Below are positions 1-41,382 of a stretch of 41,382 nt of DNA, piece by piece. The notes beneath the pieces were generated by a model. The model ran no database searches and was not told the DNA's origin. It saw only the letters and a list, made by a program, of their open reading frames with translations. Source of the DNA: Clostridia bacterium (GTDB lineage: Bacteria; Bacillota; Clostridia; Oscillospirales; SIG627); contig JAFWZW010000021.1 in the NCBI GenBank assembly GCA_017517325.1, positions 1-41,382 on the forward strand. Direction: 5' to 3'. How positions within the stretch are numbered: the stretch's first letter is position 1; every line of letters begins with the position of its first letter. The position numbers and the translations under genes were made by a program.

Positions 1-1038
1 CTTTCCACTACCTTCCAGTGGTTGCCCTCCAAGACCTTTTCTTACATCACCAGCAGCGTGGATCTGGAGGTGAAATTCTACGAAGGAAAACTTTACGGCG
101 GTATTCCCTACGTAAATCTGGCCTCCGGTAACCTTTACCGTATGATGGAGCTTTATAATACGGAAACAGGTGTTTTGAATATTGACAATTTTGCTGACGA
201 TAACAAGAATAAGATCTATTTCGGAACGGCCTGCTCCGGCACCGCTTGCTGGGGCTGGGCACGTGTGGTCAACTCGGCTGTTATGAAGTGGACCTCCAAT
301 ATGAACCAGAAGCACGGCTTTATTCCCGTGGGTCCTTACACCTACGATGCCTCCATAGAGGTATACGGAAAGAATGGGGCAGAGGATTGTAAGCCCATTT
401 GCAAACGCAACGGGATGCAGACGATGTACGAATCCTACGCCGCTCTGCAGAAGGCAGATTGCATCGTGAACCAGGGGCACGTGCGTATGATCAAAGAAGT
501 TCACGTGGAGCGATATCCCAACGGCACCATCATCGGCGATAAGAGCTACGTGATCCAGTGCGAGCAGGGGCTTTATACCAGCAGCGACATTCACGATCGC
601 ACCGCTGCCGACGGAACGGTTTATAAGATCCAGGGGAACGATAACCTGAAGACCTATTTTGCCGTGCTCTATTCCAGCGGCTATCTTCCCCATACCTTTG
701 CTGAATTTTTGGGAACGAATCCCGTAGAGCCCGGAAAGGTCACGATGGAACACAGCGGCCCCACCGCTACGGTGAACGATCTTCAAAGAGGAAATATTAA
801 GGCGAATTACCCCATTTCCGATATTTTCACCGTTTTGAAAAATGAGCAGGGCGAAGAAGTGTTTCGCTACGCTTTCCGCTTCGAGCGTCACTATAACAGA
901 AGCACGTCTCTCGCTCAAGCGGTTCCCATCAACGCAGTTCGTTCCTTCGTGGAAAAAGGAAATCATACCGTTGAGATCCTGGTTCAGCTTTCCACGGGCG
1001 AATTGATCACCGCTTACAGCGGCGCTTTGGTGGCATAA
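1..1038 (+). CDS. NlpC/P60-like cysteine hydrolase (5' truncated)
   Basis: The reading frame is open from base 1, so the N-terminus lies outside the window; the TTG at 22 is probably not the start. A Cys-rich patch (GTACSGTACWGWARV, Cys codon at 247-249) followed by VNQGHVRM (His codon at 478-480) has the order and spacing of the Cys and His of NlpC/P60-type papain-fold peptidoglycan hydrolases, in which the Cys begins a helix and the His follows a D-x-[IV] strand. The C-terminal third (from about base 730) looks like a beta-rich accessory domain. A cell-wall or amide hydrolase role is inferred from these motifs only. No secretion signal can be judged because the start is missing. A strong terminator follows the stop codon, so this is the last gene of its transcript. 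Confidence 0.5.
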   Translation, partial: LSTTFQWLPSKTFSYITSSVDLEVKFYEGKLYGGIPYVNLASGNLYRMMELYNTETGVLNIDNFADDNKNKIYFGTACSGTACWGWARVVNSAVMKWTSNMNQKHGFIPVGPYTYDASIEVYGKNGAEDCKPICKRNGMQTMYESYAALQKADCIVNQGHVRMIKEVHVERYPNGTIIGDKSYVIQCEQGLYTSSDIHDRTAADGTVYKIQGNDNLKTYFAVLYSSGYLPHTFAEFLGTNPVEPGKVTMEHSGPTATVNDLQRGNIKANYPISDIFTVLKNEQGEEVFRYAFRFERHYNRSTSLAQAVPINAVRSFVEKGNHTVEILVQLSTGELITAYSGALVA

Positions 1039-1060
1039 ACGAATTTGATTATTGATACGG

Positions 1061-1092
1061 AAAAAGGCGATCGAATTTTGATCGCCTTTTTT
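1061..1092 (+). terminator. Rho-independent terminator after the NlpC-like gene
   Basis: A 12-bp stem (AAAAAGGCGATC paired with GATCGCCTTTTT) with a short loop is followed by a T run. It lies 22 bases after the stop codon and separates this gene from argG. Confidence 0.9.
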
Positions 1093-1121
1093 GCATATTT
1101 TTGACTACAGTATTCGCGGAT

Positions 1122-1168
1122 AGTGAATAAATTGAATAAAATATTCATACATTCACGAAATATTCACT
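1122..1168 (+). promoter_or_regulatory. Candidate ArgR/AhrC operator cluster upstream of argG
   Basis: AGTGAATA at 1122-1129 and TATTCACT at 1161-1168 form an inverted pair around an inner dyad TGAATAAAATATTCA (1133-1147). These TGAAT/ATTCA half-sites match the core of the ARG box bound by ArgR/AhrC, although the inner spacer is 5 rather than the usual 4 bases. The position 31 bases upstream of the argG -35 element and the biosynthetic role of argG support arginine-dependent control. The assignment is inferred. Confidence 0.5.
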
Positions 1169-1198
1169 AAATATCTGCATATTTTGTGAGAATACCTA

Positions 1199-1227
1199 TT
1201 GCATTTTATTTTTTGGTGTGATAAGAT
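1199..1227 (+). promoter_or_regulatory. Sigma-A promoter of argG
   Basis: TTGCAT (1199-1204), 17-base spacer, TAAGAT (1222-1227). It sits just downstream of the TGAAT/ATTCA repeats and 45 bases before the argG start codon. Confidence 0.65.
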
Positions 1228-1241
1228 AGGAGCAGTTTTGT

Positions 1242-1255
1242 GGGGCAGCTGCCCC
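1242..1255 (+). other. Perfect 14-base palindrome in the argG leader
   Basis: GGGGCAGCTGCCCC is self-complementary and lies between the promoter and the ribosome site AGGAGG (1258-1263) of argG. In RNA it could form a short hairpin next to the ribosome site. It has no T run and is too small to be a recognised riboswitch; the function is unknown. Confidence 0.4.
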
Positions 1256-1271
1256 GTAGGAGGAATTATCA

Positions 1272-2498
1272 ATGAAAAAAGATATTAAAAAAGTAGTATT
1301 AGCATACTCCGGCGGTCTGGATACTTCTATTATCATTCCGTGGCTGAAGGAGAACTATAACGACCCCGAGATCATTGCCGTTTCCGGTAACGTGGGTCAG
1401 GCAGACGAGCTGGAAGGTCTGGAAGAAAAGGCCATCAAGACCGGTGCTTCCAAGATCTACATTGAAGATCTGACCGAAGAGTTTGTGGAAGAAATGGTCA
1501 TTCCCACCGTGCAGGCAGGTGCCAAGTATGAGGAATACCTGATGGGCACCGCTCTGGCTCGTCCCATCATTGCAAAGCGTCTTTGTGAGATCGCCCTGAA
1601 GGAAGGGGCAGACGCCATTTGCCACGGTTGCACCGGTAAGGGCAACGATCAGGTTCGTTTCGAGCTTGCCATCAAGGCTTTTGCACCGGAACTTACCATC
1701 ATCGCTCCTTGGCGTGAGTGGGATATCAAATCCCGCGAGGAAGAGATCGCATACGCCGAGGCACACGACGTACCCTTGAAGATCAACCGTGAAACCAACT
1801 ATTCCAAGGATAAGAATATGTGGCATCTTTCCCACGAGGGTCTGGATCTGGAGGATACCGGAAACGAGCCTCTCTACGAGAAGGAAGGCTTTTTGGAAAT
1901 GGGCGTTTCTCCCTTGCAGGCTCCCGATGAACCCACCTATCTCACTCTGGAATTTGAAGCAGGCAAGCCCGTTGCGCTTGACGGCGTGAAGATGAGCGCC
2001 AAGGAGATCATTCTGAAGCTCAACGTGCTGGGTGGCGAGAACGGCATCGGCCTTCTGGATATCGTAGAAAACCGTCTGGTTGGTATGAAGTGCCGCGGTG
2101 TGTACGAGACTCCCGGTGGAGCCATTCTGTATTTTGCTCATAACTATTTGGAAACTCTTTGTTTGGATAAGATGACCAAGCACAAGAAGGAAGAACTTTC
2201 CATCACCTTTGGTGAACTGCTTTACAACGGTCAGTGGTATACCCCCTTGCGTGAAGCACTCTCCGCCTTCGTTTCCAAGACTCAGGAACACGTCACCGGA
2301 AAGGTACGCATTAAGCTCTACAAGGGTAATATGATCAAAGCAGGTGCTTGGAGCGATTGGTCCCTCTATTCTGAGGAGATCGCAACCTTCGAGGAAGACG
2401 AGGTTTACGATCAGACCGATGCTACCGGCTTTATCAACCTGTGGGGTCTGCCCATCTCCGTGCAGGCACAGGTCAACGCAAAGAACAAAAAGAAATAA
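1272..2498 (+). CDS. argG: Argininosuccinate synthase
   Basis: ArgG joins citrulline and aspartate using ATP to give argininosuccinate, the penultimate step of arginine synthesis, in the cytosol. The 408-residue length is typical of the family. The ATP pyrophosphatase P-loop motif AYSGGLDTS is at residues 11-19, and the conserved [15 protein letters not shown] stretch and the PWREWD motif follow. The start ATG at 1272 has an ideal AGGAGG ribosome site 8 bases upstream. No argH is adjacent in the window, so the gene stands alone between two terminators with its own promoter and likely ArgR operator. The identification is secure. Confidence 0.98.
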
Positions 2499-2502
2499 AA
2501 GT

Positions 2503-2530
2503 AAAATGCCGCCAAAAGGCGGCATTTTTT
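2503..2530 (+). terminator. Rho-independent terminator after argG
   Basis: AAAATGCCGCC and GGCGGCATTTT form an 11-bp stem with an AAAA loop and T run, directly after the argG stop. The ribosome site of the following gene begins just past the T run, so some readthrough may supply comF expression. Confidence 0.9.
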
Positions 2531-2540
2531 GTGAGGGAAA

Positions 2541-3233
2541 ATGAAAGAGCAAAAATCGAATCTGCAAAGGCTGGGAAAAGAGACCTTAAAGTTTTTTATG
2601 CCGGATCAATGCGCCGTTTGCGGTGAATGCGGGTGGCACCCTCTTTGCCCCGAATGTCGGGAAGCGCTTCAGCGGGATCTTTCCCCTTGGCGCTTTCTTT
2701 GCTACGGCGGCAACGGCTTTGCCGATCGTATGCTGGCGCTCTTTCCTTATGAGAGCATATCGGCGCGTTCCCTTATTTTCCGTTGGAAGCGGGAAAATTA
2801 TGAAGAGATCCGTGGGTGCGCCCGCTGGCTCGTGGGTCGTGCCGTTAAAGGTCGTATGTTTTATAAAGGCGTTGATCTTGTGACCTTTGCACCCCGCCGA
2901 CCTTCGGCTCAACGCCGTGCCGGTTTCGATCAGGGGGAGGAGCTTGCGGGTATCGTTGCGGAGGCAATCGGTCGCCCGTCCGTCGCTCTTCTTGAAAGGC
3001 GCGGCTTCGGAAAAGCACAGCACCGTCTTTCCGGCTCTGCTCGGAAAAAGAACGTGCAAGGGGCTTTTTCTGCTACTCGCCGCCTTGCGGGAGAAACGGT
3101 TCTCCTTGTGGATGACGTTGTCACCACCGGCGCCAGTGTGCGGGAATGCGCGCGTATCCTCAAAGGGGCAGGGGCTCAAAAGGTATACGTTCTTTGCCTT
3201 GCCCACCCCCGCCCTCACGGAAAGGGGAAATAA
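2541..3233 (+). CDS. comF: ComF-family phosphoribosyltransferase-like protein
   Basis: At 230 residues this has the ComF layout. An N-terminal zinc-binding part contains CAVCG and CPEC pairs (about residues 24-42), and the C-terminal PRTase fold carries the PRPP loop VLLVDDVVTTGAS (about residues 190-202). The internal motif RRAGFDQGEELA is a version of the family's R..GFNQ..LA block. In Firmicutes ComF is linked to DNA uptake during transformation, but members are widespread in organisms with no known competence, so the cell role is uncertain. The gene begins 10 bases after the argG terminator with a modest GAGGG ribosome site. No competence gene neighbours it here. Confidence 0.88.
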   Translation: MKEQKSNLQRLGKETLKFFMPDQCAVCGECGWHPLCPECREALQRDLSPWRFLCYGGNGFADRMLALFPYESISARSLIFRWKRENYEEIRGCARWLVGRAVKGRMFYKGVDLVTFAPRRPSAQRRAGFDQGEELAGIVAEAIGRPSVALLERRGFGKAQHRLSGSARKKNVQGAFSATRRLAGETVLLVDDVVTTGASVRECARILKGAGAQKVYVLCLAHPRPHGKGK

Positions 3234-3275
3234 GTGTAGATGTTCAAAAAAAATTAAAAAAATGTCGAAAATTAC

Positions 3276-3304
3276 TTTACTTTTGGCAATGCCTGTGATA
3301 GAAT
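3276..3304 (+). promoter_or_regulatory. Sigma-A promoter of the HD-domain gene
   Basis: TTTACT (3276-3281), 17-base spacer, TAGAAT (3299-3304), in an AT-rich gap. The gene begins 41 bases downstream behind an AAAGAGGTGA ribosome site. Confidence 0.55.
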
Positions 3305-3345
3305 AAATTTCCTTTCAACAAAAAATTAAGGAAAGAGGTGAACGT

Positions 3346-6300
3346 ATGAAAAAAGAAAAGAAAGAGGCAGGTTTTAAGCCCAGAACTTACCTTCAGTACG
3401 TATTGGATGTGTTTGTCAGCGACGGGATCACATACGATGCCATCAGCGATGCCTACGGGCGGGAATCTATTACCGATGAAAGCATCCGCGTCGCCCACAC
3501 CCGCAGAGGTAGGGGCAATCTTCCCCGCGGTGTAACGCCGGAGGAATTTTGCGATCTGGTTTTTGATAATTTTTATTCCGATCTTGATTATCAAAAGCAA
3601 TTTGCCAGCCAGTTATACCACGAATTGGTGGCCAACGGGGTGATGCCGTCGGAATATGCCGAGCATATCCACAAGATCGACGGTATGTCCGATTCTTTTG
3701 AAAGCAAAACTTTTCATACGTTTCTCCTTTATTTGCTCTCTGTGGACCGCCGCGCCAAATATACCGGCCGCAGAAACGTGAAAAAGGAGGGGGGCGGGAA
3801 CGTTACGACCCGGCCTATATCCGCTCCCAAAAACGAAGGGAGCGCCGAGGAATTATCTGCGCGCTTCTTCCATCAGGGGGCAGCCTCCCTGATCCGTACC
3901 GAGCGGGAGGAGATGGAGGTCGCCCTTGGGCAGATCTCTACGGTTTTTGAAAGCATCTCCACCCTTCATACGGATGCTCCTTTGGATCCGTATCCCGAAA
4001 AAGGAAAGCTTCTTTCTTCTATCAGAGATGAGATCGTTCGCCGCGTTCTCTGTACCGACCAACGCGAGATCCTTAAGATCGAGGGTCCCCTTGGTTGCTA
4101 TAAAAACCGCATTATGCAGTATCTTTGCCTTTCTCTGGACAAGAGCGGAGAGCCCATCCTGCCTTTCTATATCGACCTCGCCGCCTACGAAAAGTTTTCC
4201 GACGGAGATGGGGATACGGCGGAAAAGGAACTGTTAGAGGATTTTACCGCCGATATCCAAAAGGCCACCGTTCTTGCCGCACGCCAACCGAGGAAAACCC
4301 CCGTTCTTCTGCTGGATGGCGTGCGGGATTTCTTCTGCAGCCGTGAATCGCTCTATTACGCCATTCACGACCTGATCCAGAATTCTCCCTTCCGCCTGAT
4401 CACCTGCGTGGATACGGAATTTACGGTGAACGTTCAGCAGCTTTATCAGCCGCACCCCATTGTTTCGGATCAATACGGTATGTATTTGCGTATCCGCTCC
4501 ATGAATCTTCTCCGCAGAGAGGCTTGTATGGAGTTTATCGGCAATTGCATCGGTGTTTTCGGTGTGAAGTTGCCCCGCAAGATCAGCACGGAACAGCTGT
4601 ATGAAAGCCTGCTTCGTCTTGATTTCCTTACGGTGGATGCGTATTGGCTGGTGCGGATCCTCTCTGAAAATTTTTACGATCTCTTGGATTCCGAAATTGA
4701 TATTGCCAATCTCTACGATTCCATTTGCCTGAAATTCCTTGGCTCTCACGAGTTGGTGGATTCTGCGGCAGAGCTTGCCTTCGCCTTTGAATTTGGCAGA
4801 TTGGACCCCTCGGTGAACCCGTATTTTGACCGTCGGTGGGAGCTGATCCGCAAGCACAGAAGCGTTTTGGATTACCTTTTGGCAAAGCATTACGTTAAGC
4901 TTCTTTCGGAGCCGGATCTGCAAAACGGAGATCACGGGAAAAACGTGGAGAGCCTTTCCTTCTTCAATATGGTGCTTCAGAAAAACGTGACCCGCTTCGT
5001 GGTGGCAATGCTTCGCGGGGTGGATGATCTGGAGCATCGGATCATGCTTCTTGCAAGTCGCTATTACAACGATCTTTCTCTCTTTGGTAAAAGTGAGCTG
5101 ACTTTCTGGATGGCAAGGCTTCAAAATCCCGTGAGAAAGAAAAAGAGCGTAGGGCTTTTGAAAAAGTATTTGCAAAAGGAACTGAATCAATATCAGAATC
5201 ACCTTTACGAAAACCCACAGGAAAAGCGAGAAGCCGCCTTTCTGATCCGTGGGATCGCCGTCAGCCTCATTTATGAAAACGACGGGAACGCTCTGCGGTA
5301 CTATCTGGATTCCCTTTTGCGGGATAAAACTGCCAATTCCGTGAACCGCGGCTTTCATTTAGAGTATTACGGGGATAAGTATTATATTCCCAATAAGACC
5401 CTGCCTGATTTTGAGGATGATACGTCAAAGGGTGAGGTGACTATGACGGTGCTGTGCCTTTCTTTGGATGGGCGTATGCGCAGCGCCTCGGCGCCCGCTA
5501 TGGTAGCTTACCTTGAAATTATGACCCTCTGCAACCTGATTCAGGCGCGGATCGAGCATCGCACCGACGTGGCACCTTCTATGGACGTGACCCCCTTTGC
5601 AGGAAAGTGCCTGAAGTATTTGGGGTGGATTCTTCGTGGCAGAATGCCTGCCGGCCTCCGCCGTACCGCTGTGTATTTTCGATGGATGGAGCACGAGCTG
5701 AAGGACTTCCTTGGGCTTTTTGAAAAGGAAGAAAGGATCGTTCATTACCCCTCAAGCGTTATGAATCTCTTTTCTATGGCTCCGAAGGTGGAGCGCGCAG
5801 GCTGGGTAGATCTTGGGATTGAGAGACCCGAAAATATCGTAGAGCATATGTACAACTGCTGGCTGATGGGTCTTTTGTATCTCCCCGGGGAAAGTGATGC
5901 GGCAGGGTATGATAAAAACACCGTTTTGAAGCTTCTACTTATTCACGATTTGGGCGAGACGGTGACGGGGGATATCAGCCGCCCCAAAAAGAAAAAGAAT
6001 CCCGCCTTTTACGATAGTCAAGAGCGGGCGGCAATGCAATCGCTTTTCCTTACCGGTACCTATCCCTCTGCGGTGAATTTAGATGAATACCTTACCCTTT
6101 GGGATTCGTGGGATGAGAAGGATGGGATCAACGCCGCCATCGCCAGGGATATTGATAATCTTCAGACGGTTTTCAGATTCTGTCAGTATTACAAGGCAGA
6201 TCCCGGGCGCTATACCGATGAACAGATCGGCTACTGGATGGATGGCATCGGTACTCTGGAAACGCAGGTAGTCAAGGGAATTGCCGATACGGTGGTACTT

Positions 6301-6354
6301 CAAAACCCCGAATTTGAAGAAGTCGTTACCCGATACCGCAGTTTGCGGGATTGA
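3346..6354 (+). CDS. Large protein with degenerate P-loop region and C-terminal HDDC2/YfbR-type HD nucleotidase domain
   Basis: The 1002-residue protein has three parts. Residues 1-240 are of unknown type. The middle carries a Walker-A-like loop (GPLGCYKNR, residues 247-255) and a Walker-B-like strand PVLLLDG (319-325), followed by a long mostly helical section; this order is like STAND/NACHT-type NTPases, but the A motif lacks the final Gly and Ser/Thr, so nucleotide binding may be lost. The C-terminus (about 805-980) closely follows HDDC2/YfbR 5'-deoxynucleotidases: RAGWVDLG, EHM (His834), IHDLGE (His867, Asp868, Glu871), GD (Asp875) and DIDN (Asp937). That family dephosphorylates deoxynucleoside monophosphates with a metal. 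Joining an NTPase-like regulator to a nucleotidase suggests a switchable nucleotide-depleting enzyme; this is inference. It is a single-gene transcript with its own promoter and a strong terminator. Confidence 0.7.
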   Translation: MKKEKKEAGFKPRTYLQYVLDVFVSDGITYDAISDAYGRESITDESIRVAHTRRGRGNLPRGVTPEEFCDLVFDNFYSDLDYQKQFASQLYHELVANGVMPSEYAEHIHKIDGMSDSFESKTFHTFLLYLLSVDRRAKYTGRRNVKKEGGGNVTTRPISAPKNEGSAEELSARFFHQGAASLIRTEREEMEVALGQISTVFESISTLHTDAPLDPYPEKGKLLSSIRDEIVRRVLCTDQREILKIEGPLGCYKNRIMQYLCLSLDKSGEPILPFYIDLAAYEKFSDGDGDTAEKELLEDFTADIQKATVLAARQPRKTPVLLLDGVRDFFCSRESLYYAIHDLIQNSPFRLITCVDTEFTVNVQQLYQPHPIVSDQYGMYLRIRSMNLLRREACMEFIGNCIGVFGVKLPRKISTEQLYESLLRLDFLTVDAYWLVRILSENFYDLLDSEIDIANLYDSICLKFLGSHELVDSAAELAFAFEFGRLDPSVNPYFDRRWELIRKHRSVLDYLLAKHYVKLLSEPDLQNGDHGKNVESLSFFNMVLQKNVTRFVVAMLRGVDDLEHRIMLLASRYYNDLSLFGKSELTFWMARLQNPVRKKKSVGLLKKYLQKELNQYQNHLYENPQEKREAAFLIRGIAVSLIYENDGNALRYYLDSLLRDKTANSVNRGFHLEYYGDKYYIPNKTLPDFEDDTSKGEVTMTVLCLSLDGRMRSASAPAMVAYLEIMTLCNLIQARIEHRTDVAPSMDVTPFAGKCLKYLGWILRGRMPAGLRRTAVYFRWMEHELKDFLGLFEKEERIVHYPSSVMNLFSMAPKVERAGWVDLGIERPENIVEHMYNCWLMGLLYLPGESDAAGYDKNTVLKLLLIHDLGETVTGDISRPKKKKNPAFYDSQERAAMQSLFLTGTYPSAVNLDEYLTLWDSWDEKDGINAAIARDIDNLQTVFRFCQYYKADPGRYTDEQIGYWMDGIGTLETQVVKGIADTVVLQNPEFEEVVTRYRSLRD

Positions 6355-6362
6355 TATCAGAG

Positions 6363-6403
6363 AAAAGACAAAACAAATCGAATGATTTGTTTTGTCTTTT
6401 TTT
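6363..6403 (+). terminator. Strong Rho-independent terminator after the HD-domain gene
   Basis: A 17-bp stem (6363-6379 with 6384-6400), GAAT loop and T run. It separates the HD gene from the helicase operon. Confidence 0.93.
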
Positions 6404-6417
6404 GCCCATTTTCGCGC

Positions 6418-6447
6418 TTTACTATCGGTTTTTCCATTTGGTAAAAT
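6418..6447 (+). promoter_or_regulatory. Promoter of the helicase-MoxR-DUF2201 operon
   Basis: TTTACT (6418-6423), 18-base spacer, TAAAAT (6442-6447), immediately after the terminator and about 45 bases before the likely start codon. Confidence 0.55.
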
Positions 6448-6493
6448 GATATCGTGGAATTTCTTCTTAAGTAAGGAAAAAGAAAGGATGGTG

Positions 6494-9400
6494 ATGAAAA
6501 TGAAACCGTATTTTGAAGAAACCGTGGTAGACGCCTTTGACTTGACTATGGAAGATTCGGGACAAAGCTTTGTAACGGGGGATGCGCCCGTCAGTACCGA
6601 CGATATGCTTATGGAATCTCTCAACCGCTTCGGCGGAGTGGATCTTCCCTTTATTGCGGCAGGTGCGGCCATGACCTGCGAAGAAGCGGCGCTGGAGCTG
6701 GAAGGGGCCATCTTTCAGGATCCCGATGCGCTGGAGGACGAAAGGGATTACGATATTTCCGTTGGCTGGCAGCTTTCCGCTCATTATTTAAGCGGTAATG
6801 CCGCAAAAAAGCTGGAAAAGGCATTGAAGGCCAACCGCCGCTTTCCGGGGCGCTTTGCACGGAATATCAAGGCTTTGCGCCGCATCCTTCCCAAAAAACT
6901 GGGTATTGAGGATATTTACATCAGCATCGGCGCCGTATGGATCCCTCAATGGGAGTATGTGTCATTCCTCTGTGAGTTTCTTCATTTGAGGGTGGCGCCG
7001 AAGCTGGATTACAATAAAGCTCTTTCTTGCTATAAGATCACTCCACCGCCGGAGGCCTCCCGTTCCGTTCTCAACACCATTACCTACGGGGTGCGCTCTG
7101 ACGAAGATCGTTACGGCAATGCCTGGCGCAAGCAGTATCTGACGGCTATGGATCTGGTGGAGGCAATGCTCAACGCAAAAACCGTCAAGGTATTTGACTA
7201 TCACCCTCTTGGAAGCGGTGGGAACTATCGGTACGAGCCTGTATTCAACCGCAACAAGACGGTGGAGGCTCAGGAAAAAAAGCGGAGCATTCAGGAGGCC
7301 TTTCAAAAATGGGTTTTGGATGATCCCCAGCGGGCAGATCGCTTTGCGGGATATTATAACGATGCCTTCGTGGGCTACGCCTTCCCTCGGTTTGACGGCT
7401 CCTTTATGCGCTTTCCCGGTTTAAACCCCGAGATCCGGCTTTACCCCCATCAAAAAGCGGCGGTGGTACGGGCGCTGGTTTGCCCTAAGGTGCTCTTCGC
7501 TCACGACGTGGGCACGGGCAAGACCTATGAAATGATCGCCTCCGTTCACGAATTGTACCGCCTGAAAATTTCACGGAAGAATATGGTGGTGTGCCCCAAT
7601 CATCTTCTTTCTGCTATGGTTAACGCTCATAGGCTCTTGTATCCCTCGGATCGGCTGATGGTGGTCTCTCCTCAAAAATTCAAGCCCTCTCAGCGCCGCC
7701 GTGTGTTGGAGGAGATCCGAGATGGTGACGTTACTGCGGTTTATATGGCCGCCACCTGCTTTGATATGGTCGTTATGAGCCGAAACTATTACGTTGACCA
7801 AATGGAAAAGGAGATCCGCGCTTTGCGCGGTGCTACCTTCGTTGCCTCCGAGCAGGAGAAAAAAATGATGGAAAGACGGGCGGATTCTCTTTCCAAAAAG
7901 CTCGTCACTTATTTGGCGGAAGCAAAGGCTTGCCCTTGGCTCCATTACGACGAGCTGGGGATCGAGACCCTCGTGGTAGACGAGGCTCATAACTACAAGA
8001 ATATTCCCATTCAAAGCCGTTCCGATCACGTGATCGGTCTTTCGGGGAAGGGGAGCCAGAAAAGCGCGGAAATGCTGGAAAAGGTACATTCTACCCCGCG
8101 TGTGATCTTTGCTACCGGTACACCGCTGACCAACAGCCTTGCGGATCTTTACACCCTTCAGACCTACCTTCAGCCTGAGGTCTTGCGCTACCACGGCATT
8201 CACACCTTTGATGCCTGGGTCAATACCTTCGGAAAACGGGAAAACAGCGTGGAATGCGACGTGGACGCCAACAGCAACGCCCTTCGTTCCGTGACCCGCT
8301 TTACCTCCTTTCACAATCTGAGCGAGCTTATGTCTATGTTTTGCCAGGTTTGTGATTTTCACCGTGGACAGGAAAAGGAGGAAGGCGTTCCACTGTACGA
8401 TGGGCCCGTGAACGTTACGGTTCCCCGCAGTGAAGCCCAAGAGCGTTATATCAACTATCTTTCCCGCCGTACTGATGCCATACGAAGCTGTCAGGTGGAT
8501 CGGGTGGAGGATAACCTTTTGAAGGTGACCATTGACGGCAGAAAGGCAGCGTTGGATATCCGCCTGGTGGATGAAAATGCAAGGAACCTCAGCCATATCA
8601 ATAAGGTGGAGGCCTGCGCACGCCGCGTGCTGGCAGAATATGAAGCCCACCCGGGCTGTGCTCAGGTGGTATTCAGCGATATCGGAACGCCCAAAGCTTC
8701 CTTTAACGTATACGACGCTCTGGCGCATCGCTTGGTTTCAGGGGGGATCCCCCGTCACGAGATTGCCTTCGTTCACGATGCCGAAACCGAATCGGCACGT
8801 AACCGCCTTTTTGAGGAGGTAAACGAAGGTAAGATCCGCGTTATCGTTGGCTCCACTCAAAAATTAGGGGTGGGGGTAAACGTTCAGAAGCGTTTGGTGG
8901 CCCTTCATCACCTTTCCGTGCCCTGGCGCCCCAGTGATATGGTTCAGCGGGAAGGGCGCATTTTGCGAAAGGGGAATGAATGCGAGAAGGTTTCCATATA
9001 CCGCTATATTACCGAAGGCACTTTTGATGCCTATTCCTGGCAGCTTCTGGAGACCAAGCAGAAATTCATCGTATCGCTGCTGCAGGGGCTATCCTCCGCC
9101 CGTGAAAGCGAGGATATTGCCGATTCTGTTCTGGATTACGCCACGGTAAAGGCGATTGCCATCGGCAATCCCCTGATCAAGGTGCGGGTAGAACTTTCCA
9201 TTCGGTTGGAGCGGGCGAAGATCTCATCTAAGGAGCGGCAAAATCAATTGCAGGATCTGACAACGCTTCTTGAGGTCTACCCTGAAAAACGCAGAAAATT
9301 GGAAGAAAAGCGGCGGATCGCCCTTTTGGATGCGGCATATTACGATCAAAATAAGGAAACTCTTTCACGAGAAGAGCTGGTGGCCTTTGGGGAAGAGCTT

Positions 9401-9790
9401 CTCTATGCCTTGGGACAAAACTGCGGCAAGGAAAAGGAACGGCAGTTTGAAGCCTTCCGCGGGTTTGATATCGTTTTGCCTGCAGGTATGCGGGCAGAAG
9501 AGCCCTTCGTTTACCTTCGCAGCCCAAACGGCGGTTCCTATTACTGCCCCGTGCCGGATGGAAAAACGCCTCTTGGCTGTACCCGCACCGTCAGCTATCG
9601 GCTGGAAAACCTTGCAAGCTTTGGGGAAGAGCTGAAGGGTACCATTCTCGAATACGAGAAAAGGGAAAAAGAAGTCCTTCAGGATCTGGAAGAGGGCAAC
9701 CCCTATCCTGCTGAGATCTGCGCTTTGGAAGAGGAACTAATGGAAATTGACGCAAAACTGGAACAAGCAGCAAAGGAGAAAATTGCATGA
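6494..9790 (+). CDS. SF2/SNF2-type helicase of mobile-element type
   Basis: This is a 1098-residue cytosolic ATPase. Motif I HDVGTGKT is at about residues 337-344, the DEAH box (VVDEAHNYKN) at 496-499, motif III ATGTPLTNS follows, and motif VI QREGRILRKGN starts at 818. The block STQKLGVGVNVQKRLVALHH and the following WRPSDMVQREGRI closely resemble the helicase half of the very large helicase-methylase proteins of Firmicute conjugative elements and phages, but no methylase or nuclease domain is present. The C-terminal 250 residues are charged and probably coiled coil. In-frame starts at 6488, 6494 and 6500 are possible; 6494 has AAAGGA at the best distance, and the frame further upstream overlaps the terminator. 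The last codons overlap the next gene by four bases (ATGA), so the two are translationally coupled. The role is unknown; DNA or nucleoprotein remodelling is inferred. Confidence 0.85.
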   Translation: MKMKPYFEETVVDAFDLTMEDSGQSFVTGDAPVSTDDMLMESLNRFGGVDLPFIAAGAAMTCEEAALELEGAIFQDPDALEDERDYDISVGWQLSAHYLSGNAAKKLEKALKANRRFPGRFARNIKALRRILPKKLGIEDIYISIGAVWIPQWEYVSFLCEFLHLRVAPKLDYNKALSCYKITPPPEASRSVLNTITYGVRSDEDRYGNAWRKQYLTAMDLVEAMLNAKTVKVFDYHPLGSGGNYRYEPVFNRNKTVEAQEKKRSIQEAFQKWVLDDPQRADRFAGYYNDAFVGYAFPRFDGSFMRFPGLNPEIRLYPHQKAAVVRALVCPKVLFAHDVGTGKTYEMIASVHELYRLKISRKNMVVCPNHLLSAMVNAHRLLYPSDRLMVVSPQKFKPSQRRRVLEEIRDGDVTAVYMAATCFDMVVMSRNYYVDQMEKEIRALRGATFVASEQEKKMMERRADSLSKKLVTYLAEAKACPWLHYDELGIETLVVDEAHNYKNIPIQSRSDHVIGLSGKGSQKSAEMLEKVHSTPRVIFATGTPLTNSLADLYTLQTYLQPEVLRYHGIHTFDAWVNTFGKRENSVECDVDANSNALRSVTRFTSFHNLSELMSMFCQVCDFHRGQEKEEGVPLYDGPVNVTVPRSEAQERYINYLSRRTDAIRSCQVDRVEDNLLKVTIDGRKAALDIRLVDENARNLSHINKVEACARRVLAEYEAHPGCAQVVFSDIGTPKASFNVYDALAHRLVSGGIPRHEIAFVHDAETESARNRLFEEVNEGKIRVIVGSTQKLGVGVNVQKRLVALHHLSVPWRPSDMVQREGRILRKGNECEKVSIYRYITEGTFDAYSWQLLETKQKFIVSLLQGLSSARESEDIADSVLDYATVKAIAIGNPLIKVRVELSIRLERAKISSKERQNQLQDLTTLLEVYPEKRRKLEEKRRIALLDAAYYDQNKETLSREELVAFGEELLYALGQNCGKEKERQFEAFRGFDIVLPAGMRAEEPFVYLRSPNGGSYYCPVPDGKTPLGCTRTVSYRLENLASFGEELKGTILEYEKREKEVLQDLEEGNPYPAEICALEEELMEIDAKLEQAAKEKIA

Positions 9791-10887
9791 AAGATCAATT
9801 GGACGGGCTGAATATCCCCACCTTTACCGTAGAGGAAATGGTGGAAAGGCTAAGCTTTTTGTATGAAAACGCCGTCTTGCGGGGAATCCGCTTTCAAAAG
9901 CTGCCAACCCCTTTTCTGTGGGGCGCCCCGGGGGTTGGAAAATCCGATGGAGTCCGCCAGTTGGCACAGCGGCTGGAGAAGGCGACGGGGAAGCGGGTAA
10001 AGGTTACGGACGTGCGCCTGCTTCTCTTTTCCCCCGTAGACCTCAGGGGCGTACCCACCCCTGATGAAAACCGCCGCTTTACTAATTGGCTGATGCCCCG
10101 CATTTTTCAAATGGAAGAAGGGGAGGCGGTCATCAACGTTCTGTTTTTGGATGAGCTTTCCGCCGCTCCTGTCTCCGTGCAGGCGGCGGCCTATCAGATC
10201 TGTCTGGATCGGCGGATCGGAGAGCACGTGCTCCCTGAAAACTGCATCGTCATTGCCGCAGGCAACCGCACCACCGATGGCTCCGTCAGCTACAAAATGC
10301 CCAAGGCTCTTTGTAACCGTCTGATGCATTTTCAGGTAGCAGTAGATTTTGAGGCTTGGCGTTCCTGGGCGGTGCGCCGCGGAATCGACCCTAAGGTCAT
10401 CGCATTTTTAAGAATGGATCCCGCCCGCCTTTGCGTGGAGCCTGAATCCTCGGAGCTGGCTTACTGCTCCCCCCGTTCCTGGGAATTTGTCAGCACCCTT
10501 TTGGAAACCGTGGGGGATGACCCCGGCAAGATCCGCGATCTCATTGCAGCCTGCGTAGGGGTGGATACCGCCTTGGAGCTGGAGGCCTTTTGCAAGGGGC
10601 TTTTGAAAATTCCCGATCCGGAGCTGATCCTTGCGGGGAAGAGTGTGGAGCTGCCCCGTGGGTATGACGTGACCTACGCCTTGCTTTCCGCTCTTGTGGC
10701 GAGGCTTGGAGCCCGTGGCAAAAACGTGACTGTGGAGGAACTGGAGCACGTTTGCTTCTACGTGCGCCGTTTGCCCAAGGATTTTGCTCTCACATTTTTT
10801 CGTGATATTCGCTGTCTCCCTGAAATGGATGGAAAACTGATGAAATGCCACTCCTTTCAAAGCTGGCTGAATCAAAACAGAGCGTAA
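9787..10887 (+). CDS. MoxR-type AAA+ ATPase
   Basis: The 366-residue protein has Walker A GAPGVGKS (residues 46-53), Walker B NVLFLDEL (Asp122-Glu123), and a sensor-1 region IVIAAGNRTTDG, all as in MoxR-family AAA+ ATPases. The family acts as ring-shaped remodelling chaperones, usually working with a VWA-domain partner encoded next door, as in RavA-ViaA. Here that partner is the next gene, 13 bases downstream. The start overlaps the helicase stop by ATGA. A direct link between a MoxR/VWA pair and a helicase suggests remodelling of a nucleoprotein target, which is inference. No signal or membrane segment is seen. Confidence 0.9.
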   Translation: MKDQLDGLNIPTFTVEEMVERLSFLYENAVLRGIRFQKLPTPFLWGAPGVGKSDGVRQLAQRLEKATGKRVKVTDVRLLLFSPVDLRGVPTPDENRRFTNWLMPRIFQMEEGEAVINVLFLDELSAAPVSVQAAAYQICLDRRIGEHVLPENCIVIAAGNRTTDGSVSYKMPKALCNRLMHFQVAVDFEAWRSWAVRRGIDPKVIAFLRMDPARLCVEPESSELAYCSPRSWEFVSTLLETVGDDPGKIRDLIAACVGVDTALELEAFCKGLLKIPDPELILAGKSVELPRGYDVTYALLSALVARLGARGKNVTVEELEHVCFYVRRLPKDFALTFFRDIRCLPEMDGKLMKCHSFQSWLNQNRA

Positions 10888-10900
10888 AAAGGGGGAAAAG

Positions 10901-12079
10901 ATGGATCCCTTAAAATTGAAACGGGTGGCAGGGCGTTTGATAGACACAAGAGCGAGCATCCTTCAGGAAAGCCCGTTTTTCGGCCGTCTTCTGATGCACC
11001 TCCCCTTGGGCTTTGCTCCTTGCGGTACTGCCTATACCGATATGAAGCGAATCGTGTTCGACCCTGATTTTGCCGAGGAAATGGGAAACGAGGAGCTGAA
11101 ATTCGTGTTGCTTCACGAAACCTTCCATTGTGTTCTTAAGCATTGTACCCGTTGCGGCGGAAAGATTCCCTTTTTGTATAACGTGGCCTGCGACGTGGTG
11201 GTAAATTCTCTTTTGCTGAAGGCTTTTGGAAGAGATGAAATAGAGATCGGCGGATCCCCTGCCATGCATCTGGCGCCCGATGGAAAAGAGGGGGCCGAAT
11301 ATACGGCGGAGGAGGTATACAAAATGCTCCTCTCCTGTGACGGTGAAAAACTGATGAAGCAATACGGTGCAGGGCTTGACGATCACGGAAATTGGCAAGA
11401 CTGTGCCTCTGACCGTCTTTTAGAGGAGGAGTGGAACCGTCACCTGCGGGAAGCCTCCCACCTTGCGGGGAACGAAAGCGGTATTCCAAATGAGCTACAG
11501 CGCCTGATCGATAAGGTGGATACGCAGCCCAAGATCAATTGGAGACAGGTGCTTTCCGATTTTATCCGCACCTGCCGAAGCGATTATACCTTTTCTCCTC
11601 CCGACCGCCGCTACGGAGATGAGGTGATCCTCCCTTCCTTTCAGGAGGATGTGGAGGGAAGCGGCGTAGAGGGGATCTGGTTCGTGGTGGACACCAGCGG
11701 CTCTGTCAGCGATAAAGCCTTGGGCTACGTTCTGGAAGAGGTGAAGGCCTCTCTGAGCCAGCTGGATCGGGTCAGGGGCTACCTTTCTTATTTCGATGCC
11801 AAGGTTTCACCTCCCGCCTATTTTGAGGAGGTGGAGGAATTGGAAAAAATGACCCCCGTGGGTGGGGGCGGCACCAGCTTCGGTGAGATCTTCGCCTCCA
11901 TCGAGGTTTTTTTCCCCGAAGAGAAGCCCACCTCCATCCTGATCCTTACCGATGGCAAGGCAAGCTTTCCCAAGGAGGAAGCAGCATTGGGAATTCCCGT
12001 GATCTGGATCCTTGCCGACAGTAAGATCGAGCCTCCCTGGGGGGCGCATATCTACGTTTCCTCAAAGGAGGGGGTGTGA
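10901..12079 (+). CDS. DUF2201 putative metallopeptidase with C-terminal VWA-like domain
   Basis: The 392-residue protein has the two-part layout of the DUF2201 / COG3864 family. The N-terminal zinc-peptidase-like domain contains HETFH (residues 72-76, a HExxH motif), and the C-terminal VWA-like domain has a MIDAS-type DTSGS (264-268) and a later LILTDGK strand. The family is typically paired with a MoxR ATPase, as here. The likely role is a metal-dependent peptidase or binding partner gated by the ATPase; substrate unknown. Both the zinc and the MIDAS motifs are intact. The ribosome site is AAAGGGGG before ATG 10901. Confidence 0.88.
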   Translation: MDPLKLKRVAGRLIDTRASILQESPFFGRLLMHLPLGFAPCGTAYTDMKRIVFDPDFAEEMGNEELKFVLLHETFHCVLKHCTRCGGKIPFLYNVACDVVVNSLLLKAFGRDEIEIGGSPAMHLAPDGKEGAEYTAEEVYKMLLSCDGEKLMKQYGAGLDDHGNWQDCASDRLLEEEWNRHLREASHLAGNESGIPNELQRLIDKVDTQPKINWRQVLSDFIRTCRSDYTFSPPDRRYGDEVILPSFQEDVEGSGVEGIWFVVDTSGSVSDKALGYVLEEVKASLSQLDRVRGYLSYFDAKVSPPAYFEEVEELEKMTPVGGGGTSFGEIFASIEVFFPEEKPTSILILTDGKASFPKEEAALGIPVIWILADSKIEPPWGAHIYVSSKEGV

Positions 12080-12113
12080 CCTTCCTTCGAGAGAAGAATG
12101 AAAAGGAGACAAT

Positions 12114-13007
12114 ATGAAAAAACAGATTTGGAAGAAGATCCTTTTTTGGGTGACCCTCGGCTTATGCTTTGGAGGAACGGCTCTTGCGGTTTTTCAACTT
12201 TGTCAGGGGGTTCTCCCCCTGGAATTTGCAGAATATCAAAGCTGTGTGCTTACGGCCGTCGCCTTTCTCGTCATATTCTTGGCTTGGAGCAAGGAGCGCT
12301 CTCTTAAGGTTGGTACCGTGGGAGCTATGGGTGTTTCCTTGGCCTACGCCCTCTTTTCCTTCTTGACCTCCGTTTTTCTGCAAGTTTGCGTTTTTGCGGA
12401 GGACAACGTGACCGTGGGCGATTTTTTTGGGTATGCGTGGCTGATGCTATGGCGTTCCGAGGATGCGGGCGTTTTCAGGATTCTGCATATCTTTGTTTTG
12501 TCCTTTGTGTTTCTTTTTGCTTTGGATTACCTTGCGAAAGAGTGGCGAAAGCTGGATTCTCTCCGTTCCCTAAAGGAGAAACTTTTGGATTTCTTCACGG
12601 AAGCGGTGGAGGAAGAAGAGGATGATTTTGACTTGGAAGCCTGCCTGAAGGAGCCTGATTCCGGCTATGCTACGCTGGAGGAAGCCATCCGTGCCCAAGA
12701 AGCGGGGGAGGACGAGCTTGCTGTGGAATACTTTTTGATCCGTCAAGAGAAAACGGAGGAAAACAAAGCGGCTTTTATAGCAGCGTGCCTTGCATCCGAG
12801 TCTGAGGATCTGGTGGAGCTTCTCTTTGAAAACTACCTGAAACGTATGACGAGCGAGGAATACGCACCCATCCGCGCCCATTACCTTAAAATAACGGAAA
12901 AGCGACTTCGTGAGGAAAAAGCCCTTGTGGCGGGGAAGATCGGCTTTTTGGATTACTATTTTCTTGAAAAAGAAGGGCCGCAAAGCCTGAAAACGGAAAA
13001 GGATTAA
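12114..13007 (+). CDS. Membrane protein with four predicted helices and an acidic cytosolic tail
   Basis: I do not recognise this 297-residue protein. Four hydrophobic segments lie at about residues 8-30, 38-58, 64-95 and 118-142, followed by a charged, mostly helical tail of about 150 residues rich in Glu and Asp. The tail contains repeats of small helices of TPR/SEL1 flavour (LEEAIRAQEAGEDELAVEYF), but I cannot assign a domain. It lies 34 bases after the DUF2201 gene with an AAAAGGAGA ribosome site and 3 bases before the next gene, so it is part of the operon. It could anchor the MoxR/DUF2201 machine to the membrane; that is inference. Confidence 0.75.
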   Translation: MKKQIWKKILFWVTLGLCFGGTALAVFQLCQGVLPLEFAEYQSCVLTAVAFLVIFLAWSKERSLKVGTVGAMGVSLAYALFSFLTSVFLQVCVFAEDNVTVGDFFGYAWLMLWRSEDAGVFRILHIFVLSFVFLFALDYLAKEWRKLDSLRSLKEKLLDFFTEAVEEEEDDFDLEACLKEPDSGYATLEEAIRAQEAGEDELAVEYFLIRQEKTEENKAAFIAACLASESEDLVELLFENYLKRMTSEEYAPIRAHYLKITEKRLREEKALVAGKIGFLDYYFLEKEGPQSLKTEKD

Positions 13008-13010
13008 GAA

Positions 13011-13205
13011 ATGGAAAAAATCATCTATAATGCCATTCGTTGTAAAAGGTGCAACCAGATTATCGAATCCCGCACATGCCACGACTTTGTGGTGTGCCGT
13101 TGCGGCGCCTGCGCAGTAGACGGCGGCAAGGATTACCTCCGCCGCCTGTTCCGTGAGCAGGATTGCTACGAGGAGCTTTCCATCACCGAAAAAGAAAAAA
13201 GATGA
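13011..13205 (+). CDS. Small cysteine-rich (zinc-ribbon-like) protein
   Basis: The 64-residue protein has C-x2-C at residues 11-14 and CRCGAC at about 30-35, consistent with one zinc site, followed by the conserved-looking GGKDYLRR. It resembles a family of tiny proteins found in Firmicute genomes and phages (DUF7695, from memory), with no known function. It begins three bases after the membrane-protein stop and ends at the operon terminator, so it is the last operon gene. Confidence 0.75.
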   Translation: MEKIIYNAIRCKRCNQIIESRTCHDFVVCRCGACAVDGGKDYLRRLFREQDCYEELSITEKEKR

Positions 13206-13228
13206 ACCCATCGGTTCATCTTTTTTTC
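13195..13228 (+). terminator. Bidirectional terminator between the helicase operon and the glycosidase gene
   Basis: AAAAGATGAACC pairs with GGTTCATCTTTT around a CATC loop, with A and T runs on both sides. It ends two bases before the stop codon of the converging reverse gene, so it can serve both strands. Confidence 0.85.
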
Positions 13229-13229
13229 T

Positions 13230-14636
13230 TTAGTATTCAATGCCCTCAGGCTGCGCAAAGCTTTTTTGCGCCTGACGGATGTGGGGGCGCGCCGTTGCCG
13301 ACACGCAATGGAGGATGGCGGTGTTTAGTTCCACGGCAATGCGAATGCGCCGGCCCAACACCTCCGAAAGCTTATGGCTTTTCCACTTTGGGGTCACTTC
13401 GATTCCGTCGCCGTATTCAAAGGGGATGCAGTCGTCAAAGGAAAAACCCTCTAAAAACGCGCCGTCTCGATCCATAATACCAAAGCGCGCGCTTCCCGTA
13501 TTGGCGCGGAGGTTGAAGGTGAGATCGTCTTTGAGGAGGGAAAGGGGCTTGGTAATTACCTTGCCTCCGGGGCAAACGCTTTCAAGGCCGCAAAAGCCAT
13601 CGCGGCGAATCTTATAAATGGGGCTTCCGCGCTTTATCGGCCCGTGTGCGCAGATGGCGGCAATGGCGGCGTTGGTTTGCTCCTGAGTTGCGTGGGAAAG
13701 GAAGGCGCCGCCGCAGATGATGTAGTAATCCTTCCCGTCGAGGCTGAGACACATATCGTGAGGCGCAAGACCCGCACAACCCGGTTCCGGGGGCATGGGA
13801 CGATCGATCAAAGGTCTGCCCGAGGTACGCAGAAATTCTTTTCCGTCGTAACTGTATACCAATTCGGGCTCGTAATAGCCGTACATACGGAGAAAATCAT
13901 CCCCGTAAAGGCAGGTCTGATAATCCCAAAGAAGACCGTAGAAAATTCCGTCCATATAGTTTACGCCCATAGCGTAATGCTGTACCCCCGTAAAGCCGTC
14001 ACTGTAAGAGGGGCCGGGGTGGAGAACGATCTGCGGGTCGGTCCAATGGATCAGATCCTTGGAATGCTTGATGGAGATTCTTCGGTCTACGTGGGCGCTG
14101 CGGTGAAAGAGTGTGTATTCCTCGGTAATGGGGTTGTAAAGCAGAGAGTTTCGGGTATCGCTGGTAAAGGGGTGGGCAATGATTTTGTGATCCAGATCCC
14201 AATGGATTCCGTCTGCCGAAAAGGCAATTTCCACTTCCTTGGGCATCCCCTTTCGACCCATGCGGGTCATACCGCAGAATTTGTACCGCCGCGCGGGATC
14301 GGGATCGTTGCGGTCATAAAGCACGGTACACCCGTGAACCCCGGTTTCTCCGTGGCAGATTACGTCGGTTCCGTCCGAACCCATAACGGGCTCAAAATGA
14401 ATCAGATCGCGGCTCTCCAAAAGTTTCAGGTGACGGGGACCGTCTTTTTCGGGCGTGATTTTGCTTTCATAATAAATGCGGTATACGCCCCGTTCTTCAT
14501 CGGAAATCAGAGAGGTGTATAACCCGGAGGGGCAGAGGGAATGGCGCTCTGGCTGAAACCAGCGACGGGTCGTTCCCATGCGAAAGTCGATCCAGTAATC
14601 ATCAAACATCGGTAATTTCATGCGGGATTCACTCAT
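13230..14636 (-). CDS. Beta-propeller glycoside hydrolase-like protein (GH32/43/130-like)
   Basis: The 468-residue protein shows repeating blade signatures of five-bladed propeller glycosidases: YRIYYES, SRDLIHFEP, FSADGIHWD, SKDLIHWTDP and VYSYDGKEF. Such SxDGxxW repeats are typical of GH32, GH43, GH68 and GH130 relatives. There is no signal peptide, so it probably acts in the cytosol on an imported sugar or glycoside; substrate unknown. The C-terminal 120 residues form a beta-rich module as in GH32. The start at 14636 has GTAAGGAGAG upstream and lies 11 bases after the HAD gene, with which it is co-transcribed. Exact family is uncertain. Confidence 0.7.
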   Translation of the reverse strand: MSESRMKLPMFDDYWIDFRMGTTRRWFQPERHSLCPSGLYTSLISDEERGVYRIYYESKITPEKDGPRHLKLLESRDLIHFEPVMGSDGTDVICHGETGVHGCTVLYDRNDPDPARRYKFCGMTRMGRKGMPKEVEIAFSADGIHWDLDHKIIAHPFTSDTRNSLLYNPITEEYTLFHRSAHVDRRISIKHSKDLIHWTDPQIVLHPGPSYSDGFTGVQHYAMGVNYMDGIFYGLLWDYQTCLYGDDFLRMYGYYEPELVYSYDGKEFLRTSGRPLIDRPMPPEPGCAGLAPHDMCLSLDGKDYYIICGGAFLSHATQEQTNAAIAAICAHGPIKRGSPIYKIRRDGFCGLESVCPGGKVITKPLSLLKDDLTFNLRANTGSARFGIMDRDGAFLEGFSFDDCIPFEYGDGIEVTPKWKSHKLSEVLGRRIRIAVELNTAILHCVSATARPHIRQAQKSFAQPEGIEY

Positions 14637-14647
14637 AACGACTCTCC

Positions 14648-15343
14648 TTACAGTATGTTTTTGATTTCATTCAAAGAGGAAACGGTGAAATCGGGTTTTA
14701 TCTCCGCGGGAAGCGCTTGTCCTTTGGCGTTGTAAAATAAGGTTTGAAGACCTGCACCGATCCCGCCCGCCATATCGGAATTGACGGAATCACCGATGAT
14801 CATCAGATCCGAGGGAAGATAGGGCGTTTCGGCTTTGCGGTTCAAGCGCTGTAAACAAACGTCGAAAAATTCGCGGGAGGGTTTGGAAAAGCCGATCTCC
14901 TCTGAAATGAAAAGGTGAGAAAAATAGGGGAGCATACTACCCTTTTTCAATCGGTTTACCTGCTGGTGGTATGGGCCGTTACTGGCGGCGCAAAGGATAT
15001 ATTTTTCTTTTAAATACGCCAAAAGCTCCTTGGCTCCTTCTTCGGGAATGGCGCTGTCAAAGAGATAATCCCGAAAAAATTCTTCGAATTTTTCACCGTC
15101 AGCTTTTATTTCAATGGCCTCAAAAACCTGATTCCAACGCACCTTCTTTAATTCTTCAAAGGAAAGAGCCCCCTCCTCAAGCTTGTGCCAAAGCACGGAA
15201 TTGACCTGATGAAAGGCAGTGAGCATCTCCTCACGAAAGGGCCCGATCCCAAAGGCTTCAAAGCCACGGATCATGGATTCTCTCACGTATTGCTGAAAGC
15301 TTAAAAGTGTATCGTCAACGTCGATCAGAAGTACCTTCGGCAT
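14648..15343 (-). CDS. YjjG-family HAD nucleotidase
   Basis: The 231-residue haloacid dehalogenase-like phosphatase has motif I DVDDTLLSF (residues 7-15), a helical cap, motif II CAASNG, the motif III Lys in EIGFSKPSREFFD, and motif IV MIGDSVNSD. The fit is best with the YjjG/YfnB group, which removes phosphate from pyrimidine and non-canonical nucleotides (family knowledge). The start at 15343 has AAGGAG upstream. It is first of a two-gene reverse operon with the propeller glycosidase, a pairing that does not reveal a joint function. Confidence 0.85.
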   Translation of the reverse strand: MPKVLLIDVDDTLLSFQQYVRESMIRGFEAFGIGPFREEMLTAFHQVNSVLWHKLEEGALSFEELKKVRWNQVFEAIEIKADGEKFEEFFRDYLFDSAIPEEGAKELLAYLKEKYILCAASNGPYHQQVNRLKKGSMLPYFSHLFISEEIGFSKPSREFFDVCLQRLNRKAETPYLPSDLMIIGDSVNSDMAGGIGAGLQTLFYNAKGQALPAEIKPDFTVSSLNEIKNIL

Positions 15344-15373
15344 AAATCGACTCCTTGCATTTTGTTTTATTCC

Positions 15374-15402
15374 ATTCTACACAAAACGGAATAGAAATGC
15401 AA
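15374..15402 (-). promoter_or_regulatory. Sigma-A promoter of the HAD-glycosidase operon
   Basis: On the reverse strand TTGCAT (15402-15397), 17-base spacer, TAGAAT (15379-15374), about 30 bases upstream of the HAD start codon. Confidence 0.7.
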
Positions 15403-15472
15403 TCTATTTCTTGCAGGGACTGTGGAAAAGATATTTTCAGCAGTTTGGGGTATGGGGGGACTCTTACATAAA

Positions 15473-15540
15473 ATGAAATCCTTGCTTGAGGCAAGGATGA
15501 AATCAGCTAACGCTGATGAAATCTTCGGTTTAGCCTCAGA
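15473..15540. repeat. Array of small hairpins joined by ATGAAATC
   Basis: ATGAAATC occurs three times (15473-15480, 15497-15504, 15515-15522). Between copies lie two perfect small stem-loops, ATCCTTGC/GCAAGGAT (15479-15499) and ATCAGC/GCTGAT (15502-15517). A third, imperfect one follows. The surrounding 15403-15670 stretch has no supportable gene; a 60-codon ORF there is just a reading of the repeats. This resembles a non-autonomous, MITE-like element at the left edge of an AT-rich patch. Confidence 0.6.
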
Positions 15541-15670
15541 TGTAATAATAAAATCCGTTCTAATCTCACGGCGAAGTCAGTTCTTCGTTGAAAGAGCAGT
15601 ATAATGGTGCGCAAAGCAGGGGGAAAGCGAAAAGTACACTAATCTCGTATTAGAAAACTCGTTCTCAAAG

Positions 15671-16900
15671 TTACATGTAGCATGGAATAGCAAACAATTG
15701 ACCACTAAAGAAAAACTCCTTTTCATCGACCAACATAGGTTCTATAACTACATAATCCAATCTATCATCTTGAGGATTCCATTTAATGGATTTTCGATAT
15801 GGACTAACATAACAACGCTTTCCAAGACAAGTTTTTTCTGTCGTCGAAAAGATTTCTTCATTTATATTTAGCAATTTGCTTACTTCGCCTGCGGCAATTC
15901 CATCTGGAGTATGAAACGCACAGATAACACCATCAATCATCGGTTTCATTATGCTAACAACATTTGTAAAATTAGCAGTTCTTGGTATAGATAACTTGAT
16001 TTTTAGTCCTAAAGTAGTTTCGCTTCCATCTTCAAAACATTTTACTAACTCCGGTGATTGCTTGATTGCTAAAAAATAATCGGTTGCTTTTGAGATTGAA
16101 TTGACTCTTTCAAGATGAACATTATTCCATTCGCAAATTCGTTCATGCTCCCACCAATATCTGCATCTCCCTTTGGGGGCCAAAGAATAACGATAGAGGT
16201 ATTGGAAATCCCAATTCTCAAAGATGCATATTTCGTTCGGTTGCATTCTTTGAAAATACACAGTAGTTTCTTTGCTTAGTGCCGAATAAAAAGATGTTGC
16301 ACCTATATTATAAAACAAGGCGTTTTCAACATCAGTAAACTGAGAGGAGGCACATCCATATTGGGCATGTAGAATTTGATTGCCAAATGGTTGTAACGCT
16401 TTCAACTTGGATTGTATCAGTTTTCGAAATGCTGCTTGCTTTGAATCGGGTTCAAATGGTATCTTGATTTTCGAACAAGCCATCACTTCACAATCGGAAG
16501 ACAATATAATGTAGTCTTCTGTGAAAATGATGTCGCGGATACTGTGAAAATCATATATTTCGGAAAGTTTTATTGCAACACATAGGGGGTCAAAGTATTC
16601 TCCTTTTCCTGTTAAGAATTCTGAAGCAAAGTCAATAATGCCATCACAAATACACCCTAAAAACGTGTAATTATCATCCTCGCCTTCAACAATATCAAGA
16701 TAATGTTCCCAAAAATCAATATCGTAATTATTATATCTATCGTAAAAGGGGAAGCTCTCAAACCCTGCTTTTGCTTCTTCGATCAGAGAAGTCCAGGTGT
16801 GGCAAAATCTCTCGATATTATCAATGAATTTATAGCCTTCTTTAGCCGTAACAATTGCACATATATATTTGCTGTGATGTAAATATAAATCTGTTTTCAT
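15671..16900 (-). CDS. Uncharacterised 409-residue protein in AT-rich patch
   Basis: I do not recognise this protein. It has no signal peptide, no membrane segment, and no motif I can name. It is mixed alpha/beta, rich in aromatic residues, Cys and Tyr. The middle (about residues 150-300) has many W/Y/C residues, and the last 120 residues look beta-rich. Codon use and base composition are clearly more AT-rich than the backbone on both sides, which indicates acquisition by transfer. The ATG at 16900 has only a weak ribosome site (GGAGGGCAAGGC some 10 bases upstream). It is followed by the hairpin array, which may act as its transcription end. Confidence 0.65.
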   Translation of the reverse strand: MKTDLYLHHSKYICAIVTAKEGYKFIDNIERFCHTWTSLIEEAKAGFESFPFYDRYNNYDIDFWEHYLDIVEGEDDNYTFLGCICDGIIDFASEFLTGKGEYFDPLCVAIKLSEIYDFHSIRDIIFTEDYIILSSDCEVMACSKIKIPFEPDSKQAAFRKLIQSKLKALQPFGNQILHAQYGCASSQFTDVENALFYNIGATSFYSALSKETTVYFQRMQPNEICIFENWDFQYLYRYSLAPKGRCRYWWEHERICEWNNVHLERVNSISKATDYFLAIKQSPELVKCFEDGSETTLGLKIKLSIPRTANFTNVVSIMKPMIDGVICAFHTPDGIAAGEVSKLLNINEEIFSTTEKTCLGKRCYVSPYRKSIKWNPQDDRLDYVVIEPMLVDEKEFFFSGQLFAIPCYM

Positions 16901-17000
16901 GTAGTGCCTTGCCCTCCATCAAATTTCTATTTATCTGTGAATATACTTTATCACACATTTTTAAATAATCAAGGCATCACCTACGTGCCATAAACTAAAC

Positions 17001-17399
17001 TCATTCATTTATATCGTCCTCCGTAACCTTAAATTGATCGAAAAAAGGAAAGTATTGACTTCCGTATTTTGCTCTAAATCCGGAAATTTCTCCGTAAAAA
17101 GTATGCAATGGACGAAGATTCATACAGATTTCGGGCATATTATGAATCGTGTCAGCAAAAGCATTGACTTTTACAGAATCACCTTCACTTATAACTCGTA
17201 ATAGCATTTCTATGCAATATACTAAAATGTCATTGTTGTTTTCCCTGATATGTAAATTCAATTCTTCAAAAAAAGGTATCAAACGACCCTTAAAATATTC
17301 AAATTTTTCCTCATTTTCTCTTTTTGAAATTTTTCTTGCAAACGAGAAACGAGCAGAGATAAAAATGCTTTTTATTTCTCTATAAAAATTCATATTCAT
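17001..17399 (-). CDS. Uncharacterised 132-residue protein in AT-rich patch
   Basis: The product is small, mostly helical, rich in Phe, Glu and Lys, and has no recognised domain, signal or membrane segment. The start at 17399 has GGAGGCGGTG upstream. It lies 100 bases upstream of the 409-residue gene on the same strand and shares its AT-rich composition, so the two probably moved together. A toxin-immunity or other two-gene accessory role is possible but not shown by the sequence. Confidence 0.6.
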   Translation of the reverse strand: MNMNFYREIKSIFISARFSFARKISKRENEEKFEYFKGRLIPFFEELNLHIRENNNDILVYCIEMLLRVISEGDSVKVNAFADTIHNMPEICMNLRPLHTFYGEISGFRAKYGSQYFPFFDQFKVTEDDINE

Positions 17400-17460
17400 T
17401 GTAACACCGCCTCCATGTATATTATTATAGCATAAAAGTGGTGGAGGGGCAAACTATTAG

Positions 17461-17640
17461 TGAAGCCTCGGCTTTGCAGATGTGAAATTATAATTTTCGT
17501 CTTAATGAAGTTTTGTGCTAATGCACAAAGTGAAGTTAAGTGTGGCACCACACACGCAGGCACTTTACTTGCGAAGCAAACTTCACACACCGAAGATGTG
17601 CTTTGTGTATTGCGTGATGATATACCATTGTTTTGTAATG
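17461..17640. repeat. Second array of hairpins at the right edge of the AT-rich patch
   Basis: Several short stem-loops follow each other: TTTGTGC/GCACAAA (17512-17529), GTGTGG/CCACAC (17540-17553), and TTGC/GCAA around 17570-17580, with GAAGTT/AACTTC units between. ORFs read through here are spurious. The element is of the same hairpin-mosaic style as that at 15473 but with different sequence, and it bounds the patch on the other side. Confidence 0.55.
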
Positions 17641-17644
17641 GATG

Positions 17645-17682
17645 AAAAATCGACAAGTTTCAACGGAAACTTGTCGATTTTT
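17645..17682 (-). terminator. Terminator after a duplicated tRNA-Trp 3' end
   Basis: AAAAATCGACAAGTTTC pairs with GAAACTTGTCGATTTTT around a 4-base loop. On the reverse strand it directly follows the truncated copy of the tRNA-Trp 3' end. Confidence 0.85.
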
Positions 17683-17866
17683 GGCAGGGCACAAGGACTT
17701 ACCGTTTGCGGTTACCGAAAAAGTCTGCGGCGGGCTTTCGCCCTTCATCCTTGCCGTTTTCGACCGCGGCACCCACTTAGCCTTCGCTCCTCCCACTCCG
17801 TGGCGCTCAGGCACGTGCCCCAGTGCACGCTCCGCGCACCCGGGCTTCAAGCCGTATACTCATAGC
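17682..17866 (-). repeat. GC-rich cassette ending in a partial copy of the tRNA-Trp 3' end
   Basis: On the reverse strand this lies between the terminator of tRNA-Trp and a second terminator. Its last 19 bases (17700-17682) repeat the last 20 bases of tRNA-Trp including CCA, with one C missing. The rest (17701-17866) is GC-rich, has no convincing gene, and is related in sequence to the segment at 17996-18172: both contain TTTCGACCGC (17758-17767 and 18091-18100, forward strand), followed by alignable GCTC- and GGCGCTC-rich sequence. Confidence 0.7.
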
Positions 17867-17903
17867 AAAATAAAAGACACCACTTTGTGGTGTCTTTTAT
17901 TTT
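17867..17903 (-). terminator. Terminator of tRNA-Trp
   Basis: AAAATAAAAGACACCAC pairs with GTGGTGTCTTTTATTTT around a short loop, directly after the tRNA CCA end on the reverse strand. Confidence 0.88.
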
Positions 17904-17978
17904 GGCAGGGGCACAAGGACTTGAACCCTGGGCACGCGGTTTTGGAGACCGCTGCTCTACCAACTGAGCTATACCCCT
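17903..17978 (-). tRNA. tRNA-Trp (CCA anticodon)
   Basis: The 76-base gene folds fully: acceptor AGGGGTA with TGCCCCT, D-arm AGCTCAGTTGG, anticodon stem GCGGT/ACCGC with loop CTCCAAA (anticodon CCA), T-arm CAGGG TTCAAGT CCTTG, discriminator G and encoded CCA. The G discriminator and AGGGG acceptor match bacterial tRNA-Trp. Confidence 0.97.
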
Positions 17979-17995
17979 ATATTAAATTTTAAAAA

Positions 17996-18172
17996 TGGAT
18001 CGAGAGGAATCACGGAAGGGACTCGGCAGCGGAACCGCTGCTCTTTCTGTTGCGGTGCCCGAAATTTCTGCTCGCTGTTCGCTTCGCAAATTTCGACCGC
18101 AGCCACTCCTTATTGCTCGCTCGATCCGCCACCGACGGCGCTCGCAAACGTCCCCAACTGAGCTATACCACT
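17996..18172 (-). repeat. tRNA-end-bounded GC-rich remnant between tRNA-Met and tRNA-Trp
   Basis: On the reverse strand it opens with a 19-base tRNA 5' end (18172-18154) that differs from that of tRNA-Trp at one base, and ends in a CCA-type tail CTCGATCCA (17996). In place of the anticodon and T arms is a GC-rich cassette related to that at 17701-17866. No cloverleaf can form, so it is not a working tRNA gene. It may be a tRNA gene split by a cassette, or an element with tRNA-derived ends. Confidence 0.6.
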
Positions 18173-18189
18173 ATATGAATGATAAAATA

Positions 18190-18266
18190 TGGTGGGCCTT
18201 CAGGGACTTGAACCCCGGACCGACCGGTTATGAGCCGGCTGCTCTGACCAGCTGAGCTAAAGGCCC
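18190..18266 (-). tRNA. tRNA with CAT anticodon (Met elongator or lysidine-type Ile2)
   Basis: The 77-base gene has acceptor GGGCCTT paired with GAGGCCC-like AAGGCCC, D-arm AGCTCAGCTGG, anticodon stem GCCGG/CCGGT with loop CTCATAA (anticodon CAT), a normal T-arm, discriminator A and encoded CCA. Sequence alone does not decide between elongator Met and the Ile2 tRNA that TilS modifies. Confidence 0.93.
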
Positions 18267-18290
18267 ATACTCCGTGAATTTGCGGTGATT

Positions 18291-18319
18291 AGTATAACAA
18301 AAAAAAGCCCTTTTGTCAA
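18291..18319 (-). promoter_or_regulatory. Promoter of the reverse tRNA cluster, inside a terminator
   Basis: On the reverse strand TTGACA (18319-18314), 17-base spacer, TATACT (18296-18291), 25 bases before the tRNA. The -35 element forms the loop and part of the stem of the terminator for the upstream gene. Confidence 0.85.
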
Positions 18320-18328
18320 GGGCTTTTT
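18302..18328 (-). terminator. Terminator of the carboxypeptidase-like operon
   Basis: AAAAAGCCCTT pairs with AAGGGCTTTTT around a short loop, with runs of A and T on both sides, 20 bases after the stop codon at 18348. Confidence 0.85.
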
Positions 18329-18347
18329 CTTTTTTTGTTTTTAAAAA

Positions 18348-20120
18348 TCAGTCGGGCCAACGGCGGGTATTTTGTCGGCTTTCCCGAGGAGAGGGCGGTC
18401 TGCGGTCACCCGGTGCACGTCGGCTCTGCTGAGAGGGGCGACGGATCTGCTGTGAATTTTGGGGGCGAGACTTTGAGGGGGCGACGCGATAACGCTCTCC
18501 GTTTGCGGGGGCGGGCGGCGCTTTTCTTGGGGGAGGGGTGCCACCGCGGGAGGTCTGAGGCCGCTTGGACGGATGCTCTTTTCGGTACTTTTCCGGTACC
18601 TTGGCAACGGCGCGGGGGCCTGCTTGCGGGTGCTTTTTCTTTTTCGTAGGGGCTTCAAATGCATCGCTCTCGCCTGAGAGCACGCGGTAGCCTTCCCGCA
18701 GAACGATCTTGACGCGGTGCATTCTGGCGCTGGCCGCCTTTTTTTCCTCCAGGCGTACCTTTCTCATTCGCTCGTTTTCCTGACGGTTGATCTCTTCAAT
18801 GGCAAGGCGCCGTGCACGGTTTTTTCGAACGTACTGGATCCATACGGTTCCAATGAGGATCAAAACGTAGAGAATGGCGGCGGTGATGGCTAAGATCAAA
18901 ACCACCTTTGCAGGACCTTGGGAGAAGAAGCCCGTAATAGCGTCCCAAGTGACCAGCCACCGTGAAAGACCGATGTTGGACTGGGCCGTTAAGGGCACGG
19001 TGCCCAGCACTTCCCCTTGGTAGAGGATATCCAGTGTTCCGTAAGAATCCCCTTCAATTACCGGTGCGTTTACGGTATCCGAATCTGAATGGATCTCGTA
19101 GGTGATCTCTTCCTCCTTCAGATCCGAAGGGAGAAGAGCAGAAAAACTTTCGCCCGAAACCAGGATCATATGATCGACTCCGGCACCTAAACGCACCTTC
19201 TTTTCGCAGAGGATCTTACCCTTGGGGAGCACCTCCTGAATGGCAAAGGCTTCTTCGCCCCATTCCAGAAGGGCTTTGGCTTCCCGATAAGAGGAAATAT
19301 CCGTTTGGTTCTGTGCCTCGCTCCGATCCGTTCCGCCGGAAACGATGGCAAGGTAGGTGGCGTTGCCTTTTTGGTGGACCGATGCCACACAGTAGCCTGC
19401 GCCTTGGGTGTAGCCGGCAACCATCCCTCTGGCGCCCTTCATATAATAATCCGTGACGTAAGAGAAGGGGATCAGCGCGTTTTTGTTGGTGTAGACCCGC
19501 TCTTCCGTAAGGTTGGTGGCGGGTATGGTGATCTTGGGAGTCTCCGAAAGAAGCATAAAGTTGTTGACTCGATAGAGAGCCTTGCAAAGGATCAGGGTGT
19601 CCTGCAGAGAGGTATACATCACCGCGGCGTCTACCCCCGTTGGGTTGGCGTAATAGGTGTGCTCCATTCCCAGGTCTTTGGCACGCTGATTCATCTGCTC
19701 CACGAAGGTGGCGATACTGCCCCCTGCAACGGAAGCCAGCACCAAGGCGGCATCGTTGGCGTTTTGTACCACGAGGCCCGAAAGGAGCTGATCGAAGTCG
19801 ATCACTTCTCCAGCCTTCAGGCGCATAGAGGTGCCCCCTGCGGAAGAGAGCATTTCTTCCGTAACGGTAACGGTAACGTTTCCGTTGGCGGCTCTGTATT
19901 CGTAGGATAAAAGCGCGGTCATCAGCTTTGTGAAAGCGGCGGGGCTGAGGCGCACGTCGGTATTTTTTTCAAAGAGAATTTGGTCTGTTTCCAAATTGTA
20001 GAGGACGGCGGCGGTGCTGGATACTTCGGGAGGGGCGCTTTGGGCGGACGCAGAAAAAGGCGGCAGTAATAACACTACCGCAAGAAGGCTGCAGATCCAT
20101 ACCAAAAGCCTCTTTTTCAT
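18348..20120 (-). CDS. Catalytically dead D-alanyl-D-alanine carboxypeptidase homologue with basic C-terminal tail
   Basis: The start is taken at ATG 20120, which has AAGGAGA upstream and begins MKKRLLVWIC; the 590-residue product has a signal peptide ending near ASA (residue 26-28). The fold of the DacA/DacF (peptidase S11) family is clear from residues 30 to about 260, but all three active-site motifs are changed. SxxK is A62-F-T-K65 (Ser lost), SxN is N120-A-N122 (Ser lost), and KTG is V234-A-G236 (Lys and Thr lost). A family-like beta-rich domain follows, then a membrane helix (about 405-430) and a 160-residue Arg/Pro/Lys-rich tail. It is probably a membrane-anchored, non-enzymatic cell-wall or division factor, which is inference. 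It overlaps ribF by ATGA and ends the operon. Confidence 0.85.
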   Translation of the reverse strand: MKKRLLVWICSLLAVVLLLPPFSASAQSAPPEVSSTAAVLYNLETDQILFEKNTDVRLSPAAFTKLMTALLSYEYRAANGNVTVTVTEEMLSSAGGTSMRLKAGEVIDFDQLLSGLVVQNANDAALVLASVAGGSIATFVEQMNQRAKDLGMEHTYYANPTGVDAAVMYTSLQDTLILCKALYRVNNFMLLSETPKITIPATNLTEERVYTNKNALIPFSYVTDYYMKGARGMVAGYTQGAGYCVASVHQKGNATYLAIVSGGTDRSEAQNQTDISSYREAKALLEWGEEAFAIQEVLPKGKILCEKKVRLGAGVDHMILVSGESFSALLPSDLKEEEITYEIHSDSDTVNAPVIEGDSYGTLDILYQGEVLGTVPLTAQSNIGLSRWLVTWDAITGFFSQGPAKVVLILAITAAILYVLILIGTVWIQYVRKNRARRLAIEEINRQENERMRKVRLEEKKAASARMHRVKIVLREGYRVLSGESDAFEAPTKKKKHPQAGPRAVAKVPEKYRKEHPSKRPQTSRGGTPPPRKAPPAPANGERYRVAPSKSRPQNSQQIRRPSQQSRRAPGDRRPPSPRESRQNTRRWPD

Positions 20121-21031
20121 TGGTTCTCCTTCCACCACTTCCGCGCGTTTTCCGTGTCAACAGCGATCTGATCCGTCAGCTCCTCTAAGGATGCAAAGCA
20201 GGTCTCGCCGCGCAAAAATGAAAAAAATTCAATCTGCACGGCTTTTTCGTACAGATCTTCGGTATAATCGAATAAATGGGTTTCCGCCAGCACGACTCCG
20301 TCACAATCTACCGTGGGGCGAAGGCCAACGTTGCAAACCCCGGGGTAACGCTTTCCGCCTTCGTTCATGGCAACGGTGTAAACGCCCTTCAAAGGGAGGG
20401 CGTAATCATCCGGAAAGGCCTGATTCAAGGTAGGAAAGCCCATACGGGTGCCTAAATGCTTCCCGTGAAGAACGGGGAAGAGGATGGAATAGGGGCGCCC
20501 CAAAAGAGCGCTGACCTCTTCCATTTTTCCCTTGGATAAAAGATCGCGGATACGGGTGGAGGAAATGGGGCTGCCGCCTGCACAGACGGGATTGACCACC
20601 TGAACCTCCGTCCCTTTTTCTTCCAGATATTTCTTGAGAAAGGCGGCGTCCCCCGCTCCGTTTTTACCGAAGCGGAAGTTAAAGCCGCAGAATACTTTTT
20701 TTGCACCAAGCCGATCCAACAGGATCTGCTCGCAGAAGTCGACGGGGGAAAGATCCCGCACGGCTTCAAAATCCTCTAAGATCAGACTTTCGATGCCCAT
20801 TCCCCTCATAAGGGCTTCTTTTTGAGAGAGGGAGGTGATGGTGCCCGAGGTGAAATCACCCTTCAGAAAATGCTCCGGGTGGCGGCGAAAGCTCCAGACC
20901 AAGGCAGGGAGGCCGTCTTTTTTTGCGCACGTTGCACAGCGCTCCAATATGGCGCGATGCCCCAAATGGACCCCGTCAAAGTTGCCCAGTGCTACGCAGG
21001 TGCCGCGGGCAAAGTCGATTTGTTGCATCAT
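20117..21031 (-). CDS. ribF: Bifunctional riboflavin kinase / FAD synthetase
   Basis: The 304-residue protein phosphorylates riboflavin to FMN and adenylates FMN to FAD. The N-terminal adenylyltransferase domain has GNFDGVHLGHR (residues 17-27) and the SSTRIRDLL block (the family's ISSTxIR motif). The C-terminal kinase domain (from about residue 180) contains GTRMGFPTLN and LPLKGVYTV. Length is normal. Start codons ATG 21031 and 21028 are both possible. It abuts the upstream cyclophilin gene without a gap and overlaps the downstream gene by four bases, so coupled translation is likely. Confidence 0.96.
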   Translation of the reverse strand: MMQQIDFARGTCVALGNFDGVHLGHRAILERCATCAKKDGLPALVWSFRRHPEHFLKGDFTSGTITSLSQKEALMRGMGIESLILEDFEAVRDLSPVDFCEQILLDRLGAKKVFCGFNFRFGKNGAGDAAFLKKYLEEKGTEVQVVNPVCAGGSPISSTRIRDLLSKGKMEEVSALLGRPYSILFPVLHGKHLGTRMGFPTLNQAFPDDYALPLKGVYTVAMNEGGKRYPGVCNVGLRPTVDCDGVVLAETHLFDYTEDLYEKAVQIEFFSFLRGETCFASLEELTDQIAVDTENARKWWKENQ

Positions 21032-21544
21032 TCAGGCTTCCTGAACGAAGTACACTTCCTTCATTACCTGATCCAGAACGGGCTTATCCGCATAGTCGGT
21101 CTGTACGTCTGCAATGGCGTCGACGGTTTCGATGCCTTCCACAAGCTCACCGAAGGCAGCGTAGCTGCCGTCCAGATGGGGGGCGTTCTCGTGCATAATG
21201 AAGAACTGGCTTCCCGCAGAGTCGGGGGCCTGAGAGCGTGCCATAGAAAGAACGCCGCGGGTGTGCTTCAGATCGTTCTTTACGCCGTTGGCGGCAAACT
21301 CACCTTTAATGGTCCAGCCGGGGCCGCCGATGCCGATGCCCTTGGGGTCACCGCCCTGGATCATAAAGCCGGGGATCACGCGGTGGAAGATGAGCCCGTT
21401 GTAGAAGCCGCCGTCTACCAGCTTTTTGAAGTTTTCAACGGTGATGGGGGCAATTTCGGGGTAAAGGCGCGCCACCATTTCATCGCCGTTTTCCATTACG
21501 AATTTAACAAAATCGGTTTTCGTTTCACTTTTTACAAATGCCAT
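21032..21544 (-). CDS. Cyclophilin-type peptidyl-prolyl isomerase (cytosolic)
   Basis: The 170-residue single-domain cyclophilin catalyses cis-trans isomerisation at proline. It has the family blocks FHRVIPGFMIQGGD, LSMARSQAPDSAGSQFFI and AFGELVEGIETV, with the catalytic Arg in FHRVI. There is no signal peptide, so it is cytosolic. It lies 26 bases after the exported paralogue and directly before ribF; the two paralogues share most core residues, so they come from a tandem duplication. Confidence 0.95.
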   Translation of the reverse strand: MAFVKSETKTDFVKFVMENGDEMVARLYPEIAPITVENFKKLVDGGFYNGLIFHRVIPGFMIQGGDPKGIGIGGPGWTIKGEFAANGVKNDLKHTRGVLSMARSQAPDSAGSQFFIMHENAPHLDGSYAAFGELVEGIETVDAIADVQTDYADKPVLDQVMKEVYFVQEA

Positions 21545-21570
21545 ATCAGGATCCTCACGTTTCTTAAATT

Positions 21571-22212
21571 TTATTCTGCAGTTTTGTTTTCGGCGGAAAG
21601 GGCGGATTCCACGAAGAATACCTTTTCCATGATCTGTTTTTCCACGGGTGTTTCACCTGCAACCATACAGCCTGCGATCTCATCCACCACGTCCATTCCG
21701 TTGACTACCTTACCGAAGGCGGCGTAGTCGCCGTCCAGATGGGGGGCTTCCTTGTGCATAATGAAGAACTGGCTTCCTGCAGAATCGGGGTCTTGACCCC
21801 GTGCCATGGAAAGAACGCCGCGGGTGTGCTTTAAGTTGTTTTCAAAGCCGTTGGAGGAAAATTCACCCTTGATCTCCCAGCCGGGGTCGCCGAAGCCCGT
21901 ACCCTCGGGGCAACCGCCCTGGATCATAAAGCCCTTGATGACGCGGTGGAAGATGAGCCCGTCGTAAAACTTGTCGCTTACCAGCTTTTTAAAGTTCTTG
22001 ACGGTTTCAGGGGCAACGTCGGGGTAGAGCTCTACCACGATGCATTTTCCCGTATTCATCTGAATACAAACGAAATCTGTTTCTCCGTCAGCGGCGGAAA
22101 AGCCCTCGGGAAGGCCGCTTGCCACGCCGCTTTCCTCATCGGTGCAGGCGGAGAAGGCAATCAGGAGCAGCATACATAAAAGGATTGATACGATTCGGTT
22201 CATTTTTTTCAT
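21571..22212 (-). CDS. Cyclophilin-type peptidyl-prolyl isomerase lipoprotein
   Basis: The 213-residue protein begins with a lipoprotein signal (lipobox IAFSAC, Cys at residue 23), followed by a cyclophilin domain with FHRVIKGFMIQGGC and LSMARGQDPDSAGSQFFI. It is therefore a folding factor attached to the outer face of the membrane, aiding exported proteins. It overlaps the upstream small gene by four bases and is followed by its cytosolic paralogue. Confidence 0.95.
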   Translation of the reverse strand: MKKMNRIVSILLCMLLLIAFSACTDEESGVASGLPEGFSAADGETDFVCIQMNTGKCIVVELYPDVAPETVKNFKKLVSDKFYDGLIFHRVIKGFMIQGGCPEGTGFGDPGWEIKGEFSSNGFENNLKHTRGVLSMARGQDPDSAGSQFFIMHKEAPHLDGDYAAFGKVVNGMDVVDEIAGCMVAGETPVEKQIMEKVFFVESALSAENKTAE

Positions 22213-22544
22213 CGGTAATATTTGAAGTAACAGACGATACTTCTTTCCTTTCCTTGAATTTCATCATAGCCGGTAAAGATAACGCCGTCGTGGCTCATCA
22301 GTTCGCCCGACTGCACCTCTTCGTCCCGACATTTGAAGATAGAGGCGGTCTCACTGTTTACAAAGACCCACCCCGATCTGACACAGATATAAGCGTCCTT
22401 ACAAAGCACGATATCCCCGGTCTCGAGCCGTTCGGTGACGTATTTTAAGATCTTGCTGTCATATCTTGCTGCAGCCTCCCGCCGATAGGTGGGGGAAGCG
22501 TAATAGCGGTCGGGGAACAGTTTTTGGTATAGTTTCTTAAGCAT
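22209..22544 (-). CDS. Small uncharacterised protein, probably from a leaderless mRNA
   Basis: The start is taken at ATG 22544 (MLKKLYQKLFPD), giving 111 residues; the longer open frame upstream runs through the promoter and is not used. The product is mixed alpha/beta with an aromatic, beta-rich second half (DIVLCKDAYICVRSGWVFVNSE); no family is recognised. A perfect sigma-A promoter places the transcript start at or within a base of the start codon, and no ribosome site exists. It is the first gene of the cyclophilin-ribF-carboxypeptidase-like operon and overlaps the next gene by ATGA. Confidence 0.7.
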   Translation of the reverse strand: MLKKLYQKLFPDRYYASPTYRREAAARYDSKILKYVTERLETGDIVLCKDAYICVRSGWVFVNSETASIFKCRDEEVQSGELMSHDGVIFTGYDEIQGKERSIVCYFKYYR

Positions 22545-22550
22545 AATACT

Positions 22551-22579
22551 ATTATAGATTCTTTCCCCTCTCGTGTCAA
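22551..22579 (-). promoter_or_regulatory. Perfect consensus promoter of the cyclophilin-ribF operon
   Basis: On the reverse strand TTGACA (22579-22574), 17-base spacer, TATAAT (22556-22551). Only six bases separate the -10 box from the ATG, so the expected transcript starts at the A of the start codon. Confidence 0.9.
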
Positions 22580-22657
22580 GCGTACGGCAGGAAAAAGATG
22601 GGAAAGAAACAGGGTTTTGGCGGGGATACAAAAACACATAAAAATCTTCTGCATTTC

Positions 22658-22686
22658 TTGACAATTCGCGGGAAAAAGAGTATCAT
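22658..22686 (+). promoter_or_regulatory. Promoter of the polyamine transporter operon
   Basis: TTGACA (22658-22663), 17-base spacer, TATCAT (22681-22686). It diverges from the reverse promoter about 80 bases away. The potA start follows 66 bases downstream with GAGGAGGTAG as ribosome site. Confidence 0.85.
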
Positions 22687-22752
22687 TATCTTGCTATTTT
22701 TTGCGGTGCATTCCTTTAATGAAAAGGAGCATAAAAGTGAGGAGGTAGATAA

Positions 22753-24141
22753 ATGGAAAACCGCGTCTCCGGAACAGATGTACTCATTCGTCTGGAGGAC
22801 CTTTGCAAATCGTTTGATAACGAGCAGATCCTGAAAAGCGTCAATCTTTACATTCGGGATAAAGAATTTGTTACCTTGCTCGGCCCCTCGGGCTGTGGCA
22901 AAACTACCATCCTGCGATGTATTGCGGGGTTTGAGACCCCGGATTCCGGTAACGTGCTCTTCGATGGAAAAAGCATTTTGGATACGCCTGCCCACGAGAG
23001 ACCCATCAACACCGTTTTTCAGAAGTATGCTCTTTTTCCGCATCTGAACGTCTTTGATAACGTGGCGTTCGGCTTGCGCATAAAAAAGACCCCGGAAAAG
23101 GAAATTCGCCAAAAGGTGAGAAAAATGCTTGCCATGGTGGATCTGAAGGGGTATGAAAGAAGACCCATTTCCAAGCTTTCCGGCGGTCAGCAGCAGAGAG
23201 TTGCCATTGCACGCGCACTGGTGAATATGCCCCGCCTTCTGCTTCTTGACGAGCCCTTGGGCGCGCTGGATCTGAAATTGAGAAAGGATATGCAGCTGGA
23301 GTTGAAGAACCTTCATCGCCAGTCGGGCATCACCTTCCTTTACGTGACCCACGATCAAGAGGAAGCCCTGACCATGAGTGATACCATCGTGGTCATGAAA
23401 TCCGGCACCATTCAGCAGATCGGTTCTCCTCAGGATATTTATAACGAGCCCGCTAACGCCTTCGTTGCGGATTTTATCGGAGAAAGCAATATCTTCGATG
23501 CCCGTATGGAGGAGGATAACAAGGTTTATCTTTGCGGCTCCGTTTTCGACTGCGTGGACCCCAAGCCCGCCGATCTGGTGGACGTGGTCATCCGTCCCGA
23601 GGACGTAGAGATCGTTCCCGCGGGAGAGGGAACCGTTACGGGCTTCGTGGAAGCCAGCCTCTTTAAAGGGGTGCATTATGAAATGACCGTTTCCTGCGGC
23701 GGTGAGCAGTGGATCATTCATTCCACCCGCTCCGTGGAGGCGGGCAATACCATCGGTATGCGCGTTGCCCCCGAAAACATTCATGTAATGAAGCGTATGT
23801 TTCCCACCGAATCCAACCATCTGGAGGCCAAGGTCACCGAGGTTTCGGAGGAGGGCGAGGTCACCCTTGAGATCGATGGCGAAAGCGTTACCCTGCCTGC
23901 TACGGGTACCTACGAGCAGGATCAGGTGCTTTCCCTGCAGATTAAGCCTGAGGATCTGGAACTTTGCGATCCCGACGATGCACAGTTTACCGGCATTTTA
24001 GACAGCAACGTCTGGAAGGGCAGCTTCTATGAAATGATCGTGATCAGCGAGCATCGCCGTTGGCTGATCAAGAGCCAGATGGACGAGCAGGCAGGCTCTG
24101 AGGTCGCCTTCCGCTTTGCAACCGGTAAAACGGTGCTCTGA
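22753..24141 (+). CDS. potA: Spermidine/putrescine ABC transporter ATP-binding protein with doubled C-terminal domain
   Basis: PotA powers uptake of polyamines through PotB/PotC. Walker A GPSGCGKT lies at about residues 44-51, the Q-loop in [10 protein letters not shown], the signature [15 protein letters not shown], Walker B LLLLDEP, and the switch His in VTHDQEEA. At 462 residues it is about 90 longer than usual. After a normal TOBE-type domain (KGVHYEMTV, then WIIHS) a second one follows (KGSFYEMIV, then WLIKS), so the regulatory/structural domain seems duplicated in tandem. First gene of potA-potB-potCD. Confidence 0.93.
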
Positions 24142-24155
24142 AGGGAGGGGGAGGC

Positions 24156-24944
24156 ATGAAATCAAAAAAGCCTTTGGTTCCGTATCTGTTCTGGATGGCG
24201 GCATTTGTGATCATTCCCCTTGGAATGGTGATCTACTACGCCTTTACCGGTAAAGACGGCCGCTTCTCCTTTTCCAATTTCCGCTACATTGCGGAAAACA
24301 GCCAGGTCTATCTGGATTCCTTTCTGATCGCCCTGATCTCCACGGCCATCTGCCTTCTCATTGCGTATCCCCTCGCTCTGGTTATGATGCGGATGTCCCC
24401 CCGTGGGCAGAGAATGATGAACATTCTCGTAATGCTCCCTATGTGGATGAACTTTATTCTGCGCATCTGCTCCCTGGAAGTGATCTTCCGTTCGGGCGGT
24501 GTGCTGGATCAGATCCTGGGCTTTTCCAACCCTGTGAACCATACCATGGCGGCGGTGGTCATCGGCATCGTCTATAACTACCTGCCTTTTATGGTATTGC
24601 CCCTTTATACCGTTATGTCCAAAATTTCCAAATCCGTTCTGGAGGCGGGGAGAGATCTGGGTTGTAACGGCTGGCGCCTTCTCTGGAAGGTGATCTTCCC
24701 TTTGTCTATACCCGGGGTCATCTCCGGCATCACTATGGTATTCGTTCCCGCGGCCTCTGCCTTTGTTATCGGCAATCGCTTGGGCGGCTTCTACCTCATC
24801 GGTGATACCATTGATTCCTATTACACCAAGAGCTTTGATCTAAACGCCGCCAGTATGCTTTCCTTCGTTCTGATGGTGGTGATCGTCATTTCCATCGTGG
24901 TCATGAATCACTTTGATAAAGACGATGATATCGTTCTGGTTTAG
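24156..24944 (+). CDS. potB: Spermidine/putrescine ABC transporter permease
   Basis: The 262-residue inner-membrane protein has about six helices and the EAA loop LEAGRDLGCNGWRLLWKVIFPLS (about residues 160-185), which docks to PotA. Family features such as NILVMLPMWMNFILR place it with PotB. It begins 14 bases after potA behind GGGAGGGGGAGG and is 11 bases ahead of potCD. Confidence 0.94.
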   Translation: MKSKKPLVPYLFWMAAFVIIPLGMVIYYAFTGKDGRFSFSNFRYIAENSQVYLDSFLIALISTAICLLIAYPLALVMMRMSPRGQRMMNILVMLPMWMNFILRICSLEVIFRSGGVLDQILGFSNPVNHTMAAVVIGIVYNYLPFMVLPLYTVMSKISKSVLEAGRDLGCNGWRLLWKVIFPLSIPGVISGITMVFVPAASAFVIGNRLGGFYLIGDTIDSYYTKSFDLNAASMLSFVLMVVIVISIVVMNHFDKDDDIVLV

Positions 24945-24955
24945 GGGGTGAAGGT

Positions 24956-26878
24956 ATGAAAAAAACAGCTTCTTATCTTTACCTTGGCTTGATCTTTTTG
25001 TTTCTTTACGCGCCGATCCTTTTGATGATCGCCCTTTCCTTTAACGATGCCCGCCACGGCATTTCCGTCTGGCAGGGCTTCACCCTGGAGAATTACGCAA
25101 GTCTTCTGAAAAATGAAGAATTGATGGACGCTCTGATCAATTCCCTGGTCATCGCTCTGCTTTCAGCAGTGGGCGCCTGTCTTTTGGGAACTCTGGGTGC
25201 CCTGGGGCTGAACAACGTGAAAAAGGGAAGAGGGGTTTTGATGAACTTTTCCAACCTTCCCATCATCAACCCGGAGATCGTTACCGGCGTTTCCCTGATG
25301 CTTCTTTTTATTGCCGTATTCGGTATGAAGCTGGGCTTTTTTACGGTGCTTCTCTCCCACGTGGTTTTTAACACCCCCTACGTGATCCTCAACGTAATGC
25401 CCCGCCTTCGCCGTATGGATAAAAATCTCTTTGAGGCGGCGCTGGATCTGGGTTGCCCTCCTGCCAAGGCCTTTTTCAAGGTGGTATTGCCCGAGATCTT
25501 TCCGGGCGTGTTCGCAGGCTTTCTCATTTCTCTGACCTACTCCTTTGACGATTTTATCATCAGTTATTTTACCGGCGGTAATTTTCAGACCCTTTCGGTC
25601 TTCGTCAATAACAGTATGAAAAAGGGCATTCAGCCTTGGATGGCGTCTATGACCGGCGTGATCTTCGTTGCGGTGCTTATGATCCTTCTGATCATGAACA
25701 TTCACGATGCACGGGCGGAGGCTATTGAGAAAAACAAAATCTCCGCACCAACCCCCAAAAAGGGTATGGGCTACGTAAAGGCAGCTGCTGCCGTGCTTTG
25801 CATTGCCTTGATCCTGGGAATCTGCCTGCCCCGCGTGCTACGCAGCGACGATAATACCATCGTGGTCTGCAACTGGGGTGAGTATATGTCCACGGGCGAT
25901 TGCGATTTTGACGTGATCGCGGAATTTGAAAAGGCAACGGGTATCAACGTGGAATACGTAACGGCGGAATCCAACGAGGCTCTTTATGCCAAAATGAAAT
26001 CCGGCTCTGGCAAATACGACGTGATCTTCCCCTCTGAATATATGGCGGAGCGTATGATCGACGAAGGGATGTTGGCAAAGCTGGATTACGATAACATTCC
26101 CAATTACGAGAGCATTATGGATGCCTTCAAGGGAATGGAGCACGACCCCAAGGAGGAATACACCGTACCTTATTTCTGGGGCACGGTGGGGATCCTTTAC
26201 AATGCGGATATGCTTACGGAGAAAGACCTTGCTATGATGGAGAATCCCAAGGATTGGAGCATTCTCTGGAGCAAGAATTACCCAAATCAAATTATGATGT
26301 TCGATAACCCCCGCGACGCCTTCGGTATTGCCTTAAAGCAGCTGGGCTATTCTCAGAACACCACCGATGAAACGGAGATCCGCGAAGCCGCCGCCCTTCT
26401 GAAGGAGCAGAAGTTCTATTACGGAATGGATCAGTTCTTTGAAATGATCCCCTCCGGCAGTCTTGCCATTGCCCCCTACTACGCAGGTGACTGTATGTAC
26501 GTGATGGAAGATAACCCGGATATGGACCTTCGCTTCGTGATCCCCGAATGCGGCACCAATATTTTCAGTGACGCTATGTGCGTTCCCGCCACCAGCCGAA
26601 AGCAGGCACAGGCAGAAGCCTTTATCAACTTTATGCTCACTGCCGAGGCGGGCAAGGCCAACACCGAATACGTTTACTATTCCACCCCCAATCAGGCGGT
26701 GTTTGACGTGCTGGAGCCTGAAATGCAGGAGAATAAGGTGGCTTACCCCCAGGGCACGGAGGATCTGAAGGCCTTCCGTGAGCGTATGACCAGTTGGGAA
26801 GCCTTCCAATATCTGCCTGTGAAAATTAACGATCTGATGACCGATCTCTGGAATGAGATTAAAACCAATAACAAATAG
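24956..26878 (+). CDS. potC: Fused polyamine permease and binding protein (PotC-PotD)
   Basis: The 640-residue protein joins two parts usually encoded separately. Residues 1 to about 262 are a PotC-type permease (MIALSFNDARHG, EAA loop FEAALDLGCPPAKAFFKVVLP). A further helix (about 272-290) passes the membrane, and residues about 298-640 are a PotD-type periplasmic-binding domain (VVCNWGEYMS, KYDVIFPSEYMAERMIDEGMLAKLD). The binding domain is thus tethered outside the cell. Similar PotCD fusions are known in several Firmicutes. The frame is continuous with no stop at the joint, so it is a true fusion. Confidence 0.93.
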   Translation: MKKTASYLYLGLIFLFLYAPILLMIALSFNDARHGISVWQGFTLENYASLLKNEELMDALINSLVIALLSAVGACLLGTLGALGLNNVKKGRGVLMNFSNLPIINPEIVTGVSLMLLFIAVFGMKLGFFTVLLSHVVFNTPYVILNVMPRLRRMDKNLFEAALDLGCPPAKAFFKVVLPEIFPGVFAGFLISLTYSFDDFIISYFTGGNFQTLSVFVNNSMKKGIQPWMASMTGVIFVAVLMILLIMNIHDARAEAIEKNKISAPTPKKGMGYVKAAAAVLCIALILGICLPRVLRSDDNTIVVCNWGEYMSTGDCDFDVIAEFEKATGINVEYVTAESNEALYAKMKSGSGKYDVIFPSEYMAERMIDEGMLAKLDYDNIPNYESIMDAFKGMEHDPKEEYTVPYFWGTVGILYNADMLTEKDLAMMENPKDWSILWSKNYPNQIMMFDNPRDAFGIALKQLGYSQNTTDETEIREAAALLKEQKFYYGMDQFFEMIPSGSLAIAPYYAGDCMYVMEDNPDMDLRFVIPECGTNIFSDAMCVPATSRKQAQAEAFINFMLTAEAGKANTEYVYYSTPNQAVFDVLEPEMQENKVAYPQGTEDLKAFRERMTSWEAFQYLPVKINDLMTDLWNEIKTNNK

Positions 26879-26887
26879 AGGATGACT

Positions 26888-29494
26888 ATGAAATACACCG
26901 GACTGAACGAATTGCGCGAAAAATACCTTTCCTTTTTTGAATCCAAGGGGCACCTGCGCCTGCCCTCCTTCTCCCTGGTTCCTCAGGGGGATAAATCCCT
27001 GCTTCTGATCAACAGCGGTATGGCGCCTATGAAAAAATATTTTACCGGGGAAGAAGTACCCCCCCGCACCAGAGTGTGCACCTGTCAGAAGTGTATCCGC
27101 ACCCCTGACCTTGAGCGCGTAGGTAAGACTGCCCGCCACGGCACCTATTTTGAAATGCTGGGTAACTTCTCCTTCGGCGACTATTTTAAGAGAGAGGCCA
27201 TTGCCTTTGCCTGGGAATTTCTCACCGTGATTTTAGAGATCCCTGCAGAGCTTCTTTGGCCCTCCATCTACGAAGAGGATGACGAAGCCTTCCACATTTG
27301 GAAGGATGAGATCGGCGTTCCCGAAGAGCGCATCGTTCGTATGGGCAAAGCCGATAACTTCTGGGAGCACGGCTCCGGCCCCTGCGGCCCCTGCTCCGAG
27401 ATCTACTTTGACCGCGGCGAAAAATACGGCTGCGGTGACCCCAACTGTAAGCCCGGCTGTGAGTGCGACCGTTATATGGAGATCTGGAACAACGTATTCA
27501 GCCAGTTCAATAACGATGGCTTCGGCAACTACACCGAGCTTGCCCAGAAGAATATCGATACCGGTATGGGTCTGGAGCGCCTTGCCTGCGTAATGCAGGG
27601 AGTTGATAATATGTTCGAGGTGGATACCATCCGCAATACCATCGATGCGGTTTGCGAGATCTGCGGTAAGGAATACGGCCACGGCGGGGATACCGACGTT
27701 TCCATCCGTATTGTTACCGACCATATCCGTTCCTCCTCCTTTATGATCTCCGACGGTGTCATTCCCTCCAACGAGGGCAGAGGCTACGTGCTTCGCCGCA
27801 TCCTGCGCCGCGCCGCCCGCCACGGAAAGCTCCTTGGCATTTCCGGCACCTTCCTTGCAGGTCTTTGTGACGTGGTCATTCGCGAAAACGAGGCAGGTTA
27901 CCCCGAACTTCGTGAAAAGGAAGCCTATATTAAAAAGATCATTTCTCTGGAAGAAGAGAAGTTCAACGCCACCATTGATTCCGGCCTTTCCATTCTTTCC
28001 GACCTTGTGGAAAAAGCAAAGGCAGAAAAGAAGGAGAGCCTTGCAGGTGAAGACGTATTCAAGCTTTACGATACCTTCGGCTTTCCCATCGATCTGACCC
28101 GTGAGATCGCAGAGGAAGCAGGTCTTGCCATCGATGAGGAAAAATTCCAGTCCCTGATGCAGGAGCAGAAGGAGAGAGCCCGCGGTGCAAGAGCCAACAT
28201 TTCCGGTTGGTCCGATGCCGCTAAATCCGTGATCTCCGCACTGGAAAAGACCAAGTTCGCAGGGTATGATACCATCAGCACCAAGGCAAAGGTTCTTGCC
28301 ATCTTCGCAGAAGAAGAGGAGGTGCAGACCCTTTCCGAAGGAGAAGCTACTCTCATTCTGGATACTACCCCCTTCTATGGAGAATCCGGCGGTCAGGTGG
28401 GCGATACCGGTATCATCACCGGTGAAAAGGGCGCTCTTGCCGTTGTGGATACAAAAAAATCCGAAGGTGTGTTTATGCACACGGTTCGCGTGGATCACGG
28501 CTCCGTTTCCGTGGGAGACGAGGTGCTCTGTCTGGTGGACGGTGAAAGAAGAAACGCCATTCGCCGCAACCACTCCTCCGTTCACCTTCTGCAGGCGGCG
28601 CTCCGTGAAGTGCTGGGCAGCCACGTGGAACAGGCAGGAAGCTTTGTAAACGAAAAGCACGCCCGCTTTGACTTCAAGCATTTTGAAGCAATGAGCAAGG
28701 AAGAGCTTTCCCGCGTGGAAGCGTTGGTCAATGAAAAGATTCTGCAGGCTCTGCAGGTGAATACTCTGGTTACCTCTGCTGATAAGGCCAAGGAGCAGGG
28801 CGCGCTTGCTCTCTTTGGTGAAAAGTACGGCTCCGAGGTGCGTATGGTTTCGATGGGCGATTTCTCCCGCGAGCTTTGCGGCGGTACTCACGTTTTGAAT
28901 ACGGCTGAGGTGGGTCTCTTCCGCATCCTCTCCGAGCAGGGCGTTGCCGCAGGCGTGCGCCGTATCGAAGCGGTAACGGGTAAGAACGTGCTGAAATTGA
29001 TGTACGAAAAGGAAGCCCTCATTGCCGAAACCGCAGAGGTGCTGAAAACCACCGCTCCCCAGATCGCCGAAAAGACCCGTGGTCTCAAGGCAGAGCTGAA
29101 GGAAGCCAAGGATAAGGTGGAAGCGCTTTCCTCCAAGCTTGCGGCCGCATCCTTGGGAAGCCTATTGGACGGCGCCGTTGAAAAGAACGGTATGCGGCTG
29201 GTCTTCACCGCCATCGGTGAAGAGACCGACGGCAGAAAACTGGGCGATATGATCCGCGAAAAGAATGCCGACGTAGTGGCCGTATTCTCTCAGGTACGGG
29301 GCGGCAAGGTGCTCTTGTTTGCCACCTGCGGTAAGGATGCTCTGGCAAAGGGTGCCCACGCAGGCAACGTTCTGAAGGCCATTTCTCCCATCGTGGGCGG
29401 TGGCGGCGGCGGCAGACCCGATTCCGCTCAGTCCGGCGGTAAGAACCCCGAAAAGCTTGAGGAAGCAAAAGCTGCATTTTATAATCTCTTTTAA
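26888..29494 (+). CDS. alaS: Alanyl-tRNA synthetase
   Basis: AlaRS charges tRNA-Ala and edits mischarged Ser/Gly. At 868 residues its size is standard. Class II motif regions include RTRVCTCQKCIRTPDLERVGKTARHGTYFEMLGNFSFGDYFK (given only by position, about residues 60-102). The editing domain has the HSSVH zinc ligands (about 564-568) and CGGTH (about 664-668), and the C-terminal DHHA1 domain ends with the GGGGGGRPD block. Of two in-frame starts, ATG 26888 has AGAGG at correct spacing and is preferred to 26882. It lies 9 bases after potCD with no terminator between, so it may be read from the transporter promoter. Confidence 0.97.
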   Translation: MKYTGLNELREKYLSFFESKGHLRLPSFSLVPQGDKSLLLINSGMAPMKKYFTGEEVPPRTRVCTCQKCIRTPDLERVGKTARHGTYFEMLGNFSFGDYFKREAIAFAWEFLTVILEIPAELLWPSIYEEDDEAFHIWKDEIGVPEERIVRMGKADNFWEHGSGPCGPCSEIYFDRGEKYGCGDPNCKPGCECDRYMEIWNNVFSQFNNDGFGNYTELAQKNIDTGMGLERLACVMQGVDNMFEVDTIRNTIDAVCEICGKEYGHGGDTDVSIRIVTDHIRSSSFMISDGVIPSNEGRGYVLRRILRRAARHGKLLGISGTFLAGLCDVVIRENEAGYPELREKEAYIKKIISLEEEKFNATIDSGLSILSDLVEKAKAEKKESLAGEDVFKLYDTFGFPIDLTREIAEEAGLAIDEEKFQSLMQEQKERARGARANISGWSDAAKSVISALEKTKFAGYDTISTKAKVLAIFAEEEEVQTLSEGEATLILDTTPFYGESGGQVGDTGIITGEKGALAVVDTKKSEGVFMHTVRVDHGSVSVGDEVLCLVDGERRNAIRRNHSSVHLLQAALREVLGSHVEQAGSFVNEKHARFDFKHFEAMSKEELSRVEALVNEKILQALQVNTLVTSADKAKEQGALALFGEKYGSEVRMVSMGDFSRELCGGTHVLNTAEVGLFRILSEQGVAAGVRRIEAVTGKNVLKLMYEKEALIAETAEVLKTTAPQIAEKTRGLKAELKEAKDKVEALSSKLAAASLGSLLDGAVEKNGMRLVFTAIGEETDGRKLGDMIREKNADVVAVFSQVRGGKVLLFATCGKDALAKGAHAGNVLKAISPIVGGGGGGRPDSAQSGGKNPEKLEEAKAAFYNLF

Positions 29495-29506
29495 AGGAGA
29501 ATGAAT

Positions 29507-29845
29507 ATGGATTGTCTGTTTTGTTCCATTTTGGAGGGAGCGATTCCTTCTCAAAAGGTCTACGAGGATGAAAACGTTTACGCCTTTCGGGATATCAATC
29601 CCCAGGCACCCGTTCACGTGCTGGTGATCCCCAAGGAGCATATTCCCTCTGCCGATGCCGTGAGCGCGGTCAACAGCGGCAAGGTTGCCGCCGTGTTTGA
29701 GGCCATTCCCAAGATCGCAAAGGAATGCGGCCTGGAACAGGGTTACCGCGTGATCACCAATGTGGGAGAGCACGGCTGTCAGTCTGTGAAGCACCTGCAT
29801 TTTCACGTGCTGGGCGGCAAACAGCTCTCCGAGAAGATGGATTAA
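29507..29845 (+). CDS. HIT-family nucleotide hydrolase
   Basis: The 112-residue histidine-triad protein has the zinc-type N-terminal CLFC pair and the active-site motif HLHFHVLGG (His at residues about 98, 100 and 102). The HINT group hydrolyses adenosine phosphoramidates and acyl-AMP, including aminoacyl adenylates made by synthetases; its place right after alaS suits that, though this pairing is inference. ATG 29507 has AAAGGAG at proper distance; the in-frame ATG 29501 is too close to it. Confidence 0.94.
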   Translation: MDCLFCSILEGAIPSQKVYEDENVYAFRDINPQAPVHVLVIPKEHIPSADAVSAVNSGKVAAVFEAIPKIAKECGLEQGYRVITNVGEHGCQSVKHLHFHVLGGKQLSEKMD

Positions 29846-29846
29846 T

Positions 29847-30899
29847 ATGGCACCCAGAGAAGCCTTTGGCATCTCCGTGTCGGCATTAAAGGCGCGCCTG
29901 CGGGATGATCCCTGCGGCGCCTTCGCCTTTTTCGGCATGGAAGAGATGCTCAAACAGTTTTATTTGCAGAAATACGTTACCCTTATTGAAAAAGAGGGCT
30001 CGGCAGATTTTAATTTGGTGCGCCTTGATTTTACGCGGGATCATACCGTGTCCGATCTTTTGGATGAAAGCCAGATCCTCCCCTTCTGCGGAGAGCGGCG
30101 CCTTGTGATCTGCCGCGGGCTGAACCCCGCCAAGATGAACGACGGTGACGTAAAGCGCCTTATGGAGCTCCTTGAAAACTTCCCTCCCTATCTCATTCTG
30201 ATCCTCTATTTAGAGTGGGAGGAATTTCAAAACGATAAAGCCACCTTGAAAAAGAAAAGCGTTCGCACGTTGGCGGAAAAGCTCACCTTCGTTTCCTTTC
30301 CCTTGCAGGAAGAGCGGGTGCTCCTCCCTTGGTGTCGCAAGATCCTGGGGGCTGACGGTCTTTCCGCTCCCGATGGCGCCCTCCGCACTCTCTTTCGCTT
30401 TACAGGCAACCGTATGCAGACCATTCGGGGTGAGTTGGAAAAGCTTTCCGCTTACGCCCATTCTCAGGGGCGCACGGAGATCACACAGGAGGACGTGCTT
30501 CTCTTTGCTCAGGATTCTACCGAGTTTGCCGTCTATCATCTTTGCGATGCCGTTTTGGAGGGTGCCGTTGGTGCCGTGGAGCAGATCTTTGCCAATCTGA
30601 AGCGGCAAGAGGTGGAGCCCGTTATGATCGCCGCCTCCCTTTCCCGTATGCTTACCAACGCCCTTCTCATTGCTGAAGGTGCCGATGCCGCCGCCTGCCA
30701 GAAGGCAACGGCTTTGCAGGCTTGGCAGTTCGAGCGTTACCGTCGCCTTCTCTTCGGTAAAAAGAAGGAAGCGCTGGAAAAAGCCCTCTTTCTCTGCCTT
30801 GAGCTGGATGGAAAATTAAAGGGATTCCGTTCTGACTCTATGCTCGTTACCGAGGTGACCGTTTTGCAGATGGCCCGCCTTTTAGGAAAAGCCTCATGA
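29847..30899 (+). CDS. holA: DNA polymerase III delta subunit
   Basis: HolA is the clamp-loader subunit that opens the beta sliding clamp. The 350-residue length, the DLLDESQILPFCGERRLVI block near residue 70 and the C-terminal helical collar region (LKRQEVEPVMIAASLSRML) fit the family. It lies one base after the HIT stop codon, with only a weak ribosome site (GAGAAGATGG), so translation is probably coupled. Its last bases overlap rnmV by ATGA. Confidence 0.92.
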   Translation: MAPREAFGISVSALKARLRDDPCGAFAFFGMEEMLKQFYLQKYVTLIEKEGSADFNLVRLDFTRDHTVSDLLDESQILPFCGERRLVICRGLNPAKMNDGDVKRLMELLENFPPYLILILYLEWEEFQNDKATLKKKSVRTLAEKLTFVSFPLQEERVLLPWCRKILGADGLSAPDGALRTLFRFTGNRMQTIRGELEKLSAYAHSQGRTEITQEDVLLFAQDSTEFAVYHLCDAVLEGAVGAVEQIFANLKRQEVEPVMIAASLSRMLTNALLIAEGADAAACQKATALQAWQFERYRRLLFGKKKEALEKALFLCLELDGKLKGFRSDSMLVTEVTVLQMARLLGKAS

Positions 30900-31450
30900 A
30901 GCCCTGCTGTCACCGTATCATCGTGGTGGAAGGAAAGTACGATAAGATCCGTCTGGAATCCGTTTTAGACGCTACCGTTGTGACCACCGAGGGCTTCGGC
31001 ATTTTCAAAGACGCAGAGAAGCGTTCCCTCCTTCGCCGCCTTGCCGCCACCCGCGGCATCGTGATCCTTTCGGATTCCGATGGGGCAGGGAGCCTCATTC
31101 GCTCTCACATTCGTACCCTTTGCGGTAAAGAAGGAGTTACGGATCTGTATATCCCTCCCATTCCGGGTAAAGAGCGCCGCAAGAGCGCCCCCTCAAAGGA
31201 AGGTCTTCTGGGGGTAGAGGGAATGAACAACGAAACCCTTCTTTCCCTTTTTGAAGCCGCCGGTCTTTTGGGGGAGGAGAAGGAAAAGGCTCCTTTATAT
31301 ACCAAGACCGATCTTTTCCTTTTGGGCTATTCCGGCACCGCCGATGCCAAAGCCCGCCGCAGTGCCCTGTTGAAGGAGAAGGGATTGCCTATCACCCTTT
31401 CCGGCAACGCCTTTCTTGACGTTGTCAATCTTTTGGAGATCAAGTTATGA
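30896..31450 (+). CDS. rnmV: Ribonuclease M5
   Basis: RNase M5 makes the final cuts in 5S rRNA maturation in Firmicutes. The 184-residue protein has a Toprim domain with VVEGKYDK (Glu about residue 12) and ILSDSDGAGS (DxD about residue 60-62), and the C-terminal RNase M5 part (NAFLDVVNLLEIKL). In many Firmicutes it precedes rsmA/ksgA; here it precedes a small membrane protein. Coupled by ATGA overlaps on both sides. Confidence 0.95.
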   Translation: MKPCCHRIIVVEGKYDKIRLESVLDATVVTTEGFGIFKDAEKRSLLRRLAATRGIVILSDSDGAGSLIRSHIRTLCGKEGVTDLYIPPIPGKERRKSAPSKEGLLGVEGMNNETLLSLFEAAGLLGEEKEKAPLYTKTDLFLLGYSGTADAKARRSALLKEKGLPITLSGNAFLDVVNLLEIKL

Positions 31451-31971
31451 ATCAAAGCTATTCCTGTATTCCCAAAAGGGAAGCCCGCAAGGCAAAGGTT
31501 CTTTGCTTTGTGCTTTTTGTTCTTGCGGTGGCTTCTTTTGTTGCGGCAAATTATCTTCCTGTCGCCAAAGGGGTGGGCCAGCTGTTTGCCGCCCTGCTCC
31601 TCCTTCTGTTTATTCAGATCACAACGAAATTCCTGTTGACGGAGTATTGCTACAAGCTGGAAAACGACACCCTTTTTATCTCTGCCAAGCAAGGCAGACG
31701 TATCAAGAACCAGGGAGGCGTGCCCATCCATTCCCGCTGTATCCTCCTCACGGAAGGGGAGTGGAAAAAAACGAAGAAGCAGTATTCCATCGAAAGCCGC
31801 TTTTCCTACCTCCAGAATCTATCTTCTCCCCGTACCCATTACCTCTTGTGCCCCGGAAGACAGGGCTACGTTTGCTTGTCCTTCGAGCCGGATGACACCC
31901 TTTTAGCTCTTCTCAAGGAGAGAATCTCCCTCACGTCGGAGGCACAAACCCAAAATTCCGAAAACCTTTGA
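31447..31971 (+). CDS. Membrane protein with two helices and a beta-rich cytosolic domain
   Basis: The 174-residue product is not recognised. Two adjacent hydrophobic helices (about residues 17-35 and 43-62) are followed by about 110 residues of beta-rich, basic sequence with YKLENDTLFISAKQGRR, as in small PH-like or YcxB-like membrane proteins. It overlaps rnmV by four bases and is the last gene of the long forward run that starts at potA. No clear hairpin terminator follows; the tRNA-Leu promoter starts 28 bases later. Confidence 0.72.
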   Translation: MNQSYSCIPKREARKAKVLCFVLFVLAVASFVAANYLPVAKGVGQLFAALLLLLFIQITTKFLLTEYCYKLENDTLFISAKQGRRIKNQGGVPIHSRCILLTEGEWKKTKKQYSIESRFSYLQNLSSPRTHYLLCPGRQGYVCLSFEPDDTLLALLKERISLTSEAQTQNSENL

Positions 31972-31999
31972 AATCCTTGGAGAAAATTTAAAAAAAACC

Positions 32000-32028
32000 T
32001 TGACAAATCCCCCTCAAGCCATTATAAT
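32000..32028 (+). promoter_or_regulatory. Perfect consensus promoter of tRNA-Leu
   Basis: TTGACA (32000-32005), 17-base spacer, TATAAT (32023-32028), 14 bases upstream of the mature tRNA 5' end. Confidence 0.93.
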
Positions 32029-32042
32029 AACCTTTGCTTCCT

Positions 32043-32129
32043 GCGAGAGTGGCGGAATTGGCAGACGCGCTAGCTTGAGGTGCTAGTGGAAGTAATTCTA
32101 TGTGGGTTCAAGTCCCGTCTCTCGCACCA
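32043..32129 (+). tRNA. tRNA-Leu (GAG anticodon)
   Basis: The 87-base class II tRNA has acceptor GCGAGAG paired with CTCTCGC, anticodon stem CTAGC/GCTAG with loop TTGAGGT (anticodon GAG), a long variable arm, T-loop TTCAAGT, discriminator A and encoded CCA. It reads CUU/CUC codons. Confidence 0.96.
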
Positions 32130-32167
32130 AGCAAAACGGACACCGTTAACGGTGTCCGTTTTTGCTT
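32130..32167 (+). terminator. Terminator of tRNA-Leu
   Basis: AAGCAAAACGGACACCGTT pairs with AACGGTGTCCGTTTT-type sequence in a near-perfect dyad, directly after the CCA end, with a T run. Confidence 0.88.
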
Positions 32168-32340
32168 TATATGAAGATGGTGGAACTTGAACCCTAAGAG
32201 GGCCGGAGGCGTGAAGCCAACCAGTCCGGGGGACTGTTTGGTAGCCGACGGGTGCGCAGGCGGGCACCGCGAGCAGTGCGGAGCGGTCGCCAAGCAGTGG
32301 GGATTTGCAAAAGCAAAGCCCCGTCCCGTCTCTCGCACCA
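32168..32340 (+). repeat. GC-rich cassette ending in an exact copy of the tRNA-Leu 3' end
   Basis: Bases 32323-32340 repeat exactly the last 18 bases of tRNA-Leu (32112-32129), including CCA. The 155 bases before it are GC-rich, hold no supportable gene, and contain the block CACCGCGAGCAGTGCGGAGC, which loosely resembles GCCACGGAGTGGGAGGAGC in the cassette beside tRNA-Trp (reverse strand). The order tRNA, terminator, cassette, tRNA 3' end, terminator is the same at both sites. Confidence 0.72.
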
Positions 32341-32376
32341 AAAATAAGACAGTCAATCGACTGTCTTATTTTTTTA
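32341..32376 (+). terminator. Terminator after the duplicated tRNA-Leu 3' end
   Basis: AAAATAAGACAGTC pairs with GACTGTCTTATTTT around AATC with a T run, directly after the duplicated CCA. Confidence 0.9.
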
Positions 32377-32456
32377 TCCCCGCCGCAGATTTGGTATAAC
32401 AAACGTTTGCACGGTGATTGTCGCTTGAAAACGGTAGTTTTAATTATGTTTTCCCA

Positions 32457-32485
32457 TTGAAAAGGAACGTTTTTTATAATATAAT
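32457..32485 (+). promoter_or_regulatory. Promoter of the DUF4886-like lipoprotein gene
   Basis: TTGAAA (32457-32462), 17-base spacer, TATAAT (32480-32485), 49 bases before the start codon. The rest of 32377-32534 shows nothing further. Confidence 0.78.
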
Positions 32486-32534
32486 GCGTTTTGCAGACAG
32501 AAGTGGATACTATAGTCGAAAAAGGAGTAGGAAA

Positions 32535-33593
32535 ATGAGACGAATTCTGGCTTTGCTGATGGTTCTCGTTACGGTTCTGCCTTTGTGCGTATCATGCCAA
32601 ACGGCATCCCTTTCTCAGGAGGAGATCGCCGAGACCACCGTTACGAATGAAACGAAAGAAGAGAAAAAAACGATGACCGAAGAAACCAAAACACAAGAAG
32701 GGTATTTGCCCCAGAGCCCCTTTGAGCAGAACGTTACCAAGATTTTGGTATTGGGAAGCAGCGGCTCCAACGATATCTTTTTCCACCTGGCACGTGTTTT
32801 TGCCGCCCAGGGCTTCCCGGGTCGCTATACTCTTGCCTTTTTGTATTACAGCGGCTGTTCCTTTGATATGCACGTGAATTTCGGTGCCTCCGGCGATGCC
32901 GTTTACGATTACTATGAAAGCAGCTCTTCGGAGTATACCCGCGAGGAAGGCTATACCATGGATCGTGCTTTGAAAAAGCACCAATGGGATATGGTTTTGA
33001 TCCAGACTACCAGAGCGGACTGTTCCGATGAGACTCTCCACCAAAAATCCCGCGAGCTTCTGTTCCAAATGGTGGATCGCTACGTTCCCACCGAGCACAC
33101 CTTCGGCTATATGGGCGTTTGGTCCAACCCCATTGCACCCGAGCTTTGGTCTGATAGCTGGTGGAGAAAACCTCCGGAAACTGCAAGGAAAAGATTTGAA
33201 GACGATTTCGGTTTTGATCCTATCCTTCAGTTCAATAAAAATAATGAGAAGGTCAAGCAGTATATTTTGACCGATGATCGCTATCGTTTCGTCTTCTCCC
33301 CGGGCAGTGCCATTATGTATGCCGAGCGGGTAATGGGGCTTTCGCAGCTTGCCCTTTATCGGGATTATACCCATCTTTCCGATCTGGGCAGAATTATCGG
33401 TTCCTATTGCTTCTATGCTCAGTTTACGGGCAAGCCCATTGAAGAAGTGAAGTTGGACGTTTTGCCTGCCAAGAAGAGACAGGCTCACTACCAGGCAGAC
33501 GGTGACCTGGTTTTGAACGATACCTTGAAAGAGGTCATCAAGGAATGCGCCAATTACGCTTTAGAGAATCCCATGACCCTGCCCGGCGCCTAA
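32535..33593 (+). CDS. Lipoprotein of DUF4886-like SGNH-hydrolase type
   Basis: The start is ATG 32535 (AAAGGAGTAGG upstream); the longer frame has no ribosome site. The 352-residue product has a lipoprotein signal with lipobox LCVSC (Cys at residue 20), a Thr/Glu/Lys-rich linker, and then a domain resembling DUF4886: ILVLGSSGSND, LYYSGCSFDMHV, WDMVLIQTT, and a C-terminal DYTHLSDLGR that supplies the DxxH pair of SGNH hydrolases. The first-block Ser is present (GSS in place of GNS). It is likely an anchored esterase acting on a surface or dietary glycan; the substrate is unknown. Confidence 0.72.
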   Translation: MRRILALLMVLVTVLPLCVSCQTASLSQEEIAETTVTNETKEEKKTMTEETKTQEGYLPQSPFEQNVTKILVLGSSGSNDIFFHLARVFAAQGFPGRYTLAFLYYSGCSFDMHVNFGASGDAVYDYYESSSSEYTREEGYTMDRALKKHQWDMVLIQTTRADCSDETLHQKSRELLFQMVDRYVPTEHTFGYMGVWSNPIAPELWSDSWWRKPPETARKRFEDDFGFDPILQFNKNNEKVKQYILTDDRYRFVFSPGSAIMYAERVMGLSQLALYRDYTHLSDLGRIIGSYCFYAQFTGKPIEEVKLDVLPAKKRQAHYQADGDLVLNDTLKEVIKECANYALENPMTLPGA

Positions 33594-33604
33594 AAAACGA
33601 TCCC

Positions 33605-33634
33605 ATTGGCAGACGCTTTTTTGCGTCTGCCAAT
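33605..33634 (+). terminator. Hairpin after the DUF4886-like gene
   Basis: ATTGGCAGACGC pairs exactly with GCGTCTGCCAAT around a T6 loop. The downstream T run is poor (ACTTATATG), so termination strength is uncertain. Confidence 0.65.
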
Positions 33635-33656
33635 ACTTATATGTAAAGAAACGCTG

Positions 33657-33685
33657 TTGTAGAATGGTGGAGTTTGTGATAAAAT
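33657..33685 (+). promoter_or_regulatory. Promoter of the NUDIX-GNAT pair
   Basis: TTGTAG (33657-33662), 17-base spacer, TAAAAT (33680-33685), 28 bases before the preferred start codon. Confidence 0.55.
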
Positions 33686-33713
33686 AAGGAAAATGAAACG
33701 GAGGATGCTGAGA

Positions 33714-34100
33714 ATGACTGAGGTTGTAGCCGCCCTGATATGGGATAACGGGAGATTTATGATCTGCCAGAGGCCTGCCCATAAGACCCGTGGGCTTCTT
33801 TGGGAATTTGTAGGCGGCAAGGTGGAGCCCGAGGAAACTCGTGAGGCAGCCCTGATCCGTGAATGCAGGGAAGAGCTGGCGGTGACCGTTTCGGTGGGAA
33901 ACGTATTTTTTGAAGTCGTTCACTCTTATCCCGATATGACGGTGCACCTGACCCTGTTTAATGCTGAAATTGCCGAAGGCATTCCGCAGAAGCTGGAGCA
34001 CAACGATATCCGCTGGATCACTCCCTATGAGATTCCCAATTTCGTTTTTTGCCCTGCCGACGTAGAGATCCTTGCAAAGATCCGTGAGGTTTATTCGTGA
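33714..34100 (+). CDS. NUDIX hydrolase (MutT-like)
   Basis: The Nudix box GGKVEPEETREAALIRECREEL (about residues 34-55) fits GX5EX7REUXEEXGU, except that the usual Gly after the last Glu is absent (EELAV). With VVAALIWDNGRFMICQRP at the start and a length of 128 residues it resembles MutT/CTP pyrophosphohydrolases that clean the nucleotide pool. The start is taken at ATG 33714, nine bases after CGGAGG; ATG 33693 is in frame but lacks a well-placed site. Overlaps the next gene by four bases. Confidence 0.88.
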   Translation: MTEVVAALIWDNGRFMICQRPAHKTRGLLWEFVGGKVEPEETREAALIRECREELAVTVSVGNVFFEVVHSYPDMTVHLTLFNAEIAEGIPQKLEHNDIRWITPYEIPNFVFCPADVEILAKIREVYS

Positions 34101-34555
34101 GAATTTTCAAGGTTACGGGGAATAAAAAAGAATACCTTTCTTTGCTGTTATTGGCTGACGAACAGGAGAATATGATCGATCGCTATCTGGAGTGCGGAGA
34201 AATGTTCGTGCTGGTGGATCACGGGGTAATGGGGGAGTGCGTGGTTACCGATGAAGGAGGAGGGGTGCTGGAGATCAAAAACATTGCAGTCTCTCCCGCA
34301 TATCAAAGGAAGGACTACGGCAAGGCCTTGATCGGCTTTATCCTTGAAAGGTACAAGGGAAAATACAGCGTTCTGCAGGTGGGAACGGGGGATAGCCCCC
34401 GTTCCGTACCGTTTTATGAAAAATGCGGCTTCGTTCGTTCCCACGTGATTCCGAATTTTTTTACGGATCATTACGATCATCCCATCGTTGAAGACGGTGT
34501 TCAGCTTGTGGATATGGTGTATCTGAAACGGCCTTTTGGTGCTTCAAACAGGTAA
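34097..34555 (+). CDS. GNAT-family acetyltransferase
   Basis: The 152-residue protein begins with GTG overlapping the NUDIX stop (GTGA). The acetyl-CoA loop is VSPAYQRKDYGKALIGF (about residues 67-83), matching Q/RxxGxG/A with one Gly changed, and the C-terminal PFYEKCGF block is typical of the fold. Substrate unknown. It is coupled with the NUDIX gene. Confidence 0.88.
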   Translation: MRIFKVTGNKKEYLSLLLLADEQENMIDRYLECGEMFVLVDHGVMGECVVTDEGGGVLEIKNIAVSPAYQRKDYGKALIGFILERYKGKYSVLQVGTGDSPRSVPFYEKCGFVRSHVIPNFFTDHYDHPIVEDGVQLVDMVYLKRPFGASNR

Positions 34556-34611
34556 AAAAAGCACGCGAAAGCTGTTGAAAATACGTATACTGCCGAATTC
34601 TCAAAAAGCAC

Positions 34612-34640
34612 TTGATTTTTGTAGAAAAGAATGGTAAAAT
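34612..34640 (+). promoter_or_regulatory. Candidate promoter ahead of the TetR gene
   Basis: TTGATT (34612-34617), 17-base spacer, TAAAAT (34635-34640). It would give a leader of about 220 bases. The 314-base gap 34556-34869 is otherwise AT-rich and holds no gene or clear terminator that I can see. Confidence 0.5.
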
Positions 34641-34869
34641 TAAAGAATGGATAGAAAAAGGTAAAATATAGATTTCTTTCGATTCAAAAATACGATTCTA
34701 TATTGTTGTTATTAATACTCGGCAAAGCAGAGCAGGACGAGCGTCTTTTACAGTCATTGTCTTCTTCGTTTTAGCAGGCTCTCATCGATTTGCCCCTGCA
34801 CGAATGCTTGGTATTTGCTTCTTTTATTAAAGAAACATAGCAAATATTTATTTTAGGAAGGAGAAGGCT

Positions 34870-35463
34870 ATGAAACATGAAGAGACACGGCGCCGATTGA
34901 TTGAAGGAACGATCCGCGTGATTGCCAGAGACGGTCTTGACAAGGCAACCACGAAGCTGATCGGCTTGGAGACTTCGATCAACGAAGCGTATATCTATCG
35001 GTGTTTTTCCAATAAGGAGGATATGTTTTCCAAAACCTTCGACTGCCTTGATGAGGAACTGATGAACGTGGTTATGCAAAACGTTCCCCTTATGTTTATG
35101 TCGGAAATGGAGGGGGAGGTGCGTTGCAGGGTTGTCTTTTCTTCCGTGTGGCGCTTTTTGCTGGGAAACCGTGAAAAATGCCTGACCTTTGTTCGCTATT
35201 ATTACTCACCGTATTTTAAGAAGTATTCTCAAGAGGCTCATAAACGCCGTTACGATCCCATCGTGAACGAGCTGAAAAGAGCGTTTCGTGATGAAGCGAA
35301 CGTATGGATGCTCTTAAATCATATGCTCAACGTTATGCTTGATTTTGCGGTCAAAGTCTTCAGTGACGCTTTGCCGGACAACGAAGATACCGCAGAGCAC
35401 GTTTTCCGGTTGATCTACGTCTCCGTAAAGCAGTATTTCAGAACGAATAAAACCCAAGAGTAA
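34870..35463 (+). CDS. TetR-family transcription regulator
   Basis: The 197-residue protein has an N-terminal HTH of TetR type (RRRLIEGTIRVIARDGLDKATTKLIG, followed by INEAYIYRCFSNKEDMF, residues about 6-54) and a helical ligand-binding C-terminus that differs from standard drug-pump regulators. The start has AGGAAGGAGAAGG upstream. It precedes two SGNH hydrolase genes on the same strand that have their own promoter; control of those genes is possible but not shown. Confidence 0.88.
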   Translation: MKHEETRRRLIEGTIRVIARDGLDKATTKLIGLETSINEAYIYRCFSNKEDMFSKTFDCLDEELMNVVMQNVPLMFMSEMEGEVRCRVVFSSVWRFLLGNREKCLTFVRYYYSPYFKKYSQEAHKRRYDPIVNELKRAFRDEANVWMLLNHMLNVMLDFAVKVFSDALPDNEDTAEHVFRLIYVSVKQYFRTNKTQE

Positions 35464-35519
35464 TTGTTTTTGCTTTGTGGGAGGAAAGGGCAGAGCTTTG
35501 CCAAAATCCACTGCTTTCC

Positions 35520-35548
35520 TTGACTTTGTCAGGCAGGGGATGTATAAT
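35520..35548 (+). promoter_or_regulatory. Promoter of the tandem SGNH hydrolases
   Basis: TTGACT (35520-35525), 17-base spacer, TATAAT (35543-35548), 31 bases ahead of the first start codon. Confidence 0.82.
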
Positions 35549-35579
35549 TTTTCTAACAAAACAAAGTGAGGAGTAAGGT

Positions 35580-36257
35580 ATGTTCGGATCCAAACTTAAC
35601 GTAAGACGTTTTGAAAACCGTATCGAGCGATATGAAGCCGTGCCCGTTCAAAAGGGCAAGATCCTTTTTTACGGCCACTCCCTTTTCACCCGTTGCTCCT
35701 TTATTACCAGGCATCAGGAAAACCCTATGCTGGAGGAAGAGGTACGTATGAAGGATGGCTCCCAGGCCATTATCAACCACGGCTTCGGTACCAGCAGTGC
35801 CGATGATCTTTTGTATTATTACAGCCGTATGGTCCGCCCCTATGAGCCCCGCGCTCTGGTGCTTGCCACTATGGGTAACGACGTGGGCTACGGCTATGAT
35901 GCCAAGGATATTATGGAGATCCTGGCAAGGGTGATCCAGTGGGCCAAGGCGGATTTCCCCGATATCCGCATTTACTGTTTCGCAGGCAGCCCCAGCGCCA
36001 AGCATAAGGGTATGAAGGATCGCTATACCCGCGTGCGTAAGGAATACAACGAATGTCTGGAGGCCTTCTGCAATCAAACGGAGAATTGCGTTTACGTTCC
36101 TATGCATCAGGCAGCCTTCCTGTATGAAAACCCCGAAGACATCGGCGATTACGATAAGGTTAGAGACGATCTTTTCTTGGAGGATGGCCACTTCAATCCT
36201 CAAGGCTATGCGCTCTTTATGGATTTTGTTCGCGAGCTTCTTGACGATCTGCTCTAA
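35580..36257 (+). CDS. SGNH/GDSL-type hydrolase, copy 1
   Basis: The 225-residue protein has the four blocks of SGNH esterases: GHSLFTRCS (Ser in GHS instead of GDS, about residue 33), GFGTSSADDL (Gly), MGNDVGYG (Asn) and the C-terminal LEDGHFNPQGY (Asp and His). There is no signal peptide, so it works in the cytosol on an acyl or acetyl ester; substrate unknown. The following gene is a close paralogue. Ribosome site is AGTGAGGAGTAAGG. Confidence 0.85.
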   Translation: MFGSKLNVRRFENRIERYEAVPVQKGKILFYGHSLFTRCSFITRHQENPMLEEEVRMKDGSQAIINHGFGTSSADDLLYYYSRMVRPYEPRALVLATMGNDVGYGYDAKDIMEILARVIQWAKADFPDIRIYCFAGSPSAKHKGMKDRYTRVRKEYNECLEAFCNQTENCVYVPMHQAAFLYENPEDIGDYDKVRDDLFLEDGHFNPQGYALFMDFVRELLDDLL

Positions 36258-36281
36258 TACGGTTTAAAAAGGAGAAACAAT

Positions 36282-36965
36282 ATGTTTGGTTCAAAATTAA
36301 AAGTGCGCCGCTTTGAAAGCCGTGTTGAGCGTTATGAATCCGTTCCGGTAGAAACGGGCAAGATCCTTTTTTACGGCCACTCCCTTTTCACCCGCTGCTC
36401 TTTCATCACCAGATCTCAGGAAAACCCCAAGCTTGTGGAAGAGGTACGTATGAAGGATGGCTCCCAGGCCATTATCAACCACGGCTTCGGTACCAGCAGT
36501 GCCGATGACCTTTTGTATTATTACGATCGACTGATCCGCCCCTATAAGCCCCGTGCTCTGGTGCTTGCCACCATGGCAAACGACGTGAGCTACGGCTACA
36601 ACGCAAAAGATATTATGGAGATTGAGGCCCGTATCGTCCAGTGGGCACAGGCGGATTTTCCGGGCATCCCCGTCTATTGCTTCAACTGTGTTCCCACATT
36701 GAAGAGCAAAGGGCAAAAATCCGCCTTCACCCGTATTCGCAAGGAATACAACGAATATCTGGAAGTTTTCTGCGCCTCCAGAGAAAATTGCATCTACGTT
36801 CCCTTGGAAAAGCAGGCGTTCTTCTTCGAAAATCCCGAAGACGTGGGCGATTACGATAAGGTGCGCGAGGATATCTGGGCGGTAGACGATACCCACTTAA
36901 ATCCAAAAGGATATGCAATGTTTATGGATTTCATCCGTGAACTGCTTGCCGACCTTCTGAACTGA
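36282..36965 (+). CDS. SGNH/GDSL-type hydrolase, copy 2
   Basis: The 227-residue paralogue of the preceding gene has the same blocks: GHSLFTRCS, GFGTSSADDL, MANDVSYG and DDTHLNPKGY (Asp, His). The two share long exactly identical DNA patches in the N-terminal half and differ more in the C-terminal half. It begins 24 bases after copy 1 with AAAAGGAGA upstream. Confidence 0.85.
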   Translation: MFGSKLKVRRFESRVERYESVPVETGKILFYGHSLFTRCSFITRSQENPKLVEEVRMKDGSQAIINHGFGTSSADDLLYYYDRLIRPYKPRALVLATMANDVSYGYNAKDIMEIEARIVQWAQADFPGIPVYCFNCVPTLKSKGQKSAFTRIRKEYNEYLEVFCASRENCIYVPLEKQAFFFENPEDVGDYDKVREDIWAVDDTHLNPKGYAMFMDFIRELLADLLN

Positions 36966-36969
36966 AAAC

Positions 36970-37012
36970 AAAAAAGGCTATGACCTTCTCGTAAGGTGAT
37001 AGCCTTTTTCTA
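36970..37012. terminator. Bidirectional terminator between SGNH genes and spoVT
   Basis: AAAAAGGCTAT and ATAGCCTTTTT form the outer stem, with an inner ACCTT/AAGGT pair, and A/T runs on both sides. It serves the converging transcripts. Confidence 0.88.
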
Positions 37013-37019
37013 TGCCGTA

Positions 37020-37553
37020 TTACTCCTCCAGTTGGCGCCCCAAAAAGATACCCGCCGTCTGGATCAGGGCCTTTTCCGTTTCGCCCACCTCCTTCAATTC
37101 CTGTCGCAGGCAGGCAACCCCGCCGATCACGTCTCCCTCGGATAAAATGGGCATCATGGAGGAAACGTACCACCCCTCCGGTCCCATGGGGATCCGCAGA
37201 GCACCGGAGTAGTAGGTAAACATCTGCCGCCCCTCCAGCACTCGCTCTACCTCGGAAGCCACCTTTTGGTCAATCGAAACCTTTTTTGAGACCCCCGCAC
37301 AGGCAATGATCGCATCCCGATCAAATACCGCCACTGCGATCCCGCAGCTCTTATGCAGTGTGTCGCAATACCCCTGCGCCTCCGCCAGCATTTCTCCCAC
37401 CGGGGAATACTTCTTAAAAATTACCTCCCCATCCCGATCCGTGTAGATCTCCAGCGGGTCCCCCTCTCGGATGCGCATAGTGCGGCGAATCTCTTTCGGT
37501 ATAACCACACGACCCAAATCGTCGATTCTACGAACTATTCCTGTTGCTTTCAT
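37020..37553 (-). CDS. spoVT: Stage V sporulation regulator SpoVT
   Basis: SpoVT is a forespore-stage transcription regulator. The 177-residue protein has the N-terminal AbrB swapped-hairpin DNA-binding domain (MKATGIVRRIDDLGRVVIPK, residues 1-20, continuing KEIRRTMRIREGDPLEIY) and a C-terminal GAF domain, with normal length. Its first ten codons lie in a 38-base repeat (37525-37562) also found 3.6 kb away at 41147-41184, so the gene start seems to have been supplied by the inserted element. Ribosome site AAGGAGA lies 11 bases upstream of ATG 37553. Confidence 0.95.
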   Translation of the reverse strand: MKATGIVRRIDDLGRVVIPKEIRRTMRIREGDPLEIYTDRDGEVIFKKYSPVGEMLAEAQGYCDTLHKSCGIAVAVFDRDAIIACAGVSKKVSIDQKVASEVERVLEGRQMFTYYSGALRIPMGPEGWYVSSMMPILSEGDVIGGVACLRQELKEVGETEKALIQTAGIFLGRQLEE

Positions 37554-37562
37554 ATATAAATC
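37525..37562. repeat. Left attachment-site-like direct repeat (spoVT codons 1-10 plus leader)
   Basis: The 38 bases match 41147-41184 at 37 of 38 positions (one T/A difference at repeat position 12). The repeat covers codons 1 to about 10 of spoVT and the bases just upstream of its ATG. Confidence 0.88.
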
Positions 37563-37614
37563 AATCTCCTTGTTTTAGTAATAGTGATACTATTATCTGT
37601 AAAACAAGGAGATT
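37563..37614. repeat. Inverted repeat with 15-bp arms upstream of spoVT
   Basis: AATCTCCTTGTTTTA (37563-37577) and TAAAACAAGGAGATT (37600-37614) are exact reverse complements, with a 22-base centre that itself contains AATAGTGATACTATT. One arm holds the spoVT ribosome site. Confidence 0.85.
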
Positions 37615-37619
37615 TATAC
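37591..37619 (-). promoter_or_regulatory. Forespore-type (sigma-F/G-like) promoter of spoVT
   Basis: On the reverse strand GTATA (37619-37615), 17-base spacer, GATAATA (37597-37591), close to the sigma-G consensus GHATR-N17/18-CATNHTA with one mismatch. Use in the forespore is inferred from the known control of spoVT. Confidence 0.55.
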
Positions 37620-37636
37620 TTGACGTTCAGCAAAAC

Positions 37637-38194
37637 TTAAATAGCCGATATTGTGTTTAACAATTCTTCGAAACAACAATATCCAGCAGAAGCATTGAAA
37701 TGCCCCGCATTTTTAATTAATTTCGGAGTCGCTTTAATTTCAAAAGCAAATTCCTCTAGTTTGACAAATGGAATAAATGGGTCATTGTCAGAAAAGTAAG
37801 CATACCTTGTCGGAACAGTCTTATCTATATCTGAGCAAAAATTGGAGGGGAAATAGAAACTTCCGTTTAAATCATCCATATGATCTCCGCTATAGAAATT
37901 ATTATAGCCAGCTACAGATATTAAAGCCTTGATTTTAATGTTAGTCTCCGCTAAAAACTTTGCAGCACATACTGCGCCACAACTATGACCAATTAAAACG
38001 GTTTCTTCGTTGATGATACCTTTTTTTACATAATAATCAAGCAATTCCTTCCAAGAAGAATATTCTTGATTGTTCGGGGTGGGAAAAGTAGGAATTGTAC
38101 ATAAAATTTCTTCTTCTGCCAACTTGTTCTCCATCCAGGGAAACCAATTCTCAAAGGGCTTTCCGTACGAGCCGTGTAAAATAAAAACATTCAT
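37637..38194 (-). CDS. RBBP9/YdeN-like alpha/beta serine hydrolase
   Basis: The 185-residue small hydrolase has an N-terminal oxyanion-loop strand VFILHGSYG (residues 3-11), nucleophile elbow GHSCG (Ser71), acid in DNDPF (Asp138), and base in AGHFN (His165), the catalytic order of the RBBP9/YdeN group. These are serine hydrolases of largely unknown substrate. It is the last gene of the element operon, starting 12 bases after the methyltransferase stop behind GGAGGAAAATC. All catalytic residues are intact. In a defence setting it could process a nucleotide- or acyl-linked signal or act as effector; that is inference. Confidence 0.85.
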   Translation of the reverse strand: MNVFILHGSYGKPFENWFPWMENKLAEEEILCTIPTFPTPNNQEYSSWKELLDYYVKKGIINEETVLIGHSCGAVCAAKFLAETNIKIKALISVAGYNNFYSGDHMDDLNGSFYFPSNFCSDIDKTVPTRYAYFSDNDPFIPFVKLEEFAFEIKATPKLIKNAGHFNASAGYCCFEELLNTISAI

Positions 38195-38206
38195 TAGATT
38201 TTCCTC

Positions 38207-39043
38207 CTAAAAGCATTTTGAATTTTGTTTTGTTACGATATACAATGGGAAATTGTTTGAATAAACATCTTCACCGTATTCTACGCAATGAATTTTAAGA
38301 TATTTATTGAGAAGTTTTTCATAATCCGAAATATTGGGAACATGAAATTTGAATTTCATTTCACTATCCCACCCTACACCTTTAAAGTGCTTTAATGTTT
38401 CACTAGTAATAAGTCCTTCTCTGTGTAACGATATCAACAAATTGTACTGATCTTGAAAAGAAAGCAAATTGTTTTTATCTAGAGAATGCATTGTAAGATA
38501 AAAAGATAAAGCAGAATACGGGTGATAAGGCGCTCCTGAATAGTAGTCTTTTATTACATCTCTTATTGGCTTTATTTTCTCTTTAGGCACGAAGAAACTT
38601 TTACCAAGAAACAACCCATTTGGGGTTAATGCTTTGCCGATTTTCTCTATGAATTCCTCTAATTGTTCTGGAGGTATGTTGCCTATGGCTAAATCTCCAA
38701 TTATTATATCAAAGTAATTTTCATAGGATAAATTTTGCCAATATTCGCATATGTAGTGTTCCTTATATTCACTTGTTTCAATTATAACCTTATGCCTAAG
38801 TTCTCTATTTATCGCATTGTTATAATCTGGATTTATATCCATAACCCAAACTTCAAAATTCTCTTCATATCCCCAGTCTCTAAACTCAGGTGTAGAGCCC
38901 AAAACCAACATTCGTAAGCGTCTTTTTTCAAAATTCATAAGACGATGTGCGTATTTAGTGTATATCGCTAATTCGGATACGGTTGGACGAGATGGCCCCA
39001 CCATTTTGGTCCATATGTGAGCAAGTTCTCCATTCCATCCCAT
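38207..39043 (-). CDS. Class I SAM-dependent methyltransferase
   Basis: The start is ATG 39043, five bases after the TIR stop, with AAAGGAGGAATAAG upstream; the longer frame runs back into the TIR gene. The 278-residue product has motif I MLVLGSTPEF (residues 45-54), the acidic strand end VMDIN (Asp69) and the motif IV-like strand FDIIIGDLA (Asp117). It lacks the NPPY/DPPY motif of DNA amino-methylases, so a small molecule, RNA or protein substrate is more likely than adenine in DNA. The C-terminal third carries a helical extension. Its role beside a TIR protein is unknown. Confidence 0.8.
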   Translation of the reverse strand: MGWNGELAHIWTKMVGPSRPTVSELAIYTKYAHRLMNFEKRRLRMLVLGSTPEFRDWGYEENFEVWVMDINPDYNNAINRELRHKVIIETSEYKEHYICEYWQNLSYENYFDIIIGDLAIGNIPPEQLEEFIEKIGKALTPNGLFLGKSFFVPKEKIKPIRDVIKDYYSGAPYHPYSALSFYLTMHSLDKNNLLSFQDQYNLLISLHREGLITSETLKHFKGVGWDSEMKFKFHVPNISDYEKLLNKYLKIHCVEYGEDVYSNNFPLYIVTKQNSKCF

Positions 39044-39048
39044 TGTTC

Positions 39049-40599
39049 TTATTCCTCCTTTATTGCAACTAAAATATAATACAGGCATTGTGGTATAGTA
39101 CATTGCTGCTGAACATTGTCTTGTTCCGATTCAAAAAGTGCCTCAAGACAATCTTCAAAATAAGAAAGTATGCGAACATATTCGCTTTTGTATCCTTCCA
39201 CTATACCTTTTTTGATGATTCTAAAACTTACAGAAGCAAGTATGATACTTGCTAAAGTTTGATTGGAATCGTATTCGCAGCTGAAATTTGCTATACTTAA
39301 CCAATGTGATATGTTTTCTTTGGCAAAAATATGAGAAAAAATTTGCCTTATTTCAGTAATATACTCACCTGTTGCATTGTTTACCAAAATGGATTCTAAG
39401 CAAAGTCCAGTCGCTTCCCATTGGGAAACCCAACTTCCGGCTCCGCTTTTCCAATAACCACTTGATTCTAATCTATCAACAACAGATTGAAGCCATCTGC
39501 TTTTAATATCAAAAAAATCATTTCTTTCAACATAAGTTAGATTGCCAAATTTAGGATAATAGCGCAAAACATTTCGAATATCATCGTTACTATATCTCGC
39601 CAAACTTATTAAAGCACGTGCAGTTATCCACGGTAATCTATAATGATACAATCCTCCTCCCGCGGTATCACAAGCTTCTGTTTTGAATAATTCTTCAACT
39701 GTCGCCACACGTATTGCGTTATATATATCGTTGTTAGGATTGTTTTGACACAGTCTGTTAATTATTCCAACCATTAAGCCATAATAGTAATTATAGAAAA
39801 TTAAATCTTTTTTCTGCTGGCTATCTATATATTTAGCGCGCAATCTTTCACTATAATATACACCATTATCATCTTCATCTCTCATGTTGGCAATAAGCTT
39901 TTCGTTTTCTTCTGGAACGACGAGTATTTGATTCGGATCAGGAAGAATTCGACCTCCCCGAGCCAACTTACAACTATGAGCATAAAATTCTTCTTCTAAG
40001 TTGTAATAATCCTCTCTATCTGTTAAACCTAACATAAACGCAATTTCAATAAGGAAGTATTGAGATGAAATAGCGCTAACCCAATTTTGGTCAGTTAATG
40101 TTCTTGAATTGATATATCTTATGATATCTTTCTTGAGTTTTTCCTGTTTTAGTGAAATTGTAGATTTCTTCCCTAATAAAGAATTCATATTCAAACAGAG
40201 GCTGTCAATACATTTGAAAGGATCATTAACAGCGTCGATGCTTTGTTCTACGCATGTGAAAAAATCTATTATTTTTTTGCCCGTTTGTGTTATATCATCA
40301 CATTTTTCTATAGTGTATCTAATAATGATTTTTTCAAAATGCACGCTTCGTTCTAACTCTCGATAAACATATTTCGATTTTATAGAATGAGAGGACTCAA
40401 TAAATAATACAATTTGGGAATTTTGTATTCCATTAATTATTTCTTCCGGATAATATTCTCCTGGTTTGATTCCAGTTTCAGAAGGAGCAAGCCAACATGT
40501 TTGATCGTATTTAGTTGTAGCTACTCTATAAATTTCATCTGCTATTTTTTGATCTTTTGAAGAGTATGAAATAAAAATGTTGAACATGTTAAACACCAT
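39049..40599 (-). CDS. TIR-domain protein with large helical C-terminal domain
   Basis: The 516-residue protein begins with a TIR domain (about residues 5-115): NIFISYSSKD (7-16), the CWLAPSETGIKPGEYY loop, IVLFIESSHSIKSKYVYREL with the conserved Glu81 that in active TIR NADases is catalytic. Residues about 160-516 are mostly helical with paired-helix units, likely a sensor or toroid domain; I cannot name it. Bacterial TIR proteins commonly degrade NAD+ or make cyclic ADP-ribose signals in anti-phage defence. It heads a tight reverse operon with a methyltransferase and a serine hydrolase. ATG 40599 or GTG 40596 could be the start (TATAGGAGG upstream). AT-rich throughout. Confidence 0.87.
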   Translation of the reverse strand: MVFNMFNIFISYSSKDQKIADEIYRVATTKYDQTCWLAPSETGIKPGEYYPEEIINGIQNSQIVLFIESSHSIKSKYVYRELERSVHFEKIIIRYTIEKCDDITQTGKKIIDFFTCVEQSIDAVNDPFKCIDSLCLNMNSLLGKKSTISLKQEKLKKDIIRYINSRTLTDQNWVSAISSQYFLIEIAFMLGLTDREDYYNLEEEFYAHSCKLARGGRILPDPNQILVVPEENEKLIANMRDEDDNGVYYSERLRAKYIDSQQKKDLIFYNYYYGLMVGIINRLCQNNPNNDIYNAIRVATVEELFKTEACDTAGGGLYHYRLPWITARALISLARYSNDDIRNVLRYYPKFGNLTYVERNDFFDIKSRWLQSVVDRLESSGYWKSGAGSWVSQWEATGLCLESILVNNATGEYITEIRQIFSHIFAKENISHWLSIANFSCEYDSNQTLASIILASVSFRIIKKGIVEGYKSEYVRILSYFEDCLEALFESEQDNVQQQCTIPQCLYYILVAIKEE

Positions 40600-40644
40600 A
40601 AACCTCCTATACCAACAACTGTTGCAATTCTCATTGAAATTTTT

Positions 40645-40833
40645 TCAAATAACAGCGTTTTGTTTAAAATTGCTTTTCGTTAAAACGTAATCTATAGGTA
40701 CCAACCACGGCCCCGTTCCACCTAGTCGCATAGCACCTTCAATTTTACCATCTTTGCAAAGCTGTTGGATCCAACGCTCAGTTACATCGGCTTTTTCGGC
40801 TGCTTCTTTCACAGAAATAAAATTAAATTCCAT
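40645..40833 (-). CDS. Small excisionase/MerR-like HTH protein
   Basis: The 62-residue product has a winged-helix HTH of the helix-turn-helix 17/excisionase kind: ISVKEAAEKADVTERWIQQL (residues 6-25), then GKIEGAMRLGGTGPWLVP. It could be an excisionase (recombination directionality factor) or a regulator of the element operon. It lies 45 bases upstream of the TIR gene on the same strand, behind a perfect promoter. The start ATG 40833 has CGAGG upstream. Proteins of this type are also found upstream of toxin and defence genes. Confidence 0.8.
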   Translation of the reverse strand: MEFNFISVKEAAEKADVTERWIQQLCKDGKIEGAMRLGGTGPWLVPIDYVLTKSNFKQNAVI

Positions 40834-40878
40834 AATCGACCTCGTTTCGCCAAAAATAGATATTAATCAACACTTTTT

Positions 40879-40907
40879 ATTATAACTTCGGCAAAACGAA
40901 TTGTCAA
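40879..40907 (-). promoter_or_regulatory. Perfect consensus promoter of the element operon
   Basis: On the reverse strand TTGACA (40907-40902), 17-base spacer, TATAAT (40884-40879). The spacer contains the dyad TTCG-N6-CGAA (forward 40887-40900), a plausible operator for the small HTH protein. About 45 bases separate it from the start codon. Confidence 0.88.
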
Positions 40908-40962
40908 TATAATCCAATTGATTATTGCACATATTCTCCTAATTATAAAATCGCAATATTAA

Positions 40963-40993
40963 AACCGAATGAACAAGTGAGTTCATTCGGTTC
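40963..40993 (-). terminator. Hairpin between the stub of spoVT and the element operon
   Basis: AACCGAATGAAC pairs exactly with GTTCATTCGGTT; on the reverse strand it is followed by TTTTAATATT. It could stop transcripts entering from the old spoVT promoter. Confidence 0.7.
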
Positions 40994-41060
40994 TTATTCT
41001 TCATTTATGTAGAGCGTTGCCCTTATTCTACAAAAAACGCCGAAAAACCATAAAATTAGG

Positions 41061-41143
41061 GGCTTGTGTTCAATAGGGCAAACTTGCAAAAATCCTAGTG
41101 TTTATGCAGATTTCAGGAGGTTTGCCCTATTATAACACAAGCC
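41061..41143. repeat. Large inverted repeat next to the right attachment-like repeat
   Basis: GGCTTGTGTT plus AATAGGGCAAAC (41061-41083) pairs with GTTTGCCCTATT plus AACACAAGCC (41120-41143), 22 paired bases with a small internal loop. A further copy of the TTGCCCT(T)AT word lies at about 41021. Its position four bases inside the direct repeat suggests an end structure of the element. Confidence 0.75.
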
Positions 41144-41175
41144 TCTATTCTACGAACAATTCCTGTTGCTTTCAT
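41113..41175 (-). pseudogene. spoVT: Truncated 5' stub of spoVT
   Basis: The reverse frame starts at ATG 41175 and reads MKATGIVRRI, exactly as SpoVT, before diverging to EACVIIGQTS and a stop. It has a ribosome site (AAAGAGGAGA) and a forespore-type promoter, but only 20 codons. It is what is expected of the original gene start after the element entered near codon 10. Confidence 0.75.
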
Positions 41176-41184
41176 ATATAAATC
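41147..41184. repeat. Right attachment-site-like direct repeat
   Basis: Copy of 37525-37562 with one mismatch, in the same orientation, 3622 bases away. Confidence 0.88.
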
Positions 41185-41212
41185 TCCTCTTTTTACAATT
41201 TTAATGTGATAT

Positions 41213-41241
41213 TAGTATCACACTTTTTGTAGAAATTATGA
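41213..41241 (-). promoter_or_regulatory. Forespore-type promoter of the spoVT stub
   Basis: On the reverse strand TCATA (41241-41237), 17-base spacer, GATACTA (41219-41213). It has the same layout as the promoter at 37591-37619, with mismatches at the first base of each box. A dyad GTGATA/TATCAC overlaps the -10 region. Confidence 0.45.
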
Positions 41242-41278
41242 GTAGAATTTCCAATTGTTTTTAAATTTTAATAAACAA

Positions 41279-41306
41279 AAGGCACCTCAAACTAATTGAA
41301 GTGCCT
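41279..41306 (-). terminator. Terminator of the gene entering from the right edge
   Basis: AAGGCAC and GTGCCTT with flanking TCA/TTGA pairs form a stem; on the reverse strand it is followed by TTTTGTTTATT, 15 bases after the stop at 41322. Confidence 0.75.
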
Positions 41307-41321
41307 TCTGCTTGCTACTAT

Positions 41322-41382
41322 TTATTCTTCTATATTTTCTTCGTAAACTGGAATAGTCATATTTTCCAAAGCACTCCGAAGC
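41322..41382 (-). CDS. C-terminal end of an unknown reverse-strand gene (partial)
   Basis: The last 19 codons and a TAA are visible, reading LRSALENMTIPVYEENIEE, ahead of a reverse-strand terminator. The family cannot be judged from so little. It would be the chromosomal neighbour of spoVT before insertion, or the end of a second accessory element. Confidence 0.5.
   Translation of the reverse strand, partial: LRSALENMTIPVYEENIEE

Follow-up and report, generated by a model that had tools for sequence, protein, structure and literature searches.

At the right end of the 41,382-nucleotide contig analysed here (the whole stretch is called the window), a TIR protein, a methyltransferase-like protein and a serine hydrolase are encoded side by side in a small AT-rich element next to the sporulation gene spoVT. 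The question raised by this locus is whether the three proteins form one new anti-virus system, and what kind of element carries them. The anatomy of the unit, its hotspot and its recurring end are seen directly in the sequence. The best explanation, in which our confidence is evenly divided, is a recombinase-less unit resembling a cis-mobilizable element (CIME), seated in codons 10–12 of spoVT and carrying, most likely, a defence operon with a TIR effector.

The region at 37.5–41.2 kb would be a small island unit inserted in codons 10–12 of spoVT. All features given below are on the minus strand. The full-length target gene spoVT (37020..37553, 177 aa) matches SpoVT_C (PF15714, E 8e-29) and MazE_antitoxin (PF04014). 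The unit is bounded by two 46-nt direct repeats, 91% identical to each other (left, 37517..37562; right, 41139..41184), which are the first spoVT codons together with the end of the spoVT leader. On the left side of the element the 5' end of spoVT and its leader are intact; the leader (37566..37618, found by pattern match) has inverted arms able to pair with the ribosome site, the pair counts being taken over 15 leaders. On the other side lies a truncated spoVT stub of 20 aa (41116..41175), which reads MKATGIVRRI and then continues into element sequence. The element end (41057..41147) consists of a conserved terminal motif and a long hairpin with an RNA folding energy of -42.9 kcal/mol, equalled by none of 200 shuffles, and similar ends are present in relatives. 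As the earlier note had stated, the element is AT-rich and repeat-bounded: its GC content is 33.5% (37637–41056) versus 50.1% for contig positions 1–37000. The DNA to the right of the second repeat is also AT-rich (28.8% GC) and the contig stops at 41382, 207 bp past the start codon of the stub, so the island may reach further. The DNA of the right flank (41212..41294) is found twice upstream of spoVT in the relative G186, with 92.8% identity over 83 positions at one place and 89.8% over 98 (window positions 41175–41271) at the second; it is probably where an adjacent island unit ends.

The start of spoVT was searched as a pattern in 23 genomes of the family, the window's own among them, and was found at 25 places in 17 genomes. 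Eight of these places, in six genomes, hold a truncated spoVT with stubs of 12–73 aa; in four genomes (G000, G277 on contig C10, G206 and G141) a stub and a full spoVT share one contig. Four of the eight stubs diverge from SpoVT at codons 10–12, like that of the window, and the other four at about codon 33. In viral contigs the same pattern gave 46 loci, of which 45, in frames of 81–181 aa, read as ordinary AbrB/SpoVT-like proteins and one is the stub of an integrative and conjugative element (ICE). Four further ends, located by stub position alone, were compared with the window's end; of 500 shuffles each, one scored as high for G164a, none for G164b, none for G277 contig C20 and one for the ICE. 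A pattern of the end motif found three loci in viral contigs, one in the ICE and two that lack a spoVT stub. The idea of a crossover in the leader core was dropped, as the stubs diverge either at codon 10–12 or near codon 33, and the junction of the ICE is at codon 11–12.

The cargo at this hotspot is mixed. From the relatives, sixteen proteins encoded upstream of a full or truncated spoVT were chosen by hand and scanned. Six are defence-, toxin- or antitoxin-like (an OLD/Gabija-like protein, HsdR, two HEPN proteins, an RNase and a barstar), one, a DUF4143 ATPase, matches a PADLOC candidate, and nine are other or of no known kind. PADLOC matched 3 of the 10 upstream proteins submitted and gave no match for the RNase or either HEPN protein. 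In G277 a spoVT stub has the RNase-barstar pair upstream; at the type I restriction gene (HsdR, G196) and at the HEPN pair (G073), which also lie upstream of spoVT, no stub was detected. The remaining cargo includes acyltransferase, YbjQ-like and zinc-ribbon proteins. Of the claim of a self-contained conflict module, the analysis supports a small AT-rich, repeat-bounded element in a hotspot where some relatives have defence- or toxin-like genes, which fits such a module; it does not support the genes being "one system". Hotspots at tRNA genes and in phage satellites are used likewise to collect accessory genes, and a limited literature search found no description of defence cargo at a sporulation gene. 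Should the hotspot hold, searching DNA for the opening codons of spoVT would be a simple way to collect accessory genes, including defence genes, of uncultured spore-formers.

The ICE, an IMG/VR record, splits spoVT at the same codons as the window's element and holds a spoVT stub together with an end motif similar to that of the window. It carries T4SS-type transfer genes, a topoisomerase and, at the end opposite the window-like one, three tandem large serine recombinases; its sequence returns to spoVT after the 6-nt repeat GACGAT, and its interior has four tyrosine-recombinase matches. No relative of its end-proximal serine recombinase was detected at E ≤ 1e-30 in the window's genome (81% complete), so the element is putatively mobile at most. 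Given the different repeats (46 nt in the window, 6 nt in the ICE) and the tyrosine-recombinase matches, the enzyme of the small units need not be that of the ICE. Among the four genes between the window's repeats recombinase and transfer genes are absent. Since the unit lacks its own recombinase and has a motif-and-hairpin end behind a spoVT stub, it resembles a CIME located at the spoVT hotspot. Two features, the structured terminal hairpin and the series of small recombinase-free units, would also suit an integron-like cassette in which the hairpin serves as attC-type site. This is very improbable: the common repeats consist of long spoVT sequence, and in the ICE, whose end is similar, three large serine recombinases lie at the opposite end. 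The integron reading was dropped in view of where the stubs diverge (codon 10–12 or near codon 33) and of the ICE junction at codon 11–12.

Between the repeats lies a tight minus-strand operon with the promoter-first order HTH gene, TIR gene (516 aa), methyltransferase-like gene (278 aa) and YdeN/RBBP9-type hydrolase gene (185 aa); reading frames, strands and order are as claimed earlier. The promoter (40879..40907) is of sigma-70 type and indeed perfect, with an exact TTGACA-17 nt-TATAAT arrangement (40902–40907 and 40879–40884). Its -10 box is flanked by inverted 10-mers, TCGTTTTGCC and GGCGAAACGA, matching at 9 of 10 positions (40842..40899), a possible operator. The small HTH protein (40645..40833, 62 aa) matches HTH_17 (E 1.3e-5; 25.8 bits, slightly under the cut-off of 27), TIGR01764 (E 0.001) and PHROG 6401 (E 1.7e-5) and is likely an excisionase-like regulator. 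It may repress its own operon via the operator around the -10 box. The intergenic gaps are 45 nt (HTH-TIR), 5 nt (TIR-methyltransferase) and 12 nt (methyltransferase-hydrolase). The leading position of the HTH gene, the possible operator over the promoter, the excisionase-like character of the HTH protein and the RNase-barstar pair at the G277 stub would also suit a module for island maintenance, in which a TIR toxin silenced by the HTH protein or by its partners secures the element by addiction. We find this improbable, and no antitoxin family is among the domain matches of the operon.

The TIR protein (39049..40599) matches TIR_2 (PF13676) over residues 8–114 with 50.4 bits versus a cut-off of 28 (E 3.8e-13). 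Glu81 is in place and, by analogy with the family, would be the NAD+-cleaving catalytic residue. The C-terminus (about residues 150–516, about 365 aa) belongs to no known family, and the search for its homologues proposed in the earlier note yielded no credible relative in the samples searched. In 391 genomes of the class, matches at E 0.1 occurred in 17 other genomes; one of the 17 was at ≤ 0.001 and falls in a frame containing a stop codon, and four (L157, L158, L164 and L165), inspected by eye, are SbcC-like coiled coil or unrelated frames. Phages and plasmids gave no match to the full-length protein, plasmids gave a single record (E 6) for the C-terminus at E 10, and viral contigs held no confirmed match to the TIR protein, the methyltransferase or the C-terminal core. 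A self-designed two-motif pattern found 19 loci in genome contigs, none with the C-terminus (best tblastn E 1.6), and was put down to chance. The C-terminus appears helical in a low-confidence AlphaFold2 single-sequence model (pLDDT 37.5); a prenyltransferase-like toroid was a guess without support. The TIR protein represents an additional architecture with no known relatives.

The second protein (38207..39043, 278 aa) is class I SAM-methyltransferase-like, with a weak match to Methyltransf_25 (E 0.0034; 18.5 bits, below the cut-off of 27). Its ribosome site favours a start at 39043 over 39103, which corrects the gene start. Only generic and no close relatives were found in the samples searched, and its AlphaFold2 single-sequence model is of low confidence (pLDDT 35.1). 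The hydrolase (37637..38194, 185 aa) is a clear member of the YdeN/RBBP9 type (Ser_hydrolase PF06821, 56.4 bits versus a cut-off of 22, E 4.5e-15; PDB 1uxo, E 3e-13), and its catalytic triad Ser71/Asp138/His165 is complete, as had been described. Its relatives in the samples searched have no TIR gene within 1.5 kb, and the genes beside them, judged by eye, are housekeeping-like.

The TIR-effector defence reading is preferred because of the operon spacing, the promoter, the TIR_2 match, Glu81 and the hotspot with its defence-like neighbours. Infection would relieve or bypass the repression, or the TIR C-terminus would sense infection; the TIR domains would then assemble, and the Glu81 site would consume NAD+ or make an ADP-ribose signal, by which the infected cell is stopped. 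The methyltransferase and the hydrolase may be co-translated accessories serving self-protection or the alteration of a target or signal, or they may be passengers. It is rather unlikely that all the genes are unrelated passengers collected by chance, with a metabolic or decoy hydrolase and methyltransferase, so that the TIR gene alone matters, or none. The mixed cargo of the relatives' upstream units and the housekeeping-like rows around the hydrolase's relatives point to this, and the tight spacing, common promoter and single regulator argue against it. A three-part TIR system, in which both partners are required, for example to make, modify or degrade the TIR product or to protect a host target, is unlikely. 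The 5- and 12-nt gaps with strong ribosome sites, the single promoter and the location of all three genes within one island unit favour it. Against it, the samples searched gave what the earlier note had named as a refutation, for the three genes did not co-occur a second time in any of them; moreover, 13 other members of the order have a TIR match, and in eight of these the TIR loci, covered over 10–20 kb each, contain no relative of the methyltransferase, the hydrolase or the HTH protein (tblastn, E ≤ 1e-3). Without a second copy there is no evolutionary evidence for joint function, and for this reason a new anti-virus system is plausible yet unproven. Co-occurrence can, for an orphan trio, neither prove nor disprove that it is a system. 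Quite doubtful is the boldest version, a new TIR immune system spread through a spoVT hotspot found across the family, whose recombinase-less units enter the start of the gene and leave its leader in place, with an orphan helical sensor or assembly domain and with a methyltransferase and hydrolase acting on the TIR product or target. Were the three genes a single system, methyl-transfer and ester- or amide-hydrolysis chemistry would be added to TIR immunity.

No known subtype of a TIR system was matched, in agreement with the earlier note: PADLOC 2.0 and NCBIfam gave no strong match for the operon proteins, only weak, domain-level ones. The TIR domain resembles Thoeris in weak matches to ThsB models (ThsB_TIR, 16.1 bits, under the cut-off of 21.2; PADLOC ThsB, E 1.5e-4, residues 5–101), whereas the operon has no ThsA-type partner and the TIR C-terminus is unmatched. 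Partial, weak PADLOC matches of the HTH protein (E 2e-4) and the methyltransferase (E 3e-5) to mad1/mad2 recall MADS, but no further MADS model matched the window's four proteins. The hydrolase is a full-length family match to the YdeN/RBBP9 serine hydrolases with their catalytic triad; these are not known as part of TIR systems.

As for the element, ICEs with a serine-integrase triplet have, in the part of the source consulted, 2–8 bp repeats and disrupted target genes, the targets named there being mutT, traG and hsdM and not spoVT (PMC4701971). The IMG/VR ICE resembles them in its three serine recombinases and the 6-nt repeat in a disrupted gene; in the window the unit is recombinase-free and its repeat is 46 nt long. 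The unit differs from a CIME in that no partner ICE was seen in the window's genome (81% complete) and that spoVT retains an intact 5' end and leader. It shares with CIMEs, as far as the consulted part of their description goes, its small size, the absence of recombinase and transfer genes, the bounding attachment-site-like repeats and signs that units stand in tandem at a single target gene (PMC5704250); in the window the boundaries are the 46-nt spoVT repeats, with the recurring end motif.

The positions that the earlier note gave for the four genes of the minus-strand operon (about 37.5–41.2 kb of the window) were confirmed on the sequence. The domain call of the TIR protein (516 aa) is solid, with a TIR_2 match of 50.4 bits against a cut-off of 28 in the profile search, and the hydrolase (185 aa) is a member of the YdeN/RBBP9 family (56.4 bits against a cut-off of 22; PDB 1uxo, E 3e-13). 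By the same kind of search the methyltransferase-like protein (278 aa) is recognized only at the domain level, its score being under the cut-off, and the HTH protein falls slightly short of the HTH_17 cut-off. Since the spacing is 45, 5 and 12 nt (HTH–TIR, TIR–methyltransferase and methyltransferase–hydrolase), ribosome sites are present and the promoter is an exact TTGACA-17-TATAAT, the sequence supports a single operon. The -10 box is flanked by an inverted pair of 10-mers, which suggests putative autoregulation.

The unit lies between 46-nt direct repeats (91% identity) formed by the end of the spoVT leader and the gene's first codons. Intact spoVT (177 aa) holds the left copy and a 20-aa spoVT stub the right one; behind the stub comes a hairpin of -42.9 kcal/mol, a value that none of 200 shuffles matched. 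Beyond the right repeat the contig runs on for 198 bp (41184 to 41382). In relative G186 this flank has two matches (90–93%) upstream of spoVT, so a further island unit probably follows past the right edge. An end of ~80–98 nt is common to two places in G186 (locus L036, 316-411 and 1000-1078) and to window 41175-41294, and may represent a second type of island boundary. Two tandem ORFs of 225 and 227 aa beside spoVT (35580-36965) resemble each other closely by eye, as though recently duplicated. A second AT-rich stretch (15671-17399; 33–40% GC) adjoins tRNA-Trp and tRNA-Met and holds two ORFs (409 and 132 aa) that match no Pfam family.

The pattern of the first ten spoVT codons occurs at 25 places in 17 of the 23 family genomes, own genome included. 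Eight of these places are stubs of 12–73 aa, distributed over six genomes (G000, G277, G164, G206, G141 and G175), four of which carry a stub and full spoVT on one contig. BLAST added leader or stub plus end-motif matches in G235 and at a third place in G164. Contigs end upstream of full spoVT in G216 (588 bp), G164 (C13, 311 bp) and G263 (395 bp), which fits a repeat-rich, variable site. The stubs diverge at codon 10–12 in four cases and at about codon 33 in four, and the latter suggest that another element family exploits spoVT too. Sequences following truncations near codon 33 (L035 3268, L080 6263, L081 7177, L082 7589) are alike by eye. Among the literature matches listed, no report naming spoVT as an insertion site was found.

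With the hairpin region as query, two of six other genus members match at E < 1e-5 (G277 and G186), both upstream of spoVT. In an alignment of seven ends, window's included, the other six were compared with that of the window: none of 500 shuffles reached the observed score in four comparisons and 1 of 500 did in each of the other two, the G277 C10 and G186 ends being not independent as they were found through similarity to the window. For the four ends that were located only from where a stub lies, the counts are 1, 0, 0 and 1 of 500. The weakest of all 21 pairs is G277 C20–G186 (32 of 500).

The spoVT leader (37566-37618) can fold, CTCCTTGTTTTA pairing with TAAAACAAGGAG and covering the ribosome site. 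In an alignment of 15 leaders (A1; window and relatives), two-sided change affects 14 cells (shuffles, 7.7) and the covariation score reaches 0.155 (shuffles, 0.087), neither value being attained by any of 500 shuffles; the number of pairs with two-sided change, 3 against 2.9, is not above shuffles, and after a +1 slide the score is still 0.138. The fold could shield spoVT against read-through from the island operon.

Among the 46 viral loci that match the spoVT-start pattern there is one stub. It lies in a 64-kb record (IMG/VR 2897530398_000009; L143, L152-L154) of a conjugative element (ICE), together with a stretch resembling the leader and with the end motif. The ICE encodes a T4SS coupling protein, a TraG P-loop ATPase and a topoisomerase, as well as three large serine recombinases in tandem, after which spoVT resumes from codon 11–12; GACGAT is present at both junctions. 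The ICE splits spoVT, whereas the gene is intact beside the window's unit. A 26-nt stretch of the ICE end has an inverted second copy directly before the recombinase genes. The serine recombinases are candidate, not proven, mobilising enzymes of the ICE, since four tyrosine-recombinase matches lie in the middle of the record. A passage of PMC4701971 describes serine-integrase triplets with 2–8 bp repeats. Relatives of the end-proximal serine recombinase (E <= 1e-30) occur in six of 23 family genomes, with no match at this threshold in the window's own genome; only G100 among the six has three adjacent ones, on a contig different from that of its spoVT. Such an ICE is a candidate donor class for the spoVT units.

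Sixteen hand-chosen proteins from ORFs upstream of spoVT or stub in relatives were inspected as cargo. Six resemble defence proteins, toxins or antitoxins (OLD/Gabija-like nuclease, HsdR, a pair of HEPN proteins, RNase, barstar), a raw count without background rate for comparison. Nine are unknown or other (e.g. acyltransferase, YbjQ-like, zinc-ribbon, a weak sortase match), and the remaining one, a DUF4143 ATPase, corresponds to a candidate system in PADLOC. PADLOC matched three of ten proteins submitted (the nuclease, HsdR and the DUF4143 protein) and gave no match for seven, including the RNase and both HEPN proteins. No stub was detected at HsdR (G196) or the HEPN pair (G073).

The earlier note proposed TIR protein, methyltransferase and hydrolase as one candidate defence system, to be checked by co-occurrence in other genomes; no recurrence was seen in the genomes searched, which are samples of the collection with overlapping memberships. 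The TIR domain has matches in 13 of 295 other order genomes, always inside query residues 3–191 and in frames of 111–937 aa; a second, weaker match lies on contig C8 of the own genome. The C-terminus of the TIR protein is without relatives (E <= 0.001) among 397 other genomes of the phylum. Its one match in 390 other class genomes (5.4e-4) lies in a frame containing a stop codon, and inspection by eye gave no support for relationship. The methyltransferase has two weak generic matches among 290 other class genomes, and hydrolase relatives (E <= 1e-10) occur in seven of 340. Around nine hydrolase-relative loci (up to about 1.5 kb per side) no TIR, methyltransferase or HTH relative was found by tblastn (E <= 1e-3); the neighbours are mostly housekeeping-like by eye (7 of 9 loci), and a small methyltransferase adjoining the relative at L094 is unrelated to the window's by tblastn. 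Likewise, TIR loci of eight of the 13 order members (10–20 kb each) lack relatives of the methyltransferase, hydrolase and HTH genes (tblastn E <= 1e-3). These samples thus give no evidence that the trio recurs, and the operon fits no known subtype. The kind of cargo, a putative TIR effector with a function inferred from family knowledge, is already known, and so is the kind of carrier, a CIME-like unit, CIMEs being described as tandem remnants in a passage of PMC5704250. Neither the combination of such cargo with such a carrier nor the spoVT site was found described in the literature matches listed.
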